This document shows, piece after piece, positions 1-64,000 of a stretch of DNA of 64,000 bases; position 1 is the stretch's first letter, and each line of letters begins with the position of its first letter. This stretch comes from Brevibacterium antiquum (GTDB taxonomy: Bacteria; Actinomycetota; Actinomycetes; Actinomycetales; Brevibacteriaceae): positions 186,001 through 250,000 of the forward strand of contig NZ_JABASX010000007.1 of assembly GCF_016107655.1 (NCBI RefSeq), read 5' to 3'. A model generated the notes under the pieces. That model was not told the origin of the DNA. It made no database searches and was given only the letters and a program-made list of their open reading frames with translations. Position numbers and translations under genes: made by a program.

Positions 1-8
1 GTGTTGAA

Positions 9-3000
9 TTGGAAAATCAAGTTTCCACGGTCTCACGCGAAGTGCGCGAAAATGGGAAGAATCTTCAAGATCGTGCCAAGGTGCTTCGAAAAGACATCCA
101 GGTGCTGCGCAGACGAGTTCCTGCTGGGTACTTGGACTCAATGCAGTCAGACGTAGCGATGATCAACGATACTGGAAGAGAAACTTTGCGAATCGCGTTT
201 GAATCAGCGATTCGGTTGGGTCGTGATCCCAAGTCGGTACTTTCTGACCAGCAAGCTCGCAGATTGTTTGATGCGTACATTGAGCGTGGGCAATTTCTGA
301 ACACCAGGCCTCTGCTTGAGAATTTTGACGTCGTTAAGAACGAAAGTCTCACGAGCCTACGTCGTCTTTACCAGTACTACCGGAAGTCGGGCTATTGGGA
401 GCTTGCCCTTTTGGTTGTCTGTCGGATACACACTGTGACTGGCCGAGACACCGATCGTTTCGCTGCGGAGAAGATCCATCGCGAGATTAAGCTGTTTAAG
501 GAACCAGAGGCTGTAGATCCCGAATTGCCAGATGGCGACGCTTATAGCTCCGATGGGCCGATTCTCCATATGGTTGGCCGTGTGTTACCCGAGACGCAGA
601 CTGGATACACCCTTCGTACCCAGTACACTGCGCTATCGCAACAACGAAAGGGACTGCCAGTTGCTATCGTCGGACAGACTGGCATAACGGGTACAGACTC
701 TCCTTCCATTGAGCACTATCGTTTTCAAGAGATGGACTACTATCTGTTGCCTGGTTCTCCTCGTAGCCAGATGATGATCGATACATGGCTCGAAGAAAAT
801 ATTGAACAACTAGCCGAGTTGGTCCGAACCCTGAAACCTAGCATTTTGCACGCGCAATCGGACTTTTTCAATGCGTTGATTGTAAACGCCGTGGGGAAGA
901 AATATGGAATACCGACCGTCTATGAATCCAGAGGGTTCTGGGAAGAGTCGTGGTTGTCCCGGTCAATAAATGCGAACAATCAAATGGATAGCTACAATGA
1001 GTTGTCTGAGATGTACGGCGAGCCGGATGCGTATGTTCTCCGCAAGCATGCCGAAGAGATTGCGCGATTGCAGCCGGACCATGTTTTTACTCTTGCCGAA
1101 GTTATGCGGCAACATATTCTAAATTCAGCGAACGGTCTAATTCCAAACACATCGGTCAGCCTTGTCCCGAATGCGGTTGAGCAGGCCAATTTTCCAGTTC
1201 AGGAACGTGACGATGCGCTGCTTCGGGAGATTGGTTTACCGGAAGACGCTGTGGTTGTCGGGTATATTTCGTCAATGGTGGAATACGAGGGTATAGACAC
1301 TCTAATCAAAGCCTATGATGAAGCAAGACAACAATCCTCTGAGAAAATGTGTCTTTTGCTGGTCGGAGATGGCGACTACCTCGATACTCTCCGTGAGCTA
1401 GTTCGGAGCGAGGAAATAGAAGACGTCTACTTTACTGGACGTGTACCCCACGAAGATGTCTTGATGTACTACGGTATAATCGATATTTTCGTTGTTCCAC
1501 GTAAAGCCTCTACCGTCGCTAACCTGGTGACTCCATTAAAACCATTTGAAGCGTTCTCCACCGGAAGAGCCGTAATACTGTCGGATGTAGATGCTTTAAA
1601 TGAGATAGCTCTTCAATCATCTGCTGTAGATACATTTTCGGCGGGATCTGCGCTCGATCTCGCTAGTAAATTGGTCAAACTTGTTGGTGATCCCGAGCGT
1701 CGTAAGTCTCTCGGAGATCGAGCTCAAAGATGGGTAAGGAACCATCGTTCCTGGGACAGTAACGTCAATGAATATTACCGTGTCTACCGCGAGCTCGGGT
1801 ACTCCGGGTTCGTTGAACCGGTCGTACTTTCGGAGTTGAGTATCACCTCCCAGGGCGCAAATCCGGGCGAGATTCTGGCAGCACTTGCACAGAGTGAAAT
1901 TCCGGCATTGACTGGTTGGTTCAGTATCCAAGAGAACAGGCAATCTGCATCAGAGATCCTAGACGTAGGTTGGAGGTTCGCAGGGTTCGATCCTGTGCCA
2001 GTTGCGCGACTAACCGACTGGTCGATATATGGTCAGGAGCATCGCTCGTGGGGATTCCATCTCCACGCGTGGGAGTTTATGGATTCGATTTTGCGCGAAT
2101 ATGATGCGACCGGTAAGCAATCTTGGTTGCGAGCAGCGATTGATATTGCCATTAGCTGGTTTGATTTGCATCGGTCATCAGAATCCGATGTAGGCGACCC
2201 TATGGCCTGGTACGATATGTCGCTTTCCCTGAGGACACCCAGGCTGATTGCGATTACTCTGCGTGCTGCTCGCTTTCCGGATTTGCGAGACGACGTAGTA
2301 GTCCTTGCGGAAGGAGTCTCTCAGCATCTGCAAGAACTTCATAAAGAAAGATCGTTCAACCCGAATAATAACCACGGATTTTACACTGCGATTTCGCAGG
2401 TCCATGCCGCCAAATATGCTTGGATGTTTCCGGGCTCCAAGCAGTCCGCGTCAGAAGGGCAAGTGCGACTTTCGCGCATGGCCGAGTCACAGTTTGCCTC
2501 GGATGGAGTTCACATGGAGCACTCGCCGGACTATCACCGGATGCTTTTGGCCTCGTTTGAACGAGGCGTCAACGACAATTTGATTCAGGACGCCGATGTT
2601 CAGACGCGGGTTCGTCGCGCTGCGCACGTACTGGGGTGGATGATTCAGCCAGATGGTGCGCTAGTCCAATTTGGTGATTCGCCCGAAACGATTCTGGTGA
2701 AACCGGGTTCAGAGTCCATTGATCCTGAAACCCACTTCATACTCAGCGAAGGTGCTTGTGGCACGCAGCCTCAGAGGGAACTAGCAGTGTTTCGAGAAGG
2801 CGGGTACGCGTTCGTACGCTCACCTCAGCCCTCGCAAGATGTCGCACTAAACCGCAGTAGTTATCTTGCGTTCAGCGCTGCCTTCCATTCGCGAGCGCAT
2901 AAGCACGCCGACGATCTGAACGTCGTTTGGTTCGATCGAGGCAGTCAGATACTGACTGACGGTGGGCGATATGGCTACGGCGACCTTCTTCCGGCTGATT

Positions 3001-3593
3001 CGCCCCTCCGAAAAGAGGGTTTCTACTATTCGGCGCCCGAGCGACAGTATGTTGAAGGGACGATGGCCCACAACACTCTTATGATGGACGGAGCGAACCA
3101 GGATCGGCGGACGAGAACTCCTTACGGCGGTGCTATTGGTGAATGTTCCGAAGAAGACGGGGTGTTCGATCTGTCCGGCCGAGTGCATCATCTGGATTAC
3201 ATACACCGGAGGAGAGTGATCTTCACTCCTGGAACTCAGCTTCGGGTCAAAGATTCCATATTTTCGCAGTCTCCGGATAATCGCGAAGGCATCCTTTGGT
3301 TCAACATCCCGGGGGAGTTTGAGCTGATCTCGACTGAAGACAATATCGTCGAGTTTCATCTTGGTAGTGAGACGAACCCGCTGAACCTCGAGGTTCGAGG
3401 ACCAGGCAGGCTGGTCGAACCTGTCCGTGGTCAGACTGGCCCTCTACGAGGCTGGCGCTCCAGAAAAGACAGGAAACTGGAGCCCGTCTGGTCGCTTGGT
3501 TTCGCAATTTCGATTGACACGCGTGCGAGTGTGGAAACAGTGTTCAATCTATCAATGAGCGGTCCTAGTATGACTCCAGACCAGCAGCCATAG
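9..3593 (+). CDS. Glycosyltransferase family 4 fused to heparinase II/III-like lyase (5' end may lie outside window)
   Basis: The 1194-residue protein joins two enzymes. Residues 1-50 look like a coiled coil. Residues about 190-590 form a GT-B glycosyltransferase (PNAVEQANFP near 386, VGDGDY, TPLKPFEAFSTGRAV near 510; the first Glu of the usual EX7E motif seems replaced by Asn). Residues about 650-1180 are a heparinase II/III-like polysaccharide lyase: alpha-toroid, NNNHGFY near 785, HSPDYH near 834, the HSRAHKHADD motif near 958, and MAHNTLMMDG in the beta-sandwich. All the usual catalytic His/Tyr positions look present. No signal peptide is visible, so a cytoplasmic or membrane-associated role in building or trimming a uronic-acid polymer is inferred. 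The TTG at 9 is only the first usable start; the frame is open to the window edge. The next gene starts 12 bp downstream, suggesting an operon. Confidence 0.8.
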   Translation: MENQVSTVSREVRENGKNLQDRAKVLRKDIQVLRRRVPAGYLDSMQSDVAMINDTGRETLRIAFESAIRLGRDPKSVLSDQQARRLFDAYIERGQFLNTRPLLENFDVVKNESLTSLRRLYQYYRKSGYWELALLVVCRIHTVTGRDTDRFAAEKIHREIKLFKEPEAVDPELPDGDAYSSDGPILHMVGRVLPETQTGYTLRTQYTALSQQRKGLPVAIVGQTGITGTDSPSIEHYRFQEMDYYLLPGSPRSQMMIDTWLEENIEQLAELVRTLKPSILHAQSDFFNALIVNAVGKKYGIPTVYESRGFWEESWLSRSINANNQMDSYNELSEMYGEPDAYVLRKHAEEIARLQPDHVFTLAEVMRQHILNSANGLIPNTSVSLVPNAVEQANFPVQERDDALLREIGLPEDAVVVGYISSMVEYEGIDTLIKAYDEARQQSSEKMCLLLVGDGDYLDTLRELVRSEEIEDVYFTGRVPHEDVLMYYGIIDIFVVPRKASTVANLVTPLKPFEAFSTGRAVILSDVDALNEIALQSSAVDTFSAGSALDLASKLVKLVGDPERRKSLGDRAQRWVRNHRSWDSNVNEYYRVYRELGYSGFVEPVVLSELSITSQGANPGEILAALAQSEIPALTGWFSIQENRQSASEILDVGWRFAGFDPVPVARLTDWSIYGQEHRSWGFHLHAWEFMDSILREYDATGKQSWLRAAIDIAISWFDLHRSSESDVGDPMAWYDMSLSLRTPRLIAITLRAARFPDLRDDVVVLAEGVSQHLQELHKERSFNPNNNHGFYTAISQVHAAKYAWMFPGSKQSASEGQVRLSRMAESQFASDGVHMEHSPDYHRMLLASFERGVNDNLIQDADVQTRVRRAAHVLGWMIQPDGALVQFGDSPETILVKPGSESIDPETHFILSEGACGTQPQRELAVFREGGYAFVRSPQPSQDVALNRSSYLAFSAAFHSRAHKHADDLNVVWFDRGSQILTDGGRYGYGDLLPADSPLRKEGFYYSAPERQYVEGTMAHNTLMMDGANQDRRTRTPYGGAIGECSEEDGVFDLSGRVHHLDYIHRRRVIFTPGTQLRVKDSIFSQSPDNREGILWFNIPGEFELISTEDNIVEFHLGSETNPLNLEVRGPGRLVEPVRGQTGPLRGWRSRKDRKLEPVWSLGFAISIDTRASVETVFNLSMSGPSMTPDQQP

Positions 3594-3605
3594 GGAGACA
3601 TAATC

Positions 3606-6600
3606 TTGAACATAAATTTCGTCTGTGTGGCAAGGAACACCAGCGCCAAAGGTCGACTGGGGTATCTTTTTGATGCTGCCGTCAGCGATGCTAAATCGAT
3701 CTTTCCAAATTCTGTAGGTAGTCAGTGGGTGGATGATGGCGCCGCCATTTACAACGCAAACGGTGTCTCAGGCACTTGGTTGCCCCCAACCTGGCATGAA
3801 GATGCCGGCGATCTTATCTCGGTTTCTCAGCCACCCATTCCGATTGACACATTGACTGATGCTGACAATTATTGGGATGTCGTGGGACAGCTAGTTCGGC
3901 GTGGTGATTATGGTCGGCTACTGCCAAATCATTTCGGAATACATCGGACCGTTGAGGGTACCGTCAAAATTTGGTCTGATGTATTGGGTCTTGGGCGTTG
4001 CTACTATGTGGTTACGCCTGACTTCGTAGCAGCGTCGAATCACATCGGTATACTTGCGTATTTTGTCGACGGACCAATCGAGATGGACCACAATTCAGTG
4101 TCTCGTTATGCGCATACTGAGTGGTTCACTCTAAATGACTCTCCGATCGTCGGTATCAGAAGGCTGGGCGAGGGATCCGTAATAGAGGCACACCCGGATG
4201 GCTCAGCCAGGATCTACGAACACAACGACCTGCGAGACCTGGTGGGTAGCCGCGACCAAATGCCAGACTACGAAGCAGTGGTCGACCAGACCAGGATCGT
4301 CGGTGCGAATCTTGACCAACTGAGCGTTCGTACTCCAACTGTCATGTTGAGCGGGGGCCGCGATTCCAGGATGACCGCGTCAATCTGGCTCAGCTCTGGT
4401 AACAGTGCGCGGGTTGTCACCACAGGGACACTTCAGCGAGAAGCAGAGCTTGCAAGCATCTTGATGAAGGATTTCTTCGACACCAACGGACAAGACGATC
4501 GTGTGAGTCACGAAATTACATATAGGAAATCGACGTCGATAACCATGAGGCTTGAGGATCGCTTGGAGAGAGCATTCCTCATGTGGGATGGCGACGCTGC
4601 TCCGATTAATATGCGTTCCAACGTGCCGACGCCGACTGGTGCGCTTGCGTTAAATATAGGCGGCGTCGGGGGAGAAATCACCCACGGATACTACTACGAT
4701 CATCTTGACGAGTATGGTAGTAATATTCTTGGGCGCAATCCGATGTTACATGCAAAACGCAAATTCGGATCCGCGTCCGTCACAGAATATTCTGCGGAAA
4801 GCATGAGTGATTATTTCGAAATTCTCTGGGAAAAATCTATAGCTGATGGACGAAAAGACATACTGGCACTTGACTACCTCTATCTCAACGAGAAGTACCG
4901 TCGCTGGGGAAATCAGGCCCTAAACTCAACTTCAGCAATTATGCTTTCAGCCCCAGCGTTCGTGCGGGCGGCGTTTGACACCAGTCCTAGCGACCATGTC
5001 AGCAAGAAGATGCCAACCTCGCTAGTTGAAAAGGCCATACCATCTTGGGCGTCTGTCCCCTATTACAAGGCGAGCGCCGAAGAGTCCAAAGCTTCGATGG
5101 CCAAGAAGCTGGCTACATTCGACACCGACCCAGATTACTTTTTTACGACGTTGCGCGAATCCGAAACATGGCCCTTGTACCTGCAGACTGACCGAGTGAG
5201 TAAATTTACTGACCTGGTTCGTAAGGGGCAGGCAGCACCAGTGCACGAGTCGTTTCTCAATCGTGCTATTTGGATCGATTACATAGGTAAGCATGTACGA
5301 GCTCTCAATGAGCACGTCAAACAAGTTCATGACTCGCATAGGCCTTCGGTGACCATCGCTGAGAATGTATATTTGCAGGCGCAACTGGACGACCTGAATA
5401 AAGGTTTCTTCAGTCCACGCAGGTCTGACGACGATGTAAGCCGAGATCTGGTCGAAGGCGCACTGACATTGAGCGCGCAACGCGTTGACGTATTCGACAC
5501 TCATACGTTTAATGATTCGTTGACACTATCGCGTGGGGACAAACTGGTGTTGCATTCTTTGCGGTGGGTTGACGTTTTGAGACGATCCCCGTCTAACGGC
5601 GCATCCAGGCAGGCTTGGAGCCACATCGTTGACGCCTGGAGCAGGTCTGAAGAATCTCGGGACCGTACTTCGGTCGCGTGGGCAGCCAGTGTGTTAATCC
5701 AACGGTCGACTGCTTTGGCACTCGGTATGGGGCAAAGCGATCAAGAAATAGAACTTGCAGATATTCATCTGCAGCAATTGGGCAAGGTGGGCGCTGAGGT
5801 TCTAGACGGCGTTCGACGTTTGGAGATACTTCGCATTGAACTGAGCCTCATGCATCGTCTTGGAGCTCCTCGCCGCAAAGTCGAGGAGCTTGTAGAAAAC
5901 GCGGCGATGGAGGTGTTTCACGATAGTGGCTATGTGTCCTGCACTGATCTGCGCGCGGTTTTCCAGGCCAAGGCAGCTTGGGGCGATGTCCTTTGCGGGG
6001 TTGGTGTGGACAAAGCCTCCGACGCGATGACTCGAGTTCGTGCTACCGCTTTTGTTCCGCATCTATTATCTCCTACAGGTCGCTTCATACCATTTGGTGA
6101 GGAGCTGCCAGATTTTGCTGAACTCGATTTAGACGCCCCCACGCGATACGTAATTAGCCGGGGGAAGGAAGGATCTCCCCCAGCTGCCTTGCGTTCGGTG
6201 ATTCCGGTGGGCCCGGTGATGTTGCATAGCGGTTGGGGAGAGACTGAGCGGAATGTTGAAGACGAGACCGCAACGAGTATCCTGTTGGGTCCAGTCCGTG
6301 GCCGTAAATCTCATCGTGATGCATCGCGCGTAACGTATTCTTCACAAGGTCGAGACTGGATAATTGACCCTGCAGATTCGTTGCTCGTCGATGCAGATTG
6401 CCACTCAAATATCCTTGTCGACGGGCGACGATATAGAGAACACAGTCGTGCCGAACTGATCAGAGAATACGACGATGGCGAAGTGGATGGCTTCGTTGTG
6501 AACAACACTGCTTATCTCCCGGTTCAATGGCGGCGACACTTCGTTTTTGTCAGGACTGGCAATTATGTAGTGGTTTCTGATGTACTGCGATCATCCGATA

Positions 6601-8162
6601 AGTTCGACGCATTTCAACAATGGATGGTTGCTCCTGATGTCGAGGTGGAGATGGTCCGACGAGGGTTCGTGCTCAGATCTCAAAATCGAATTGTGAGTAT
6701 ATCCGTGGTCAGTCGACAGGTTCGCGATTCCGTCATAGAGCCCATCCTGGATGAACATGGCGCACGATTAGCTTGGAGAATTCGAGTCCCGATGTCTGGG
6801 AAGAGCGCCCGGGCGACTACCGTCATAGCTGACGTGACCGAGGAGACGGAGGCAGCATTGGCTCCAAGGATCGACTATTTCGGTGCGGAGTTTGCTGTCC
6901 AAATGAACCACAGCAATATGAACGAACTGTTGGTCGTCACTCCGGACAGGTCGGTCGTTTTCCCTGGCGACAGTGATCCTGAGACAAGTGTCTCCGAGGC
7001 CATCAACCGGGCTGCCTCCGGTCAGCTCAGTCCGGAACAGGCCCTAGAGCAGCGCTTGGCGGTGCGAGAGGCGATCATCGCAACCAAGAGGCAGATTCGT
7101 GAGGCAGGAGGGAACCTGGAATCCCGCAAAGCTGGAATGGAGAAGCTACTAGAAACTGCCCAGGAACTGAACGTCCACGGATTGAGGGACCACGGATTGG
7201 GTGCTGCGATGGTCGATGTCGGTGGAGCAGACCTCAAGGAACTAGTTAGTGCAAGAACGACTTCTTCGGGCCTACGGAGGACCGGCCTTGTGAATTGGGG
7301 AAATTCCGGCTTTGTGCAACCAGATTATGAAGTACCCGTGGTAACATCCGTGTCTTCGGACGAGCTGCCTGTAGCGCCTAACCGGCCGTACATTTGGAGC
7401 GTTGACCACGGGCAATTGGTGCCGTCGTCATATATAACTGGTTGCACGGGAGAAGTCTTGACGGTGTACTTCCACGGTGCAACGGACCGCACCCGATTTA
7501 CCCTGCCGCGATACGAGCGCTTGCGGTCTATGGGCGAGCTGGATTCCGGGCCGCTCATGTTTTTTTCAGATCCAACATTGGATCTCGACTCGAGAATGAT
7601 TCTCGGGTGGTTCACTGGTACGGAAGAAGTGAATCTTCATTTTGAGATCGCGAAGATGATCAGCACGGTCGCCTCGCATGCGGGCGTTAAAGACGTCCTC
7701 CTCGTCGGCAACTCAGGAGGCGCATTTGCCTCGTTGCAGGTAGCTTCATACCTAGCGGGAAGTTATGTGGTGGCTTTCAACCCTCAAATTCAGATTGACG
7801 AATACGTCCCGCGCATTGCGCAAGCCGCTCATTGGAGCTGCTTCGGGCGCGATACTGTAAAAGATGACAATCAGAATGCCGAGCGGATGGATGTTATCAA
7901 ACGCTATCGAGGTATAGGTTTTGATCAGGACGTAGTACTAATTCAAAATCCTGGTGACGATCAGCATTACAAGGATCATTTCATTCCGTTTGTGAGTGCT
8001 TTTGAGGAAACAGGAGAGCGCAAACGCCTGAAGACTTATACACCTGACCTTGGTCCCGGGCATCGGGTTCCTTCGGTTCCGGAATATATGCAGTATGTAA
8101 GGGACGCGCTGGAAGAGGTCAAAGGTCAGGAGAAGTTTGAAGGTTTGCGACAGAGGCTGTGA
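3606..8162 (+). CDS. Multidomain asparagine-synthetase-like / heparinase-like / alpha/beta-hydrolase-like protein
   Basis: The 1518-residue protein has three parts. Residues 1-590 resemble AsnB-type amidotransferases: a degenerate class II glutaminase fold, then a PP-loop ATP-pyrophosphatase motif SGGRDS near 249-254. The N-terminus reads MNINF, so the Cys nucleophile of glutamine-dependent enzymes is absent. Residues about 620-1140 look like a heparinase II/III toroid plus beta-sandwich (GWGETERN near 873, KSHRDASRV, CHSNILVDG), aligning by eye with the upstream gene. Residues about 1270-1510 resemble an alpha/beta hydrolase with GNSGG as nucleophile elbow near 1368. The start is TTG with GGGAGA just upstream; the paralogue at 11627 begins the same way with GTG. 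The role is inferred: ATP-dependent amidation or esterification of uronic-acid carboxylates coupled to glycan processing. A true asparagine synthetase is unlikely without Cys2. Confidence 0.75.
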   Translation: MNINFVCVARNTSAKGRLGYLFDAAVSDAKSIFPNSVGSQWVDDGAAIYNANGVSGTWLPPTWHEDAGDLISVSQPPIPIDTLTDADNYWDVVGQLVRRGDYGRLLPNHFGIHRTVEGTVKIWSDVLGLGRCYYVVTPDFVAASNHIGILAYFVDGPIEMDHNSVSRYAHTEWFTLNDSPIVGIRRLGEGSVIEAHPDGSARIYEHNDLRDLVGSRDQMPDYEAVVDQTRIVGANLDQLSVRTPTVMLSGGRDSRMTASIWLSSGNSARVVTTGTLQREAELASILMKDFFDTNGQDDRVSHEITYRKSTSITMRLEDRLERAFLMWDGDAAPINMRSNVPTPTGALALNIGGVGGEITHGYYYDHLDEYGSNILGRNPMLHAKRKFGSASVTEYSAESMSDYFEILWEKSIADGRKDILALDYLYLNEKYRRWGNQALNSTSAIMLSAPAFVRAAFDTSPSDHVSKKMPTSLVEKAIPSWASVPYYKASAEESKASMAKKLATFDTDPDYFFTTLRESETWPLYLQTDRVSKFTDLVRKGQAAPVHESFLNRAIWIDYIGKHVRALNEHVKQVHDSHRPSVTIAENVYLQAQLDDLNKGFFSPRRSDDDVSRDLVEGALTLSAQRVDVFDTHTFNDSLTLSRGDKLVLHSLRWVDVLRRSPSNGASRQAWSHIVDAWSRSEESRDRTSVAWAASVLIQRSTALALGMGQSDQEIELADIHLQQLGKVGAEVLDGVRRLEILRIELSLMHRLGAPRRKVEELVENAAMEVFHDSGYVSCTDLRAVFQAKAAWGDVLCGVGVDKASDAMTRVRATAFVPHLLSPTGRFIPFGEELPDFAELDLDAPTRYVISRGKEGSPPAALRSVIPVGPVMLHSGWGETERNVEDETATSILLGPVRGRKSHRDASRVTYSSQGRDWIIDPADSLLVDADCHSNILVDGRRYREHSRAELIREYDDGEVDGFVVNNTAYLPVQWRRHFVFVRTGNYVVVSDVLRSSDKFDAFQQWMVAPDVEVEMVRRGFVLRSQNRIVSISVVSRQVRDSVIEPILDEHGARLAWRIRVPMSGKSARATTVIADVTEETEAALAPRIDYFGAEFAVQMNHSNMNELLVVTPDRSVVFPGDSDPETSVSEAINRAASGQLSPEQALEQRLAVREAIIATKRQIREAGGNLESRKAGMEKLLETAQELNVHGLRDHGLGAAMVDVGGADLKELVSARTTSSGLRRTGLVNWGNSGFVQPDYEVPVVTSVSSDELPVAPNRPYIWSVDHGQLVPSSYITGCTGEVLTVYFHGATDRTRFTLPRYERLRSMGELDSGPLMFFSDPTLDLDSRMILGWFTGTEEVNLHFEIAKMISTVASHAGVKDVLLVGNSGGAFASLQVASYLAGSYVVAFNPQIQIDEYVPRIAQAAHWSCFGRDTVKDDNQNAERMDVIKRYRGIGFDQDVVLIQNPGDDQHYKDHFIPFVSAFEETGERKRLKTYTPDLGPGHRVPSVPEYMQYVRDALEEVKGQEKFEGLRQRL

Positions 8163-8239
8163 ACTTGAAGTTGTGACGGATCTTCCTTCTCGGCCTAAGC
8201 CAGTACATCTCCATCAGATTCAATGTTGATTTTTTAGTG

Positions 8240-9376
8240 CTATCGGCGCTTACGTAGCGATGTATTATTTCTGGCGAGCTTTTCTTCTAGGTTTCTGATG
8301 CGGGCGTATGCAGATTCGAGTTTTCTTGGTGATGGGTCGCTTCCCCAATCTGGGTGTGGACGGGATACGCGTTTGCATGGGGATCTGTACATTTCCTGCA
8401 GTTTTTGTGCTGCGGAATTTGCGGAGTGTGTGGTTTCAACATAAACGCGCCCGGCGTCTGCAAGTTCTTGGCGAAGTTGTGGGGACGTGAGGAGCTTCGC
8501 CATTGTTCCCTGAAAGGTTTTGGGATCAGCGCTCGCGATCGGCATGGTTGGATGCTGGTTGAGCACTTCGTCTCGAATTCGGGCTACAGCCACGCGTCCC
8601 AGAGCCATTGCTTCAAGTGAGAGAACTCCGGCATCACCTCCAAGTAGTTTCTCAACTACGATGTCTGCAGATTTGATCTCGTGAATCAGATCCGCGTGAC
8701 AAGCTCCTTCGACGACTTTGATTTCGAAATTGAATTTCCGTTGGAGCTCTTCAAGTCCAGCCTCAATGATGTCTGTGCCCTTGGTTGCTCGACGCCGTGT
8801 GGCATGGAGGACGACGGGGCGGCTGGGGTTTGGCAAGGCCGACATAGCGTAGTCATTGAGATTCAGGCTCTTCGGTATGTATGCTGCATCCGGCGCGTAG
8901 ACGGCATCTAGGACAGAGGATACGGTCATATGATTGGCATAGGTGCGAATAATGGCTAGTCGAGTGTCAATCTTCTCTTCGTCGCATGGTATGTCCGCGA
9001 ATCGATAGAAGCTCCAAGGATCTTCAGCAACGTGGTGGCTTGCACGTCTTATGTCCGAACCGTGAAACGACGTGACGATCTTTTTTCCAAGAGATCGTAG
9101 AAGCGGTAGATCCCACATCTGTGGAAGTCCGCCTCGGTCGGGAATGAGGGAGCGGGCCGTTTGAAAATGATAGACGTCGAAGTCTTCGTGCAGGCTTGCT
9201 TCGAGTATATTGTAATAGTCGCTCGGGGTTTCGGGGTTGAATTCGCGATCAACGAGGAATCCGTTTGGACTCGGGCCATAGTTCCAAATCTGCACGTCAT
9301 GCCCGAGTCCGCGTAGCCCGGTTGCGATTGATGTTGATTGGTTTGCGACATTGCTCGGAGCAAGTAATACTTTCAT
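8240..9376 (-). CDS. Glycosyltransferase family 4 protein
   Basis: A 378-residue GT-B glycosyltransferase. The N-terminal half has a Rossmann-like acceptor domain (MKVLLAPSNVANQS, GHDVQIW). The C-terminal half has the donor-binding region: VVLHATRRRATKGTD, VVEKLLGGDAGVLSLEAMALGRVAVA, which carries the family's E/GG..SLEAMA signature. The last 40 residues (from KLESAYARI) are predicted coiled coil and very basic at the end, perhaps a membrane or partner contact. It is transcribed against its neighbours and converges with the 1518-residue protein 77 bp away. Donor and acceptor sugars cannot be read from sequence; the context of uronic-acid-active enzymes suggests a step in surface-polymer assembly. 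Confidence 0.75.
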   Translation of the reverse strand: MKVLLAPSNVANQSTSIATGLRGLGHDVQIWNYGPSPNGFLVDREFNPETPSDYYNILEASLHEDFDVYHFQTARSLIPDRGGLPQMWDLPLLRSLGKKIVTSFHGSDIRRASHHVAEDPWSFYRFADIPCDEEKIDTRLAIIRTYANHMTVSSVLDAVYAPDAAYIPKSLNLNDYAMSALPNPSRPVVLHATRRRATKGTDIIEAGLEELQRKFNFEIKVVEGACHADLIHEIKSADIVVEKLLGGDAGVLSLEAMALGRVAVARIRDEVLNQHPTMPIASADPKTFQGTMAKLLTSPQLRQELADAGRVYVETTHSANSAAQKLQEMYRSPCKRVSRPHPDWGSDPSPRKLESAYARIRNLEEKLARNNTSLRKRR

Positions 9377-9558
9377 GATACGGCCTCGGCTGCGTAGTTA
9401 GGGCAGATGATTTCCTTCAACGCGAGAATAGCATCGATTAGGTGATGTTCAATTGGCTACGCGCATCGCTCAATAGCACCACACGCGAGTTGACTTGGAT
9501 TGCTCCATATAAGACAAGGTTGTACCGACACGCAGGATCACGAGGGGACAAGATTCGA

Positions 9559-11136
9559 TTGCGCCAATTGCGCCTGTACATGTCACTTCTCATTTCCGCC
9601 TTTTAGCTCGCGGGGTGCACCTTTGGCACTCCTGGAGACCAGCGCGGTTCTGGTCACAGCTCTTCCCAGACTCCGACTGAATTCCGGCAGGTGCCGGGCA
9701 ACGAAGCCACTGGGAAACTAGCGGTCCTCGAAATCACCAAAGCGGGGATGAACGCTCGGTTCGAGGCTGACAATATTGGCCTTTCGTTCGAGTCAACGGT
9801 TCTTGCCGATCCTCGGCTGGATCCAGAAAGTTCAAATCTGGAAGTACTACTTAAATCTTTGGGATCACCGGCGTTGAGATTTGGCGGGAACGAATTGGAC
9901 CGGCGAGTGTTTTGGACCTCTTCAGGAGAGAAGCCGAAGAGATCCGACCAAGTCATGGTTACCCCCGATGATTTCAAGCGGCTGAAGAAGCGAGTCGACA
10001 TCACGGGCTCTACCGTCACGATGGGTATTCCGCTAGGAGACTACGACCCCGCACGTGGAGCAGATATGGTCGTGCATGCGGTCGATATCCTCGGTGAATC
10101 TCTGGTCGGTGTGGCAATCGGAAGCGAGCCTAACGGGTACACGATCGAAGGTGTTCCGAACGGAGCCGTGCGAGACAGCGACTGGACGAAAGCCAAATAT
10201 GTCAGTCAACTCGAGGCATATACAAAAAGGATACATTCCAAACGTCCAGGTGTCCCGATCATTGGTCCTGATGTCTATGACGCTGCGTGGATGGAGGCGT
10301 TTGCCGATTCGAGCGTCAGGCATAAAGCAGCGATCTCTCAGCATTGGTACCAACTGTACGAATGTGACTCCGATAAGGTGCCGGGGCGCGGACCCGAAGC
10401 CCAGAATTTGGTATCCCCGGCAGCACAAAATGATGCAAAGAAGATCCTCGGCATCGGAAAGGGCAAAGCTGACGCTGCCAATCTTCCGCTCTGGCTCGAG
10501 GAAACTGGTCCGACGAGTTGCCCGGGCACAAACGACACGTCGCTGACCAACGCTTCAGTGCTCTGGGCGGCTGATTACACGCTTCATGCAGCGACTATTG
10601 GAGTGGAACGCTTGGCCATGCATTCAATGCTAGGCGCCTGTACCGGGGGCGCGCCGATGTCACTCGTCTGTGATCCCGCCGACCACGGAACGAAATCCAA
10701 CACGTTCCAAGGTCGGCCCCATTTGGCCGCGATGAGGCTGCTGGTGCCGAGCACTGGCGGAACGTTCACGAATACCAGTGTCAAGGGTGGCGGAAATATG
10801 AGTGCATACACGGTCACAAAGGACGGTGGTAATACATTGGTGACAACAATCATCAATGCCAACGACGCAGCTGAATCGGGTGGCAATCCGGTGACGCTCG
10901 ACCTGCCGGACGGATTCACTGTCGACGGTGCCTCCCAGGTCTATGGCCCATCGAATGAAGCAAAGAATGCAACTTCGGTGATTCCGTTCAATCCTCTGCC
11001 GGACAAAATTCGATACAGCAGTCCGAGCAAGTCTGGCAATGCGACACCTTCAGCCAGCTCGAATCCGGATAACAGCGAACTCAAAATCGATATCGCGGCG
11101 AGCTCTGTCACTGTTTTTATTATGCGTAACAACTGA
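9559..11136 (+). pseudogene. GH79-like glycosidase lipoprotein with amber codon in the signal peptide
   Basis: From residue about 50 onward this is a close paralogue of the intact gene at 16705: SLGSPALRFGGNELDRR, an Asn-Glu-Pro acid/base motif (GSEPNGY here, GNEPNGY in the paralogue), WLEETG as probable nucleophile and MHSMLGAC. These are typical of clan GH-A enzymes of the GH79 glucuronidase/heparanase type. Upstream in the same frame a lipoprotein signal can be read from TTG 9559 (basic start, MSLLISAF, then LAGC lipobox at 9607-9618), but a TAG at 9604-9606 lies between hydrophobic core and lipobox. The only uninterrupted reading starts at GTG 9691 without a signal or good ribosome site, and would stay in the cytoplasm. 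I therefore call it a recently inactivated gene. Note also Gly-Ser-Glu instead of Gly-Asn-Glu at the acid/base motif, a second sign of relaxed selection. Confidence 0.7.
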
Positions 11137-11144
11137 AGACAAGC

Positions 11145-11490
11145 CGGTCGTGGTATTTACGGCTGCTCTGGTCAGTGTCTCAGCAATTTTCGCGCTTGCC
11201 CGGTGTCTTGCGAATGCTTCTACAACCTGCCGAGGCCGGTTGTCCAATAGCGTGTAGAATTTGAAGACTAGACGTATGAAGCTCATTGAGCAATATCGGC
11301 GGATCAGATTTGAACGGGACGGTGCCCTTATCCAAAAACTCGGCTGTGATCATCACCATCGAGCGCGTTTCCTGCCTTTTTGGGTTGAATATTTAGCTTC
11401 ATCACAGGCTTTACCGATGATGACCCACGTCCTGTTCTTCGGCCGAGGGGACAGGGCGCTGGTGCCTTCGAAGTATCTGAATCTTGTCCG
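11145..11490 (+). pseudogene. Remnant of the C-terminal hydrolase domain of a 3606-type protein
   Basis: From about 11276 the translation (MKLIEQYRRIRFERD, ALIQ, then HHHRARFLPF, and VPSKYLNLV) aligns by eye with the last 110 residues of the 1518-residue protein at 3606 (MDVIKRYRGIGFDQD, VLIQ, HYKDHFIPF, VPEYMQYV). Upstream the similarity continues weakly through VVVF and GR at 11200-11250, but is cut by TAG at 11255-11257. The N-terminal rest of the domain is missing and the sequence abuts the stop codon of the GH79-like gene. This is a 3' gene scar, left by duplication or recombination of a second asparagine-synthetase/heparinase/hydrolase module. The frame runs on to a stop at 11554. Confidence 0.6.
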
Positions 11491-11626
11491 CGGCGACGCG
11501 GTTATGATTGGTACTATGACTTTGCGACTTCTCGGCTTGAGACACAGAAGCTAAGCAATCTGGAATATACAAAAGGACCGAGTAGACCGCACTGCGTTGG
11601 CGTGGGTATAAGAAGTATGGAGAATT

Positions 11627-13375
11627 GTGAATATAAACTTCGGAGTAGTTGCTTTGTCGGCGCGGGGCCGGCACCTTCTTCCTGCGTTGTGGCGGGCTGC
11701 ATTGGAGATGGGCGGAGAAGCCTATGACCTTGAAGGAAAGGCTAGTGTCCTAGAAGATAGCCGAGCTGTGCTCAATGCTCGCAGCACTGCTCAGACCTGG
11801 GACGCACCCACTTGGATCGAAGATAGAGAGGGTATTATCGCGCTCTCCCAGCCGCCCGTCTCCTATACGGAGAAGGTTCCACGATCTGGCTGGGAAAACT
11901 GGGCTCGGACTGCGCTTCGCGTCGATTCTGGGCGATCCAATGTCCAGCCTGGCTACTTCGGTCTTGAGATGCGCAATGATGGAACTTTCCAAGCGTGGAA
12001 CGATTTGTTTGGTTTCGGGCGGGCATATGTCGTCCAAAACGAGGACTTCGTAGCGGTGGGCAACCATATCGGAATGACCTCTCTGTTTGCCAACCAAGGG
12101 TTGGAAATCGATATGTATGGATGCGACGTCCTGTCCCAAGTGGGGTTTTGGCCAGAGGATGCTTCTCCCGTCTCGACTGTGCGCCGCCTCGGTCCGTCAG
12201 AGGTGGTGAAAGCAACTGCCGACGGAGCCGTGCAACGATATCGCTATGCGACCGACGAAGAGTTTTACGGATATAGAGCCTCGGAACCAAATGTCCGGTC
12301 TGTAGCGGACTCGCTGGCAGTAGTTACCGCGAACGGTGGCGAAATTGCTATCCAGGCGCCGGTAGTTTATCTCTCAGGCGGTCAGGATTCCCGAGTGACG
12401 GCGGCCGCGTGGATCGTGGGAGGTAAACCCGCAACCGTTCAGACGGCAGGTACTCTTCAGGGTGAAGTCGACATTGCTCGCCAGCTGATGGCGACGCTTG
12501 AAAAAGAACGCACCTTGGAAGAGCGCAATATCACCTACAAGGTGACGGAACCGAGTCCGGCAAGACTGTCTACTTATTCCATCGAAGATCGACTTGCCCA
12601 GGCTATGTTGATGTGGGATGGCGATTTCGCCCCCGGGAATCTCAAAGCTGCAGTTCGGCGTCCGCCAGCAAGATCCCGGTTAACCGTTGGGGGCGCCAAC
12701 GGCGAGTTGATGCACGGCATCTACTACTCGACTGAGAAATTCTTAAAAATGGCTCGCGAACTTCCGCATCCCGTTGATCGAGTTGCTAATGCTTTTGCAG
12801 GCCGAGTTAATACTGAGAGATCCCGCACCGCATTTTTGTCCTTTATTGAACATCAAGTGGAATTTACCCGAAGCCTGGGGCATTTGGATGCTACGGCACT
12901 TAACGTATTTCAAATGCACTCAAAGTTCCGGCGCTGGATCAACGCACAGTTGAGTGCATCGTCTTTTGTCCTTTTGCTGAATCCGGTCTTCGTGCGCAAT
13001 TGCATTGATCTCACTCCCGAGCAGCGTCTTAGCAAGGAATTTCAGCGGGCTCTTTCGCGCGAATTGATTCCACAATGGGAAAGCACTCCATATTATAAAG
13101 CGACGATGGAAGAATCCACTTCGACGATGCGGAAGCGTCGGATCCGCACCTGGGATACTTCCGAAGGATCCATGGAGAGGCTGCTTCACGAACGTACGGC
13201 TTGGCAGCAATGGTTTGAGCCAAGCGCAATGGCGAAACTCGAGCGTACTGTTCACGCTGGAGAAGGTACTAGTGTTGATGAATCAACGCTAAACAAAGCT
13301 TACGTTCTGGACGCCATTCCTGACCATGTGGCGAGGCTTGAATCGATTCGTCGTTCCATTTGGTCTAGGTGGTAA
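11627..13375 (+). CDS. Stand-alone asparagine-synthetase-like protein
   Basis: The 582-residue protein is a paralogue of residues 1-590 of the fused protein at 3606: same MNINF start, same degenerate glutaminase fold (DLFGFGRAYVV, AVGNHIGM, VRRLGPSEVV), and a PP-loop SGGQDS near residues 250-255, followed by MLMWDGD and the conserved STPYYKA-like motif (ESTPYYKATMEESTSTM). Cys2 is absent here too. PP-loop domains of this type activate a carboxylate with ATP; the loss of the glutaminase Cys is also seen in beta-lactam synthetases, which use an internal amine. The nucleophile used here is unknown. It lacks the heparinase and hydrolase parts carried by its longer relative; the hydrolase scar just upstream suggests the module was broken apart. 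Start GTG at 11627 has GGAGA close upstream. Confidence 0.72.
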   Translation: MNINFGVVALSARGRHLLPALWRAALEMGGEAYDLEGKASVLEDSRAVLNARSTAQTWDAPTWIEDREGIIALSQPPVSYTEKVPRSGWENWARTALRVDSGRSNVQPGYFGLEMRNDGTFQAWNDLFGFGRAYVVQNEDFVAVGNHIGMTSLFANQGLEIDMYGCDVLSQVGFWPEDASPVSTVRRLGPSEVVKATADGAVQRYRYATDEEFYGYRASEPNVRSVADSLAVVTANGGEIAIQAPVVYLSGGQDSRVTAAAWIVGGKPATVQTAGTLQGEVDIARQLMATLEKERTLEERNITYKVTEPSPARLSTYSIEDRLAQAMLMWDGDFAPGNLKAAVRRPPARSRLTVGGANGELMHGIYYSTEKFLKMARELPHPVDRVANAFAGRVNTERSRTAFLSFIEHQVEFTRSLGHLDATALNVFQMHSKFRRWINAQLSASSFVLLLNPVFVRNCIDLTPEQRLSKEFQRALSRELIPQWESTPYYKATMEESTSTMRKRRIRTWDTSEGSMERLLHERTAWQQWFEPSAMAKLERTVHAGEGTSVDESTLNKAYVLDAIPDHVARLESIRRSIWSRW

Positions 13376-13429
13376 TCAGACTCATCGTAAACAGGTGTGA
13401 CGAATCGGTCTGAAGCCGGCGGTGTCGAG

Positions 13430-13792
13430 TTCGTTTGGCAAGTGCACACCCCAAATAGGACTTCCCGGAACCAGCGAACCCTTGGAATACGACGTTTTGG
13501 TCACGCTCGATGTACCCGCAGGTAGCCAGCCGCGCCATTACGTTCATATCCGGGCCTCGGTCGTTGACTCTGTCGAGTTGACGCAGGTCAGTTGCCGGGC
13601 CAAGCCTTACGAATGAGCGCCCACTTTGGCGCGGTTGAACCCGGAACGGGCTTCAACGATGATCAGCTGTAGCCGCTCATCGAAGCTTAACCCCATAGTG
13701 AGGTGCTCGTCTTGGGACCCGAACGCGTCCAGAAGGGCAGTCGCGCCTGTTTCGCGCAGCTTGTGTTTGGTCTGTGTGTCGGTCTTGATCAC
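13430..13792 (-). pseudogene. istB: IS21-family istB helper ATPase, frameshifted and truncated
   Basis: Two frames together give an IstB-type ATPase. The first, from GTG 13792, reads KLRETGATALLDAFGSQDE and LTMGLSFDERLQLIIVEA and stops at TAA 13607-13609. A shift of frame there restores VRLGPATDLRQLDRVNDRG, LATCGYIE and the Walker A segment NVVFQGFAGSGKSYLGCALAK. Similarity ends near 13430, so the C-terminal Walker B half is gone. No recognisable istA lies upstream. The element is dead and marks the boundary between the low-GC glycan genes and the next region. Confidence 0.75.
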
Positions 13793-13795
13793 CGG

Positions 13796-13820
13796 GTGCC
13801 TCCTACATAGTAGGAGGCAC
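13796..13820. repeat. Perfect hairpin over the istB ribosome-binding site
   Basis: GTGCCTCCTAC and GTAGGAGGCAC are perfect 11-bp inverted arms around a 3-bp loop. On the minus strand the second arm carries the GGAGG ribosome site of the istB remnant (GTG start at 13792), and the loop creates ATGTAG. This would hide the istB ribosome site unless a ribosome finishing istA opened the hairpin. That role is inferred. Confidence 0.6.
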
Positions 13821-14564
13821 CGCGCACGTAACCGCCGTGCTCGACAAGTCGGGACGGTCTTTGACATCGTCTAATCGAGCCCCGCAGCGTCGGCGGTCTC
13901 GAGCACCTGTCCGACCGGTTTCCTCGACATCGCCTCTCCTCGCCGTCGTCGTCACGGCCCTGGACCGTCTACACGTGAGTGCTGAGACTCGTGGGTTCAC
14001 CACGAACTCGTGGAGTGGCGGAGGCATTCGGTGAGACAGGAAGAGGGTCGGAACTCTTGAGAATCCTGGGTGTCGTGAAATCAGCGAACACCTCATGGCC
14101 GATTGGGCACCCATCTCGGCGGGATGCTCTGGACCTCACTCTATCGTGAGGGGATCGACGCGGAACTGCTGAGATGGGTCGTCTACTGACAGCGCGGCGA
14201 AGGCCCCGATCGTCACAAGTGACGCGCTGATAAGGGTTTCAGCAACCGCCGAAGCTAACGGCGAGTATCATTTCGCGCGAAAACTTGAGTCACTAGTGGC
14301 TGCACCGAGGAGTTCTACTGACATTGGAATCGTCGGGACTGGCACAGGTTCGGATCCGATCCTCACCTATCCTTCTTGTGCCAACATCGATCGGGCAGCA
14401 TTGAGAGGTCTATGTGCTGGTGTGGGCAGTAGTTGAGCCCCTCCTTACATTTTTTAGCCCCTTTTGCCTTCAGAATCACAGTCTTGGACCGGTCGCAATG
14501 TCACGGCAAGACGTTGCTTCTGGCCCACTGATGCTCGCGAGTCGCGAGCAACAGCCGACCGATC
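13821..14564. other. Gene-poor region between istB remnant and permease
   Basis: About 740 bases without a convincing gene. Open frames here have no family motifs. A short minus-strand frame at about 13930-13871 (starting MSRKPVGQ after GAGGAGAGG) is too small to call. Position beside the istB scar suggests decayed mobile-element DNA, but I could not recognise an istA or terminal repeat. Confidence 0.4.
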
Positions 14565-16136
14565 TCAGTCGCTGATGGGAAATGCACCCTCGCGACGCAT
14601 GCGTGCGCGTTCGTGGAACCTGGTGGCCGTCGGGCGGATGTCGCCGAGGACGAGGCGGTCGACCTGAAGGTCTGTCAGTTTCCTATTATGGCGGATCCGG
14701 GAGAGGAAGAAGACAACCCCGATGACGACCCAAGCAGCCAAGGCGATGAGTGATTCCTTGCCCAGTGCACCGGGAGAACCGGGGACGAGAAGTAGCAGCA
14801 TGAAAATGACCGCGATCACGGCACCCGCGCCGCTGAGGACCTTCTTTGTCGTCGAGTACATGCCGGACAGCGCATCCGGATCACGAGCCTCATGGGTCGG
14901 ACGGAAGATCCGGAACGCACATAGACATGTGTAGAGGTACGCGATCGTCACGCCGATTGACGACATGTCGACTACCCAGGTCAGTGCGGCACGGCCGAAC
15001 CACGGGCTGATGAGGCACACGATCATCACCGCGAAGAGCCCCACGTGCGGGGTCTTGTATCTGGGATGAAGCCGAGCGAATGCGGGAGGAATCATCTGTG
15101 CACGACCCATTGCCAGGAGAACTCGGCTGGCCGAGACATAGAAGCCGTTAAGACCGGTGCTCACGCCCATGGTGATGGCGATGGCAAGTAGGAACAGCCC
15201 GGAGCCTCCGATGACACCGGTGACGGCATCTGCGGTGCCCCACGCGGATCCTGAATTCGCGAGAGCCTGCCAGGGCTCGGCCACGGACGTCGACACCAGC
15301 ATCGCCATGTACAGAGCTGTGGCGGTCACGATTGCAAGGACGATGAGTCGCAGGGCCTTGACTGGGGAGAAGTCGAACTCCTCCGCGGCCTGTGGGACAT
15401 TGTCGAAGCCGATGAAGGCCCAGGGCGCGATGGCGACGATCGCAATGATCGCAGCAATGGGGCTGACTCCGTCTGGCAGCGCAGGCGACATATTGGCGAA
15501 ATGAGTCGACGGACTGGCGATGACTGCGATCATGATCGCGGCGACGGCGATGATCATGAGGACACAGGCCCAGAACTGGATTCGACCTGACAACGCGGTG
15601 CCTCTGATGTTGAGGACGGCGAATACGACGAGTGCTGTGATGGAGATGATGATTTCCGGAAGATAGACGTCCCAGCCAGCGACGGTGTAGAGATAGCCCT
15701 GTTCGATGACGGAGGGCATGATCTTGCGGAACAGCAGTGCCAAGGCAGAGGCATTGAGTGCGACTATGCAGACATAGCCTAGGGTGAGGAACCATCCTGC
15801 GAAGAAGGCGTGAACGCGTCCGAACGCAATGAGCGCATAGGCGAGTTCTCCGCCGGAGACCGGGAATGTGCGGATGAGGAAGCCGTAACTGACAGCGATG
15901 ATGAGCATCAGCCCGGCTCCGATGGTGAAGCCGGCCAGCGTTCCCAGTGGTCCGCCTATGGCCAACCAGTCGGTGGGGAGGATGAATGCGCCCCAGCCGA
16001 CGGCGGAGCCGAGGGCGATGGCGAATACCCAGCGCGGTTTGAGCGTCTTGGCCATCCGTTCCGGTTGTCCGCCGTTGCCGTAATCCGACGGGTCTGGGTC
16101 GGGATAGTGACTTGGATTCTCTAAAGATTTTGACAT
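14565..16136 (-). CDS. APC-superfamily amino acid/amine permease
   Basis: A 523-residue integral membrane protein with about 12 hydrophobic segments. The N-terminus has the APC consensus just after a hydrophilic leader of about 33 residues: WVFAIALGSAVGWGAFILPTDW in TM1 (Gly-rich unwound helix), then ISGGELAY-like PVSGGELAYALIAFG. WAFIGFDNVPQAAEEFDF matches the TM6 region of amino-acid permeases (Phe-Gly/Glu motif). It probably imports an amino acid or amine by proton symport. It stands alone between two gene-poor stretches, and its substrate cannot be told. The ATG is preceded by AAAGTAAGGTG. Confidence 0.85.
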   Translation of the reverse strand: MSKSLENPSHYPDPDPSDYGNGGQPERMAKTLKPRWVFAIALGSAVGWGAFILPTDWLAIGGPLGTLAGFTIGAGLMLIIAVSYGFLIRTFPVSGGELAYALIAFGRVHAFFAGWFLTLGYVCIVALNASALALLFRKIMPSVIEQGYLYTVAGWDVYLPEIIISITALVVFAVLNIRGTALSGRIQFWACVLMIIAVAAIMIAVIASPSTHFANMSPALPDGVSPIAAIIAIVAIAPWAFIGFDNVPQAAEEFDFSPVKALRLIVLAIVTATALYMAMLVSTSVAEPWQALANSGSAWGTADAVTGVIGGSGLFLLAIAITMGVSTGLNGFYVSASRVLLAMGRAQMIPPAFARLHPRYKTPHVGLFAVMIVCLISPWFGRAALTWVVDMSSIGVTIAYLYTCLCAFRIFRPTHEARDPDALSGMYSTTKKVLSGAGAVIAVIFMLLLLVPGSPGALGKESLIALAAWVVIGVVFFLSRIRHNRKLTDLQVDRLVLGDIRPTATRFHERARMRREGAFPISD

Positions 16137-16616
16137 GACACCTTACTTTTGTTGCTTAGCTCTGAATATATGGTCAGCGTAGTCAAGGGTCCGTATCTCG
16201 ATCGCTTGGCTGTGGTCGGTGTGAGTCCCGGGAGGTTCGTGGTGAGCGCAACCTTGACGACGTCGGACACGCTGGCTCCTCTTGATCGCTGATCGGAGTT
16301 CCACGCCGTTAGTGGACTGTCTGTGCCCGGCGGGGTAAAGCACCAGGTTAGAATGACTACGCTAGTCAAACCTGTTTACCTGCGATCATCTCAGAATCGG
16401 GTCGCATCGAAGTGAATTTTCTCGACGTTGGATCGGGCGACTGCGGGTGTGCCTTCTGAGAATCTACCCGACTGCCTGTAGAACTGGGGGCCAGTTTGTT
16501 TCGGAGCATCGAACAATTTGATTGCATTCGTGGTGAATTGCCCTCCTCCACCCGGCTGCTACCCAGATCGTCCATTCGAGACTCACTGCCCGTGTGGTTG
16601 TGAATCTTGAGCAGCC
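16137..16616. other. Intergenic stretch upstream of permease
   Basis: Roughly 480 bases with no supported gene; frames crossing it are unsupported. It must hold the minus-strand promoter of the permease. Confidence 0.4.
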
Positions 16617-16617
16617 G

Positions 16618-16670
16618 ATAGAAGGATCATCTTCTATTTTATAGGCTGTTAGTGAGTATTGAGCAATACT
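16618..16670. promoter_or_regulatory. Two inverted repeats upstream of the GH79-like lipoprotein gene
   Basis: Two perfect inverted repeats lie 35-90 bases before the start at 16705: ATAGAAG/CTTCTAT (16618-16624 and 16631-16637) and AGTATTG/CAATACT (16655-16661 and 16664-16670). Between them is an AT-rich -10-like stretch TATTTTATAG. A repressor-controlled promoter is plausible; the regulator is unknown. Confidence 0.4.
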
Positions 16671-16704
16671 GCGAGTCCGGCGTCCAGAAGGGAAATATCG
16701 GACG

Positions 16705-18258
16705 ATGTTGATCAGACGAGCAATTGCTACTTGCTCCGTGACGATGGTCCTTCTCCTCAGCGCATGCACCCTCGGCTCATCGCCCGACCACAGCTCGAAC
16801 TCGAGTCCGACGCCGACCGTGTTCGAGCAGGCGTTTGTCTCCGACGCTCGTGGTTCGGAAGCCACTCTCTCCGTGTCGAACAAGAAGACACATAACAATT
16901 TCCGTGCGAACAACATCGGCCTCTCGCTCGAGTCCACAGCGCTCGCCGACAAACGGTTGGACCCCGATGCCTCCAACCTTGACGATCTGCTCAATTCGCT
17001 GGGGTCTCCCGCGCTGCGCTTCGGCGGAAACGAACTCGACAGACGCTTGTTCTGGACATCCGATCACGCATCACCTTCTAAGTCTGATCAAGTCGTTGTC
17101 ACACCTGAGGATTTGAAACGCTTGAAGAAGCTCGTCGATGCCACCGGTTCAACGGTGACGATGGGGATTCCCCTGGGCACGTACGCCCCGAAGCAAGGTG
17201 TCGATATGGCCGTTCACGCCGTCGACATCCTTGGCGACTCTTTGGTTGGTCTGGCTATTGGAAATGAACCAAACGGGTACACGATCAAAGATGTTCCGGG
17301 CGGATCCGTACGTGACAAGGGATGGAATAAGCAGGAGTACGTGAAGCAGCTCGAGACCTATGGGAAAGCGATTCATGCTGAGCGTCCCGATGCTCCGATC
17401 ATCGGTCCTGATGTTTACGACGGTGCATGGATGGACGCGTTTGCCGATTCCGATGTCACCAATAAAGCTGCACTCTCCCAACACTGGTACCAAACGTACG
17501 AATGTGACTCCGATAAAGTTCCCGGCCGCGGTCCGGAACCGCAAAACCTCATTGATCCGCTCGCGAAGAAGTCGGCGCAGAAGAACCTCGGTATCGGTAA
17601 GGATCACGCGGATGAGGCGGGGCTTCCGCTGTGGCTCGAAGAGACTGGCACCACCAGTTGTCCGGGAACGAACGACACCTCGCTGACTAACGCCTCGGCG
17701 TTGTGGGCGGCAGACTATACGCTCTATGCAGCGACTCTCGGCGTTGAACGCATGAGCATGCACTCGATGCTGGGGGCTTGCAATGGGGGAGCTCCGATGT
17801 CGCTGGTCTGTGACCCTGCCGATCATGGCTCCCGATCCGATACATTCCAAGGGCGACCTCACATGGCCGGGGTGCGTCTTCTGGTTCCGAGTATCGGTGG
17901 AACGTTCACGAACACAGCCGTCAAAGGTGGCGGGAACATGAGCGCGTACACCGTGGTCAAGAACAATGGCGAGACCCTGGTGACCACAGTCATCAACGCC
18001 AACGACGCGGAGAAGTCGGGTGGAAACCCTGTGAACATGCAGATGCCGGAAGGGTTCTCAGTCGAGAGGGTCTCTCAGGTCTACGGGCCTTCGAATGAGG
18101 CAAAAAGTGCTACGCAGGTCATCCCGGCCAATCCTCTGCCGGATACTGTTCCTTATGGTGGGTCGACGAAGACCGCTGGCGCCGACGCAGAAGGGAACGA
18201 CTTGAAGATCGACCTCGCGGCGAGTTCGGCCACGGTGTTCATCATGACCAAGAAGTAG
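16705..18258 (+). CDS. Secreted GH79-like glycosidase lipoprotein
   Basis: A 517-residue lipoprotein: MLIRRAIATCSVTMVLLLSAC is a type II signal with lipobox LSAC (Cys21), followed by a Ser/Pro-rich linker. The body is a clan GH-A (beta/alpha)8 glycosidase with a C-terminal beta-sandwich. Signature pieces are GSPALRFGGNELDRR near 105, AIGNEPNGY near 193 (acid/base Glu), LSQHWYQ, WLEETGTTSCPG near 312 (nucleophile Glu) and MHSMLGACNGG. The closest family I recognise is GH79 (heparanase and bacterial beta-glucuronidase), which removes glucuronic acid from glycans. It would sit on the outer face of the membrane. It is the functional paralogue of the broken copy at 9559. Ribosome site AAGGGA precedes the ATG. 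GC content and codon use are closer to the host than in the 1-13 kb block. Confidence 0.75.
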   Translation: MLIRRAIATCSVTMVLLLSACTLGSSPDHSSNSSPTPTVFEQAFVSDARGSEATLSVSNKKTHNNFRANNIGLSLESTALADKRLDPDASNLDDLLNSLGSPALRFGGNELDRRLFWTSDHASPSKSDQVVVTPEDLKRLKKLVDATGSTVTMGIPLGTYAPKQGVDMAVHAVDILGDSLVGLAIGNEPNGYTIKDVPGGSVRDKGWNKQEYVKQLETYGKAIHAERPDAPIIGPDVYDGAWMDAFADSDVTNKAALSQHWYQTYECDSDKVPGRGPEPQNLIDPLAKKSAQKNLGIGKDHADEAGLPLWLEETGTTSCPGTNDTSLTNASALWAADYTLYAATLGVERMSMHSMLGACNGGAPMSLVCDPADHGSRSDTFQGRPHMAGVRLLVPSIGGTFTNTAVKGGGNMSAYTVVKNNGETLVTTVINANDAEKSGGNPVNMQMPEGFSVERVSQVYGPSNEAKSATQVIPANPLPDTVPYGGSTKTAGADAEGNDLKIDLAASSATVFIMTKK

Positions 18259-18265
18259 CCGGGCC

Positions 18266-19177
18266 TCAGTACCCCAGCGACACCAGGTACCGGAAGAAGT
18301 CCGGCAGGTCGGTGCCGGCCAGCGCATCCTTGAGCGCAGGCATGGCCTCGGCATCGAGGTCAATGATGACGGTGCCTTCGTCGTCTCGTCGGGAAGTCGT
18401 GGGGATGGTGACGACGGCGATGTCATCTGATTCAAGCTGGCGGAGGCTGTTGGCGATCTTGGCCAGCTCCAGTGTCGTCAGGGCCTTATCGTGGTGGATA
18501 CCGCTGGCGAAATGACCGAGCACAGTGGCCCCCTTGTTGGGGTCCTTGGCCAGACCGCCAGTCTTGAGCGCATGGATGAGCGCACGCAGTGCTGCACGCT
18601 GATTGCGGGTCCGTGTCTGCCCGGCATCGTCGATCGGATCGGCCGAGGCGAAGACTCCCGCGGTGTCGGCATCGAGATGGTTGGTGCCCTCGACAAAGTC
18701 GATTCCTTCTGCGGAAAATCCTGCTCGGCTGTAGACCGGCAGACCGCCGAGCTCGGTGACGACCTGACCCAGTGCCGCCGATTCGAGTTCGGCCACGTGA
18801 TCGATGCGAACACCGAGGATGTCTTCGACCATGGCGACGATGACCGGCCAACCACCTTCATCAGCGATGGTGGCGAAGGTCAGACTCGATTCGATCTGTG
18901 CGGAAGGGTTGAGCGTCATCCCAGCCGCGAAGTCCTTCGCCGCTGGGATATGGATGACGGCGAAGGTGTCACCCTGGCTCGTGGTCCCCTGTGACCCGGT
19001 GGCATGCATGATCCGCAGCAGGAGAGTACTCGCCTCGGTGTTTGCCGGACGAATGTCGTCGGGTGGGAAGATCGCCTCGTCTGGAAGGATGCGGGAGGCA
19101 TCGTCGAACTCGGCCCGGGCGCTGCCCAAGTCCTTGATGGAACCTACTGCCGAGACCATCTTCTTCAGCTTCGCCAT
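18266..19177 (-). CDS. Divergent LytR-CpsA-Psr (LCP)-like protein without membrane anchor
   Basis: A 303-residue protein. Its middle matches the LCP fold: TLLLRIMHATG at the usual LLLGSDxR position, GDTFAVIHI for the DTIMLV strand, ILGVRIDHVAELES, VVTELGGLPVYS, then LDADTAGVFA and TRTRNQRAALRALIHAL, the conserved Arg-Gln helix. LCP enzymes move glycopolymers from lipid carriers to peptidoglycan. However, the Asp-x-Arg of the GSDxR motif is missing, the usual N-terminal transmembrane helix is absent, and there is no signal peptide. It may be a non-catalytic homologue or a decayed enzyme. It ends 7 bp from the stop of the GH79-like gene, facing it. Confidence 0.55.
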   Translation of the reverse strand: MAKLKKMVSAVGSIKDLGSARAEFDDASRILPDEAIFPPDDIRPANTEASTLLLRIMHATGSQGTTSQGDTFAVIHIPAAKDFAAGMTLNPSAQIESSLTFATIADEGGWPVIVAMVEDILGVRIDHVAELESAALGQVVTELGGLPVYSRAGFSAEGIDFVEGTNHLDADTAGVFASADPIDDAGQTRTRNQRAALRALIHALKTGGLAKDPNKGATVLGHFASGIHHDKALTTLELAKIANSLRQLESDDIAVVTIPTTSRRDDEGTVIIDLDAEAMPALKDALAGTDLPDFFRYLVSLGY

Positions 19178-19291
19178 CGCGGTGCGCCTTCCTCGGTGTG
19201 ATCAGTACTTATCCTGCAGTATCAATCATAGCGGGGACGATGCAACAGGTGTCGTTGGGTGGGTACGGGAGGGCCCCGGTCGCCTCGGTGG

Positions 19292-20479
19292 TCATCTCTT
19301 GCCGTTGCCGGCCAGCGAACCGAGCAGAGTCAAGGTCATGGCCAGAAGCAGAGCAATCGCGGCGGCGATGAAGCTGCCGACGACGGTCTCGCTGAGGACG
19401 AGGGCGATCAGGGCGGGCCCGACGATCTGGCCGAGGCTGTACCAAGTCGTCAGCTTCGCGGCAGCCGCGGTGATGCCCATCTGCGTTCCTTCGCCGATGG
19501 TCATCATGACCACCCCGACGAAGGTCCCACCGAACAGTGCCGCGGAGATGAGGAGCAGGACCGGATTGGTGCCGAAGACCGCGAGAACAGCCCCGCCGAC
19601 CTGCAGGCAATAACAGACGACGAGGCCTCGACGGGTGCCGATGCGGGCTGCGACGTTCGACCAGATCAACGGTGAGGCCGCCGTCGCGATACCAGCGACA
19701 ACCCAAGTCGAGGCGGCTGCCGTCTCACCGAAGACAGGCTTGGCAAGCACGACCAGATAGGTGCCGATGATGATGTAGCCGAAACCTTGGAAGAAGTAGC
19801 CTGCTGTGAGCACTGCCATGGCCCGGCGCAACCTCGGGGATACGGCTATGAATTCGGGGTGATCGCTTGCGGCGACCACCTCGGCGGGCTGAGCGGCCGG
19901 TTTGCTTTCGCCGGGCGCCGACATGGGCCAAGCCCAAGCGATGACGGTGAACACGGCACTGAACAGGGCACAGATCATCCAGAGTCCGCGCCAGCCAACG
20001 AGGCTGCCAGCGCTGAGAACGATGGCCCCGGAGATGAGAATGCCGGTGCCGATTCCCGCATAGACGAGGCCGGAATCGACCGGTCTGCGGGCCACGAACG
20101 GGATGCGTTGGGTGATGCAGACGAAGATGAGGCCCGAGGCGATTCCGGCCAGCGTGCGCACCGATCCCTGCCAGATCAGATTCGAGGTCAGGGGGATGGC
20201 GGCCAGGCACAGGGTGGAGACAATCAGACTGGACCGGTAGACGCCTCGGGTGGGTTCAACCCAGCCGCGGGCAATGACCAGGGAGCCGATGAAGTATCCC
20301 ACGTAGTTGAGTGTGGCGATCCAGGCACCTGGAGCCGAGCTCCAGTGCAGTGCCGCGACCATGAGGGGGAGGACGGGTGTGTAGAAGAACCTGCCCATTC
20401 CCATGGCCAGCGCCAGCCCGAGGGTGCCACGGATGGCGGTGGTGTTGGTCGTGCCCGGGGAGTTGGCACCCACAGCCAT
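19292..20479 (-). CDS. YbfB/YjiJ-type MFS transporter
   Basis: A 395-residue, 12-TM transporter. The start GTLGLALAMGMGRFFYTPVLPLMV is the hallmark of the YbfB/YjiJ branch of the major facilitator superfamily. A duplicated pattern appears in the second half (AVLTAGYFFQGFGYIIIGTYLVVLA). The substrate is unknown for the branch. It lies downstream of the dicarboxylate transporter on the same strand but is separated from it by a strong hairpin, so it is probably transcribed separately. Confidence 0.8.
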   Translation of the reverse strand: MAVGANSPGTTNTTAIRGTLGLALAMGMGRFFYTPVLPLMVAALHWSSAPGAWIATLNYVGYFIGSLVIARGWVEPTRGVYRSSLIVSTLCLAAIPLTSNLIWQGSVRTLAGIASGLIFVCITQRIPFVARRPVDSGLVYAGIGTGILISGAIVLSAGSLVGWRGLWMICALFSAVFTVIAWAWPMSAPGESKPAAQPAEVVAASDHPEFIAVSPRLRRAMAVLTAGYFFQGFGYIIIGTYLVVLAKPVFGETAAASTWVVAGIATAASPLIWSNVAARIGTRRGLVVCYCLQVGGAVLAVFGTNPVLLLISAALFGGTFVGVVMMTIGEGTQMGITAAAAKLTTWYSLGQIVGPALIALVLSETVVGSFIAAAIALLLAMTLTLLGSLAGNGKR

Positions 20480-20555
20480 ACCCTCTTTCGTTCAAAGATG
20501 TCTTGTCGTCTGGCTTCAGCATGTCACCGATTCGGTTCGGTTGGTGCCGAAACAA

Positions 20556-20598
20556 CGCGGGTGCCGATACTCCCTGTTGGGGAATATCGGCGCCCGCG
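20556..20598 (-). terminator. Hairpin after the dicarboxylate transporter gene
   Basis: The arms at 20556-20569 and 20585-20598 are complementary at 13 of 14 positions (CGCGGGTGCCGATA against TATCGGCGCCCGCG) around a 15-base loop, 27 bases past the stop of the minus-strand gene at 20625. No clear U-tract follows. Confidence 0.6.
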
Positions 20599-20624
20599 TC
20601 TGATGGTGACTGCTGCTTCGGCGA

Positions 20625-22010
20625 TCAGGCGTTGACGGTGACCCGGCCCTTCTCATCCGGTTCGTCTGCAACCGAGGCAGATGGGGTGGCCTCTGCAGCT
20701 GAACCGTGAGCATCGGGCTCAAGCGAGAGCTCATCGAACGGGCTGGAGCCATTGAGTGCTGCACGTGCCTGGTCGAGGTCGATCTCGTGGGTCCACTTGC
20801 CGATGAGCAGGGTGGCCACGGCGTTGCCGGTGAAGTTCGTCAGGGCACGGCACTCGGACATGAACTTGTCGATGCCGACGATGACGCCCATGCCGTCGAG
20901 CAGCTCGGGGCGGTGGGACTGCAGGCCCGCGGCCAGGGTTGCCAGGCCCGCACCGGAGACTCCGGCGGCGCCCTTCGAGGCGATGATCATGAACACCAGC
21001 AGCGAGATCTGCTCGGGCAGGCTCATCGGCATGCCCATGGCAGTGGAGACGAAGAGTGAGGCCATGGTCAGGTAGATGGCGGTGCCGTCGAGGTTGAATG
21101 AATATCCGGTCGGTACGGTGATGCCCACGACGGGCTTCGAGACTCCAGCGTGTTCCATCTTCGCGATCAGACGCGGCAGCGCCGACTCCGAGGAAGAGGT
21201 GGAGAAGATGAGCAGGAACTCACGGGCCAGGTACTTCAGCAGCAGGAAGATGTTGAGCCCGGTGACGATCTTGAGGATGGAGCCCAGGACGATGACGATG
21301 AATAGGGCGCAGGTGAGGTAGAAGGCGCCCATGAGGACGGCCATCGACCCGATCGCGGCCCAGCCGGTCTTGCCGACGACTGCGGCAATCGCACCGAAAG
21401 CACCGACAGGGGCGGCCCACATGATCATCATCATGAGCTTGAAGACGACGGCCTGGATGTGTTTGATGCCGGTGAGCACGGGCTCGCCGGCCTTGCCCAT
21501 CGACTGCAGCGCGAAGCCGACGAGGAGGGCGAGGACCAGGGTCGGCAGGACCGGGATGCTGCCTGGGATGAGGCTCATGAGGAAATCGACGGTCCCGTTG
21601 GATTCGCCACCGGCAGCAGCCTCGTAGGGTTCGAGCTTGAGTCCCTCACCGGGGTGGATGAGGTTGCCGACGACTAGCCCGATGACCAGAGCGAAGGTCG
21701 CCATGATGAGGAAGTAGACCAATGCGATGCCGCCGACCTTGCCGACGGTCGCGGCCTTGGCCACGGAACCCACACCCAGGACGATGGTGCAGAAGATGAT
21801 CGGGGCGATGATCATCTTGATGAGTGCGATGAAGGCCTTGCCCAGTGGCTCAAGGGCCTTGCCTGCTTCGGGGGCCATGAGCCCGATGGCAGCACCGGCG
21901 ATGACGGCGATGATGACCATGATGTAGAGCCAGTGCGTACGGTCCTTCTTGCGCTTCGGTAGGGTGGGCCCATCCTCGGCGATTGCAAAATTTGATGGCA
22001 ACGTTGCCAC
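20625..22010 (-). CDS. dctA: DctA-type C4-dicarboxylate:cation symporter
   Basis: A 461-residue member of the dicarboxylate/amino-acid:cation symporter family. Diagnostic pieces are the serine-rich re-entrant loop STSSSESALPRLI, VPTGYSFNLDGTAIYLTMASLF, and SKGAAGVSGAGLATLAAGL in the second hairpin. It imports succinate, fumarate or malate with protons or sodium. The start is GTG with GGAGGAGACC upstream. A CitA/CitB-type two-component system lies divergently 630 bp away, the usual arrangement for induction by external dicarboxylate. Gene symbol by family, not by experiment. Confidence 0.85.
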   Translation of the reverse strand: MATLPSNFAIAEDGPTLPKRKKDRTHWLYIMVIIAVIAGAAIGLMAPEAGKALEPLGKAFIALIKMIIAPIIFCTIVLGVGSVAKAATVGKVGGIALVYFLIMATFALVIGLVVGNLIHPGEGLKLEPYEAAAGGESNGTVDFLMSLIPGSIPVLPTLVLALLVGFALQSMGKAGEPVLTGIKHIQAVVFKLMMMIMWAAPVGAFGAIAAVVGKTGWAAIGSMAVLMGAFYLTCALFIVIVLGSILKIVTGLNIFLLLKYLAREFLLIFSTSSSESALPRLIAKMEHAGVSKPVVGITVPTGYSFNLDGTAIYLTMASLFVSTAMGMPMSLPEQISLLVFMIIASKGAAGVSGAGLATLAAGLQSHRPELLDGMGVIVGIDKFMSECRALTNFTGNAVATLLIGKWTHEIDLDQARAALNGSSPFDELSLEPDAHGSAAEATPSASVADEPDEKGRVTVNA

Positions 22011-22202
22011 GGTCTCCTCCTTGAGTGGTGGTGCTCGCGATGTCTGGTCGCGAAGAATTTCTCACTGAGTTTTCCACGGACTGTGACGGCTGTCTCGGTT
22101 GTGTTCATAGTGTTCATGGACACAGTCGGCAGGTCGGCTAGTCTGGGGCGTGCAGGTCATGACTAGGTGGCCGCGAGCCTTGACGATATGAAGGGATAGC
22201 TC

Positions 22203-22637
22203 ATGAAACTCGATACAGCACTTCTGCGCGCCGTTCCCGGTGCGTTCATTCTCAACTCCGGAATCGGCAAGCTCGGCATGGATGAAGAGTCGGCCGCTGG
22301 CCTGCAGCAGATGGCCGCCAATGGTGTCCCCTTCGTTGAGGAGATGACCCCTGCCCAGTTCGGGAAGTTCCTGTCCTACGGTGAGATCGCCGTCGGTGCC
22401 GCACTGCTGCTGCCCTTCGTTCCCACCCGCCTCGCCGGAGCCGCTCTGACGACGTTCTCCGCCGGATTGGTCGCGAACTACTTCTCCATTGACTCCATGA
22501 CCCAAGACGACGGCATCCGCCCCTCCGAGGACGGCATCCCCGTGGCCAAGGACACCTGGCTGGCCGCGATCGGATTGGCTCTGATGTTCACGGCCGGAGA
22601 CAAGAAAAAGAAGAAGACCAAGAAGAATAAGAAGTAG
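22203..22637 (+). CDS. DoxX-like membrane protein with poly-lysine tail
   Basis: A 144-residue protein with about three or four hydrophobic segments (AVPGAFILNSGIGKL, FLSYGEIAVGAALLLPFVP, LAAIGLALMF) and the G-E-I-A-V-G-A pattern seen in DoxX-type proteins. The end is extremely basic (KKKKKTKKNKK), likely a cytosolic tail. Function is unknown. It starts 193 bp from the divergent dctA and its stop is 5 bp before the histidine-kinase start, so it may be co-transcribed with the two-component system. Ribosome site AAGGGA. Confidence 0.6.
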   Translation: MKLDTALLRAVPGAFILNSGIGKLGMDEESAAGLQQMAANGVPFVEEMTPAQFGKFLSYGEIAVGAALLLPFVPTRLAGAALTTFSAGLVANYFSIDSMTQDDGIRPSEDGIPVAKDTWLAAIGLALMFTAGDKKKKKTKKNKK

Positions 22638-22641
22638 GCGT

Positions 22642-24366
22642 GTGAAGGCATCCGGGCCGCGAGTCCGTACCCGGCGGCGCAGCGGCACCTTGGCCCGGCG
22701 GCTCTTCTTCATGCAGCTGGCGCTCATCGTCATCGTCTGCGCGGCACTGTCCATCACCAGCTACGTCTCGACTCTGGCCTCGGCCCGGCAGTCGACGTCG
22801 GAGCGGGTGCTCTCCATCGCCGAGACCCTGGCCCATGACCCCTTCGTCATCGAATCCGTCGACGCCTCGGGTGATACTGATGCCTCGGCAAAGCTCCAGC
22901 CCTATGCGCTGACCGTCATCTCCACCGCCGATGTCGACTTCGTGACGATCATGGACCGCGACCGCACCCGCTACACACACCCGGACCCTCAGCAGCTGGG
23001 CAAGGCCTATATCGGCAGCATCGACCAGGCACTGTCCGGGGAGAGTGAGGTCGAGGAATACGTTGGGACGCTGGGGGAGTCGGTGCGGGCGATTGTGCCC
23101 ATCACCGACTCATCCGGTGAGGTCACCGCGATGGTCGCGGTCGGGGTGACGCTGAAGACGCTGTCGGTGGCTCGGGCTGCCGCGCTCCCGCAGATCATCA
23201 TCGTCGGACTCGCCGCGATCGCCCTCGGTGGGCTCGGCTCCTGGGTCCTCAGCCGCTACCTGCGCCGAGTCACCCTGGGCTACGGGCCCGAGCAGCTCAA
23301 AAGCCTCTTCGCGTTCTACGACTCTGCGCTGCATTCGCTGCGCGAGGGGCTCATCCTCGTCGACGATGACGGGCGGCTGGTCCTCTACAACGATGAGGCT
23401 GCGGAGCTGTTGGGTCTGCCCGACCCTGATGATCGCGATCCGATTCCCCTCGCCGAGGTGGCCCTGCCCTCGTCCGTGTCATCCCTATTGTCCTCCGGTC
23501 GGGATGCCGTCGATGAGATCCATCTGACCCGTGACCGGGTGCTGGTGGTCAACCAGAAGCAGGCGAGCCAACCGGATCGTGGCGGGGTCAGCGGGGGCGG
23601 TGCTGGTTCTGGGGGAACGGTGGCGACCCTGCGCGATCGCACGGACATTCAGGAACTCACCGGTGAGCTCGAGACGATGCGGACCCTGTCCGAGGCGCTG
23701 CGGGCCCAGACCCACGAGCATTCGAACCGTCTGCACACAGTGGCGACCCTGATCGAGCTGGGGCGCACGCGGGAGGCGCTGGACTTCGCGGTCCGCGACC
23801 GGCAGGAATCACAGCGGCTGACCGACTCCTTCGTCGACTCCCTCGACGAACCCTTCATCACCGCACTCATGATCGGCAAGGCCGCGCAGGCCAACGAGCG
23901 CGGGATCGAACTCACCGTCACCGCCACGGGTGAGCTGCCACCCGCCAGCCTCGACGCGCGTGATCTCGTCACCGTGGCCGGCAACCTCCTCGACAACGCC
24001 TTCGACGCGGCGGTGGAGTCCGAGGAGAGACACGTCTGGGCCGATTTCGTGGCCGCTGACGGCGAACTCATCATCACGATCGCGGACTCGGGCCCGGGCA
24101 TCGAGGGCACGGAGATCGACGCGATCTTCCACCTCGGCGCCTCTGACAAGGCTGCTCCGGCTGGATCCGGTGGGCGCGGCTTCGGATTGGTGCTGGTGCG
24201 TCAGGCTGTGACGAGACTCGGCGGAGATCTCGAGGTCGAATCCGACGGGGGCGCGATCTTCACAGTGACGTTGCCACTGACGGAGGACAACCTCGGCGAG
24301 GGTGGCGACGTTGCGGCGGAAGACGGCTCCGGACACGGACGGGAGGGTGACGATGACCGGCACTGA
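22642..24366 (+). CDS. CitA/DcuS-type sensor histidine kinase
   Basis: A 574-residue sensor. TM1 at about 17-40, an extracytoplasmic PDC/CitA-like sensory domain 41-175 (VDFVTIMDRDRTRYTHPDP, GSIDQALSG), TM2 at about 178-202, a PAS domain (ALHSLREGLILVDDDGRLVLYNDEAAELLGLPDP), then a dimerisation helix with the phospho-acceptor in QTHEHSNRLHTVATLIELG. The ATPase domain has the N box DLVTVAGNLLDNAFDAA and the G boxes DSGPGI and GGRGFGLVLV. These features define the family that senses citrate, malate or C4-dicarboxylates. It probably controls dctA. A Gly/Ser-rich insert (GGVSGGGAGSGG) lies between PAS and helix. The C-terminal end overlaps the regulator gene by 14 bp. Confidence 0.88.
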   Translation: MKASGPRVRTRRRSGTLARRLFFMQLALIVIVCAALSITSYVSTLASARQSTSERVLSIAETLAHDPFVIESVDASGDTDASAKLQPYALTVISTADVDFVTIMDRDRTRYTHPDPQQLGKAYIGSIDQALSGESEVEEYVGTLGESVRAIVPITDSSGEVTAMVAVGVTLKTLSVARAAALPQIIIVGLAAIALGGLGSWVLSRYLRRVTLGYGPEQLKSLFAFYDSALHSLREGLILVDDDGRLVLYNDEAAELLGLPDPDDRDPIPLAEVALPSSVSSLLSSGRDAVDEIHLTRDRVLVVNQKQASQPDRGGVSGGGAGSGGTVATLRDRTDIQELTGELETMRTLSEALRAQTHEHSNRLHTVATLIELGRTREALDFAVRDRQESQRLTDSFVDSLDEPFITALMIGKAAQANERGIELTVTATGELPPASLDARDLVTVAGNLLDNAFDAAVESEERHVWADFVAADGELIITIADSGPGIEGTEIDAIFHLGASDKAAPAGSGGRGFGLVLVRQAVTRLGGDLEVESDGGAIFTVTLPLTEDNLGEGGDVAAEDGSGHGREGDDDRH

Positions 24367-25063
24367 TGCCGAGCTGCGGGTGCTCATCGTCGAAGACGAT
24401 CCGATGACCGCCGAGGCGCACGGGGACTATGTCCGCAAGGTCCCCGGCTTCACCGTCGCAGCCATCTGCCTCAGCGGACACGAGGCGCTCGCCCGCTACG
24501 ATGCGCTGGCGGCTGCGGGCACCCCGGTCGACATTGTGCTGCTCGACATGAATCTCACGGACTCCCACGGTCTCGACGTGGCCAAGCGCATGAACACGCG
24601 CGGTCACGGGGCCGACATCATCGCGATCACCGCGGTGCGCCACCTGCAGGTCATCAGGTCCGCGATCTCGACGGGGATCACGCAGTACCTCATCAAACCC
24701 TTCACCTTCGCCGCCTTCCGGGAGAAGCTGGAGAACCAGCGGGCGTTCCGGCTCAACCTCACCGGGGCTGGTGCGGGCTCCCTGGCCACTCAGGCCTCGG
24801 TCGACAATGCACTCAGCGCATTGCGCTCGGTGTCCTCGGAACGGCTGCCCAAGGGCCTGATCGAGGAGACACTGGCCGCGATCTCTGGTGTCGTACGGGA
24901 TGCTGACTCTGCTGTGTCGGCCACCGAGGTCGCGACAGCATTGGATCTCTCACGCGTGACGGTGCGCCGGTATCTGGAGCATCTGGTCAAGACGAAGCAG
25001 GCGGTCAAGCAACCGCGACATGGGACTCCAGGGCGCCCGGAGTATGAGTACCGGTGGGTGTGA
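24353..25063 (+). CDS. CitB/DcuR-type response regulator
   Basis: A 236-residue response regulator. The receiver domain has the acidic pocket VEDDP, phospho-acceptor Asp in LLDMNLTDSHGLD, and Lys in YLIKPF. The C-terminal part has the winged-helix AEVATALDLSRVTVRRYLEHLVKTKQ and the short end RPEYEYRWV typical of CitB/DcuR. ATG 24353 is chosen because GGGAGGG lies just upstream. It overlaps the kinase gene, indicating translational coupling. The likely target is the divergent dctA promoter. Confidence 0.87.
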   Translation: MTGTDAELRVLIVEDDPMTAEAHGDYVRKVPGFTVAAICLSGHEALARYDALAAAGTPVDIVLLDMNLTDSHGLDVAKRMNTRGHGADIIAITAVRHLQVIRSAISTGITQYLIKPFTFAAFREKLENQRAFRLNLTGAGAGSLATQASVDNALSALRSVSSERLPKGLIEETLAAISGVVRDADSAVSATEVATALDLSRVTVRRYLEHLVKTKQAVKQPRHGTPGRPEYEYRWV

Positions 25064-25117
25064 GGTTGAGACCCTCAGCTCGTGACCGGCTGAAGCTTCC
25101 TCCGGCGATCACAAGGA

Positions 25118-26065
25118 CTACCGTCCAGATCGGTGGACCGAGGTATCGCCGATCAAGCTGGTGCACTCAGTGATGATGCTGGAAAGCTTGCGTGTGTTCG
25201 CCGCGAGCTCGGAGCCCTTCGGGCTGTGCGGGGTGGCCAGCAGAAGGGAGCGGGAGAAGGCCGGATCGTCGATGGGCAACAGCGCCACTCCCGGGCGGTG
25301 GCCCATCGAAGCCAGCAGCGGGACGAGACCGACAACCATCTCCGCGGCGATCATGCCCAGCATCACCGAGTAGTCGTCGGTGCGGAACTTGACCTCGAGC
25401 TGATGACCGGCCGCCTTGAATGCATCGACGACGACCGTGTCGATGGGATCGTCCCGGGTCGCGCCGAGCAGCCAGTTCTCGTCCTGCAGCCCGACCAGGG
25501 TCTCCACATCGATCGACTCCCGGCGCGCCAGAGGGTGGGAGGCCGGCAGCGCCAGCTGCATCGGCTCACGGAACACCTCGGTCGTGGTCACCGTCGGCGT
25601 GAAGGGCAGATCGTAGCCGGGCACCGAATAGAGCAGGACAGCGTCGTACTCGTGCTGGTTGACATGTGCGACGAGCTGGTAGATCTCCTCGAGCGTGCTG
25701 TCGATGTGCAGACCGGCAAGCTTCGACTTCTTGACGATCGAAGGCAGCAGCGCCGAGGCGGCTGTGGGGAAGGTGCCGAACTTCATCCGCGTCAGACCGC
25801 TCTGCGCATGCGCCTGCACATCGTGCAGGGCGCGCTGGGAGAGTGTGAGGATCCGCTGGGCCCGATCGAGCATGATCTCACCGGCCGCTGTCAGTGACGA
25901 ACCACGCGTCGAACGCTTGACGAGGGGAGTGCCGCAGAGGCGATCGAGATTGCGCAGATGGTAGTCGACCGAAGGCTGGCTCCAGGCCAGCTGTTTGGCA
26001 GCTCGCGCCACCGAACCCGTCTGGGCCACTGCGGTCAGGGCCTGCATCTGACGAAGATCGAGCAT
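25118..26065 (-). CDS. LysR-family transcriptional regulator
   Basis: A 315-residue LysR-type regulator: N-terminal helix-turn-helix MQALTAVAQTGSVARAAKQL, then QPSVDYHLRNLDRLCGTPLVKR, a linker helix, and a periplasmic-binding-like effector domain from about residue 90 (KFGTFPTAASALLPSIVK). It is divergent from the operon starting at 26152, with an 86-bp shared promoter region containing a good inverted repeat. It probably activates that operon in response to its substrate, in the usual LysR manner. Confidence 0.88.
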   Translation of the reverse strand: MLDLRQMQALTAVAQTGSVARAAKQLAWSQPSVDYHLRNLDRLCGTPLVKRSTRGSSLTAAGEIMLDRAQRILTLSQRALHDVQAHAQSGLTRMKFGTFPTAASALLPSIVKKSKLAGLHIDSTLEEIYQLVAHVNQHEYDAVLLYSVPGYDLPFTPTVTTTEVFREPMQLALPASHPLARRESIDVETLVGLQDENWLLGATRDDPIDTVVVDAFKAAGHQLEVKFRTDDYSVMLGMIAAEMVVGLVPLLASMGHRPGVALLPIDDPAFSRSLLLATPHSPKGSELAANTRKLSSIITECTSLIGDTSVHRSGR

Positions 26066-26091
26066 GCCCCGATCCTACGCGGTTCGAGCCC

Positions 26092-26118
26092 TTCGTTCCA
26101 TACAGCATATGGAGCGAA
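26092..26118. promoter_or_regulatory. Inverted repeat, probable LysR operator
   Basis: TTCGTTCCATA (26092-26102) and TATGGAGCGAA (26108-26118) form 11-bp arms with one mismatch and a 5-bp spacer, in the short space between divergent lysR and the downstream operon. Location and size fit a LysR box. Confidence 0.6.
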
Positions 26119-26151
26119 CCAGGGATCTGGGGGATTCCTCCCGCGGATCTG

Positions 26152-27714
26152 ATGCGCAACGATAGCCCTATGTTGGAATCGCTCACGGACACTTCAGCCC
26201 CGCAGAATCGCCTCAGACGTTATCGCCTCAACCAGGATCGGTCCCCCTATTCCGACGCTCTGAGAGCTCTGGCCTCCCGCGATTCGATCAAGCTCATGGT
26301 CCCCGGCCACGGCGGCACCGATGACGGCATCAGCGACATGCTCACCGACTTCATCGGCGAGAAAGCCGTCAGCCTCGACGTGCCCATGCTGCTCGAGGGC
26401 ATCGACCTCGAGGACGACTCCCCGTTCTCCGACTCACTCGCCCTGGCCGCCGACGCCTGGGGAGCCCGCCGCACCTGGTTCCTCACCAACGGCGCCTCCC
26501 AGGCCAACCGCACCGTCGCGCTCGCCGTCGCCGGTCTCGGCGAGAACGTCATCGCCCAGCGCAGCGCCCACTCGAGCTTCAGCGACGGCGTCGTGCTCGC
26601 CGGGCTCCACCCCAGCTACGTCCTCCCTTCCGTCGACGCCGTAAACGGGATCGCTCACGGCGTGTCCGTCGCGGCCCTCGACGCGGCCCTCGGTCTGGCC
26701 GAGGACGAGGGCCGCCCCGCCTCGGCGGTCTACATCGTCTCGCCGAGCTACTTCGGCTCCGTTGCCGATGTCCGCGGTCTGTCCGAGGTCGCCCACGCTC
26801 ACGAGGCGCCGCTCATCGTCGACGGCGCCTGGGGGCCGCACTTCGGATTCCACCCGAGCCTGCCCGAATCCCCGACCCGCCTCGGCGCCGACCTCGTCGT
26901 CTCGAGCACCCACAAGCTCGCCGGCTCGCTCACCCAGTCGGCGATGCTCCACCTCGGCGAGGGCCCGTTCGCCGAGGCGCTCGAGCCCCTCATCACCCGC
27001 GCGATGACGATGACGGCCTCGACCTCCTCCTCGGCACTGCTCATGGGCTCGCTCGACATCGCCCGGCGCGCCCTGGCCACCGGTGAGGACAGGATCGGCC
27101 GCTCGATCGACACCGCGCTGCGCTTCCGTGAGCTGCTGGAGACCGATGAGCGCTTCGCCGACCTTGGCGAGGGCTTCGACGATTTCGCCGACATCGCCGA
27201 GACCGATCTGCTGCGCGTGCCCATCGACCTGTCCGCCACCGGCATCAGCGCCCACTGGGTCCGCGACAGGCTCATCACCGAGCACGACCTGTACTTCGAG
27301 ATGTCGACCGACACCACCCTGGTCGCCGTCATCGGCGCGGGCAAGTCCCCCGACGTCGACGCTGTCTTCGCCACCCTCATCGCGGTCATCGACTCGCCCG
27401 AGGGCCGGGCCGAGGCGGTGAGCGGAGGCGCGCAGACGGACTTCCCGGAGCTGCCCGCCCCCGGACGGATGCGTGTGCGCCCGCGTGAGGGATACTTCGC
27501 GGCCACCGAGATCGTGCCTGCTGCCGAGGCCGTGGGCCGGATCTCCGCGGATTCCCTGGCCGCCTACCCTCCGGGTGTTCCCAACGTCATGCCCGGTGAG
27601 GAGATCACCGCCGAGGCCCGCGACTTCCTCACCGCGATCGCGGCCTCCCCGTCCGGCTTCGTCCGCGGAGCCGTGACCTCGAGCGTCGACAGCTTCCGGG
27701 TCCTTCGGGCCTGA
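26152..27714 (+). CDS. PLP-dependent Orn/Lys/Arg decarboxylase-like enzyme
   Basis: A 520-residue fold-type I PLP enzyme. Near the N-terminus is MVPGHGGTDDG (family P-GHG motif), then FLTNGASQANR for phosphate and ring contacts, VDGAWGPHFGFH with the PLP-nitrogen Asp (the usual D-E-A-H is D-G-A-W here), and VSSTHKLAGSLTQSAML with the Schiff-base Lys. The tail has AAYPPGVPNVMPGE, the family's Y-PPG-P...PGE motif. Best guess is decarboxylation of a basic or modified amino acid. The substrate may be supplied by the amidohydrolases that follow. ATG 26152 gives the full N-terminus; ATG 26170 is also possible. Confidence 0.8.
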   Translation: MRNDSPMLESLTDTSAPQNRLRRYRLNQDRSPYSDALRALASRDSIKLMVPGHGGTDDGISDMLTDFIGEKAVSLDVPMLLEGIDLEDDSPFSDSLALAADAWGARRTWFLTNGASQANRTVALAVAGLGENVIAQRSAHSSFSDGVVLAGLHPSYVLPSVDAVNGIAHGVSVAALDAALGLAEDEGRPASAVYIVSPSYFGSVADVRGLSEVAHAHEAPLIVDGAWGPHFGFHPSLPESPTRLGADLVVSSTHKLAGSLTQSAMLHLGEGPFAEALEPLITRAMTMTASTSSSALLMGSLDIARRALATGEDRIGRSIDTALRFRELLETDERFADLGEGFDDFADIAETDLLRVPIDLSATGISAHWVRDRLITEHDLYFEMSTDTTLVAVIGAGKSPDVDAVFATLIAVIDSPEGRAEAVSGGAQTDFPELPAPGRMRVRPREGYFAATEIVPAAEAVGRISADSLAAYPPGVPNVMPGEEITAEARDFLTAIAASPSGFVRGAVTSSVDSFRVLRA

Positions 27715-27760
27715 ACACCGACCTGCCCGCCCCCTAAGACAACGACGTCTGGAGATCCCC

Positions 27761-29467
27761 ATGCTTGATCTGCTGCTCACCGACGCCCGCGTGCGCACCT
27801 TCGACCCGAAACGGCCCTGGGCCGAAGCCGTCGGAATCACCGGCGGACGCATCGCCTACGTCGGGGCTGCCGCGGACGCTCCCGCAGCGAAGGAGACCCG
27901 CCGCCTCGGCAGCAATCTCCTCACCCCCGGCATCATCGACAGCCACAACCACCTGCTGCTCGGCTTCGACTCCGATGCCGTCAGCCTCGAAGGGGCTGAG
28001 ACCCTGGCCGAGGTGCGTTCGCGCATCAGCCGCCTCGCCGCCGAACGCCCCGACCTCGATTGGGTGTGTGCGGAAAACGCCGTCTACTCGATCGTCGACG
28101 ACCGCCGCCCCAACGCCGATGACCTGGCCGGGCTGACCGACCGTCCCATCTTCGTCACCACCTACGACCAGCACTCCGTGTGGCTCAACGACGCGGCCCT
28201 GACCATCCTCGGCATCCACGATGGTGCGGACATCGCCTGGGGACGGGCCGAACGCGACTCCTCGGGACGGGCCACGGGCTGGGTCACCGACTTCTACACC
28301 TCGGCGATGACGAGCGCGGGTCTGGCCGCTCTTCAGCGTGATATCCCGATGTACTCGCCTGAGCGCCGCTACAAGAAGATCCTGGGCAGTCTCGATATGG
28401 CCACCCGTTCAGGCATCACCACCGTCGTCGAACCGCAGGTGCCCGTGGCCGAGATCGGCCTGTTCGAACGTGCCCTGCGCGAAGACCGGCTGTCCTCCCG
28501 CGTCATCGCCGCCCTGTTCCACCCTGTCGACTCCGCACCCGAGTTCCGGCAGGAGCTGCGCACGGCCGTCGATGACGCCCCGCGCAGCGACCGGCTGCAG
28601 TTCGGGCCGATCAAACTCTATGCTGATGACGTCATCGAACCGCATACGGCCTGGATGCTCGCCGACTACGCCAACCGTCCCGGCCACCGCGGACACCCCT
28701 CCGCCCCGATCGGAGAACTGACGAAGATCGTCACTGAACTCGACCGGCTCGGCTTCCAGACTCACACCCACGCCACCGGCGACGGGGGAGTCCGGCTGGC
28801 CCTGGATGCCATCGACGCGGCACAGGCGACCAACGGCACTCGTGACCGCCGGCACGGGATCGTCCACGTCGAATGCCTCGACCCGGCCGATCTGCCGCGG
28901 TTCGCCGATCTCGGCATCACGGCCGCAATGCAGCCTCGCCACGCCTCCCCGGACCTCATCGAGGGCACGTGGATGGACAATGTGGGCCAGCAGCGCTGGG
29001 ACCGCGCCTGGCGCGTGAAATCACTCATGGACAGCGGGGCGCATGTGGCCCTGTCCAGCGACTGGCAGGTGGGGGAGATGGACCCGTTGGTCGGCATCTA
29101 CTCCGCCCTGACCCGCGCCGGCCTCGATGGATCCAGTTCGTGGACGCCCGATGAGATCATCACCCTCGACCAGGCGCTCTTCGGCTACACGAGAGAGGGC
29201 GCATGGGCCTGGCATGCCGAGGACCGCCTCGGCGTCATCCGACCTGGCGCCGTCGCCGACCTTGTCGCCTGGTCGGCCGATCTCTACCGGCTCGACCCGT
29301 CGGCGCTGCTCGAACAGCGCGCCGATCTCACCATCGTCGGCGGACAGATCGTCCACGACACGGGCGCCACCGGTGGTGAGCAGGGCGAACAGGGTCTCAA
29401 CCGCGTCGACATCGCGGCGAAGACCCTCAACCCCGATCGCAGCTGTGCGGGTCACGGGCATCAATAG
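27761..29467 (+). CDS. YtcJ-type amidohydrolase
   Basis: A 568-residue metal-dependent hydrolase of the amidohydrolase superfamily, YtcJ/Amidohydro_3 branch. Metal site is DSHNHLLLG (HxH), further motifs are KLYADDVIEPHTA (K-x-x-D), HTHATGDGGVRLALDAI and HGIVHVECL, and the catalytic Asp in LSSDWQVGEMDP. Such enzymes cleave N-acyl or cyclic amide bonds. It lies 46 bp after the PLP enzyme with GGAGATCCCC before the ATG. In this operon it may free an amino acid or amine for the neighbouring enzymes. The substrate is unknown. Confidence 0.82.
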   Translation: MLDLLLTDARVRTFDPKRPWAEAVGITGGRIAYVGAAADAPAAKETRRLGSNLLTPGIIDSHNHLLLGFDSDAVSLEGAETLAEVRSRISRLAAERPDLDWVCAENAVYSIVDDRRPNADDLAGLTDRPIFVTTYDQHSVWLNDAALTILGIHDGADIAWGRAERDSSGRATGWVTDFYTSAMTSAGLAALQRDIPMYSPERRYKKILGSLDMATRSGITTVVEPQVPVAEIGLFERALREDRLSSRVIAALFHPVDSAPEFRQELRTAVDDAPRSDRLQFGPIKLYADDVIEPHTAWMLADYANRPGHRGHPSAPIGELTKIVTELDRLGFQTHTHATGDGGVRLALDAIDAAQATNGTRDRRHGIVHVECLDPADLPRFADLGITAAMQPRHASPDLIEGTWMDNVGQQRWDRAWRVKSLMDSGAHVALSSDWQVGEMDPLVGIYSALTRAGLDGSSSWTPDEIITLDQALFGYTREGAWAWHAEDRLGVIRPGAVADLVAWSADLYRLDPSALLEQRADLTIVGGQIVHDTGATGGEQGEQGLNRVDIAAKTLNPDRSCAGHGHQ

Positions 29468-29506
29468 TGTTATTTTATGTTGAACGGCGATTCAGTTAGG
29501 AGATCG

Positions 29507-30676
29507 ATGACGATCAAGGAAATATGCCGGCGCAACGTCGAGGCTACGGAGGAGGTCCTTCTCGGGCTCAGCCACAAGATCCACGCCGACCCGGAGCTCG
29601 GGTTCGAGGAGCACAGGGCCTGCCGGCTGCTGAGCACCGAACTCGAACAGCGGGGATTCACCCTCGAACGCGGACTGGCTCAGATGCCCACGGCTTTCCG
29701 GGCCACTATCGGTGAGGGTCCGCTGGTCGTCGGCGTCTGCGTCGAATACGACGCCCTGCCGGGAATCGGACACGCCTGCGGACACAACGTCATCGCAGCC
29801 GCCGGGATGACCGCGGCCTTCGGGCTGGCCCCGCTGGTCGATCAGCTGGGCATCAAGCTCGTCGTCTTCGGCACACCGGCCGAAGAGAACGGTGGGGGCA
29901 AAGTCGTCCTCCTCGAGGCCGGAGAGTTCGATGGGCTCGATCTGGCGATGATGGTTCATCCCTCGAACCGGGAGCAGTCCCGCTCGCACTGCCTGGCGAT
30001 CGGGGATCTGCGGGTGCGCTTCCTCGGCAAGAATGCCCATGCCTCGGCGGCCCCCTATGAGGGCATCAACGCCGGAGACGCGGTGACCGTGGCCCAGGTG
30101 GCCGTCGGTCTGCTGCGTCAGCAGCTGCATCCCGGCGACCAGGTTCACAGCATCGTCTCCCACGGCGGCGAGGCGGCCAACGTCATCCCCGCCTACACCG
30201 AACTGGTGTTCAACTTCCGGTCTCCGAAGCTCGAGACCCTCGACCGCCTCGAACAGCGCATCCGCGCCTGCGTCGAGGGCGCGGCGACGGCGACTGGCTG
30301 CACGTTCGAGGCCAGCAGCGAAGCTCCGGCCTATTCGGAATTCAACAACAACGACGTCCTCTCCGACCTCTACCGGGCAAATGCCGAATCCTTGGGGCGT
30401 GTCTTCGACCACGAGGACGACACCTCACCGGTCGGCTCAACGGATATGGCGAACGTCTCGCGCATCGTTCCTGCCATCCACCCGATGCTCGACATCGACT
30501 GCGGAACAGCGGTCAACCACCAGCCCGAATTCGCCGCGCACTGCGTCAGCGCGTCCGCAGATCGTGCGGTGATCGAAGGCGGACTGTCCATGGCGTGGAC
30601 GATCATCGACGTCGCCACCGACGAGGAGGCTCGGCGCAGCTTCCGCACGAACCGTCAGCATTCGCAGGCGGACTGA
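29507..30676 (+). CDS. M20-family amidohydrolase (AbgB/M20D-like)
   Basis: A 389-residue zinc hydrolase of the M20 family. YDALPGIGHACGHNVIAAAG provides the metal-binding Asp and His and is typical of M20D/p-aminobenzoyl-glutamate-hydrolase-like members; GTPAEENGGGK supplies catalytic and metal Glu; MMVHPSN and SSEAPAYSEF, VGSTDMANVS, and CGTAVNHQPEFA follow. A dimerisation (lid) domain sits at about 185-300. ATG 29507 is preferred over 29477 because TTAGGAG precedes it. It likely cleaves an N-acyl or peptide-like amide in the same pathway as the preceding amidohydrolase. Confidence 0.83.
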   Translation: MTIKEICRRNVEATEEVLLGLSHKIHADPELGFEEHRACRLLSTELEQRGFTLERGLAQMPTAFRATIGEGPLVVGVCVEYDALPGIGHACGHNVIAAAGMTAAFGLAPLVDQLGIKLVVFGTPAEENGGGKVVLLEAGEFDGLDLAMMVHPSNREQSRSHCLAIGDLRVRFLGKNAHASAAPYEGINAGDAVTVAQVAVGLLRQQLHPGDQVHSIVSHGGEAANVIPAYTELVFNFRSPKLETLDRLEQRIRACVEGAATATGCTFEASSEAPAYSEFNNNDVLSDLYRANAESLGRVFDHEDDTSPVGSTDMANVSRIVPAIHPMLDIDCGTAVNHQPEFAAHCVSASADRAVIEGGLSMAWTIIDVATDEEARRSFRTNRQHSQAD

Positions 30677-30697
30677 ACTGAACAAAGGAGTTCAACT

Positions 30698-30898
30698 GTG
30701 AAATATTGGCTCATCGGCTCGATTCCGTTCATCGGAGTCTTCCTGCTCACCTGGTTGCCGTTCATCAACGGCCCGCACCTGTGGTTCGGTATGCCGTCGA
30801 TCTTCGTCTGGCTCGTTCTCTTCAGCACGATCCCGGTCACCGCGGTCCTCATGTACTTCGAGAAGACCCGCCGCGATCTCGGAGGTGAAGAGGAATGA
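30698..30898 (+). CDS. DUF3311 small membrane protein, symporter partner
   Basis: A 66-residue protein with two hydrophobic helices (LIGSIPFIGVFLLTWLPFI, SIFVWLVLFSTIPVTAVLMYF) and an acidic end. It matches the DUF3311 family, whose genes stand directly before solute:sodium symporters. Its stop overlaps the next start by 4 bp (ATGA), so the two are translated together. Ribosome site AAAGGAG. It may help assemble or stabilise the symporter. Confidence 0.8.
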   Translation: MKYWLIGSIPFIGVFLLTWLPFINGPHLWFGMPSIFVWLVLFSTIPVTAVLMYFEKTRRDLGGEEE

Positions 30899-32337
30899 GC
30901 ACCACAGTCATCATCGGAGTGCTGGGCATGGTCCTCATCGCCTCCTTCGGCTTCATCGGAAGACGGGGTCCTGTCAAGAACCTCGAGGAGTGGACCGTCG
31001 GCGGACGCAACTACGGTGTCCTCACGGCCTGGGTCCTCCAAGCAGGAGAGACCTTCACCACGTTCACCTTCCTCGGCACCGTCGGCCTCGTCGTCTCCAT
31101 CGGTGCCTCGGCCTTCTACTCGATCCCCTATGTCCCCCTCGCCTATATTGCGATGTACTGGGTCGGCCCGAAACTCTGGCGCAAGGCGAAGGAGATGGGC
31201 TACCTCACGCAGGCGGATTTCCTCCGCGGCAGCTACAACAGTCCCACGCTCGGCTGGCTCACGGCCTTCTTCGGTATCCTCTTCCTCCTGCCCTATCTTC
31301 AGTTGCAGATCACCGGACTCGGCATCGTCATCTCGGTCGCGACCGGCGGTGAGATCAACGAGAACTACGCGATCGTCCTCTCTTTCGTCCTCGTCATCGG
31401 CTTCGTGCTGTGGTCGGGAATCCGGGGAGTTGCGCTGACGTCCTACCTCAAAGACGTGCTGATGATCGTCGTCGTCCTGGGCCTGACCTTCATCATTCCC
31501 TTCCACTTCCGCGGTGGACTCGATTTCGGTGTCGAGGAGGTTATCGACTCCATGCCCGAGCTTCTCTCGGTGCAACCAGGTGAGACGGGCGTCGCTTGGG
31601 TCGTCTCGAGCATGGCGATCAGCATGATCGGTGTGATGTTCTACTCACTGCCCCACACCTGGCCTGCACTGCTGTCGGGACGGAGCGAGAAAGTCGTGCG
31701 CCGGAACCTCATCTATCTGCCCGTCTACAACATGCTCGCCTGCATCCCGATGCTGCTGGGCTACACTGCGATCCTCGCGTTCGGCCTCAGCCAGGATGGC
31801 GATCTGGCCATGCTGAAGATGGCGGCAGCTTCGCTGCCCGACTGGTTGACCGGCATCGTCCTCGTCGCCGCGGCATCGACGGCGATGGTTCCCGGAGCCG
31901 CTCTGCTCAACGCCATCGCGCCGTTGGCCGTGCAGAACGTCTTCATGATCAAGGACGACAGCAAGAAGATCGCCTACAACCGAATCTTCGTCATCGTCTT
32001 CGGGCTCGGCGCCCTCCTCCTCGCGCTGACGATGCCGAGCCTGCTGGGCATGATGCTCCTCCTGACGTTCAGCGGTTCGACACAGATGGTCCCGGGCATC
32101 CTCGGCGCGGTGATCCCCAAGATCACGCTGCACAAGGCTTCGGTCATCAGCGGCCTGTGCTCGGGGCTGTTCATCGTCCTGTTGTTCACCTTCTCGCCGA
32201 TCCACGGCCCGAACATCAACGAAGGGATCAGCGGTCTGGCCGTCAACCTCGTCGTGCTGGCCGTCGTCGAGTTTGCCATCCGAGTGAACCGGCCGCGGCC
32301 CTCTGTGATGCCTGAACCAGCTGAAGAAGTTGTCTGA
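30895..32337 (+). CDS. Sodium:solute symporter (SSS family)
   Basis: A 480-residue transporter with about 13 hydrophobic segments. WTVGGRNYGVLTAWVLQAGE near the start and FSGSTQMVPGILGAVI are SSS-family signatures. It closes the LysR-controlled operon and presumably imports the substrate that the PLP enzyme, amidohydrolase and M20 hydrolase break down. Together the operon suggests uptake and deacylation or cleavage of an amide-containing amino compound, with final decarboxylation. The exact substrate cannot be read. Confidence 0.85.
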   Translation: MSTTVIIGVLGMVLIASFGFIGRRGPVKNLEEWTVGGRNYGVLTAWVLQAGETFTTFTFLGTVGLVVSIGASAFYSIPYVPLAYIAMYWVGPKLWRKAKEMGYLTQADFLRGSYNSPTLGWLTAFFGILFLLPYLQLQITGLGIVISVATGGEINENYAIVLSFVLVIGFVLWSGIRGVALTSYLKDVLMIVVVLGLTFIIPFHFRGGLDFGVEEVIDSMPELLSVQPGETGVAWVVSSMAISMIGVMFYSLPHTWPALLSGRSEKVVRRNLIYLPVYNMLACIPMLLGYTAILAFGLSQDGDLAMLKMAAASLPDWLTGIVLVAAASTAMVPGAALLNAIAPLAVQNVFMIKDDSKKIAYNRIFVIVFGLGALLLALTMPSLLGMMLLLTFSGSTQMVPGILGAVIPKITLHKASVISGLCSGLFIVLLFTFSPIHGPNINEGISGLAVNLVVLAVVEFAIRVNRPRPSVMPEPAEEVV

Positions 32338-32403
32338 ACTCGCTTCCTCCACCACACGGCATCGGGTGTCTTCTTACGGATGAGAGGGGTGGGATCATAG
32401 CAC

Positions 32404-32520
32404 CTAGGCTTGGAGGGCTGATTTGGAGATACCGAGGTCGGCGCAGACCTGCTTCTGGGTCATCCCCTCGTCGAGGAGATCGATTGTCGCCTGGCCTTGC
32501 GGCTTTGCTATTTCGGCGCC
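32404..32520 (-). pseudogene. Helix-turn-helix remnant of a transposase or recombinase
   Basis: The minus strand reads AKPQGQATIDLLDEG, then MTQKQVCADLGISKSALQA and a stop at 32404-32406. This is a typical transposase/resolvase helix-turn-helix, but only about 35 residues remain. It abuts the 3' end of the acyl-CoA ligase gene. It is a scar of a past insertion. Confidence 0.5.
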
Positions 32521-32525
32521 TGCAA

Positions 32526-34061
32526 TCAAGTCGCCCTCGTGTACATCTTCACGATCTCCCGCTTGAGGATCTTGCCGCTGGGTCCCTTCGGCAGCTCCTC
32601 TACGAACTCGATGATCCGCGGGATCTTGTAGGCGGCCAGATTCTCTCGGGCGAACCTTTCCACCTCTGCCGCGTCGAGGTGGGCGCCGGGGGATAGGGCG
32701 ATGACAGCGGTGACCTGTTGTCCGTACTTCTCATCCGGTGTTCCGACCACGCTGGCCTGAGCGATTCCCGGAATCTCGTAGAGGACCTCTTCCACCTCAC
32801 GCGGGTAGATGTTGTACCCGCCGTGGATGATGAGGTCCTTGATCCGATCGACGATGAAGAGATACCCGTCGTCATCCAACTTGCCAAGATCTCCTGTGCG
32901 GAACCAGCCCTCGTCATCGAGCACCTCGGCGGTGGCCTCGGGTTTCTTCCAATACCCGAGCATGACCGCCGGACCACGCAGCACCACCTCGCCGACCTCA
33001 CCGGCGGGAAGCGATGCGCCGTCGACGTCGATGACCTTCACCTCGAAACCGGGGGTGGGCAGGCCGACACTTCCGACCTTCCTCGTCCCGAACAGCGGGT
33101 TGAACGTTCCCAGACCGGCCGTCTCCGTCAGCCCGTACCCTTCAGCAACAGGGGCAGAGAAGCGCGCTTCGACCTTGCGGATCACCTCTCCGGCGATCGC
33201 GGCTCCGCCCGAGCTCACGAGACGCAGGTTCGGCGTCGCGGCCTCATCAGCATTCGTCAGCACCGACATCCACATGGTGGGCACACCCGAGATGATGGAG
33301 ATTTCGTCCTTCGCCAGAGCGTCGACGAAGGCCTGCGGGTCCCACCGCGGGAAGAGCGTGAGAGGTGCGCCCGCGCTCAGTGCGGGCAGTGCCATGTCGG
33401 CCAGTCCGAAGACATGGAACAGCGGCAGTCCAGTCGCGGAGCGGTCCTCCGGGGAGGTCTGGGTCATCTCCTTGACGATGTCCGTCGTCGCGATGAAATT
33501 TCCCAACGAGAGCATGGCGCCCTTCGGCTTGCCGGTGGTGCCAGATGTGTAGAGCAGGGCGGCAAGATCGTCCCACTCGAACTCGACACGATCGAAGTCA
33601 GCCGCAGCGTGATCTCCCAACTGAAGGATCGGGCCCTCAATGCCGACCAGCGGCAGGGTGTCGAAGCCGATGTGTTTTTCGCCCGCAGCGAGTCGTCCTG
33701 GCTCCGCCATGGCCGGGTGGGCCACGAGGCGACGGGCTTCTGAGTCCTCGAGGATGTACACGAGCTCCCGGGCCGTCGACAGTGGGTTGACGGCCACGAC
33801 AGCCAGCCCGGCGGCATGAGCGCCGAGGAACTCGATGAGAAACTCCGGGCAGGACGGCGCGATGAGCACTGTCCGATCACCCGGGCACAGCCCAGCTGCA
33901 CGGTAGCGATCACGGGCTGCCCCGATCTCTGCGAGGAAGCGCAGCTGAGACAGCGAGACCCGGTCGGGGCCAGGGGGAGGGCGCACTGCGACGGAATCAG
34001 GGATGGCTTCCGCCCAGGGGACAAGCAGATCGAGGATTGACGTGCGCAGGGTCGCGGCCAT
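32526..34061 (-). CDS. AMP-forming acyl-CoA synthetase (ligase)
   Basis: A 511-residue member of the ANL superfamily. Motifs: P-loop LLYTSGTTGKPKGAMLS near 165, YGLTETAGLGTFNP near 310, WFRTGDLGKLDDDGYLFIVDR, DLIIHGGYNIYPREVEE, and the C-terminal catalytic Lys in PKGPSGKILKREI. It activates a carboxylic acid to its CoA thioester through an acyl-adenylate. In this cluster it is the likely entry step, comparable to LvaE of levulinate catabolism. It is divergent from the SDR at 34220 with a shared palindrome between them. Confidence 0.87.
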   Translation of the reverse strand: MAATLRTSILDLLVPWAEAIPDSVAVRPPPGPDRVSLSQLRFLAEIGAARDRYRAAGLCPGDRTVLIAPSCPEFLIEFLGAHAAGLAVVAVNPLSTARELVYILEDSEARRLVAHPAMAEPGRLAAGEKHIGFDTLPLVGIEGPILQLGDHAAADFDRVEFEWDDLAALLYTSGTTGKPKGAMLSLGNFIATTDIVKEMTQTSPEDRSATGLPLFHVFGLADMALPALSAGAPLTLFPRWDPQAFVDALAKDEISIISGVPTMWMSVLTNADEAATPNLRLVSSGGAAIAGEVIRKVEARFSAPVAEGYGLTETAGLGTFNPLFGTRKVGSVGLPTPGFEVKVIDVDGASLPAGEVGEVVLRGPAVMLGYWKKPEATAEVLDDEGWFRTGDLGKLDDDGYLFIVDRIKDLIIHGGYNIYPREVEEVLYEIPGIAQASVVGTPDEKYGQQVTAVIALSPGAHLDAAEVERFARENLAAYKIPRIIEFVEELPKGPSGKILKREIVKMYTRAT

Positions 34062-34137
34062 GAGACTCCTTCAGATCGCAACGATGCAGGCCCGGGCCCG
34101 CGCTGGGTCAGGTGCCGATCATCGTCGATCTATTTAC

Positions 34138-34159
34138 TTGAAACTGAGTGCAGGTTCAA
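34138..34159. promoter_or_regulatory. TTGAA-N12-TTCAA palindrome, site 1
   Basis: A 22-bp imperfect palindrome in the divergent promoter of the ligase (minus) and the SDR (plus). Left half TTGAAACTGAG, right half TGCAGGTTCAA. It is followed by CTATA, as is site 2 at 38195. The resemblance to site 2 is 20 of the first 27 bases or more, counted by eye. Confidence 0.65.
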
Positions 34160-34219
34160 CTATAGATGGGTGTGGCCCCGCACACAATGAGGTGAGGTCA
34201 TTTTGCGGAGAGGGAGACG

Positions 34220-35029
34220 ATGGAGCTCAAAGGACGGAACGCAATAGTCACCGGTGCGGCCGGAGGGATCGGTGCCGCGGTTGCGGCGGCACTGCATGAG
34301 CGCGGGGCGCGAGTGCTCCTCGCCGACCTCGCCGAGGAGGCCGCAGAGACCGCGGCACAGCTGGGGCAGCTGCACTGGATAGGGGATGTCTCCTCGGCAA
34401 GCGGGGTGACCGAGCTGGTGGACACGGCCGAGCGCGAACTTGGCCAGGTCGATCTCTACTTCGCCAATGCCGGGATCACCGGAGTCACCGGTCTCGGTGG
34501 TGACGATGACTGGGACCGGATCATCGACGTCAATCTGCGTGCCCACATCCGCGCAGCCGAACGCCTTGTGCCGACGTGGACGGCTCGTGGGGAAGGATAT
34601 TTCGTCGCCACCGCCTCGGCGGCGGGACTGCTCACTCAGATCGGATCGGCCGGATACTCGGTGACCAAGCACGCAGCCCTTGCCTTCGCAGAATGGCTGT
34701 CCGTGACCTATGGCGACGAGGGGCTGCGCGTGTCCGTGCTCGCCCCCATGGGTGTGAACACGAAGATCCTGTGGGGCGAGGATCCAGGGGACGTCACCGG
34801 CACAGCCCTGACCGGACAGCGAGCAGTCGCCGAGGCGGGCAATGTCCTTGAGCCTGCCGAGGTGGCCACGACCGTGATGGCCGCCATCGAAGCCGAGAAC
34901 TTCCTCATCCTGCCCCATCCCGAGGTCCTCGACATGTACCGCATGAAGGGATCGGACTACGATCGCTGGATCCGCGGCATGCGCCGCTACCAGGCGAAGC
35001 TGCAGGGCACCTCGGCTGCAGGCCGCTGA
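34220..35029 (+). CDS. Short-chain dehydrogenase/reductase
   Basis: A 269-residue classical SDR. Cofactor loop TGAAGGIGAAV, the Asp after beta-2 (LLADLAEE) suggests NAD(H), NAG motif FANAGITG, catalytic YSVTKHA with Ser in ATASAAGLL. It probably oxidises a hydroxyacyl-CoA or alcohol intermediate. It is divergent from the acyl-CoA ligase and controlled by the same palindrome region. Ribosome site GGAGAGGGAGACG is strong. LvaD of the levulinate pathway belongs to the same superfamily. Confidence 0.85.
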   Translation: MELKGRNAIVTGAAGGIGAAVAAALHERGARVLLADLAEEAAETAAQLGQLHWIGDVSSASGVTELVDTAERELGQVDLYFANAGITGVTGLGGDDDWDRIIDVNLRAHIRAAERLVPTWTARGEGYFVATASAAGLLTQIGSAGYSVTKHAALAFAEWLSVTYGDEGLRVSVLAPMGVNTKILWGEDPGDVTGTALTGQRAVAEAGNVLEPAEVATTVMAAIEAENFLILPHPEVLDMYRMKGSDYDRWIRGMRRYQAKLQGTSAAGR

Positions 35030-35036
35030 TGAAACG

Positions 35037-35069
35037 ATTGAATGGCAGGGAAAGTCCCTGCCGCTCAAT
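35037..35069. terminator. Bidirectional terminator hairpin
   Basis: GGCAGGGA/TCCCTGCC (35044-35051 and 35055-35062) with an outer pair ATTGA/TCAAT gives a stable hairpin between the convergent SDR and transporter genes. Confidence 0.7.
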
Positions 35070-35118
35070 GTGTGCTTGGGTCCTCGAGTGGTCTTGATTC
35101 TTCAGACGGCTTTAACTC

Positions 35119-36516
35119 TCAGTCCGCGGAGCCTGCAACGCTGTTGGCACGCAGATGTTCGCCGGGAACGGCTGTCGGGGACTGCCTGACTGCCTTGGGG
35201 TTCGTCTCCTTCAGCGCGATGGCACACCCGACCGTGAGAACCGCCATCGCACACACGAACAGGGTGATGCCCAGAGTTGAGCCATCCATTTCGGAGATCA
35301 GCCACGTCATCACGATGGGTGTTGAGCCCGACACGATGATCGCGTTGAGCTGATAGGCCAGCGACACCGAGGAGAAGCGGATCTGCGGTGCGAACAGTTC
35401 ACCGAAATACGAGGCGACCGGAGCATAGACGAGCGACTGGAAGATGGCGGCAACGCTGACCGCGATCGTGAACATGGCCATGTTCGCTGCGTTGATGAGG
35501 GCGAAGTAGGGGAACGCCCAGATGAGAATCCCGACTCCGCCGATGATGATGACCGGTCGACGTCCGATCCTGTCGGCCAACCTGCCGCCGAGCAGAGTCA
35601 CCGGGATCGCGACCACAGTGGAGAGCATGGCTGCAATGAGCATGCTGTTGTAATCCATGCCGAGGTACGTCGTCCCGTAGGACAGGGCGCCGGCGATCGT
35701 GATGTAGAAGACGCAGTTCGTGGCCGACAGTGTGCCAGAGGCGAGCAGGATCGTCTTCCACTGCGACTTCACTGCCTGCCACAGCGGAGCACGCACGACG
35801 GCAGGTTTGTTCGCCGAGACTTCGTGCTTGAGCGCTTCGAACTCCGGGGAGTCCTCGATCTTGAGCTGGATGTACATGACAACCGGCACGAGCAGTGCTG
35901 TGGCCCAGAACGGGACCCGCCATCCCCACGAGACGAAGGCCTCATGGCTGATGGAGGTAGAGACGATGACGAAGACGAGGTTGCCCAGCAAGGCTCCGCA
36001 GGGGACGCCGACCTGCATGAACGAGCCCGAGAATGCACGATGCTTGGGCCCGGCTGATTCGCTGAGCAGGAGCGCAAGGCCACCCCACTGTGCCCCACAG
36101 GCGATGCCCTGGAGGAACCGGCACGTCACGAGCAGAATCGGTGCGACGAGGCCGATGCTCCCGGTCGAGGGCAGACATCCGATGGCGAACGTGAAGATCG
36201 CCATTCCCAGCAGAGAGATGACGACCATGGGTTTGCGGCCGAGCTTGTCGCCGTAGTTGCCGGCGAGCAGACCGCCGATCGGGCGGGCGATGAAACCTGT
36301 GGCAAAGGTGGAGAACGACAGGAGCACACCGTTGATGCCTTCCGCATCGGGAAAGAACACGTGTGGGAAGACGAGGGCGGCGGCGGTGCCGTAGAGGAAG
36401 AAGTCGTACCACTCGATCGATGAGCCGATGAGTCCGGCCGCGCGGAGGCGTCCGTGCTTTCCGGCGTGGGACTTGGGGTTGCTGCGATCCAGGCTGGTGG
36501 TGGAGTTCGGGGGCAT
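35119..36516 (-). CDS. MHS-family MFS transporter
   Basis: A 465-residue, 12-TM metabolite:H+ symporter. The MHS pattern is clear: GSSIEWYDFFLYGTAAALVFP in TM1, GGLLAGNYGDKLGRKPMVV between TM2 and TM3, RFLQGIACGAQWGGLALLLSE, and GGRLADRIGRRPVII in the second half. Family members import organic acids such as alpha-ketoglutarate, shikimate or proline. ATG 36516 is chosen because AAAGGAC lies just upstream. It follows the lactonase-like gene by 26 bp on the same strand, so the pair is likely one operon importing and opening the same compound. Confidence 0.85.
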   Translation of the reverse strand: MPPNSTTSLDRSNPKSHAGKHGRLRAAGLIGSSIEWYDFFLYGTAAALVFPHVFFPDAEGINGVLLSFSTFATGFIARPIGGLLAGNYGDKLGRKPMVVISLLGMAIFTFAIGCLPSTGSIGLVAPILLVTCRFLQGIACGAQWGGLALLLSESAGPKHRAFSGSFMQVGVPCGALLGNLVFVIVSTSISHEAFVSWGWRVPFWATALLVPVVMYIQLKIEDSPEFEALKHEVSANKPAVVRAPLWQAVKSQWKTILLASGTLSATNCVFYITIAGALSYGTTYLGMDYNSMLIAAMLSTVVAIPVTLLGGRLADRIGRRPVIIIGGVGILIWAFPYFALINAANMAMFTIAVSVAAIFQSLVYAPVASYFGELFAPQIRFSSVSLAYQLNAIIVSGSTPIVMTWLISEMDGSTLGITLFVCAMAVLTVGCAIALKETNPKAVRQSPTAVPGEHLRANSVAGSAD

Positions 36517-36542
36517 GCGAAGTCCTTTGCTCGGTGGGAATG

Positions 36543-37502
36543 TCACTCGAAATAGCGGCGTGGATTCTTCACCAGCATCGTGTCGACGTCGTCCTCGCTC
36601 ACGCCGCGCGCCAGCAGTATTGGAATGACGTCGTCTGGGATGTGACGGAAATGCCAGTTGGGCTGGATCTGCGTCTTCTCCTCCTGCGAGAGGTAGTCGA
36701 TGTAGCACGATGCGTCGTGAGCCAGAGTGATCTTCTCGGCGTAGCCGCGGCGGACAAGTTCGACGATCGTGTCGATGCGCTTGTCCGTCGGCAGGTACAC
36801 GTCGAGGCCGAATCGGTCCATGCCCAAAAATGACCCATTGTCAGCCAGTTTCATCAGGTAGTCGAGATCCGTCGAATCACCTGAATGCCCGATGACCACC
36901 TTGCTCAGATCCGCGCCCTCTTCCTTGAGCACCTGCTGCGCGACGAGCCCGGATTCCGTGTGCGGATTGGTGTGAACGGTGATCGGGGCGCCCGTCTGGG
37001 CATTCGCCTGTCCGACCGCGCGCATGGCCCGCTCCACCCCGGTGGTCAGCCCCGGTGCCTCGATGGCGCATTTGAGGAACGCCGCCTTGACGCCGGTGCC
37101 CGCGATCCCGTCCTCGATGTCGCTGACGAACAGGCCGACGAGGGGCTCGGGTTCATCGATGAGGAGGCCGGGTCCGCGGACATCGAAACGGTGTGGCAGG
37201 TCCGTGTATGTGTAGAGGCCGGTGGCCACGACGATGGTGATGTCGGTCTGCTCGGCGACTTTTTGGATGCGCGGAATGAAGCGACCGAGCCCGACGACCG
37301 TGGGGTCGAAGATCGTGTCGATTCCTGCACTCTTGAGGTCGTTGAGCTTGGTCACGGCGTCCGCGATCTTCTCTTCCTCATCCCATGTGGAGTCGTAGTT
37401 CTGCCGCATCTCCTCGCTGAGGACGAAGACATGTTCATGGACAAGGGTCCTGCCGAGGCTGCTGCTGTCGATGGTGCCGGTGACGGTCTGCACTTCTGCC
37501 AT
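36543..37502 (-). CDS. Phosphotriesterase-family hydrolase, probable lactonase
   Basis: A 319-residue TIM-barrel metal hydrolase. The binuclear metal site can be traced: HEH in LVHEHVF, Lys in AFLKCAIE (position of the carbamylated Lys), His in VHTNPH, His in GHSGDS and Asp in LAHDAS. Members of this family include phosphotriesterase-like lactonases that open gamma- and delta-lactones, as well as proteins of unknown role. Next to 4-hydroxyacyl-CoA enzymes, a lactonase role is the most economical reading. ATG 37502 has AAGGAG upstream. Divergent from the MaoC gene, with the palindrome site 3 between. Confidence 0.8.
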   Translation of the reverse strand: MAEVQTVTGTIDSSSLGRTLVHEHVFVLSEEMRQNYDSTWDEEEKIADAVTKLNDLKSAGIDTIFDPTVVGLGRFIPRIQKVAEQTDITIVVATGLYTYTDLPHRFDVRGPGLLIDEPEPLVGLFVSDIEDGIAGTGVKAAFLKCAIEAPGLTTGVERAMRAVGQANAQTGAPITVHTNPHTESGLVAQQVLKEEGADLSKVVIGHSGDSTDLDYLMKLADNGSFLGMDRFGLDVYLPTDKRIDTIVELVRRGYAEKITLAHDASCYIDYLSQEEKTQIQPNWHFRHIPDDVIPILLARGVSEDDVDTMLVKNPRRYFE

Positions 37503-37598
37503 GGTGCTGCTCCTTCGCATACGTAGCTCGGCCGTGTGGTCGGCGCCGATGCCATTTGAAGTGATGCGGCTCACACGGCTAGTCTTACGCTATCGAAC

Positions 37599-37620
37599 AT
37601 GAAGTCAATTTCAAGTTCAG
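37599..37620. promoter_or_regulatory. TTGAA-N12-TTCAA-like palindrome, site 3
   Basis: A 22-bp site with halves ATGAAGTCAAT and TTCAAGTTCAG between the divergent lactonase-like and MaoC genes. It matches site 2 at 18 of 24 aligned bases, although its own dyad symmetry is weaker. Confidence 0.55.
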
Positions 37621-37680
37621 CTTCGCAATTCCCCATTCTGCGCTCGCCCTCACCGCGCTGCGCCCACCGAAAGGCAGACA

Positions 37681-38160
37681 ATGACCACTCCCATCCGCCC
37701 CACCTCGATCTCCGACCTCGAAGCGCTCGTTGGCCAAGAGCTCGGCCCGACCAGCTGGCATGTGCTGGTCCAAGACGACATCAATTCTTTTGCTGACCTG
37801 ACGAATGATCATCAGTGGATCCATGTCGATGAGGAGCGCGCGGCGGCGGGGCCCTTCGGTGGGACGATCGGTCACGGCCTGTTCACGCTCTCGCTGGGAC
37901 CGGCCTTCATGGAGGAGCTGATGGCCTTCGACGGCTTCGCCCACAGCCTCAACTACGGATACGGGAAGGTCCGATTCCCGAATCCTCGTCCCGTGGGCTC
38001 GCGTGTGCGCATGCGTGCCACCGTCACCGAGGTGGAGCGACGTAAGACCGGCTCCGCGCAGATCACGACGACTCAGGTCTTCGAGGCCGAAGGCATCGAG
38101 AAGCCTGTCTGCGTAGCCGAATCGATCGGATTCTTCACCGAGCACGGCGCTGAGGTCTGA
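37681..38160 (+). CDS. MaoC-like (R)-specific enoyl-CoA hydratase
   Basis: A 159-residue hot-dog-fold hydratase. The hydratase motif is LTNDHQWIHVDEERAAAGPFGGTI followed by GHGLFTLS, containing the catalytic Asp (N-D-H) and His. YGYGKVRFPNPRPVGSRVR is the usual second-half strand pattern. It hydrates a trans-2-enoyl-CoA to a 3-hydroxyacyl-CoA. It fits the product of an ACAD-type enzyme in this cluster. The start is ATG 37681 with AAAGGCAGAC before it. Confidence 0.85.
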   Translation: MTTPIRPTSISDLEALVGQELGPTSWHVLVQDDINSFADLTNDHQWIHVDEERAAAGPFGGTIGHGLFTLSLGPAFMEELMAFDGFAHSLNYGYGKVRFPNPRPVGSRVRMRATVTEVERRKTGSAQITTTQVFEAEGIEKPVCVAESIGFFTEHGAEV

Positions 38161-38194
38161 GAGTCGAGGCGTCGAGCGACGGGATGTCAGACTA

Positions 38195-38216
38195 TTGAAG
38201 TTGAGGTCAAGTTCAA
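38195..38216. promoter_or_regulatory. TTGAA-N12-TTCAA palindrome, site 2
   Basis: The best of three related sites: half TTGAAGTTGA, two-base centre, half TCAAGTTCAA, so 9 of 10 positions pair. It is 71 bp upstream of the SDR at 38287, and CTATGG follows as in site 1. Likely operator of the 38287-44153 operon. Confidence 0.7.
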
Positions 38217-38286
38217 CTATGGTCGGAGCATACTCACAGACGAGAGCGACGGGCCCGAACCGTCCACCCCGAACGAAGGATTCCGA

Positions 38287-39087
38287 ATGACGACGTCACC
38301 CACCATGAACATGTCAACACTGTTCAACTTGGAAGGACGATGCGCACTCATCACCGGCGGTTCACGCGGCATCGGCCGAATGATCGCCGAAGGCTTCGTC
38401 CAACTCGGCGTGCGCGTCTACATCACGGCCCGCAAAGCAGAGGAATGCGACGCAGCGGCCGCCGAAATGTCTGAGCAGGGAAGCTGCACCTCGATCCCCG
38501 GCGACATCTCAACGACGGAGGGACTCGCATCTGTCGTCTCCCGACTCCGCGAGCATGAGTCGACGTTGGACATCCTTGTCAACAACGCCGGAGCCGCCTG
38601 GGGTGCACCCTTCGCCGAGTTCCCGGAAGACGGCTGGGACAAGGTCATGGACCTCAACCTCAAGGCATTGTTCTTCCTCACCCAGCAACTCGCCCCCGAA
38701 CTGCGCGCCGCCGCTGCCAGCGGGGACCACCTCGCCAAGGTCATCAACGTCGCCTCCATCGACGGCATCCGAACGAACCCCAACGAAACGTACAGCTACC
38801 ACGCCAGCAAGGCCGGGGTCATCCACCTGACCAAGCGCCTGGCCGCGCAGCTGGCACCAGAAGGCGTGATCGTCAGCGCAATCGCACCCGGAGCATTCCC
38901 CTCACGGATGAACAAGGTGGCCCGCGACCACGGAGACGAATTGCAGCAGCGCATCCCTGCCGGGCGCATCGGCGGGCCAGAAGACATGGCCGGAGTCGCG
39001 ACCTATCTCGCCTCACGCGCCGGTGACTACGTCGTCGGCGACACAATCGTCGTCGATGGCGGCGTCGTCGCATCGGCTGGACTCTAG
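38287..39087 (+). CDS. Short-chain dehydrogenase/reductase
   Basis: A 266-residue classical SDR: TGGSRGIGRMIAEGF cofactor loop, Arg in ITARKAEE after beta-2 suggesting NADP(H), NNAGAAWG, catalytic YSYHASKAG and the C-terminal GDYVVGDTIVVDGG. It resembles the 3-oxoacyl reductase / rhamnolipid RhlG group. It is the first gene of a run of six on the plus strand. Ribosome site GAAGGA. In the proposed pathway it oxidises the 3-hydroxyacyl-CoA. Confidence 0.87.
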   Translation: MTTSPTMNMSTLFNLEGRCALITGGSRGIGRMIAEGFVQLGVRVYITARKAEECDAAAAEMSEQGSCTSIPGDISTTEGLASVVSRLREHESTLDILVNNAGAAWGAPFAEFPEDGWDKVMDLNLKALFFLTQQLAPELRAAAASGDHLAKVINVASIDGIRTNPNETYSYHASKAGVIHLTKRLAAQLAPEGVIVSAIAPGAFPSRMNKVARDHGDELQQRIPAGRIGGPEDMAGVATYLASRAGDYVVGDTIVVDGGVVASAGL

Positions 39088-39116
39088 GACAAACCGAACA
39101 AGGAAGACACAACATT

Positions 39117-40112
39117 ATGAAGGCAGTACAGCTGAACGCCACCGACGGGCCAAGCTCCCTCGCACTCGCAGACGTCGACGCCCCCACAGCCGAACCCGGC
39201 ACAATCCTCATCGACGTCGCCTATGCAGGCGTGACATTCCCCGAACTGCTGCAGTCTCGCGGGCAATATCAGATGCAGCCGCCCCTGCCCTACACGATGG
39301 GTTCTGAGGTCGCTGGAACAGTGCGCGAACTGGGGGAGGGGGTCACAGGCTTCTCTGTGGGTGACCGTGTCCTCGGTGTTGCCGGCACCGGAGCCTACGC
39401 CGAGGTCATGGCTGTTCCTGCCGCCAGCGTCCTGCCTCTGCCGGATTCGGTGTCTCTGCGATCCGGGGCCGGGATGCCGATGAACCTGCTGACGGCGGAC
39501 TTCGCTCTGCGCGTGCGAGGGAACCTTCAAGCAGGACAGAGCGTCCTCATCCACGGAGCTGCCGGGGGACTCGGCAGCGCCCTCGTCCAGGTCGCACTCG
39601 CCTCCGGTGCAGAAGTCGTCGCCGTCGTCTCCACTCAGGAGAAGGCGGACACGGTGGCCAACCTCGGCGCACAACATGTGGTCTTCGCCGACGGATTCAA
39701 AGACGCAGTCAAGGAGATCTTCCCGCGCGGAGTCGACCTGGTCGCAGACCCGGTGGGAGGGGACCGCTTCACGGATTCCCTGCGCTGCCTCTCGACCTTC
39801 GGCACGCTCCTGGTCCTCGGCTTCACCGCGGGCCAGATTCCTGAGGTGAAGGTCAACCGACTGCTGCTGGGCAACATCTCCGTGGCAGGCGTGGGCTGGG
39901 GAGCCGCTTTGGCCGGACGGCCTGAGATGGTGGCTCAGCAGTGGGAAACCCTCTGGCCCCACCTGTCTGCCGGAGACCTCAACCCTGCAATCCACACCGT
40001 CCTTCCCATGGCGCAGGCCGGTGAGGCACTCGAGATCATCGACTCCCGATCGGTTCGAGGCAAAGTGCTCCTCGAAGTCGGCGGCGACGCCAACGAGACT
40101 GCCACCCGCTGA
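39117..40112 (+). CDS. NADPH:quinone-oxidoreductase-like MDR enzyme
   Basis: A 331-residue zinc-free medium-chain dehydrogenase/reductase. N-terminal GroES-like part with PYTMGSEVAGTVRELGEGV, then the Rossmann part with HGAAGGLGSALVQVALASGAEV and LVADPVGGDRFTDSLRCL. No zinc-binding Cys cluster is seen. Family members reduce quinones or 2-enoyl compounds with NADPH. It follows the SDR by 29 bp. In this cluster it may saturate a conjugated double bond of an enoyl intermediate. Confidence 0.85.
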   Translation: MKAVQLNATDGPSSLALADVDAPTAEPGTILIDVAYAGVTFPELLQSRGQYQMQPPLPYTMGSEVAGTVRELGEGVTGFSVGDRVLGVAGTGAYAEVMAVPAASVLPLPDSVSLRSGAGMPMNLLTADFALRVRGNLQAGQSVLIHGAAGGLGSALVQVALASGAEVVAVVSTQEKADTVANLGAQHVVFADGFKDAVKEIFPRGVDLVADPVGGDRFTDSLRCLSTFGTLLVLGFTAGQIPEVKVNRLLLGNISVAGVGWGAALAGRPEMVAQQWETLWPHLSAGDLNPAIHTVLPMAQAGEALEIIDSRSVRGKVLLEVGGDANETATR

Positions 40113-40179
40113 CTCTGACAACGCGGCTGTACCGAAGAATTTCGCTCTACTTAAGTGAATTGACCAGAAAGCAGGAACC

Positions 40180-41403
40180 ATGGACTTCGCACCAGATGAG
40201 ACCACCCTCGACTACCAGGCCAGACTCAACGCATTCATGGACGAATACGTCTACCCTGCAGAGTCCGTCTATCACCGCCAACGCGCCGAGTCCGGTGACC
40301 CGAACTTCCACCCGCCGGTCCTCGAAGACCTCAAGGCCGAGGCGAAGAAGCAGGGACTGTGGAACCTGTTCCTGCCTTACGAAGGGTGGGGTGCGGGACT
40401 GACGAACCTGCAGTACGCGCACCTCGCGGAGATCACAGGACGCAGCCCAGAGATCGCCCCGGAGGCCATCAACTGCAACGCACCGGACACGGGGAACATG
40501 GAAGTACTTGCCCTGTTCGGTACCGATGAGCACAAGGAGAAGTGGCTCAAGCCTCTGCTGGCCGGCGAGATCGCCTCCGCGTTCTGCATGACAGAACCCG
40601 AGGTGGCCAGCTCCGATGCGACGAACATCGAAATGAGCATCACCGCCGACGGGGATGACTACGTCCTCAACGGTCGGAAATGGTTCGCTTCGAATGCATT
40701 GCACGCCAACTGCCAGGTCTTCATCGTCATGGGCAAGACCGACCCGAACGCGGAGACCCACCGACAGCAGTCCATGCTCGTCGTGCCGAAGGACACCCCC
40801 GGCATCACCATTGTTCGCGGGCTGCCGGTGTTCGGGTACATGGACCGGGAAGGCCATGCAGAGATCCTGTTCGAGGATGTGCGCGTGCCCAAGACCGCGC
40901 TGCTCTCCGGTGAAGGGGATGGGTTCGCCATCAGCCAGGCCCGACTGGGGCCAGGCCGCATCCACCACTGCATGCGCACGATCGGCATGGCAGAACGATC
41001 CCTCGAACTGATGATCGACCGTGCCCAGCAGCGAGTCACCTTCGGACAGCCGGTGGCCGATCGCGCCAACATCCAGGACTGGATCGCCGAGGCGCGCATC
41101 GAGATCGAAGCCACCCGTCTCCTCGTGCTCAAGGCGGCATGGATGATGGACACCGTGGGCAACCGGGAAGCGGCAACGGAGATCGCAGCCATCAAGGTCA
41201 AGGCCCCAGAGATGGCCCTGACCATCATCGACCGGGCCATCCAGGTTCACGGCGGCGGCGGAGTCACGGATGACTTTCCGCTGGCCGGCTTCTATGCGCA
41301 CCTGCGTACGCTGCGCCTGGCCGACGGACCCGACGAGGTGCATAAGCGTTCGATCGCCCGCCGCGAACTGCGCCGCCGGAAGACCGCTCGGGAGGCCGGA
41401 TGA
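40180..41403 (+). CDS. ACAD10/11-type acyl-CoA dehydrogenase
   Basis: A 407-residue flavoprotein of the acyl-CoA dehydrogenase fold. N-terminal helical domain, then [19 protein letters not shown] (flavin loop), [20 protein letters not shown], and the C-terminal helical domain with [19 protein letters not shown]. The end [20 protein letters not shown] is characteristic of the ACAD10/11 branch. In levulinate catabolism the counterpart (LvaC) works with an APH-like kinase to turn a 4-hydroxyacyl-CoA, through a 4-phospho intermediate, into an enoyl/3-hydroxyacyl-CoA. The next gene is exactly such a kinase, overlapping by 4 bp. Confidence 0.87.
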
Positions 41404-42425
41404 GTATCGAACTCAACCTGAAAGCTCTCGCAGTCTGGATGCAGGCTGCGGGGGAGGCCGTCGTCGGTGAGCTCAAGGGGACCCGAGTCGGCCAAGGCCA
41501 GTCAAACCTCACGTACCGCATCGATGACGAGGCCGGACATGCGTGGATCGCACGCCGGCCCCCGCTGGGCAGACTGTTGGCCTCGGCTCACGACGTTGCC
41601 CGCGAATATCAGATCATGTCGGCGCTGCAGGAATCAGGAGTTCCCGTTCCGACCACGATCGGTGTGTGCACGGACCCCGCCGTCGCTGACGTTCCCGTCT
41701 TCGTCATGGCCCACGTGGAGGGCATCGTCGTCGATGATGAGGAGACCGCACACTCACTGACCCCAGACGTGCGGCGGCGGCTCGGCCTCGACCTCGCACG
41801 GACATTGGCCAAGATCCACGCGGTCGACATCGATGCCGCGGGACTGGGAGGCCTGGCCTCCCGGAAGCCCTATGCGCCGAGACAGCTCAAACGGTGGAGT
41901 CGGCAACTTGAGGAAAGCCGAACCCAGGACCGGCCCGACCTCGACGCCCTGACTGACCTGCTCCGTGACACCATCCCGGACTCGGATGAGATCGCCCTGG
42001 TCCACGGCGACTTCCACATCCGCAACGTCATCATCGACGAGAGCACGGGAGGCATCCGAGCGGTCCTGGACTGGGAGCTCTCGACCCTGGGCGATCCGCT
42101 GGCCGATATGGGCAGCGCGCTCGCATATTGGACGCAGGCCGGTGAACTGCCGGGCGGAATGTTCGCCGCCTCAGCCCTGGACGGCTTCCCGACCCGGGCA
42201 GAGATGGCTGCAGAATATCTGCGTGCCTCCGGACGCGACGGGCAGGCGTTGGGGTTCTGGCATGTGCTGGGAGTGTGGAAGGTCGCCATCATCGCCGAGG
42301 GAGTCTACCGCCGGGTCCTCGACAACCCTGAGAACGCCGCGGGAATCACCCTCACCCCGGAGAACATCCAAGCCATGATCGATCACGGGTGGGACATCGC
42401 CAGAGAGAACGGGTTGGCGCCATGA
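41400..42425 (+). CDS. APH-family kinase, ACAD10/11-associated
   Basis: A 341-residue aminoglycoside-phosphotransferase-like kinase. N-lobe [11 protein letters not shown] and the phosphate-contact Arg in WIARRPPLG; catalytic loop [12 protein letters not shown] (H-G-D-x-x-x-x-N), metal motif [17 protein letters not shown], which is the version seen next to or fused with ACAD10/11 enzymes. It is predicted to phosphorylate the 4-hydroxyl of a 4-hydroxyacyl-CoA, like LvaA. ATGA overlap with the acyl-CoA dehydrogenase gene indicates coupled translation. An antibiotic-resistance role is unlikely given the context. Confidence 0.86.
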
Positions 42426-42477
42426 CTCTGCTGAGGCCCGCAGCCGCAATGGCGACGGATTGTATGATGGGCTGACC

Positions 42478-43164
42478 ATGTCGAAGACCGAAGAACAGGG
42501 TGAAGATCTCCCCGCACTGGTGGACCCCACGCTGACGCGTGATCTCCCGTCCACTCCTCGAGGCATCCGCACACGCGCGTCCCTGGTGGCCGCTGCCCGC
42601 ACCGTGTTCGAACGCGATGGGTTCATCGATTCGCGACTGACGGACATCACGAAGGAGGCCCAGTGTTCCACAGGTACCTTCTACACGTACTTCGACAGCA
42701 AAGAAGAGGCTCTAGCTGCCGTTCTGCATGAGGCTCAAGAGGATATGCTCCACCCCGGCCCGCCGCAGGGGCACCACAAGGATCGCAGCGTCGTCGAGTC
42801 GCTCGAAGCGGGCAACCGTGCCTATGTCGAGGCGTATAAACGCAACGCCAAACTGATGCTCCTGCTCGAGCAGGTGGCCGCGGTCGACCCGAAGTTCAGG
42901 CGCCTGCGACTCGACCGTGGACGAGCCTTCGCCCAACGGAACTGCAGGTGGATCAAGAAGCTCCAAGACGAGGGGTTTGCCGATCCGAGCCTTGACCCGG
43001 TTATGTCGGCAAGCGCATTGTCGCTGATGGTCGGGCGCATGGCCTATTTCAAATACGCATTGGAAGAACCGGACTGGGGCACCGATGACCTTCTCGTGGA
43101 GACCGCAACGAAGCTGTGGGTCAACGCGCTGGGCATCCCTGCCGACGGGTCCCGCCGAACCTAG
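42478..43164 (+). CDS. TetR-family regulator
   Basis: A 228-residue regulator. Helix-turn-helix: RASLVAAARTVFERDGFIDSR, LTDITKEAQCSTGTFYTYFDSKEEALAAVL. The C-terminal ligand domain is helical with no recognisable class. It is inside the catabolic operon and is the best candidate to bind the three TTGAA-N12-TTCAA sites. Start ATG 42478 is preferred to the TTG 18 bases upstream. Confidence 0.83.
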   Translation: MSKTEEQGEDLPALVDPTLTRDLPSTPRGIRTRASLVAAARTVFERDGFIDSRLTDITKEAQCSTGTFYTYFDSKEEALAAVLHEAQEDMLHPGPPQGHHKDRSVVESLEAGNRAYVEAYKRNAKLMLLLEQVAAVDPKFRRLRLDRGRAFAQRNCRWIKKLQDEGFADPSLDPVMSASALSLMVGRMAYFKYALEEPDWGTDDLLVETATKLWVNALGIPADGSRRT

Positions 43165-43172
43165 GAGTTTCC

Positions 43173-44153
43173 ATGGCATCGTCAACGACAACGTCAACGA
43201 CATCCGAACCATCACCTGGTCGGAGTACTGGCGCTCCTTTCGACAATGCTTCGGTGGCAGCCCGTCTGGCAGAACTGCCGTTCGTTGCGAATGCGCAGGC
43301 GCTGACGGTGAGCACCTCGGGTGGTGAGTTCGCCGGGTTCCAGGCGATACCGGCTCATCCTGATCCGCAGCTCGGCGATGCGCTGCTGTTGCACGGTTGG
43401 CCCGAATTCGCGGCCTGTTGGGAGAAGACAGCGGCCCTGCTCCTGGAACAGGGGATGAGCGTGTTCGCCTATGACCAGAGGGGGTATTCTCCTGGAGCAC
43501 GTCCTGTCTCCGTCGATGAGTACACGATGCCCCACCTGGTCGCGGATCTCGACGAGATCTCACGCTCGGTGGGACTGGGTCGCTTCCACCTCGTCGGCCA
43601 CGACTGGGGTGGGATGGTCGCATGGCATTACGCCGCGAACCATCCAGAGCGTCTGCTGACGAACACCGTCGTCTCGACCCCGCACCCGATCGCCCATGCC
43701 AAGCAGGTGCAGGCGGACCCGGACCAGTACGAGCGCATGGAATACATGCGCTCGATCCAAGACCATCCGGACGGAGTTGCCCGCACTCTGCTGCGCAATG
43801 ACGGAGAACGACTCATCGATCTCTACACCGGTGACGTACCTGATGACATGGCGGCCTCCTACACAGCGCGCTTGAGCGAGCCTGGAGCAATGGACTCGGT
43901 GCTGAAGTACTACCAGGCGGCGGACGGCCGAGCTCGATTGTCGAGCACCCCAGTCACAGTGCCGACGACCTTCGTGTGGGGTAGTGAAGATATCGCCTTC
44001 CCTCGCGCCACTGCGGAGCTGACCGCCGAATATGTCGAAGGCCCATACCGATTTGTCCCCCTCGAAGGCGCATCCCATTGGCTACCGGAATCGCACCCTG
44101 GCGAGATTGCGCGTGAGGCCATCGCTTTGGCGCGGGAGCACTCGGCTTCATAG
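43173..44153 (+). CDS. Epoxide-hydrolase-like alpha/beta hydrolase
   Basis: A 326-residue hydrolase. Oxyanion motif LLHGWPEFAACW, YDQRGYSPGARP, nucleophile elbow GHDWGGMVAWHYA (Asp nucleophile, as in epoxide hydrolases and haloalkane dehalogenases), and His in ASHWLPESHP near the end. With Asp as nucleophile, an epoxide hydrolase or dehalogenase is more likely than an esterase. Start ATG 43173 has TAGGAG upstream and lies 8 bp after the TetR stop. It may feed hydroxylated acids into the cluster. Confidence 0.82.
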   Translation: MASSTTTSTTSEPSPGRSTGAPFDNASVAARLAELPFVANAQALTVSTSGGEFAGFQAIPAHPDPQLGDALLLHGWPEFAACWEKTAALLLEQGMSVFAYDQRGYSPGARPVSVDEYTMPHLVADLDEISRSVGLGRFHLVGHDWGGMVAWHYAANHPERLLTNTVVSTPHPIAHAKQVQADPDQYERMEYMRSIQDHPDGVARTLLRNDGERLIDLYTGDVPDDMAASYTARLSEPGAMDSVLKYYQAADGRARLSSTPVTVPTTFVWGSEDIAFPRATAELTAEYVEGPYRFVPLEGASHWLPESHPGEIAREAIALAREHSAS

Positions 44154-44207
44154 GTGCAGGCAGGGCAGGTGCCGATCGAAGGTGTCCGCGCCGCCAGCGC
44201 CAAATAG

Positions 44208-44447
44208 TCATTGCGATAAGACCCAATCGGCGACCGCATACAGCGCGTCGATTTCGGTGGGCAGATGTGTGTCGTCCGACGGCAGCGCTTGTGCGATCGA
44301 GAGCCCGTTGATGAAGGTGCCCGGAGCGATGGTGAGCGTGCGGGCAGTTGCCAAGCGGGCCGGCGTGACCCCTCCGAGCATCGTCGCGGCAGCCCGCAGG
44401 ATTTTGTCTCTGCTGCCGATGCCCTCTGGTGGCTGAAGTTCCCTCAT
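44208..44447 (-). pseudogene. TetR-like remnant with internal deletion
   Basis: The 79-residue product starts like a TetR regulator (GSRDKILRAAATMLG) and ends like the C-terminal ligand domain (APGTFINGLSIAQALPSDD, ALYAVADWVLSQ). The recognition helix and core are missing between them. I read it as an internally deleted regulator gene. A perfect palindrome sits 53 bp upstream. Confidence 0.45.
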
Positions 44448-44499
44448 CCCCCTTCCATTACTCCGTATTGGTCGATTGCGCTAGTGACCATCAAGTCAC

Positions 44500-44514
44500 C
44501 AATACACTGTATTG
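44500..44514. promoter_or_regulatory. Perfect 15-bp palindrome, probable old TetR operator
   Basis: CAATACA-C-TGTATTG is a perfect palindrome 53 bp upstream of the deleted TetR gene. Size and symmetry suit a TetR-type operator that has outlived its repressor. Confidence 0.5.
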
Positions 44515-44697
44515 CCGGAGGGGTGGTGTGGGATTGTGCAGCAAGGGAGCCTGACTGAACTCGAGTCTTGCTCAGCGCGGATGGTTGAATCGTTCTCCTT
44601 CGGCCAGATTACAGGACGGCTTGTTTTGTTCGGGCCTTAGCAGTCCATCTAGTATTGGTCACAGACGCTGAATACCGCCTGGAATGATGATGGAGTC

Positions 44698-45309
44698 ATG
44701 ATGAACAAGAGAACCCTTGCCCTTCCCGCCTTGGCATCAGCGACGCTGCTGCTCGCCGCATGTTCAGCACAGACGAGCGATGAGGGCGCATCGGACAATG
44801 CCAGCACCTCCGCCAGCTCGGCGGAGGCTAAGGCGGACATGCAGAAATCTGACGGTACAGCAGCCGGCACCGCATCATTTGGTCGGACCAAGAGCGGGAC
44901 CGAGGTTTCAGTGAAAGTCGAGGGACTCGAGCCAGGATTCCATGGATTTCACGTTCATGCCACGGGTAAATGCGAACCTGATAGCGCGGCTGCGGACAAG
45001 CCCGAGAAGAAGGGCGATTTCCTCTCCGCCGGGGGGCATATGGGCTCCGACGAGGCCAAGCACCCGAACCACGCTGGTGATCTGCCCAGCCTGCTCGTCA
45101 ATGAGGACGGCACCGGTGAGCTGTCCTTCACCACCGACCGGTTCAGCCCGGAGGACTTGGCTGATGACGATGGCAGTGCAGTCATGATTCATTCAGGAAC
45201 GGACAACTTCGCCAACATTCCCGAACGCTACGCCTCCGAGGGTGCGGATGAGGAAACAGCGGGTGCTGGTGACGCCAAGATGCGCGTGGCCTGCGGAGTC
45301 GTCGAGTAG
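44698..45309 (+). CDS. sodC: Cu/Zn superoxide dismutase lipoprotein
   Basis: A 203-residue lipoprotein: MMNKRTLALPALASATLLLAAC gives lipobox LAAC, followed by a Ser/Ala/Glu-rich linker. The Cu/Zn superoxide dismutase domain shows GFHGFHVHATGKC (copper His pair), SAGGHMGSDEAKHPNHAGDLP (bridging and zinc His, zinc Asp region) and VMIHSGTDNFANIPERY (copper His), with an internal Cys pair (GKC and VACG). It removes superoxide outside the membrane. Single-gene unit. Confidence 0.9.
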   Translation: MMNKRTLALPALASATLLLAACSAQTSDEGASDNASTSASSAEAKADMQKSDGTAAGTASFGRTKSGTEVSVKVEGLEPGFHGFHVHATGKCEPDSAAADKPEKKGDFLSAGGHMGSDEAKHPNHAGDLPSLLVNEDGTGELSFTTDRFSPEDLADDDGSAVMIHSGTDNFANIPERYASEGADEETAGAGDAKMRVACGVVE

Positions 45310-45478
45310 GACCACGACTGTAACCGCTTCGCGCGGAAAGGGTTGTAGCGTGCACGGGGAGTCACTGAACGGTGGACTGCTGACGGTGTGATTGCGACTC
45401 TGTGTTGGCATCCGGTGGTGCTTGTCAGGCGAGATGAAGCGGATCATAGGAGTCTGTCAGTCTTTGGGAGAACTCGGA

Positions 45479-45955
45479 TCAGGCCGCGAAGACTCCCGGG
45501 GGCGTCCCCAACGTCCGGCGGAAGTGCCGGGTGAGATGGGACTGGTCGTGGAAGCCGGACTGGGCGGCCGCCTCGGCGATGGTGAAGGTCTCCTGCAGAC
45601 GATCATCGAGCAGATGACGGAGTCGACGGGCAAGAGGTGCGTCAGAAGCCGTGTCGACTGGTGATTTCAGGTGCGGCTGTACGATCTGGTCGACGGCCGA
45701 AATGACATTCGGATCGAAGAGCGTCGGAGTCTCCGCGGCGGCATCGACGGCGTTGTGGGGCAGCCATTCGGGCTCGAGATAGAGCACTCGTTTGCGAAAC
45801 GGAACTTCCGGAGTTGCCGAGCGGGACATGATGCGGCGAATCGGGAAGCTGTGGCAGCCGTGGCGGCGGAGGATCTCAACTTGGTGGGAATCGCTCTGCG
45901 CGGGCCGAAGAATGCCGTCGACCGGGTAGTGAAGGGCGCGCGGATGCACGGGTGA
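45479..45955 (-). pseudogene. AraC-family regulator lacking its N-terminus
   Basis: The minus strand reads from about HYPVDGIL and SDSHQVEILRRHGCHSF through RVLYLEPEWLP to the AraC helix-turn-helix TIAEAAAQSGFHDQSHLTRHF and RRTLGTPPGVFAA, then a stop. The cupin-like ligand domain normally starts about 60-80 residues earlier, but that DNA is now occupied by the start of the HemD-like gene on the other strand. No good start codon exists. Truncated gene, probably inactive. Confidence 0.6.
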
Positions 45956-46030
45956 AGTGGAGCCGAGGTGGTTGGCTCTTGACTCGATCCGTGAGTTGCT
46001 CTGATGAGCTGCGGGGGCCAGGATGTGTGC

Positions 46031-46897
46031 ATGGAGGAGTCTCGAACCGGCCTGAGCAGCCAACTGTCCGGCTGCTGTGTGGTTCTCACCGCGCAACGGA
46101 AGGCCCCACAGTTCGCCGCTGCCCTTGAGCGGCATGGTGCGACCATCGTGCACGCGCCCACGCTGTCGGTCATCCCGAACATCGACGACCCCGAGCTCGG
46201 TGCTCGCACTCGCGCCCTCATCGACACGCAACCCGATGTCGTCGTGGTGACCACCGGTGTCGGTTTCAACGGCTGGGCCGAGGTGGCCGAGTCCGAGGGT
46301 CTCAGTGAGCAGTGGCACGCAATGCTCGGGAGTGCTCGGATCATCGCACGCGGGCCCAAGGCGCGTGGTGCGATCCAGGGGGCAGGTCTGACACCGGATT
46401 GGGTTGCCGAGTCCGAGACGAACACCGAGATCCAGCAGGTGCTGCTCGGTGAGGGCGTGCGCGGCCTCCGGATCGCGGTGCAGCACCATGGAGCCGGCGC
46501 CGACGGTCTGGACGAGGCCTTCGCCGCAGCAGGTGCCGAGGTCAGCTCGTTGGTGGTCTATCGGTGGGGCCCCGCCCCCGACCGGGATGCCGTGGTGACA
46601 GCCATCGGTCTCGTCGCACGGCGCCAATGCGATGCCGTGGCCTTCACCTCGGCGCCCGGGGTCACCGCCTTTTTGGATGCCGCCCGCGAACAGGGCCTAC
46701 TGCCGGAGGTCCTCGCCGCGTTCACCGATCAGTCCGGTGTGCTGGCTGCTGTGGTCGGCAATGTCACTGCGGCACCACTGGTGGAGCACGGAATCGAGCC
46801 GGTGATCCCCGACAGGTTCCGCCTCGGCGCACTCGTGCGCACCCTGGTCACCGAACTCACGGCGCGGAAACAAGCGAGGGCAGAGAGTTGTGAGTGA
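46031..46897 (+). CDS. HemD-like uroporphyrinogen-III synthase family protein
   Basis: A 288-residue protein with the two-lobed HemD fold pattern: VVLTAQRKAPQFAAALERHGATIVHAPTLS, VVVVTTGVGFNGWAEVAE, ARIIARGPKARGAIQGAGL, then the second lobe IAVQHHG...VYRWGPAPDRDAV, AVAFTSAPGVTAFLDAA and ALVRTLVTEL. In several actinobacteria such proteins are regulators or stand outside the haem operon; here no other haem gene is near. Start ATG 46031 has CCAGGATG upstream; ATG 46004 is an alternative. Confidence 0.75.
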   Translation: MEESRTGLSSQLSGCCVVLTAQRKAPQFAAALERHGATIVHAPTLSVIPNIDDPELGARTRALIDTQPDVVVVTTGVGFNGWAEVAESEGLSEQWHAMLGSARIIARGPKARGAIQGAGLTPDWVAESETNTEIQQVLLGEGVRGLRIAVQHHGAGADGLDEAFAAAGAEVSSLVVYRWGPAPDRDAVVTAIGLVARRQCDAVAFTSAPGVTAFLDAAREQGLLPEVLAAFTDQSGVLAAVVGNVTAAPLVEHGIEPVIPDRFRLGALVRTLVTELTARKQARAESCE

Positions 46898-46901
46898 ACC
46901 A

Positions 46902-47795
46902 TCAGTCCGTAGCAAGCCCGAAGCTGATGCCAGTGAGCTCCTCAGAGGCCTCCCATAGCCGGCAGGCGGCAGCAAGGTCACTGGCCTTCGAAGACCGTCC
47001 CACCAAGGTCGGGGAGCCGCGCAGCTCCCCGCGGCCGTCCGGACCGACGTAACTGGCACCGGGTAGGTCGTGAGTCGCGGCAAACAGTGTGGGCAGTGCC
47101 CCGTGTTCGCTGGTTTGGGCGAAGAGGCGTCCTGCGAGATTGGCAGCGGCAACGAGAGCTCTGTGCTGGCCTTGGGTCCCCAAGCTTGTCGCCGAGTAGC
47201 CGGGGTGCGCAGCCAAGGAGACAACGCGAGAGCCCGCCCGATGCAGGCGGCGTTCGAGTTCGAGAGTGAACAGCAGGTTCGCCAGCTTGGATTGGCCATA
47301 TGACTCCGCGAAGCCGTACCTGCGATTGCGCAGGCCCAGATCGTCGAAATGGATATCGCCGGCCTTGTGCGCCCCCGACGCTACGGTCACCACCCGGTCG
47401 GTGATGCGCGGCAGGAGGAGATTCGTCAGTGCGAAGTGACCCAGATGGTTGGTGCCGAACTGCAGGTCGAATCCATCCTTGGTCTGAGCACCTCGGTGAC
47501 CGGCGACTCCTGCATTGTTGATCAGAATGTCGAGTGGAGCGCTCCACCACTGTGCGAACGCTCTGATGGAGGACAGATCGGCGAGATCGAGTTCTCGGAC
47601 TTCGGTGCTTCTGCCCATGGTGCGTGCGACATTCTCGCCACGCTGCGTATCACGGACGGCCAGAACAACGTGGGCTCCCGCGTGTGAGAGCGCGGTTGCG
47701 GTGGCGGCTCCGACACCCCTGTTGGCTCCGGTGATGACCACCGTGCGACCATCCATTGCGGGCATGTTCGCTGCGGTCCATCGATACTTCGCCAT
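46902..47795 (-). CDS. Short-chain dehydrogenase (retinol-dehydrogenase-like)
   Basis: A 297-residue SDR of the long, retinol-dehydrogenase-like branch: TGANRGVGAATATAL, LDLADLSSI, NNAGVAG, GTNHLGHFALTNLLLP, catalytic Tyr-Lys in ESYGQSKLANLLF. Unlike many such enzymes it has no membrane helix. It converges on the HemD-like gene with only 4 bp between stops. Substrate unknown. Confidence 0.85.
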   Translation of the reverse strand: MAKYRWTAANMPAMDGRTVVITGANRGVGAATATALSHAGAHVVLAVRDTQRGENVARTMGRSTEVRELDLADLSSIRAFAQWWSAPLDILINNAGVAGHRGAQTKDGFDLQFGTNHLGHFALTNLLLPRITDRVVTVASGAHKAGDIHFDDLGLRNRRYGFAESYGQSKLANLLFTLELERRLHRAGSRVVSLAAHPGYSATSLGTQGQHRALVAAANLAGRLFAQTSEHGALPTLFAATHDLPGASYVGPDGRGELRGSPTLVGRSSKASDLAAACRLWEASEELTGISFGLATD

Positions 47796-47890
47796 GGCCC
47801 GAGGTTACGCAATGGAGTTCGAGCGAACAAGGCCGTGCCGAGCATCTCCTCTGCGGCGATGAGGGCTTGCTGCAGGGTTCGTCTCCGAGG

Positions 47891-48508
47891 TCACGCCTCC
47901 TCCTCTATTCGATAGGTGAATGACCCGTGGTACTCATACACTCGGCCCAGGGCAGGGACATCAACTGTGAGACTGACCTTCTGGAGTGCCACCTCGGCGT
48001 CGAAGCGCTCGCTCAGGGAGATCACCGGACGAATGACCATCGGAACAGGCAGGCGGACAGGACCCAACCGCACAGCTACGGCCCGGCTCTTCAGGCTCAA
48101 CCCGCCATCGACTGCCGCGACGTCGAAGTCGGCCTCTACGAGGGCCGGTTCGCCCAGCACATCGACGACTCGGCCCGACTCAGACAGTGACACCGCGTCG
48201 ACCATCGTCCATGTTCCCGATTCCAGTTCCAGGGTGCGGGCCGCGGTCTGATGGCCGGCAACTGTTCGGTTCTCGATCCGAAACGGGACCTGACGGTGCA
48301 TCCCGGGCACAATCACATGCCGTCGCGCCAACCACGCAAGGAGCGGTCGCAGCCACCACCGTTCGGTGCCGAAGCGTTCGAAGACGCCTTCGCCGATGCC
48401 GACAGAGTCTGCGGGAATTGCTGCAAAGTAGCTTTGGAGCACCGGGTGCAGCTGAGTCACTCGGGAGCCGAGAGCCCGTTCATACGGTGATCTCGTACCA
48501 GGCCTCAT
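47891..48508 (-). CDS. DUF4166-domain protein
   Basis: A 205-residue protein recognisable as DUF4166 by YERALGSRVTQLHPVLQSYF at the start, the G-x-G-x-F motif, RRHVIVPGMHRQVPFRIENR, and the C-terminal beta-rich part ending HGSFTYRIEE. In other bacteria the domain is found alone or fused to NAD-binding saccharopine-like proteins. Function is unknown. It stands between an SDR and a histidine phosphatase on the same strand. Confidence 0.7.
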   Translation of the reverse strand: MRPGTRSPYERALGSRVTQLHPVLQSYFAAIPADSVGIGEGVFERFGTERWWLRPLLAWLARRHVIVPGMHRQVPFRIENRTVAGHQTAARTLELESGTWTMVDAVSLSESGRVVDVLGEPALVEADFDVAAVDGGLSLKSRAVAVRLGPVRLPVPMVIRPVISLSERFDAEVALQKVSLTVDVPALGRVYEYHGSFTYRIEEEA

Positions 48509-48548
48509 GCCTGCGAGTATATGCGTCGGTCAGTGCAGACCGAACCGG

Positions 48549-49202
48549 TTATCTGTAGGTGACCTGGGCCGGTGACAAGTGTCCGTGGTCGTTGAAGGAG
48601 ATCAGGCTGGTCCCGCGGGCGCCGGTGATGATCTTCGTGACGCCGGAGTTGATCGTCACTCGGTTGAGCGTGAGCCACTGGTCGAATCCTGCGCCCAGCA
48701 GCCTCGCCGCGGTCCAGGCAATAGCACCTGAACTCGAGACGACGACCGTGCTTTCGCCGGACTTCATTCTCGTGCACACATCATCGAGTGCGCGGTCCAC
48801 GCGGTTGGTGAAGGCCGTAAACGTTTCGGTGTAGTCGGCGTCGTGTGCGCCGGCGGCCCACCTGGCGCATGCCTGTTCGAGGACGCGCTGGAAGATCGTG
48901 GAATCGGTGGAGGCACGTGGGTCGCTCTCGGATAGCGCATTGACGAGCTCGCTGGCGTCGAACTCGTTCCACCCGGCATCGACTTCGCCCTTGGGTTCGG
49001 TGCGCAGGCCGGTCAGGACGCCCGCCGCAGTCTGGCGCTGGCGCAGCATCTCACCATGGACGATTCGTGTGGGCTGAACTTCCTGGGAAGACAGATGTTC
49101 GCCGGTGATGCGGGCTTGCTCGTGTCCCAGCGTGGACAGCCGGTCGTAGTCGTCGGTGCCGAATGACGCCTGTCCGTGCCGGACCAGATACACAACGCTC
49201 AT
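48549..49202 (-). CDS. Histidine phosphatase superfamily protein with atypical second motif
   Basis: A 217-residue protein. The phosphate-binding motif VYLVRHGQASFG is intact, as are RLSTLGHEQAR and the Arg in HGEMLRQRQTA. The second catalytic His normally found in VSHGG is replaced: the sequence is VVVSSSGAIAWTAARLL. It may still dephosphorylate slowly with a different partner, or bind without catalysis. Start ATG 49202 has GAGGAG upstream. A longer reading is possible but lacks a ribosome site. Confidence 0.75.
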   Translation of the reverse strand: MSVVYLVRHGQASFGTDDYDRLSTLGHEQARITGEHLSSQEVQPTRIVHGEMLRQRQTAAGVLTGLRTEPKGEVDAGWNEFDASELVNALSESDPRASTDSTIFQRVLEQACARWAAGAHDADYTETFTAFTNRVDRALDDVCTRMKSGESTVVVSSSGAIAWTAARLLGAGFDQWLTLNRVTINSGVTKIITGARGTSLISFNDHGHLSPAQVTYR

Positions 49203-49359
49203 GGTTCTCCTCATCTCGACCGTCCGTCTTTGGAGCCGGTCGCGCAAATGCTGGTCGAGTCTGAGTCTACGGTGCCGATGTGACCTAAGCGATCGTTCGG
49301 TCGAGAAAACCGCGTGCCTGACCAAGTACCGATGACTTATGCTCAATCTGTATCAATAT

Positions 49360-49383
49360 CCAGTCCAATCTGCATTGGACTGG
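49360..49383. promoter_or_regulatory. Perfect 10-bp inverted repeat upstream of CoA-transferase operon
   Basis: CCAGTCCAAT (49360-49369), 4-base loop, ATTGGACTGG (49374-49383). It lies 60 bp before the CoA-transferase start and is flanked by ATAT on both sides. Probably an operator; the regulator is not encoded next to it. Confidence 0.55.
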
Positions 49384-49443
49384 TATATATGAGTTTGACA
49401 GGATGATCGAGGTCACAGTCAGTCGATGCTCGAGGAGGACGCG

Positions 49444-50358
49444 ATGGACAAGACGATGAGCCTGTCAGAGGCGATCCGCACCCATCTCAACGATGGCGAT
49501 ACTGTCGCGCTGGAGGGCTTCGGCCACCTCGTGCCGGTCGCAGCTGCACACGAGATCATCCGTCAGCAGTTCTCGAATCTCACCCTGGCGCGCATGTCGT
49601 GTGATGTCATCGTCGACCAGCTCCTCGGCGCGAACTGCCTCACAGGACTGATCGCTGCCTTCGTGGCTAACAGCTCGGCAGGCTCCCTCTACGAACTTCG
49701 ACGGAGAGTGGAGCATTCGGATCCGGATCCGCTGTGGTTCGACGAATACAGCCACGGCGGAATGGTGGCAAGGTATCAGGCGGGTGCCTCGAAGCTCCCG
49801 TTCCAGCCGATCGCCTCCTATCGCGGCAGTGATCTCGCCCAGAAGAACCCTCGCATCAAATCCGTTCCCGATCCCTATGGTGGATCACCGATCTACGTCG
49901 TCCCCGCACTCAACCCGGATCTCACAGTCATCCACGCTCAACGTGCCGACGCTGCCGGCAATGTGCAGGCCTGGGGCATGCTCGGGATCCAGACCGAGGC
50001 CGCCTTCGCTGGTCGCCGACTCATCGTCACGGTCGAGGAGATCGTCGACGAGTCCATCATCCGATCCGACCCGAACCGCACCATCGTCCCGTCCCACGTC
50101 GTTGACGCTGTCGTTGAAGTTCCACGCGGCGCACATCCGCACGCCGTGCAGGGATACTACGACCGCGACGACGCGTTCTCCCGAGACTGGTCGGCTCTGG
50201 CCCGTGACGCCGAGGCGGTCAAGCAGTGGCTGCAGACCAATATCCATGACACCGCAGATCATGAGGAATTCCTGGCATTGCTCGGAGCCGACCACTTCGA
50301 CAAATTGGGCATTCGTGACGCCTATTCGAGACCCGTCAACTATGGAGGTCGGGAATGA
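49444..50358 (+). CDS. CoA-transferase/hydrolase alpha subunit (IpdA/GctA-like)
   Basis: A 304-residue alpha subunit of a family I CoA transferase. VALEGFGHLVPVAAAHEIIRQ is the N-terminal GxGF-like glycine region, and NPDLTVIHAQRADAAGNVQAWGMLG is conserved in the IpdA/GctA branch. In mycobacteria IpdAB opens a steroid ring as a CoA-dependent hydrolase; in other bacteria relatives move CoA between acids. Start ATG 49444 has GAGGAGG upstream. Its end overlaps the beta subunit gene by 4 bp. Confidence 0.8.
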   Translation: MDKTMSLSEAIRTHLNDGDTVALEGFGHLVPVAAAHEIIRQQFSNLTLARMSCDVIVDQLLGANCLTGLIAAFVANSSAGSLYELRRRVEHSDPDPLWFDEYSHGGMVARYQAGASKLPFQPIASYRGSDLAQKNPRIKSVPDPYGGSPIYVVPALNPDLTVIHAQRADAAGNVQAWGMLGIQTEAAFAGRRLIVTVEEIVDESIIRSDPNRTIVPSHVVDAVVEVPRGAHPHAVQGYYDRDDAFSRDWSALARDAEAVKQWLQTNIHDTADHEEFLALLGADHFDKLGIRDAYSRPVNYGGRE

Positions 50359-51167
50359 CCGCTGGCACACCTGAACACACCGACACGAAGAATGTTGGTG
50401 AGGACATCACGAGCAGTGAACTGCTCACCATCCATTCGGCCCGGGCCCTCGCCGGGCGCCGAGTCGTCTTCGCCGGACACGGACTGCCGACGCTGGCAAC
50501 CGCACTGGCTCAGCGCACCGTGGCGCCGGAGATCGAGATCGTCTACGAGTCGGGAGTCACCGGGGCCAGGCCACCGGACCTGCCGCGCACCATCTCCGAC
50601 TCTGTGCTGGTACCGGGAGCCGCCTCGGTGATTCCGATGACGCATCTGTTCAACTACGTTCTGCAGGGACAGCGCATCGATGTCGGATTCCTCGGTGCAG
50701 CGCAGGTCGACCGTTACGGCAGCCTCAACTCGACTCTGATTGGTGATGACTGGGAGCACCCTGACAGCAGGCTTCCCGGTTCCGGGGGAGCGATCGAGGC
50801 CATGGCCGGGGCGGCCGAGATCTTCCTCGTCATGCGTCGGCACACCCCGCGCACATTCGTCGAGACTCTCGACTTCGTCACCTCGCCCAGCCCCCACCGA
50901 GCCGCGCAGTCCGAGGTCGGCACCATGCCCGCCGGTGCAGGAGTCACGCACGTGATCACCGACCTGGGAATCATGACTCGATTCGCCCGGGACGAGGAGC
51001 TCACGCTGAGCGCGGTGCACCCAGGAGTCGACCCCGCCGAGGTTGTCCGCCAGACCGGATGGGACCTGCAGGTCGCGACTGACCTCGAGACGACTCAAGC
51101 GCCTACGCCAGAAGAGTTGGCGGTGCTCAGGGACGATCTCGACCCCTCTCGCCTCTATCTGCGCTGA
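50355..51167 (+). CDS. CoA-transferase/hydrolase beta subunit (IpdB/GctB-like)
   Basis: A 270-residue partner of the preceding subunit. Features: ARALAGRRVVFAGHGLPTLATALAQ, EIEIVYESGVTGARPPDLP, with a Glu (Y-E-S-G) at the position of the transferase nucleophile region, GFLGAAQVDRYGSLNST, and GSGGAIEAMAGAAEIFLVM. Same IpdB/GctB branch. The two subunits form a heteromer. No steroid genes are near, so another branched or cyclic acyl-CoA substrate is possible. Confidence 0.8.
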   Translation: MTAGTPEHTDTKNVGEDITSSELLTIHSARALAGRRVVFAGHGLPTLATALAQRTVAPEIEIVYESGVTGARPPDLPRTISDSVLVPGAASVIPMTHLFNYVLQGQRIDVGFLGAAQVDRYGSLNSTLIGDDWEHPDSRLPGSGGAIEAMAGAAEIFLVMRRHTPRTFVETLDFVTSPSPHRAAQSEVGTMPAGAGVTHVITDLGIMTRFARDEELTLSAVHPGVDPAEVVRQTGWDLQVATDLETTQAPTPEELAVLRDDLDPSRLYLR

Positions 51168-51580
51168 GTCGGGGTCGCCCTCAATATCGGAGGCGACACA
51201 GCTACCCGCAGCGGTGGTCAAACTGCGGTCAAAGGTCTGATGAACATGCCGCTGGAATGAGGGGAAACCTCGGCGGAGGTGACGATTTCGGGTGACCTGG
51301 CGACGGTGTTGGACTATGCTGGCCAAGTTGCCGGAAGCGACCCACAAGGTCGAAGCTCGCCCTTGTGCGTGCCGCTTCTGCACTGCGCATGGTCGCCGAT
51401 TCCTTCACAAAGGGGTCAGAGCACGCATCATCGCAGACGTCACCGCACTAACCTTCGCGTGGCCTTCAGTCCTGACCGAGCGCTGTCTCGAGCACCATAC
51501 GGTGCACGAACAGTGATCGACGAAATTCGATGACAGCACTGGTTTTCCGCCGGCCGTCACACGACCTTAAGGGATCAACT
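51168..51580 (+). other. Spacer before malic enzyme gene
   Basis: About 410 bases. One open frame at 51292-51516 contains a small Cys cluster (ACRFCTAHG) but I do not recognise it and it lacks a ribosome site. It may be decayed DNA. The promoter of the malic-enzyme gene should lie near its end. Confidence 0.35.
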
Positions 51581-52789
51581 ATGACGACTACGACCGAAAC
51601 TGCCGCACAGTCGGCACAGACCTCTGCTCCTGCCATCACAGATGGGGAGATCTTCGCCGCACACGAAGGCGGAAAACTCTCCGCCGAGCTCACCCGCCCG
51701 CTCGAGAGCCAGCGCGATCTCTCGATCGCCTACACACCCGGCGTGGCCAAGGTCTGCACCGCGATCAGGGACGAGCCGGAGCTGGCTCGCACCCACACCT
51801 GGACCGGCCGCCTCGTCGCCGTCATCTCCGACGGCTCGGCCGTGCTGGGGCTCGGCGACATCGGGCCAAAGGCCTCGCTGCCCGTCATGGAGGGCAAGTG
51901 CGCACTGTTCAAGCGCTTCTCCGGGCTCGACGCGATTCCGATCGTCCTCGACACGAACGACACTGACGAGATCGTGGAGACCATCGTCCGCATGGCTCCC
52001 ACCTTCGGCGCCATCAACCTCGAGGACATCTCCGCACCTCGCTGCTTCGAGATCGAGGACCGCGTCAAGGCCGCCCTCGACATGCCCGTCATGCATGATG
52101 ACCAACACGGTACGGCCGTTGTCGTCCTTGCCGCGCTGACAAACGCATTGCGCGTGGTGGACAAGCCATTCGAGTCACTGCGCGTCGTCGTCTCCGGCGC
52201 AGGCGCTGCAGGTGTGGCCGTGGTGAAGATTCTGCGTGATGCCGGAGTCGGCGACGTCGTCGTCCTCGACTCCAAAGGAATCGTGGAATCAGGTCGTGGC
52301 GACCTCACCGAGACCAAGCAGGCGCTTGCCGCCGAGACGAACCCGCGGGCGATCTCCGGTGGGATCGATGCCGCACTTGACGGTGCGGATGCGTTCATCG
52401 GAGTCTCCGGTGGCACCATCGACGAGGCGCACCTGTCGCAGATGGCTGACGATGCGATCATCTTCGCCCTGTCCAACCCGAACCCGGAGGTTCTGCCGGA
52501 TATCGCCGCGAAGTACGCCACAGTGGTGGCCACGGGTCGCAGTGACTTCCCGAACCAGATCAACAACGTCCTGGCCTTCCCCGGAATCTTCCGTGGTGCC
52601 CTGGACGTGGGAGCCACCGACATCACCGATGCGATGAAGCTCGCCGCTGCTCGTGCCATTGCGGATCTGGTCGGCGACGACCTGCGACCGGACTACATCG
52701 TGCCCGGTGCGATGGACGAGCGGGTCGCTCCAGCCGTCGCTGCTGCGGTTGAAGCTGCAGCCGATGCTGACGGGGTGACGCGGAGCTGA
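51581..52789 (+). CDS. NAD(P)-dependent malic enzyme
   Basis: A 402-residue short-form malic enzyme. SIAYTPGVAKVCTAI carries the catalytic Tyr, GDIGPKASLPVMEGKCALFKRF contains the catalytic Lys, NLEDISAPRCFEIE the metal Glu-Asp, and MHDDQHGTAVVVLA the next metal Asp. VVVSGAGAAGVAVVKIL is the Rossmann fingerprint. It converts malate to pyruvate and CO2. ATG 51581 is chosen as it starts the conserved part after AAGGGA; an upstream ATG at 51530 adds 17 residues. Confidence 0.9.
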   Translation: MTTTTETAAQSAQTSAPAITDGEIFAAHEGGKLSAELTRPLESQRDLSIAYTPGVAKVCTAIRDEPELARTHTWTGRLVAVISDGSAVLGLGDIGPKASLPVMEGKCALFKRFSGLDAIPIVLDTNDTDEIVETIVRMAPTFGAINLEDISAPRCFEIEDRVKAALDMPVMHDDQHGTAVVVLAALTNALRVVDKPFESLRVVVSGAGAAGVAVVKILRDAGVGDVVVLDSKGIVESGRGDLTETKQALAAETNPRAISGGIDAALDGADAFIGVSGGTIDEAHLSQMADDAIIFALSNPNPEVLPDIAAKYATVVATGRSDFPNQINNVLAFPGIFRGALDVGATDITDAMKLAAARAIADLVGDDLRPDYIVPGAMDERVAPAVAAAVEAAADADGVTRS

Positions 52790-52798
52790 ACCACAAGA

Positions 52799-52830
52799 GG
52801 GGACCGGACGCATGATCGCGTCCGGTCCCC
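52799..52830. terminator. Strong bidirectional terminator hairpin
   Basis: GGGGACCGGACGC (52799-52811) and GCGTCCGGTCCCC (52818-52830) pair perfectly over 13 bp with a 6-base loop, between convergent malic-enzyme and ohr genes. Confidence 0.8.
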
Positions 52831-52873
52831 GATTCGTGTCTGGGCTTATCGCCCATGGCGTGTGGCTTGGCAG

Positions 52874-53296
52874 TCAGTCGTCGGTGACGGTGATGGTGAC
52901 CTCGATGTTGTCGCGGGTTGCGTTGGAGTACGGGCACACCTCGTGGGCCTTGTTGGCCAGGGCCTCGGCCTCGGCCGTATCGAGGTGGGGGAGCGTGACC
53001 TCGAGCGTCACCGCCAGCTGGAAGCGACCACCATCGTTCTTGCCGAGGCTCACCTGTGCTCCGACGGCGGAATCGTCGGCGTTTGCCTGGGACTTACCGG
53101 CCACGAGGCGCAGAGCCGAGTGGAAGCAGGCGGCATAGCCGACAGCAAAGAGCTGTTCGGGATTGGTCCCTTCGCCGGACCCACCCATCTCAGAGGGGGT
53201 GGCAAGGTCGACGTCGACCTTGCCATCGCTGGTGCGGCCACGTCCGTCGCGTCCTTCTCCGGTGGCAAGTGCTTCTGCGGTGTAGAGAGTGTTCAT
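52874..53296 (-). CDS. ohr: Organic hydroperoxide resistance protein, Ohr/OsmC family
   Basis: A 140-residue Ohr protein: MNTLYTAEALATGEGRDGRG at the N-terminus, the first active Cys in GYAACFHSALRLVA, the catalytic Arg at GRGRTSDG, and the second Cys in HEVCPYSNATR. It reduces organic peroxides using dithiol donors. The size is normal. No marR-type ohrR gene is next to it. Ribosome site GGAAAGAAG precedes ATG. Confidence 0.9.
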   Translation of the reverse strand: MNTLYTAEALATGEGRDGRGRTSDGKVDVDLATPSEMGGSGEGTNPEQLFAVGYAACFHSALRLVAGKSQANADDSAVGAQVSLGKNDGGRFQLAVTLEVTLPHLDTAEAEALANKAHEVCPYSNATRDNIEVTITVTDD

Positions 53297-53347
53297 CGTT
53301 CTTCTTTCCGTTGGTGATCGATTTCGCGATGGGTGGTGTGGGAAGAT

Positions 53348-54436
53348 TCAGGAACCGTCGGTCGTCGAGCCCTCGTTGTCTGTGTTGTGCCTGACGGCGT
53401 CGACTGCACGCTTCATCGCCGACTTCGTATCGGCGCGTGCGCTCTGCGCCGCTTTCGACACAGACTGCTGCTGAGACTGGGGCCCGGTGGCTCCGTGCAG
53501 CCCCGTGGTGTTCTTCGCATCCTCGGATGCGTTGGCCGCGAAGAGAGTGTTCCTGATCTCCTGCGTCATCTCGCCCAGGCCGCCGGGATTCGAGGGCATG
53601 AACAGCACATTCGAGCGGCCCTCTTGGGCCACGTTCTGCATGGTGTCGAAGTACTGGGTCATCATGAGCAGCTGCTCGGCGGTCTTGTCGATGCCCACTT
53701 CCTGCAGCTTCGCGTACTGTTCGGCGATGCCTTCGGCAATAGCCTTGCGCTGAGCGGCCACGCCCACACCGTGCAGGCGCATCGCCTCGGATTCGGCCTG
53801 AGCCTGGGTGACTCGCTTGATCTTGTCGGCCTCGGCCAGGGACTGCGCGGCGACCTTATCGCGCTGTGCGGCGTTGATCGAGTTCATGGAGTCGCGCACC
53901 TTCGAGTCCGGGGTGATGTCCGTGACCAGGGTGCTCACGATCTTGAACCCGTAGCGGCGCATCGATTCCGAAAGGCGACGTTCGACGTTTTCGGCGATAT
54001 CGTCCTTCGATTCGAAGGCTGTGTCCAGGGTCAGTCCCGACAGGGCGGAGCGCACGGTGTCGAAGACATAGGATCTGATCTGTTCCTCGGAGTTCGCCAG
54101 CTTGTAGTACGCGTCGGTGACGTTGTCTTCTTCCACGACGTACTGTACGGCCACGGGAACGGTGACGAAGACATTGTCACTCGTCTTCGACTCGATATTG
54201 ACCTCAAGCTGCTGAACTCGCAGCGATATCGGCTTGCTGGTGGTTTCGACGAGCGGCATCTTGAAGTTCAGGCCCGGCTTCGCGACCTTCTTGAACTTGC
54301 CGAATCGCTCGACGATGATGTTCTCCTGCGTCTTGACCGTGAAGAACAAGCTGGTCCTCAGCTTGCCGAACAGCAGTACGGCGAGGATGAGGACGATGAC
54401 AACAATAACGACGACGCTACCGGTGAGGATTTCCAT
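53348..54436 (-). CDS. SPFH/band-7 (stomatin-like) membrane protein
   Basis: A 362-residue protein with one N-terminal membrane helix (GSVVVIVVIVLILAVLLFG) and the band-7 domain: VKTQENIIVERFGKFKKVAKPGL, PVAVQYVVEEDNVTDAYYKL, LSGLTLDTAFESKDDI, GFKIVSTLVTDITPD. A helical coiled part (RDKVAAQSLAEADKIKRVTQAQAESEAMR) follows, then a Gln/Ser/Asn-rich tail. Such proteins form membrane rings that organise proteins or proteases. No NfeD or protease gene is adjacent. Confidence 0.88.
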   Translation of the reverse strand: MEILTGSVVVIVVIVLILAVLLFGKLRTSLFFTVKTQENIIVERFGKFKKVAKPGLNFKMPLVETTSKPISLRVQQLEVNIESKTSDNVFVTVPVAVQYVVEEDNVTDAYYKLANSEEQIRSYVFDTVRSALSGLTLDTAFESKDDIAENVERRLSESMRRYGFKIVSTLVTDITPDSKVRDSMNSINAAQRDKVAAQSLAEADKIKRVTQAQAESEAMRLHGVGVAAQRKAIAEGIAEQYAKLQEVGIDKTAEQLLMMTQYFDTMQNVAQEGRSNVLFMPSNPGGLGEMTQEIRNTLFAANASEDAKNTTGLHGATGPQSQQQSVSKAAQSARADTKSAMKRAVDAVRHNTDNEGSTTDGS

Positions 54437-54567
54437 GATTGCTCCGAGCCTATGTAGGTGCGATGGTCTTACAACATCTGTTGCTGACCCACTCTAGTCG
54501 TGACCGGACCCGAGACGCGAGGACTGATCGATCTGAAGGCGGCCGGACAGCCGGCGACAGGAGCCTC

Positions 54568-55182
54568 CTACTGTGCGGTCTTGATCTCCACACGCAGTTC
54601 CGGATGGATGGCTGGCTGTTCCTCCTCAGGGAAGGAATCGATGACCTGATCGACGAGCGGCTGCAGGAAGAGCCTGCCGAGCTGGCGGACCATGGCCGTG
54701 ACAACCTGTTCGACACGGTCGCGGCTGGACGAGGCCTGCCCGGCATTGCGCATGGCCTCGACGCTTTCCATGGTCAGGGAGGCCAGGCGCGAGATGAGCA
54801 TCCCGTCGGTGGGCAGCTCCAGAACCTGTCGTCGCAGGTAGTCGACAACAAGCGGATTGCCCGCGAGCATCTGTGCCACGGTCTCGTCACGGACGGTGAC
54901 GTCGGCGACCGTGTCGGCCGATTGGGAATCGGCGCGATCGAGGGCGGACGCGAAGAGTCCGACGATCCAGCTCTCGACCGCCTCCCTGGTCCCCTCCTTC
55001 GACCCGAAGTAGTGGCCGATGAGTCCGATGGCGACGCCCGCCTCGGTGGCGATGGTGCGCAGCGGAGTGCCCGCGAAACCCTTGACCGCGAACTGGTGCA
55101 AGGCAGCGTTGCGAATCCGGGCACGACTTGTCAGGTCGTCGCGGCCGGCGGCTTGAAAGCCGGTGTCGTCGGTCTCCGCCAT
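54568..55182 (-). CDS. TetR-family regulator
   Basis: A 204-residue regulator. Helix-turn-helix RIRNAALHQFAVKGFAGTPLR, TIATEAGVAIGLIGHYFGSKEGTREAV. The C-terminal part is helical without a recognised ligand class. It is divergent from the class III CoA-transferase gene and the space between holds an ATTGAA/TTCAAT repeat, so it probably represses that unit. ATG 55182 has GAGGAG upstream. Confidence 0.82.
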   Translation of the reverse strand: MAETDDTGFQAAGRDDLTSRARIRNAALHQFAVKGFAGTPLRTIATEAGVAIGLIGHYFGSKEGTREAVESWIVGLFASALDRADSQSADTVADVTVRDETVAQMLAGNPLVVDYLRRQVLELPTDGMLISRLASLTMESVEAMRNAGQASSSRDRVEQVVTAMVRQLGRLFLQPLVDQVIDSFPEEEQPAIHPELRVEIKTAQ

Positions 55183-55258
55183 GGCACTCCTCACGGTGTG
55201 ATCTGTGGTCATCGTCTCTCGTGGACAGTCTGTCCTGGATAATCCTCGCATCCAAACG

Positions 55259-55276
55259 ATTGAACAATCTTTCAAT
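55259..55276. promoter_or_regulatory. ATTGAA-N6-TTCAAT repeat between divergent genes
   Basis: Perfect 6-bp arms ATTGAA (55259-55264) and TTCAAT (55271-55276), with one more half-site ATTCAAT at 55290-55296. It is in the divergent promoter of the TetR and CoA-transferase genes. Confidence 0.45.
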
Positions 55277-55367
55277 AGCTTATACAGTCATTCAATATTG
55301 GGAAAGCACTTCTTGGGTTCAAAGACATTTCGCAAGGTCAGCAGCAGAGTCAACGGGAGGACCATCA

Positions 55368-56255
55368 ATGAGCGAGCACGATCTTCTGGCCGGGGTCACG
55401 GTCATCAATCTCGCGATCAATCTGCCGGGGCCCTACGCGGCCGCACGGCTGTCAAGCCTCGGGGCGCGGGTGATCAAGGTCGAACCCCCGACGGGCGACC
55501 CGGTCGCACAGGTCGTCCCCGAGTACTACAGGGAGCTCACCGCCGGCCACGAGATCCTCACGCTCAACCTCAAGGATGACGAAGGAATCGCCCGAATCCG
55601 CGAACTCGCAGCGGAAGCCGATGTGCTCATCACCGCCATGCGGCCACGAGCGGCACGGGCGCTCGGACTGCCCTCCATCGTCGAGCGCTACGGACTCGTC
55701 CACGTCGAAATCGTCGGATTCGCAGGGGAGCGGGAGGACGTCCCCGGCCACGACCTCACCTATCAGGCCGCCCACGGAACCCTCATTCCCGGAATGACCC
55801 CGACGATTCCCGTCGCGGACATCGTCGGCGGCGAGAGCGCAGCGACTGCAGCGCTGGCCGGACTGCACCACCGCGACTCGCAGACCGACGGGAAGAAGAC
55901 CAGCATCGTCAACCGCGTCGTGCTCGACGAAGCCGCAGCCCGAGCCGCGGGACCAGCCCGGCATGGTCTCAGCTCGCCAGGTGGCCCACTGGGTGGGGGA
56001 TCACCGTTCTACCGGACCTATGACACAGCTGATGGGACTATTGCTGTCGGCTGCGTCGAACCCGTCTTCGCCAAAGCCTTGGCTCAGCACGTCGGCAACG
56101 ATCACGTGAGCCTCGAAGCGGCCTTCGCCACGAAGCCCACGAGCCAGTGGATGGAGCTGGCACGAGCCCACGACCTTCCCCTCGAACCGGTCACTGCGGT
56201 CTCGACCGGCACAGCCTCGACCGGCACGGCTTCGCCCGTCACACCCGGCGCCTGA
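55368..56255 (+). CDS. Class III CoA transferase (CaiB/Frc family), short form
   Basis: A 295-residue protein with the CaiB/BaiF family start: LAGVTVINLAINLPGPYAAARLSSLGARVIKVEPP, then DDEGIARIRELAAEADVLITAMRPRAARALGL and ERYGLVHVEIVGFAGE. The catalytic Asp region can be placed around LTYQAAHG or VADIVGG. It is well below the usual 360-430 residues and ends in a repetitive STGTASTGTASPVTPGA tail. It precedes an acyl-CoA dehydrogenase by 38 bp, so it probably racemises or transfers a branched acyl-CoA for that enzyme. ATG 55368 follows GGGAGGACC. Confidence 0.75.
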   Translation: MSEHDLLAGVTVINLAINLPGPYAAARLSSLGARVIKVEPPTGDPVAQVVPEYYRELTAGHEILTLNLKDDEGIARIRELAAEADVLITAMRPRAARALGLPSIVERYGLVHVEIVGFAGEREDVPGHDLTYQAAHGTLIPGMTPTIPVADIVGGESAATAALAGLHHRDSQTDGKKTSIVNRVVLDEAAARAAGPARHGLSSPGGPLGGGSPFYRTYDTADGTIAVGCVEPVFAKALAQHVGNDHVSLEAAFATKPTSQWMELARAHDLPLEPVTAVSTGTASTGTASPVTPGA

Positions 56256-56293
56256 ATCACACAAAGAGAAACAGACTTCAAAGGAGAACACCC

Positions 56294-57448
56294 ATGATCC
56301 TCGACGGATACCGCGGTACCTGGGAGACGCAGGAAACCGATGACCTGCGCGAACTCGTGCGCAATTTCATGAACAAAGAGATCGTGCCCAACCAGGACAC
56401 CTTCATCGACAACCACCAGGTCGACCGTGAGCTGTGGAACCGGGCCGGAGATGCCGGACTGCTGTGCATCTCCATCCCCGAAGAATACGGCGGAGGCGGC
56501 GGCACCTTCGCCCATGAGGCGATCATCCTCCAGGAACAGGGATTCGCCGGCGATGCGGCCTGGGGCAACAGCGTCCACTCCACGATCATCGCCCACTACA
56601 TCAACACCTTCGGCACAGAGGAACAGAAGCAGCGGTGGCTGCCCGGCATGGCGACCGGCGAACTGGTCGCCGCGATCGCCATGACCGAACCCGGCACCGG
56701 ATCTGACCTGCAGAGTGTGAAGACGAAAGCCGTGCGCGACGGCGACGAGTACGTCATCAACGGCTCGAAGACCTTTATCTCCAATGGCACGCACTGCGAC
56801 ATCCTCGTCATCGTCGCCCGGACGAGTGAGGAACCCGGCGCCAAAGGTGTCTCCCTCATCGTCGCCGAGGTTGCCGACCTGCCCGGCTTCTCCCGCGGAC
56901 GCGTCCTGGACAAGGTCGGCCAACGCGGCCAAGACACTCGCGAACTCTTCTTCGAGGACATGCGCGTGCCCGTCGGCAACGTCCTCGGCGGAGTCGAAGG
57001 TCGCGGATTCATCCAGCTCATGCAGCAGCTGCCCCAGGAGCGCATGGCGATCGCCGTGGCGGGAGCGACGACTGCCGAGGCTGCAGTGCGCGAAGCGGTG
57101 GCTTATGCGAAGGAACGTGAGGCTTTCGGGCAGCCGATCATGAAGTTCCAGAACACCAAGTTCGTCCTCGCCGAGTGTGCCACTGAGGCGTTCTCCACCA
57201 GGACCTTCGTCGACCACCTCACTCAGTTGCACATCGACGGGAAGCTCACGACCGAACAGGCCTCCGCCGGCAAGTACTGGGCGACGGATGCCCAGACCAA
57301 TGTCATCGACCGCTGCCTGCAGATCTTCGGCGGCTATGGTTACATGATGGAATACCCGATCGCGCGCATGTACGCCGATGCCCGTGTGCAGAAGATCTAC
57401 GGCGGCACGAACGAGATCATGAAGGAGCTCATCTCCCGCGGCCTCTGA
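56294..57448 (+). CDS. Acyl-CoA dehydrogenase
   Basis: A 384-residue flavoenzyme. AMTEPGTGSDLQSVKTKAV is the flavin-binding motif, NGSKTFISNGTHCDILVIVART follows, and catalytic Glu is expected in the C-terminal domain of QIFGGYGYMMEYPIARMYADARVQKIYGGTNEIMKELI (it ends with the typical Y-G-G-T-N-E-I). This is a short/medium-chain or branched-chain type, distinct from the ACAD10/11 type at 40180. ATG 56294 has AAGGAG. Likely co-transcribed with the CoA transferase before it. Confidence 0.9.
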   Translation: MILDGYRGTWETQETDDLRELVRNFMNKEIVPNQDTFIDNHQVDRELWNRAGDAGLLCISIPEEYGGGGGTFAHEAIILQEQGFAGDAAWGNSVHSTIIAHYINTFGTEEQKQRWLPGMATGELVAAIAMTEPGTGSDLQSVKTKAVRDGDEYVINGSKTFISNGTHCDILVIVARTSEEPGAKGVSLIVAEVADLPGFSRGRVLDKVGQRGQDTRELFFEDMRVPVGNVLGGVEGRGFIQLMQQLPQERMAIAVAGATTAEAAVREAVAYAKEREAFGQPIMKFQNTKFVLAECATEAFSTRTFVDHLTQLHIDGKLTTEQASAGKYWATDAQTNVIDRCLQIFGGYGYMMEYPIARMYADARVQKIYGGTNEIMKELISRGL

Positions 57449-57494
57449 GCTGGCTCGGCGGCGTGGTTCCTTCATTGGAAGTACATCTGATGTC

Positions 57495-57506
57495 AGACGT
57501 ATGATG
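57495..57506. promoter_or_regulatory. 12-mer shared with the symporter promoter (site A)
   Basis: AGACGTATGATG lies 36 bp before the gntR start. The same 12 bases occur at 63273, upstream of the symporter gene. With a GntR gene between the two sialate units, this is a candidate operator. Confidence 0.55.
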
Positions 57507-57541
57507 GAGGTCCGGTGCTGATCGATCTGTGGAGGGCGAGG

Positions 57542-58225
57542 ATGGCGAAGACAACGACATCTGACCGGATCAAGGATCTCATTCTCTCCGATGGACTCAG
57601 GCCTGGCGATCTCCTGCCCACCGAAGGGGACCTGTGCGACCGCCTCGGCGTCTCCCGGTCGAATGTCAGGGAAGCCATCCGCAAACTGTCCACGCTCGAC
57701 ATCGTCGACGTCCGGCACGGGCACGGAACCTACGTCGGCGAGATGTCTCTCGACGCGCTCGTCGAGGCACTGGTCTTCCGCGGAGTGCTCAGCCCCGGCG
57801 ATGACCTGCGAGCACTGCGGGACGTCGTCGAAGTCCGCCAGGCCCTCGACTTCGGAATGTCTGAGGCGATAGTGAGAAGTCTGCAGGGCACAACGAACCC
57901 TGAGCTCTCAGCGCTTGTCGACGACATGGTCGCCATGGCCAAGGACGGGCGATCGTTTCCCCAGCAGGACCGGGCCTTCCACACGGGGCTGCTGTCGGCC
58001 TTGGACAATTCGCTCGTCGGCCAACTCGTCGCCGCTTTCTGGGACGTGCACACGGCAGTGCTTCCCCGGCTCAACGTCGCCGTGGCCGCCGATCTGGAAC
58101 AGACCGCAAAAGCGCACGGGGAGATGCTCGAGGCGGCTCAGGCCGGAGATGCCGAAGCCTTCCACGCCGCGATCACAGTCCACTATGATCCGATTGCCCG
58201 AGCCCTCGACCGCGACGTCGATTGA
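57542..58225 (+). CDS. GntR/FadR-family (FCD) regulator of sialic-acid genes
   Basis: A 227-residue regulator. Winged helix: DRIKDLILSDGLRPGDLLPTEGDLCDRLGVSRSNVREAIRKL, IVDVRHGHGTYV. The FCD ligand domain has the metal-binding pattern with DRAFHTGLL and later His residues (AKAHGEML, ITVHYDPI). It is followed 13 bp later by nagB. E. coli NanR belongs to the same FCD group. Identical 12-mers before this gene and before the symporter operon make it the likely controller of both. Confidence 0.82.
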   Translation: MAKTTTSDRIKDLILSDGLRPGDLLPTEGDLCDRLGVSRSNVREAIRKLSTLDIVDVRHGHGTYVGEMSLDALVEALVFRGVLSPGDDLRALRDVVEVRQALDFGMSEAIVRSLQGTTNPELSALVDDMVAMAKDGRSFPQQDRAFHTGLLSALDNSLVGQLVAAFWDVHTAVLPRLNVAVAADLEQTAKAHGEMLEAAQAGDAEAFHAAITVHYDPIARALDRDVD

Positions 58226-58238
58226 GAGAAGAGAACTG

Positions 58239-59021
58239 ATGGAAGTCATCATCGCCCCTGAACGCGAGCTGTCCACGCTCGTCGCCGACGCCATCGAGGC
58301 CCTCGTGCGCGAGGAGCCCTCACCCGTGCTGGGTCTGGCTACCGGGTCGAGCCCGCTCAGCGTCTACGATGAGTTGGCACGGCGTCACGAACGGGACGGA
58401 CTCTCATTCGCCGAGGTGCGCGGCTTCATGCTCGACGAATATGTGGGACTGCCGGCCTCGCATCCGCAGCGCTACCGCAACGTCATTGACAACGAATTCG
58501 TCTCCCGCGTGGACTTCGCGAAGGGCGCGGTGCAGGGCCCGGATGGGACGGCTGAAGACCTCAGCGCCGCCTCGGCGGAGTATGACCGTGCCATCGCCGA
58601 GGCTGGGGGAGTCGACCTGCAGATCCTCGGTATCGGCGCCGACGGTCACCTCGCCTTCAACGAACCCGGATCTTCCCTGTCCTCACGGACGCGGGTCAAA
58701 ACCTTGGCACGGCAGACGCGGATCGACAATGCTCGCTTCTTCGACGACGATGTCGACGCAGTCCCACAGCACTGTCTGACCCAGGGCCTGGGGACGATTC
58801 TCGAAGCCCGGCACCTCATGCTCATCGCCACCGGCGGTCATAAGGCAGAGGCCGTGCACCAGATGGTCGAAGGTCCGGTCTCATCGATGTGGCCGGCCAC
58901 GGTGCTGCAGATGCATCCTCATGTCACGATTCTCGTCGACGACGAGGCCGCCTCACGGTTGCAGTTGGGTGACTATTACCGACATATCTATGCGTGCAAA
59001 CTCGACGGACAGAGGCTCTGA
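58239..59021 (+). CDS. nagB: Glucosamine-6-phosphate deaminase
   Basis: A 260-residue NagB. VLGLATGSSPLSVYDELARR binds phosphate, MLDEYVGL supplies the Asp, and GIGADGHLAFNEPGSSLSSRT is the family signature with catalytic Asp and His. It converts glucosamine-6-phosphate to fructose-6-phosphate and ammonia, the last step of sialate breakdown. No nagA gene is in the window, so the deacetylase must be elsewhere. Confidence 0.92.
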   Translation: MEVIIAPERELSTLVADAIEALVREEPSPVLGLATGSSPLSVYDELARRHERDGLSFAEVRGFMLDEYVGLPASHPQRYRNVIDNEFVSRVDFAKGAVQGPDGTAEDLSAASAEYDRAIAEAGGVDLQILGIGADGHLAFNEPGSSLSSRTRVKTLARQTRIDNARFFDDDVDAVPQHCLTQGLGTILEARHLMLIATGGHKAEAVHQMVEGPVSSMWPATVLQMHPHVTILVDDEAASRLQLGDYYRHIYACKLDGQRL

Positions 59022-59052
59022 GGTCAGAGCTCGCAGCCAGCGAGACCGGCAG

Positions 59053-59742
59053 TCAGCGAGGCTCGCAGGCGTCGACGAACCAGGACGTGATCGTCGTCGG
59101 GTGGGTGATCGCTGTGCCCACGACCACAGCCTCGGCGCCGGCGGTCAAGGTCGCTGCTGCATCGGCCGGTGAATGGATGCGGCCTTCGGCCACAAGCATC
59201 GGTCCCAGCTCCGCGTCCCGGATCTCGGCAAGGAGTTCGAGGTCGGGTCCCGTGGTCTTCGGGCGCTCGCCTGAGTAGCCGGCCAGGGTGGTGCCGATGA
59301 GATCTGCACCGGCTTCGGCTGCACCGCGTGCATCCTCGAAACTGCCGCAATCGGCCATGACCAGGGAGTTCGTCTCCGTATGCAGGCGGGCGATGGTCTG
59401 CGCCAAGGTCAATCCGTCCGGGCGTTGGCGGCGAGTGCCGTCAAGGGCGACCACATGAGCCCCGGCCAGGGCCACGGCGTGGGCGTGCTGATAGGTCGGT
59501 GTGATGACGACGTCGGAGGAACCGTCCTTCCACAGACCGATGATAGGAGTCTCGACAGCAGAGCATGTGGCCTGGATGTCGCTGATGCCCTGGATGCGCA
59601 CGGCGGCCGCACCGCCGCGCACAGCGGAGGCCGCAACCTGAGCCATGGTACGAGGATCCCGCATGGGCTCGCCCGGGTAGGCCTGGGCCGAGACGATGAG
59701 ACCTCCGCGCAGGGTATCGAGGATCTCCTGCTTAGTGAACAT
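59053..59742 (-). CDS. nanE: N-acetylmannosamine-6-phosphate 2-epimerase
   Basis: A 229-residue TIM-barrel epimerase: LRGGLIVSAQAYPGEPMRDP at the start, GAAAVRIQGISDIQA, PIIGLWKDGSSDVVITPT, ADCGSFEDARGAAEAGADLIGTTLAGYS, and LVAEGRIHSPADAA, the NanE sequence set. It converts ManNAc-6-P to GlcNAc-6-P. Its ATG overlaps the stop of nanK (TGATG), so translation is coupled. Upstream GTG at 59745 is less likely. Confidence 0.9.
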   Translation of the reverse strand: MFTKQEILDTLRGGLIVSAQAYPGEPMRDPRTMAQVAASAVRGGAAAVRIQGISDIQATCSAVETPIIGLWKDGSSDVVITPTYQHAHAVALAGAHVVALDGTRRQRPDGLTLAQTIARLHTETNSLVMADCGSFEDARGAAEAGADLIGTTLAGYSGERPKTTGPDLELLAEIRDAELGPMLVAEGRIHSPADAAATLTAGAEAVVVGTAITHPTTITSWFVDACEPR

Positions 59743-60710
59743 CACTGAGGCTCCTTGCTGGTCAGCGTCCTGGTCATCTCGTCTGACCACAGGCTCGCGG
59801 CGCCGATGAGGGCGGCGTCTTGTCCCAATTGTGCCTGCCGCAGGGCAAGACCGCTGACAGCGGGGATGAGTTCGCGGTCGAACGCCTGGCGCAAAGGCCT
59901 CCACCACAGCTCGCCGCTGCCGGCAAGGCCGCCGCCGATGACGATCACGTCGGGAGAGAGCACATTGGCCAATCCGCCCAGAACCGAGCCGAGTGCCGCT
60001 CCGGCCTGCGCAAATACCTCATTGGCGATGACATCCCCGGAGTGTGCGACCTCGGTCAGTTCACGGGTCGAGGACACCTCCGCGCTGCCGCCATTTTGTC
60101 GATAAGCGCCGAGCACGGCCGGGCCCGAGGCGATCGCCTCCACATGCCCTTCACTCCCGCAGGGGCAGGGCAGCCCCTGGGCTGCGGCGACGGGAAGGTG
60201 ACCGATGTGTCCTGCCGCAGAGTTCCGGCCGGTGAGCAGACGGCCCCCGGTGATGAAGCCACCGCCGATGCCCGTGCCCGCGGCGACGAGCAGCGAGCTG
60301 CGGCTTCCTCTGGCCGCCCCCGCGCAGGATTCGCCGAGCGCATGAGCGTGCACATCGTTGACGACTCGCGTCTCGAGACCGAGGCGATCGTTGAGCCCAG
60401 CGCTCACCTGGGTCCCGGCCCAACCAACGAGGGAATCGGTGGCGGAGACGACGGTCCCGGACTCCGGGTCGATGACTCCCGCAGACCCAATCCCGACCCT
60501 CCAACGGTGAACCATCCCGGCACCGAGCGACTCCTCGGTGTCGCGGATGACTCCGCGGACCACCTCGGCGATGGAGTCCAGAATTGCCGAACTCCCCGCA
60601 CGGGCAGGCGTCGGCACCTGAAGGAGGTGATCGAGGACGCCATCGATGACACAGCCGGCACGGATCTTCGTGCCTCCGACATCGACGGCGACGATGGCAG
60701 CTGAGGTCAC
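59742..60710 (-). CDS. nanK: ROK-family N-acetylmannosamine kinase
   Basis: A 322-residue ROK sugar kinase. ATP-site AVDVGGTKIRAGCVIDG, VVNDVHAHALGE with the catalytic Asp region, GTGIGGGFITGGRLLTGRNSAAGHIGHLPV (ROK motif), and a Cys-rich zinc motif CPCGSEGHVEAIASG. Position between nanA and nanE identifies the substrate as ManNAc. Its start overlaps the nanA stop by 4 bp (ATGA). Confidence 0.9.
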   Translation of the reverse strand: MTSAAIVAVDVGGTKIRAGCVIDGVLDHLLQVPTPARAGSSAILDSIAEVVRGVIRDTEESLGAGMVHRWRVGIGSAGVIDPESGTVVSATDSLVGWAGTQVSAGLNDRLGLETRVVNDVHAHALGESCAGAARGSRSSLLVAAGTGIGGGFITGGRLLTGRNSAAGHIGHLPVAAAQGLPCPCGSEGHVEAIASGPAVLGAYRQNGGSAEVSSTRELTEVAHSGDVIANEVFAQAGAALGSVLGGLANVLSPDVIVIGGGLAGSGELWWRPLRQAFDRELIPAVSGLALRQAQLGQDAALIGAASLWSDEMTRTLTSKEPQ

Positions 60711-61624
60711 AGAAGCCCCTCGGCGGAGATGACCTCCCTGACGCGGTTGGTCTCCTCTGCATCGAGTGCGAGCATCGGCTCGGCCATGCGGTTGGAGCCG
60801 ATGACACCCATGAGCTGCAGGGCCGTCTTGAAGGCGCCGAGGCCTGCGGCACCGGGGGAGACGCGTCCGGGAGTGGGGGCGGCGGTGATCTGGAACAGTC
60901 GTGCCAGGCGATCCTGTTCGTCTACGACGGCGGCCCAGTCGCCGGCACGGGCGGCGTCGTAGAGGCGAACGTATCCGGCCGGGTCCACATTGCCCAGTCC
61001 CGGAACGATTCCGGCGGCGCCGCCGAGCAGCGCACCGTCGGCGACCACCTCGTGGCCGGTGAAGACCGCGAAGTCGGGCTGGTCCTTGGTCTCGATGAGC
61101 AGGCGACGGAAGGACACGTCATCGGCCGAGGAGTCCTTGACTCCGGCGAGGACGCCCTCTTTGGCGAGTCGGACCGTGACCTCGTGCGGCAGCTTCGTGT
61201 GGGTTCGCACAGGGACGTCGTAGGCGAAGACCGGAACATCGAGGTGTTCGGCGACCGTGCGGAAGTGCTGTTCGATCTCGGCCGCATCGGAGAGTGCGTA
61301 GAAGGGGGTGGTGACGACGGCGGCGTCACCACCGATCGACAGCAGGCGCTTCGCCTCGTCGAGGACTCGGCCCGTCGTCTGTTCACTGATCCCGACCAGA
61401 ACTGGGGTCCGCCCCTTGGCGGCCTCGATGGCCGTGCTCAGCACTTGGTCGCGTTCGCTCGACGTGAGATAGGGGACCTCACCCGAGGAGCCGAGCGCGA
61501 AGATGCCGTGCACTCCGCCCTCGATGAGGTGGTCGACGAGGGAGGCGGTGCCCTCGCGGTCCAGCTCTCCGCGCTCGGTGCGCGGGGTCAGGAGTGGAGG
61601 GATGATGCCGTGGAACTCATTCAT
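60707..61624 (-). CDS. nanA: N-acetylneuraminate lyase (DHDPS family)
   Basis: A 305-residue TIM-barrel aldolase: IPPLLTPRTERGELDREG, GSSGEVPYLTSSER, and the Schiff-base Lys in GVLAGVKDSSADD with Tyr in FAYDVPVRTH. The family includes dihydrodipicolinate synthase and sialate lyase; the neighbouring nanK, nanE, nagB and symporter fix the role as NeuAc cleavage to ManNAc and pyruvate. ATG 61624 overlaps the symporter gene end by 8 bp. Confidence 0.88.
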   Translation of the reverse strand: MNEFHGIIPPLLTPRTERGELDREGTASLVDHLIEGGVHGIFALGSSGEVPYLTSSERDQVLSTAIEAAKGRTPVLVGISEQTTGRVLDEAKRLLSIGGDAAVVTTPFYALSDAAEIEQHFRTVAEHLDVPVFAYDVPVRTHTKLPHEVTVRLAKEGVLAGVKDSSADDVSFRRLLIETKDQPDFAVFTGHEVVADGALLGGAAGIVPGLGNVDPAGYVRLYDAARAGDWAAVVDEQDRLARLFQITAAPTPGRVSPGAAGLGAFKTALQLMGVIGSNRMAEPMLALDAEETNRVREVISAEGLL

Positions 61625-63209
61625 GTTCGTGTCCTTGCTTGGTGGTGCTGCTTGCCCCCGCCGAGGCTGTCGCCGGGGAGGATGGGATGCGACGTGTGTA
61701 CTGGTCACGTTTGCCGTAGATCGTCAGTGCGGTCACGTCGTGGTCGGTGTGTGGCTGCCGGGATCCGGTGAACAGGGAGATGACATACCCGAAGACGACG
61801 GCGCCGATGAAGGCGACGGCCGAGACGGCGAAGGGTGTCAGACCCGCGACGTCCTGGACGTACCAGGCGACGGCGGCGCCAAGGATGAGGCCGCTGAGGA
61901 CTCCGGCGCTGTTGGCACGTTTGGTGAAGATGCCGAGCGCGAAGACACCGGCGAGGGGGACCCCGAAGAGTCCGGTGATGGACAGGAAGAGGTCCCAGGT
62001 CTGGGCCTGGTCCGTGGCCGACAGGTAGAGGGCGACTCCGACCGAGAGTGCTCCGACGATGACGATGACGAGTCGGGAGAAGCCGACACCGGTGCGGGCA
62101 ATACCGCTCTTGGGTGGGAAGAACCGATCCCTGATGTCGACGGTGACGCAGGCAGAGATCGAATTCAGGCTCGAGGAGATCGTCGACTGGGCGGCCGCGA
62201 AGATCGCGGCGATCAGCAGACCCGAGATACCCGCCGGAAGTGCGGTGACGGCGAAGTAGGGCACCAGGGCCGAGGTGTTGAATCCCTCGGGGAGAGCCTC
62301 GGCATGTTGGTAATAGCTGTAGAGGACTGTGCCGATTCCGTAGAACAGAGGAATCGTCAGGAGGGCGAGGAATCCGTTGACGATGAGGGATCGGATCGTG
62401 CTCTTGGGAGAGTCGGTCGTCTGGTAGCGCTGTACCACGTCCTGGCTGGCGGTGTATTGGTGGAGATTGTTGAAGACGGAGCCGAGGAAGACGATCGGGA
62501 TGGCCGCTGCCGCGCCGCCGAACTTCCAGTTGTCGGCCGAGATGAACTTGTCATCCGCGGCCGCGTCGGCGGCCACCGTGGCCAGCCCCCCGTCGAGCGC
62601 GGCGATGCCGAAGACGAGGATCACGGCGGCGCCGACGAGGAGGATGATGCCCTGGACCACATCTGACCAGATGACGCCTTCGATGCCGCCGAGGAAGGTG
62701 TAGACCACGGACAGAACGCCGACCGCGGCGGCGACGACCACAGGGCTGATATCGGTGACCGAGCTGATGGCCAGTGTGGGCAGATAGATGACGATGGCCA
62801 CACGTCCGATGTGGAAGAGCACGAACAGGAGTGATCCGAGGATGCGGATGGTGGGCCCGAAGCGCTCTTCTAGGTATTCGTAGGCGGTGGTGACGTCGAG
62901 CTTGCGGAAGAAGGGGATGTAGAACAGGACGAGCAGAGGCACGATCGCGAAGATGGCGATGTTGCCCGCAGCATAGGACCAGTCCGTGAGGAAGGACTGT
63001 TCAGGCGTGGACATGTAGGTGATGGCCGACAGGGTTGTGGCATAGATGCTGAAGCCTGCCGCCCACGCCGGAATGCGGCCGTTGGCCTTGAAGAAGGAAT
63101 CGGTTCCGGCGCTCGCCCTACGGGTGAACCAGACCCCGATTCCCAGCGTGGCCAGCAGATAGATGATGATCACGGCCCAATTCAGGCCGCCGAGTCCCGG
63201 AGCGTCCAT
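61617..63209 (-). CDS. Sodium:solute symporter, probable sialic acid transporter
   Basis: A 530-residue SSS transporter with about 14 hydrophobic segments: WAAGFSIYATTLSAITYMSTPE near TM2 and AAIFAAAQSTISSSLNSIS in the sodium-binding TM8 region are typical. It is the first gene of the nanA-nanK-nanE operon. Bacterial SiaT transporters are of this family, so sodium-driven NeuAc uptake is likely. The promoter region upstream holds the shared 12-mer. Confidence 0.85.
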   Translation of the reverse strand: MDAPGLGGLNWAVIIIYLLATLGIGVWFTRRASAGTDSFFKANGRIPAWAAGFSIYATTLSAITYMSTPEQSFLTDWSYAAGNIAIFAIVPLLVLFYIPFFRKLDVTTAYEYLEERFGPTIRILGSLLFVLFHIGRVAIVIYLPTLAISSVTDISPVVVAAAVGVLSVVYTFLGGIEGVIWSDVVQGIILLVGAAVILVFGIAALDGGLATVAADAAADDKFISADNWKFGGAAAAIPIVFLGSVFNNLHQYTASQDVVQRYQTTDSPKSTIRSLIVNGFLALLTIPLFYGIGTVLYSYYQHAEALPEGFNTSALVPYFAVTALPAGISGLLIAAIFAAAQSTISSSLNSISACVTVDIRDRFFPPKSGIARTGVGFSRLVIVIVGALSVGVALYLSATDQAQTWDLFLSITGLFGVPLAGVFALGIFTKRANSAGVLSGLILGAAVAWYVQDVAGLTPFAVSAVAFIGAVVFGYVISLFTGSRQPHTDHDVTALTIYGKRDQYTRRIPSSPATASAGASSTTKQGHEHE

Positions 63210-63272
63210 GCTCCCTCCTCCACAATAAGACCGAACGGGAGTGCGTCAGTGCCAAATCCCGACTTATACATA

Positions 63273-63284
63273 AGACGTATGATG
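63273..63284. promoter_or_regulatory. 12-mer shared with the gntR promoter (site B)
   Basis: AGACGTATGATG, 64 bp upstream of the symporter start, is identical to site A at 57495. A small dyad CATA-AGACG-TATG surrounds its centre. Confidence 0.55.
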
Positions 63285-63427
63285 TCCTACGTTGGAAATA
63301 TACGGGAGTGTGTCTTGTCGCACAAGCTGTAGGCGCGATTCGCCTGACGGGCCATCGTTTCGGAAAGCGCGTCCTTCCCATTCGTCAAGAGGTCGGGGCG
63401 AACCTGATCTTGTGCTTAGATGTCTAC

Positions 63428-64000
63428 ATGAGTAGTGCTCCTCCTCCCGGTTGGTATGTCGACCCGGGAAACAACACCCTGGTCAGATGGTTCGATGGCG
63501 TGCGTTGGACACCTCACGCGCAGCCACGGCAGCCTCAGCAGCCCCCACGCTTGCAGCAGCCACTTCAGCCAACGAGCACTCAACCGCCCCCGGACGTGGG
63601 TCAATCTGGACCGACCGAAGATACGCCTCGTCAAGAACAGGCGCAGTCCCAACCCGTGCGCAGCAACGCAGCGGAAGTCACGAGCGAAAAGATCGGACTC
63701 TTCAACGGCAAACGACGTGCTCGGGAACTGCAAGAAGAGCTCGATGAGCTGAACCATTGGATTCGCCAAAACAACATAGACGGAGCCGTGAGCGCTCAGC
63801 AGGTCGAGAAGGAGACGATCGAGCGAACTGAGGAGATCGAGCAGTCACATCAGAGAGAGCTGACGGCGATCAGATCTGAACTGGAAGTCGCGCAGAGATC
63901 GCTCGAAACCACGCGAGGGCTCATATCCGATGAGCAGAAACAGCTCGTCGATATCCGAGCTGAAGCAGAAGTTCAGGATTTCGGATTGTTTGATTTCGAG
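63428..64000 (+). CDS. DUF2510 protein with coiled coil and DUF4041-like part (3' end outside window)
   Basis: The frame from ATG 63428 is open to the window edge for 191 residues. The start PPPGWYVDPGNNTLVRWFDGVRWTPH is the DUF2510 motif of actinobacterial membrane-associated proteins. A Gln/Pro-rich linker follows (about residues 35-80), then a long coiled coil (ARELQEELDELNHWIRQ, EIEQSHQRELTAIRSELE). The last residues EAEVQDFGLFDFE resemble the start of DUF4041, which often precedes a GIY-YIG nuclease (T5orf172) domain. The rest of the protein lies beyond 64000. Confidence 0.7.
   Translation, partial: MSSAPPPGWYVDPGNNTLVRWFDGVRWTPHAQPRQPQQPPRLQQPLQPTSTQPPPDVGQSGPTEDTPRQEQAQSQPVRSNAAEVTSEKIGLFNGKRRARELQEELDELNHWIRQNNIDGAVSAQQVEKETIERTEEIEQSHQRELTAIRSELEVAQRSLETTRGLISDEQKQLVDIRAEAEVQDFGLFDFE

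Follow-up and report, generated by a model that had tools for sequence, protein, structure and literature searches.

A three-part gene with AsnB-like, heparinase-like and CsaC/Asp2-like domains in a surface-polysaccharide cluster of Brevibacterium antiquum

The locus and its surroundings

The open reading frame described here occupies positions 3606-8162 of the plus strand in a 64,000-nucleotide stretch of the Brevibacterium antiquum genome (assembly GCF_016107655.1, contig NZ_JABASX010000007.1, positions 186,001 to 250,000), hereafter the window, and encodes 1518 amino acids in one open frame. Translation begins at a TTG codon with AGGGAG 8 nt 5' of it, and the N-terminal pattern M-N-[IV]-[NT] is common to homologues. 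A wrongly assigned TTG was ruled out, the start being conserved in homologues, and a chance frame was rejected, each of the three parts being recognised separately. The ORF and its three-part composition are confirmed as real, far beyond chance. The genome copy, which comes from the same assembly as the window, is 100% identical and has no internal stop; the genome holds one full ORF, a stand-alone AsnB-like paralogue, and one fragment. A membrane anchor on the fused protein was considered and rejected, the maximum 19-residue hydropathy being 1.36. The sequence-only reading had described an AsnB-like PP-loop part, a heparinase-like part, and an α/β-hydrolase-like part with a GNSGG elbow. The gene is real and unusual, and the reading of two of the three parts changes.

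The ORF lies within a surface-polysaccharide cluster, followed through the window and 20 kb upstream. WecB and WecC, the genes for UDP-ManNAcA, score above their equivalog cut-offs, in agreement with the earlier suggestion of a uronic-acid polysaccharide setting. Further cluster genes encode a Polysacc_synt_2 dehydratase (CapD/PglF type), a WecA/MraY-like transferase, and several glycosyltransferases; the best models for the ABC permeases and ATPase are teichoic-acid exporters, below cut-off. Immediately upstream, with 12 nt between its stop and the TTG, is a gene (3-3593, plus strand; full length 1282 aa, 1745-5593 of L033) encoding a membrane segment, a GT4 glycosyltransferase, and an intact-motif heparinase, here called GT-heparinase. 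Its best NCBIfam model is TIGR04063 (PEP-CTERM/XrtA systems), below cut-off. Behind the ORF, a GT4-type glycosyltransferase gene (8240-9376) runs on the opposite, minus strand, and a stand-alone second AsnB-like gene, AsnB2 (11627-13375, plus strand, 582 aa), encodes a protein 33% identical to part 1. Over the initial 14 kb the G+C content is 49-55%; beyond 18 kb it rises to 60-69%.

Several other features accompany these genes. Directly 5' of AsnB2, positions 11195-11542 hold a decayed piece of another CsaC-like domain (30% identity, interrupted by one TAG), which looks like the remains of a lost second gene for parts 2 and 3. Two glycoside-hydrolase-like genes (9691-11136, with the shorter frame, and 16705-18258) are 68% identical to each other, and one of them matches PF00150 below cut-off; similar genes occur in 6 of 11 related gene sets. 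A DUF6270 gene (L032, 16479-17351; PF19786, E = 1.9e-51) adjoins the exporter genes and recurs in several related clusters.

The three parts of the protein

Part 1 (3606-5330, plus strand; residues 1-575) consists of a Cys-less Ntn-type N-terminal domain and a PP-loop (ATP-pyrophosphatase) synthetase domain. The AlphaFold2 model, calculated from a 12-sequence alignment, has a pLDDT of 86.3 and a pTM of 0.88, and the two-domain AsnB fold spans its residues 2-568. VIA-align superimposes the model onto the hydroxyamidotransferase TsnB9 with Z = 22.5 (497 residues, rmsd 4.0), onto Escherichia coli AsnB (1ct9) with Z = 19.6 over 434 residues, and onto β-lactam and carbapenam synthetases with Z = 17.6 and 17.3, respectively. 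A profile of part 1 matches six classical AsnB-type sequences with a probability of 98 and E = 1.1e-12. The earlier assignment of a PP-loop AsnB-like domain, for which structure prediction had been proposed as the check, is therefore borne out, and the window protein retains an intact SGGRDS. Annotation libraries and sequence searches give little at this locus: Pfam matched no family to part 1; NCBIfam, searched with the ORF and with part 1 up to E = 1, listed none, TIGR03108 included; and PDB sequence searches, whether the query was the entire ORF or the AsnB profile, returned nothing up to E = 10. One part 1 homologue gives a weak match to TIGR01536 (E = 6.7e-4, below cut-off). The likeness to WbpS put forward earlier is useful as an analogy only; part 1 lacks the Cys, and none of the NCBIfam AsnB models scores above its cut-off.

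The N-terminal Cys makes AsnB-type enzymes glutamine-dependent. In part 1, residue 2 is Asn in all 12 sequences, so the domain has no glutaminase of its own. The PP-loop SGG[RQ]DSR, E357, and K488 are invariant in the same 12 sequences, the most distant of which is 31% identical to the window protein. In the profile alignment, K488 matches the Lys of the E. coli AsnB RQK motif and E357 the final Glu of GEGSDE, whereas a multiple alignment places K488 two columns from the AsnB Lys; identity to AsnB is about 11%. In both alignments, the part 1 family has Val, Ala, or Gly where AsnB has the first GEG Glu; we take this Glu and the later Lys to be E348 and K449 of E. coli AsnB. With that Glu replaced, the chemistry of part 1 must differ from that of AsnB or be lost. 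Four more distant SGGxDSR relatives (L114, L043, L044, and L045) have no Lys at the K488 position. Sequence and model together identify part 1 as a predicted AsnB-fold synthetase that would work without its own glutaminase and with an altered active site.

That part 1 is not a sugar-amidating ligase at all, making another product or being a dead paralogue, is a doubtful reading but one to be kept in mind. The closest solved structure is a hydroxyamidotransferase, the Cys and the Glu348 position are both lost, and AsnB2 could be the active copy in the cluster. Against this reading stand the invariance of SGGxDSR, E357, and K488 over the 12 sequences and the strict company that part 1 keeps with uronic-acid polysaccharide genes in its close clade.

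Part 2 (5349-7100, plus strand; about residues 582-1165) matches PF07940 with 27.5 bits against a cut-off of 24, as expected from its earlier description as heparinase-like. We aligned 27 heparinase-like sequences, admitting GT-heparinases above 600 bits and others with more than 350 aligned residues. The NNHG, EHSP[DE]YH, and HKHADD blocks are kept in 13/13 GT-heparinases or tandem partners, and in the forms NH, YH, and HxHxD in five of five other heparinase-like proteins, four of which carry a hydrolase domain. These blocks are presumably catalytic. In the AsnB-linked clade, by comparison, the N/H and Y/H blocks are absent from all nine proteins, window included (two rows are cut at a sequence edge with the motifs still covered), and the second His and the Asp of HxHxD are retained in all nine. 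A PDB alignment with the alginate lyase AlgL17 places similar letters at the blocks and is significant for the third block only. The profile of parts 2 and 3 finds a single PDB match, a designed protein at chance level (E = 0.81). The structure model of parts 2 and 3, with a mean pLDDT of 57, is of too low quality to place the heparinase part; in fold searches with it, the hydrolase domain fills the matches listed, and heparinase is absent among them. Judged by its motifs, part 2 is a putative lyase-dead heparinase scaffold, which probably holds polymer.

These losses bear directly on the sequence-only reading, in which a single trifunctional enzyme would activate a uronate, attach an amine to it, and then trim the resulting product or transfer it. 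Carboxylate activation suits part 1 and the ORF is a single frame; beyond this the reading is very improbable, given that two lyase motif blocks are missing throughout the clade, that the relatives all manage with unfused proteins, and that the intact lyase motifs belong to the upstream gene. Trimming by the protein itself is unsupported, since part 2 has lost both blocks.

Part 3 (7356-8159, plus strand; residues about 1251-1518) is predicted to be of the α/β-hydrolase type, as its GNSGG motif had suggested, by a PDB profile search and by fold searches with the weak model. With a profile of 14 homologues, the best PDB match is SacC/CsaC (E = 6.9e-5), followed by Asp2 (E = 2.8e-4); further down come an unrelated adhesin (E = 0.12) and the best esterase (E = 0.22). 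Equivalents of CsaC residues S114, Q138, D198, and H201, located through the profile alignment, are kept in 32/32, 31/32, 31/32, and 31/32 sequences, respectively, and in 23/23, 23/23, 22/23, and 22/23 of a smaller set. The larger set adds L013, L018, L020, L024, L008, L011, L012, L017, and L030 to those 23 rows; L009 was left out as a copy of G025, and several rows represent near-identical species. The triad is present as Ser in 32, Asp in 31, and His in 32 of the 32 sequences, the last His (CsaC H228) being matched by motif only. The apparent equivalent of CsaC Tyr79, likewise matched by motif only, is Tyr in 27 of 32 sequences and Phe in the window; H228 and Y79 both lie outside the stretch aligned in the profile search. 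A published account describes CsaC as O-acetylating a ManNAc polymer and its H201-Q138 arm as an unusual extension of the triad (PMC7501274).

By structure, CsaC and Asp2 (Gap123) occupy ranks 1-2 with Z = 14.8 in a search with the low-confidence model, in effect tied with esterases that lie within one Z unit. In a rival reading, part 3 is an esterase or deacetylase, taking O-acyl groups off instead of putting them on. In the structural ranking, rows 5-50 are dominated by esterases, lipases, and further α/β hydrolases less than 2 Z from CsaC, the top Foldseek rows are esterases, and the weak Pfam matches point mainly to general hydrolase families (Abhydrolase_6 and UPF0227 among the 14 members, of which one matches Asp2 with E = 0.0076). 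Against this, the profile E-values favor CsaC and Asp2 over the best esterase, and CsaC's additional Gln and His are each kept in 31 of 32 sequences; we regard the esterase reading as unlikely. Pfam places no family over cut-off on part 3 of the ORF itself. On the profile evidence, part 3 looks like a CsaC/Asp2-type O-acetyltransferase.

Domains of the part 3 type also occur alone and joined to a rhamnosyltransferase-like domain. In a genome of the same genus (G025; L041, 15998-18271), a CsaC-like domain is N-terminal to a glucuronyl C5-epimerase C-terminal domain (PF06662, E = 1.4e-26); this protein is a second uronic-acid enzyme joined to a CsaC-like domain.

One frame or two genes

Part 1 and parts 2-3 are encoded by two neighboring genes in 8/8 relatives found: Brevibacterium daeguense; five named members of Brachybacterium (sp. 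SGAir0954, sp. FME24, B. endophyticum, B. tyrofermentans, and B. phenoliresistens); and two genomes with the same genus label as SGAir0954 (G372 and G387). In the six named relatives the AsnB stop overlaps the next start, as ATGA in five and GTGATG in one. In G372 and G387 the two genes are in different frames, and the AsnB frame is open, stop to stop, for 740 and 704 codons, respectively. Of the three-part fusion described in the earlier note, the single ORF stands, while the join of part 1 to part 2 was found in the window genome only.

At the join (5331-5348, plus strand), a TGA in another frame overlaps a GTG that is in phase with part 2. The ORF would thus be two overlapping genes of a surface-polysaccharide cluster joined end to end, and because the other-frame TGA overlaps that GTG, a single-base frame change is apparently its simplest history. 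The fusion is a local event, or an error. A sequencing or assembly error, with the organism itself carrying two overlapping genes as its relatives do, is an unlikely but far from negligible explanation of the joined frame. The split state in all relatives, the sufficiency of a one-base change, and the nearly linker-free meeting of the two parts all speak for an error. The join has no homopolymer by direct reading, and both of its sides are open and conserved throughout; the genome copy reads identically as well, but derives from the same assembly. An error would touch the fusion alone and is compatible with the main explanation given below.

The gene pair is patchily distributed. Within the genus, 2 of 57 genomes, counting that of the window, have a full-length part 1 orthologue, and 6 of 57 have any match; G026, G001, G033, and G047 were left out as orthologues, being distant or partial. 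Among 396 genomes drawn from the order, 21, again counting its own, give some match. A contig scan yielded eight loci, six with part 1 orthologues and two with the second AsnB-like gene. Given this patchiness, we infer that the cluster probably moves between genera.

GT-heparinase precedes the pair in 8/8 relatives, with a further heparinase domain between them in three. WecB is present in the clusters of all eight and WecC in six, the other two having been read only in part. Full-length AsnB2 is found in six of the eight, and also in G395 and Agrococcus terreus; of the remaining relatives, G419 has a 48-residue fragment and the 75 kb read of B. daeguense has none. The GT4 gene behind the pair is on the same strand in B. 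daeguense and on the opposite strand in the window, G372, G387, G419, and FME24. In G330, GT-heparinase stands beside one AsnB-like gene (32%), and parts 2-3 are absent from the stretch read. A heparinase-like ORF is present in 4 of 15 neighborhoods of mostly more distant AsnB-like genes, so the link between AsnB and heparinase is strict only in the close clade.

Related arrangements were also seen. Three Brachybacterium loci (L097, 16218-19846; L105, 9893-13415; L050, 4395-7952) encode two tandem heparinase domains after the glycosyltransferase, both with intact motifs. In G130 (L038), the GT4 glycosyltransferase and the heparinase are separate adjoining genes. Two loci from a different family of the order (L117, 12117-14306; L118, 11867-14203) have Cys-containing AsnB-like genes close to a heparinase-like ORF.

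Proposed function and known systems

The mechanism we consider, with about an even chance of being right, is one in which a uronic-acid surface polymer is tailored in the cytoplasm, by ATP-driven formation of an amide together with O-acylation. The domains, the motif gains and losses, the neighboring genes, and the split state of the relatives are observed directly; we infer from there the substrates, the amide and O-acyl products, the binding role of part 2, and the site of action, which is placed in the cytoplasm because the protein has no hydrophobic segment. A polymer including ManNAcA (WecB, WecC) would be built in the cytoplasm. Part 1 would activate a carboxylate by adenylation, the C-6 carboxyl of the uronic acid being the likeliest candidate, and transfer it to an amine, either ammonia or an amino compound, supplied from elsewhere than a glutamine site of its own. 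The part 2 scaffold would hold the polymer chain, and the Ser of part 3 would take an acyl group (from acetyl-CoA in CsaC) and give it to a sugar hydroxyl. The lyase of the upstream GT-heparinase would trim the chain, and a Wzm/Wzt-type ABC exporter would take it out.

Put together, this would amount to a tailoring module in which a glutaminase-free AsnB-type ligase amidates a polymer uronic acid while a lyase-dead heparinase with a CsaC-type O-acetyltransferase holds the same chain, here welded into one 1518-residue protein. As a whole we offer this tentatively and rate it as rather unlikely. No description of such a polysaccharide-tailoring module was found, nor any paper on this gene set in the open-licence literature searched, as far as titles and the openings of abstracts show. 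If true, an AsnB-fold enzyme would be decorating a polymer of the cell surface with an amine obtained from outside. Three testable activities can now be named for a gene with little annotation, and a domain seen in many genomes of the genus is linked to the mechanism of the CsaC capsule acetyltransferase. The locus also provides a clear example of motif loss in a heparinase fold, beside a copy with its motifs kept, and, if the join is real, of a fusion between overlapping genes caught at the single-base stage.

Part 1 shares the two-domain fold and the PP-loop SGGxDS with TsnB9 (PDB 7ylz) and with AsnB (1ct9), and the profile alignment keeps the AsnB Lys and last GEGSDE Glu. It is 12% identical to these enzymes and lacks their N-terminal Cys; where AsnB has SGGLDSS and the GEG Glu, part 1 has SGGxDSR and Val, Ala, or Gly. 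The β-lactam and carbapenam synthetases (1m1z and 1q19) also have the AsnB fold, are without a working glutaminase Cys, and make an amide by adenylation. They close a ring within one small substrate, however, whereas part 1 sits in a polysaccharide cluster. WbpS, WbqG, and eps_aminotran_1 (TIGR03108) are of the glutamine-dependent type, from which part 1 differs in being Cys-less and in having no TIGR03108 match. According to a published account, WbpS and WbqG are AsnB relatives that amidate uronic acids, and all three, like part 1, belong to uronic-acid polysaccharide clusters (PMC7468200).

In comparison with heparinase II/III lyases (PF07940/PF16889, including PL17 alginate lyases), the C-terminal domain of part 2 is over the Pfam cut-off and keeps the second His and the Asp of HxHxD, but the N/H and Y/H blocks are gone. 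Part 3 has the Ser, Gln, Asp, and His set of CsaC/SacC from Neisseria meningitidis A and of Asp2/Gap2 from the accessory Sec system, and the PQ...Y and DxxH stretches of CsaC and Asp2 align with it. CsaC is a protein of about 250 residues that stands alone and has Tyr79, whereas part 3 follows a dead heparinase and, in the window, has Phe at the apparent site. A ManNAc-type sugar is common to the CsaC pathway and the window cluster.
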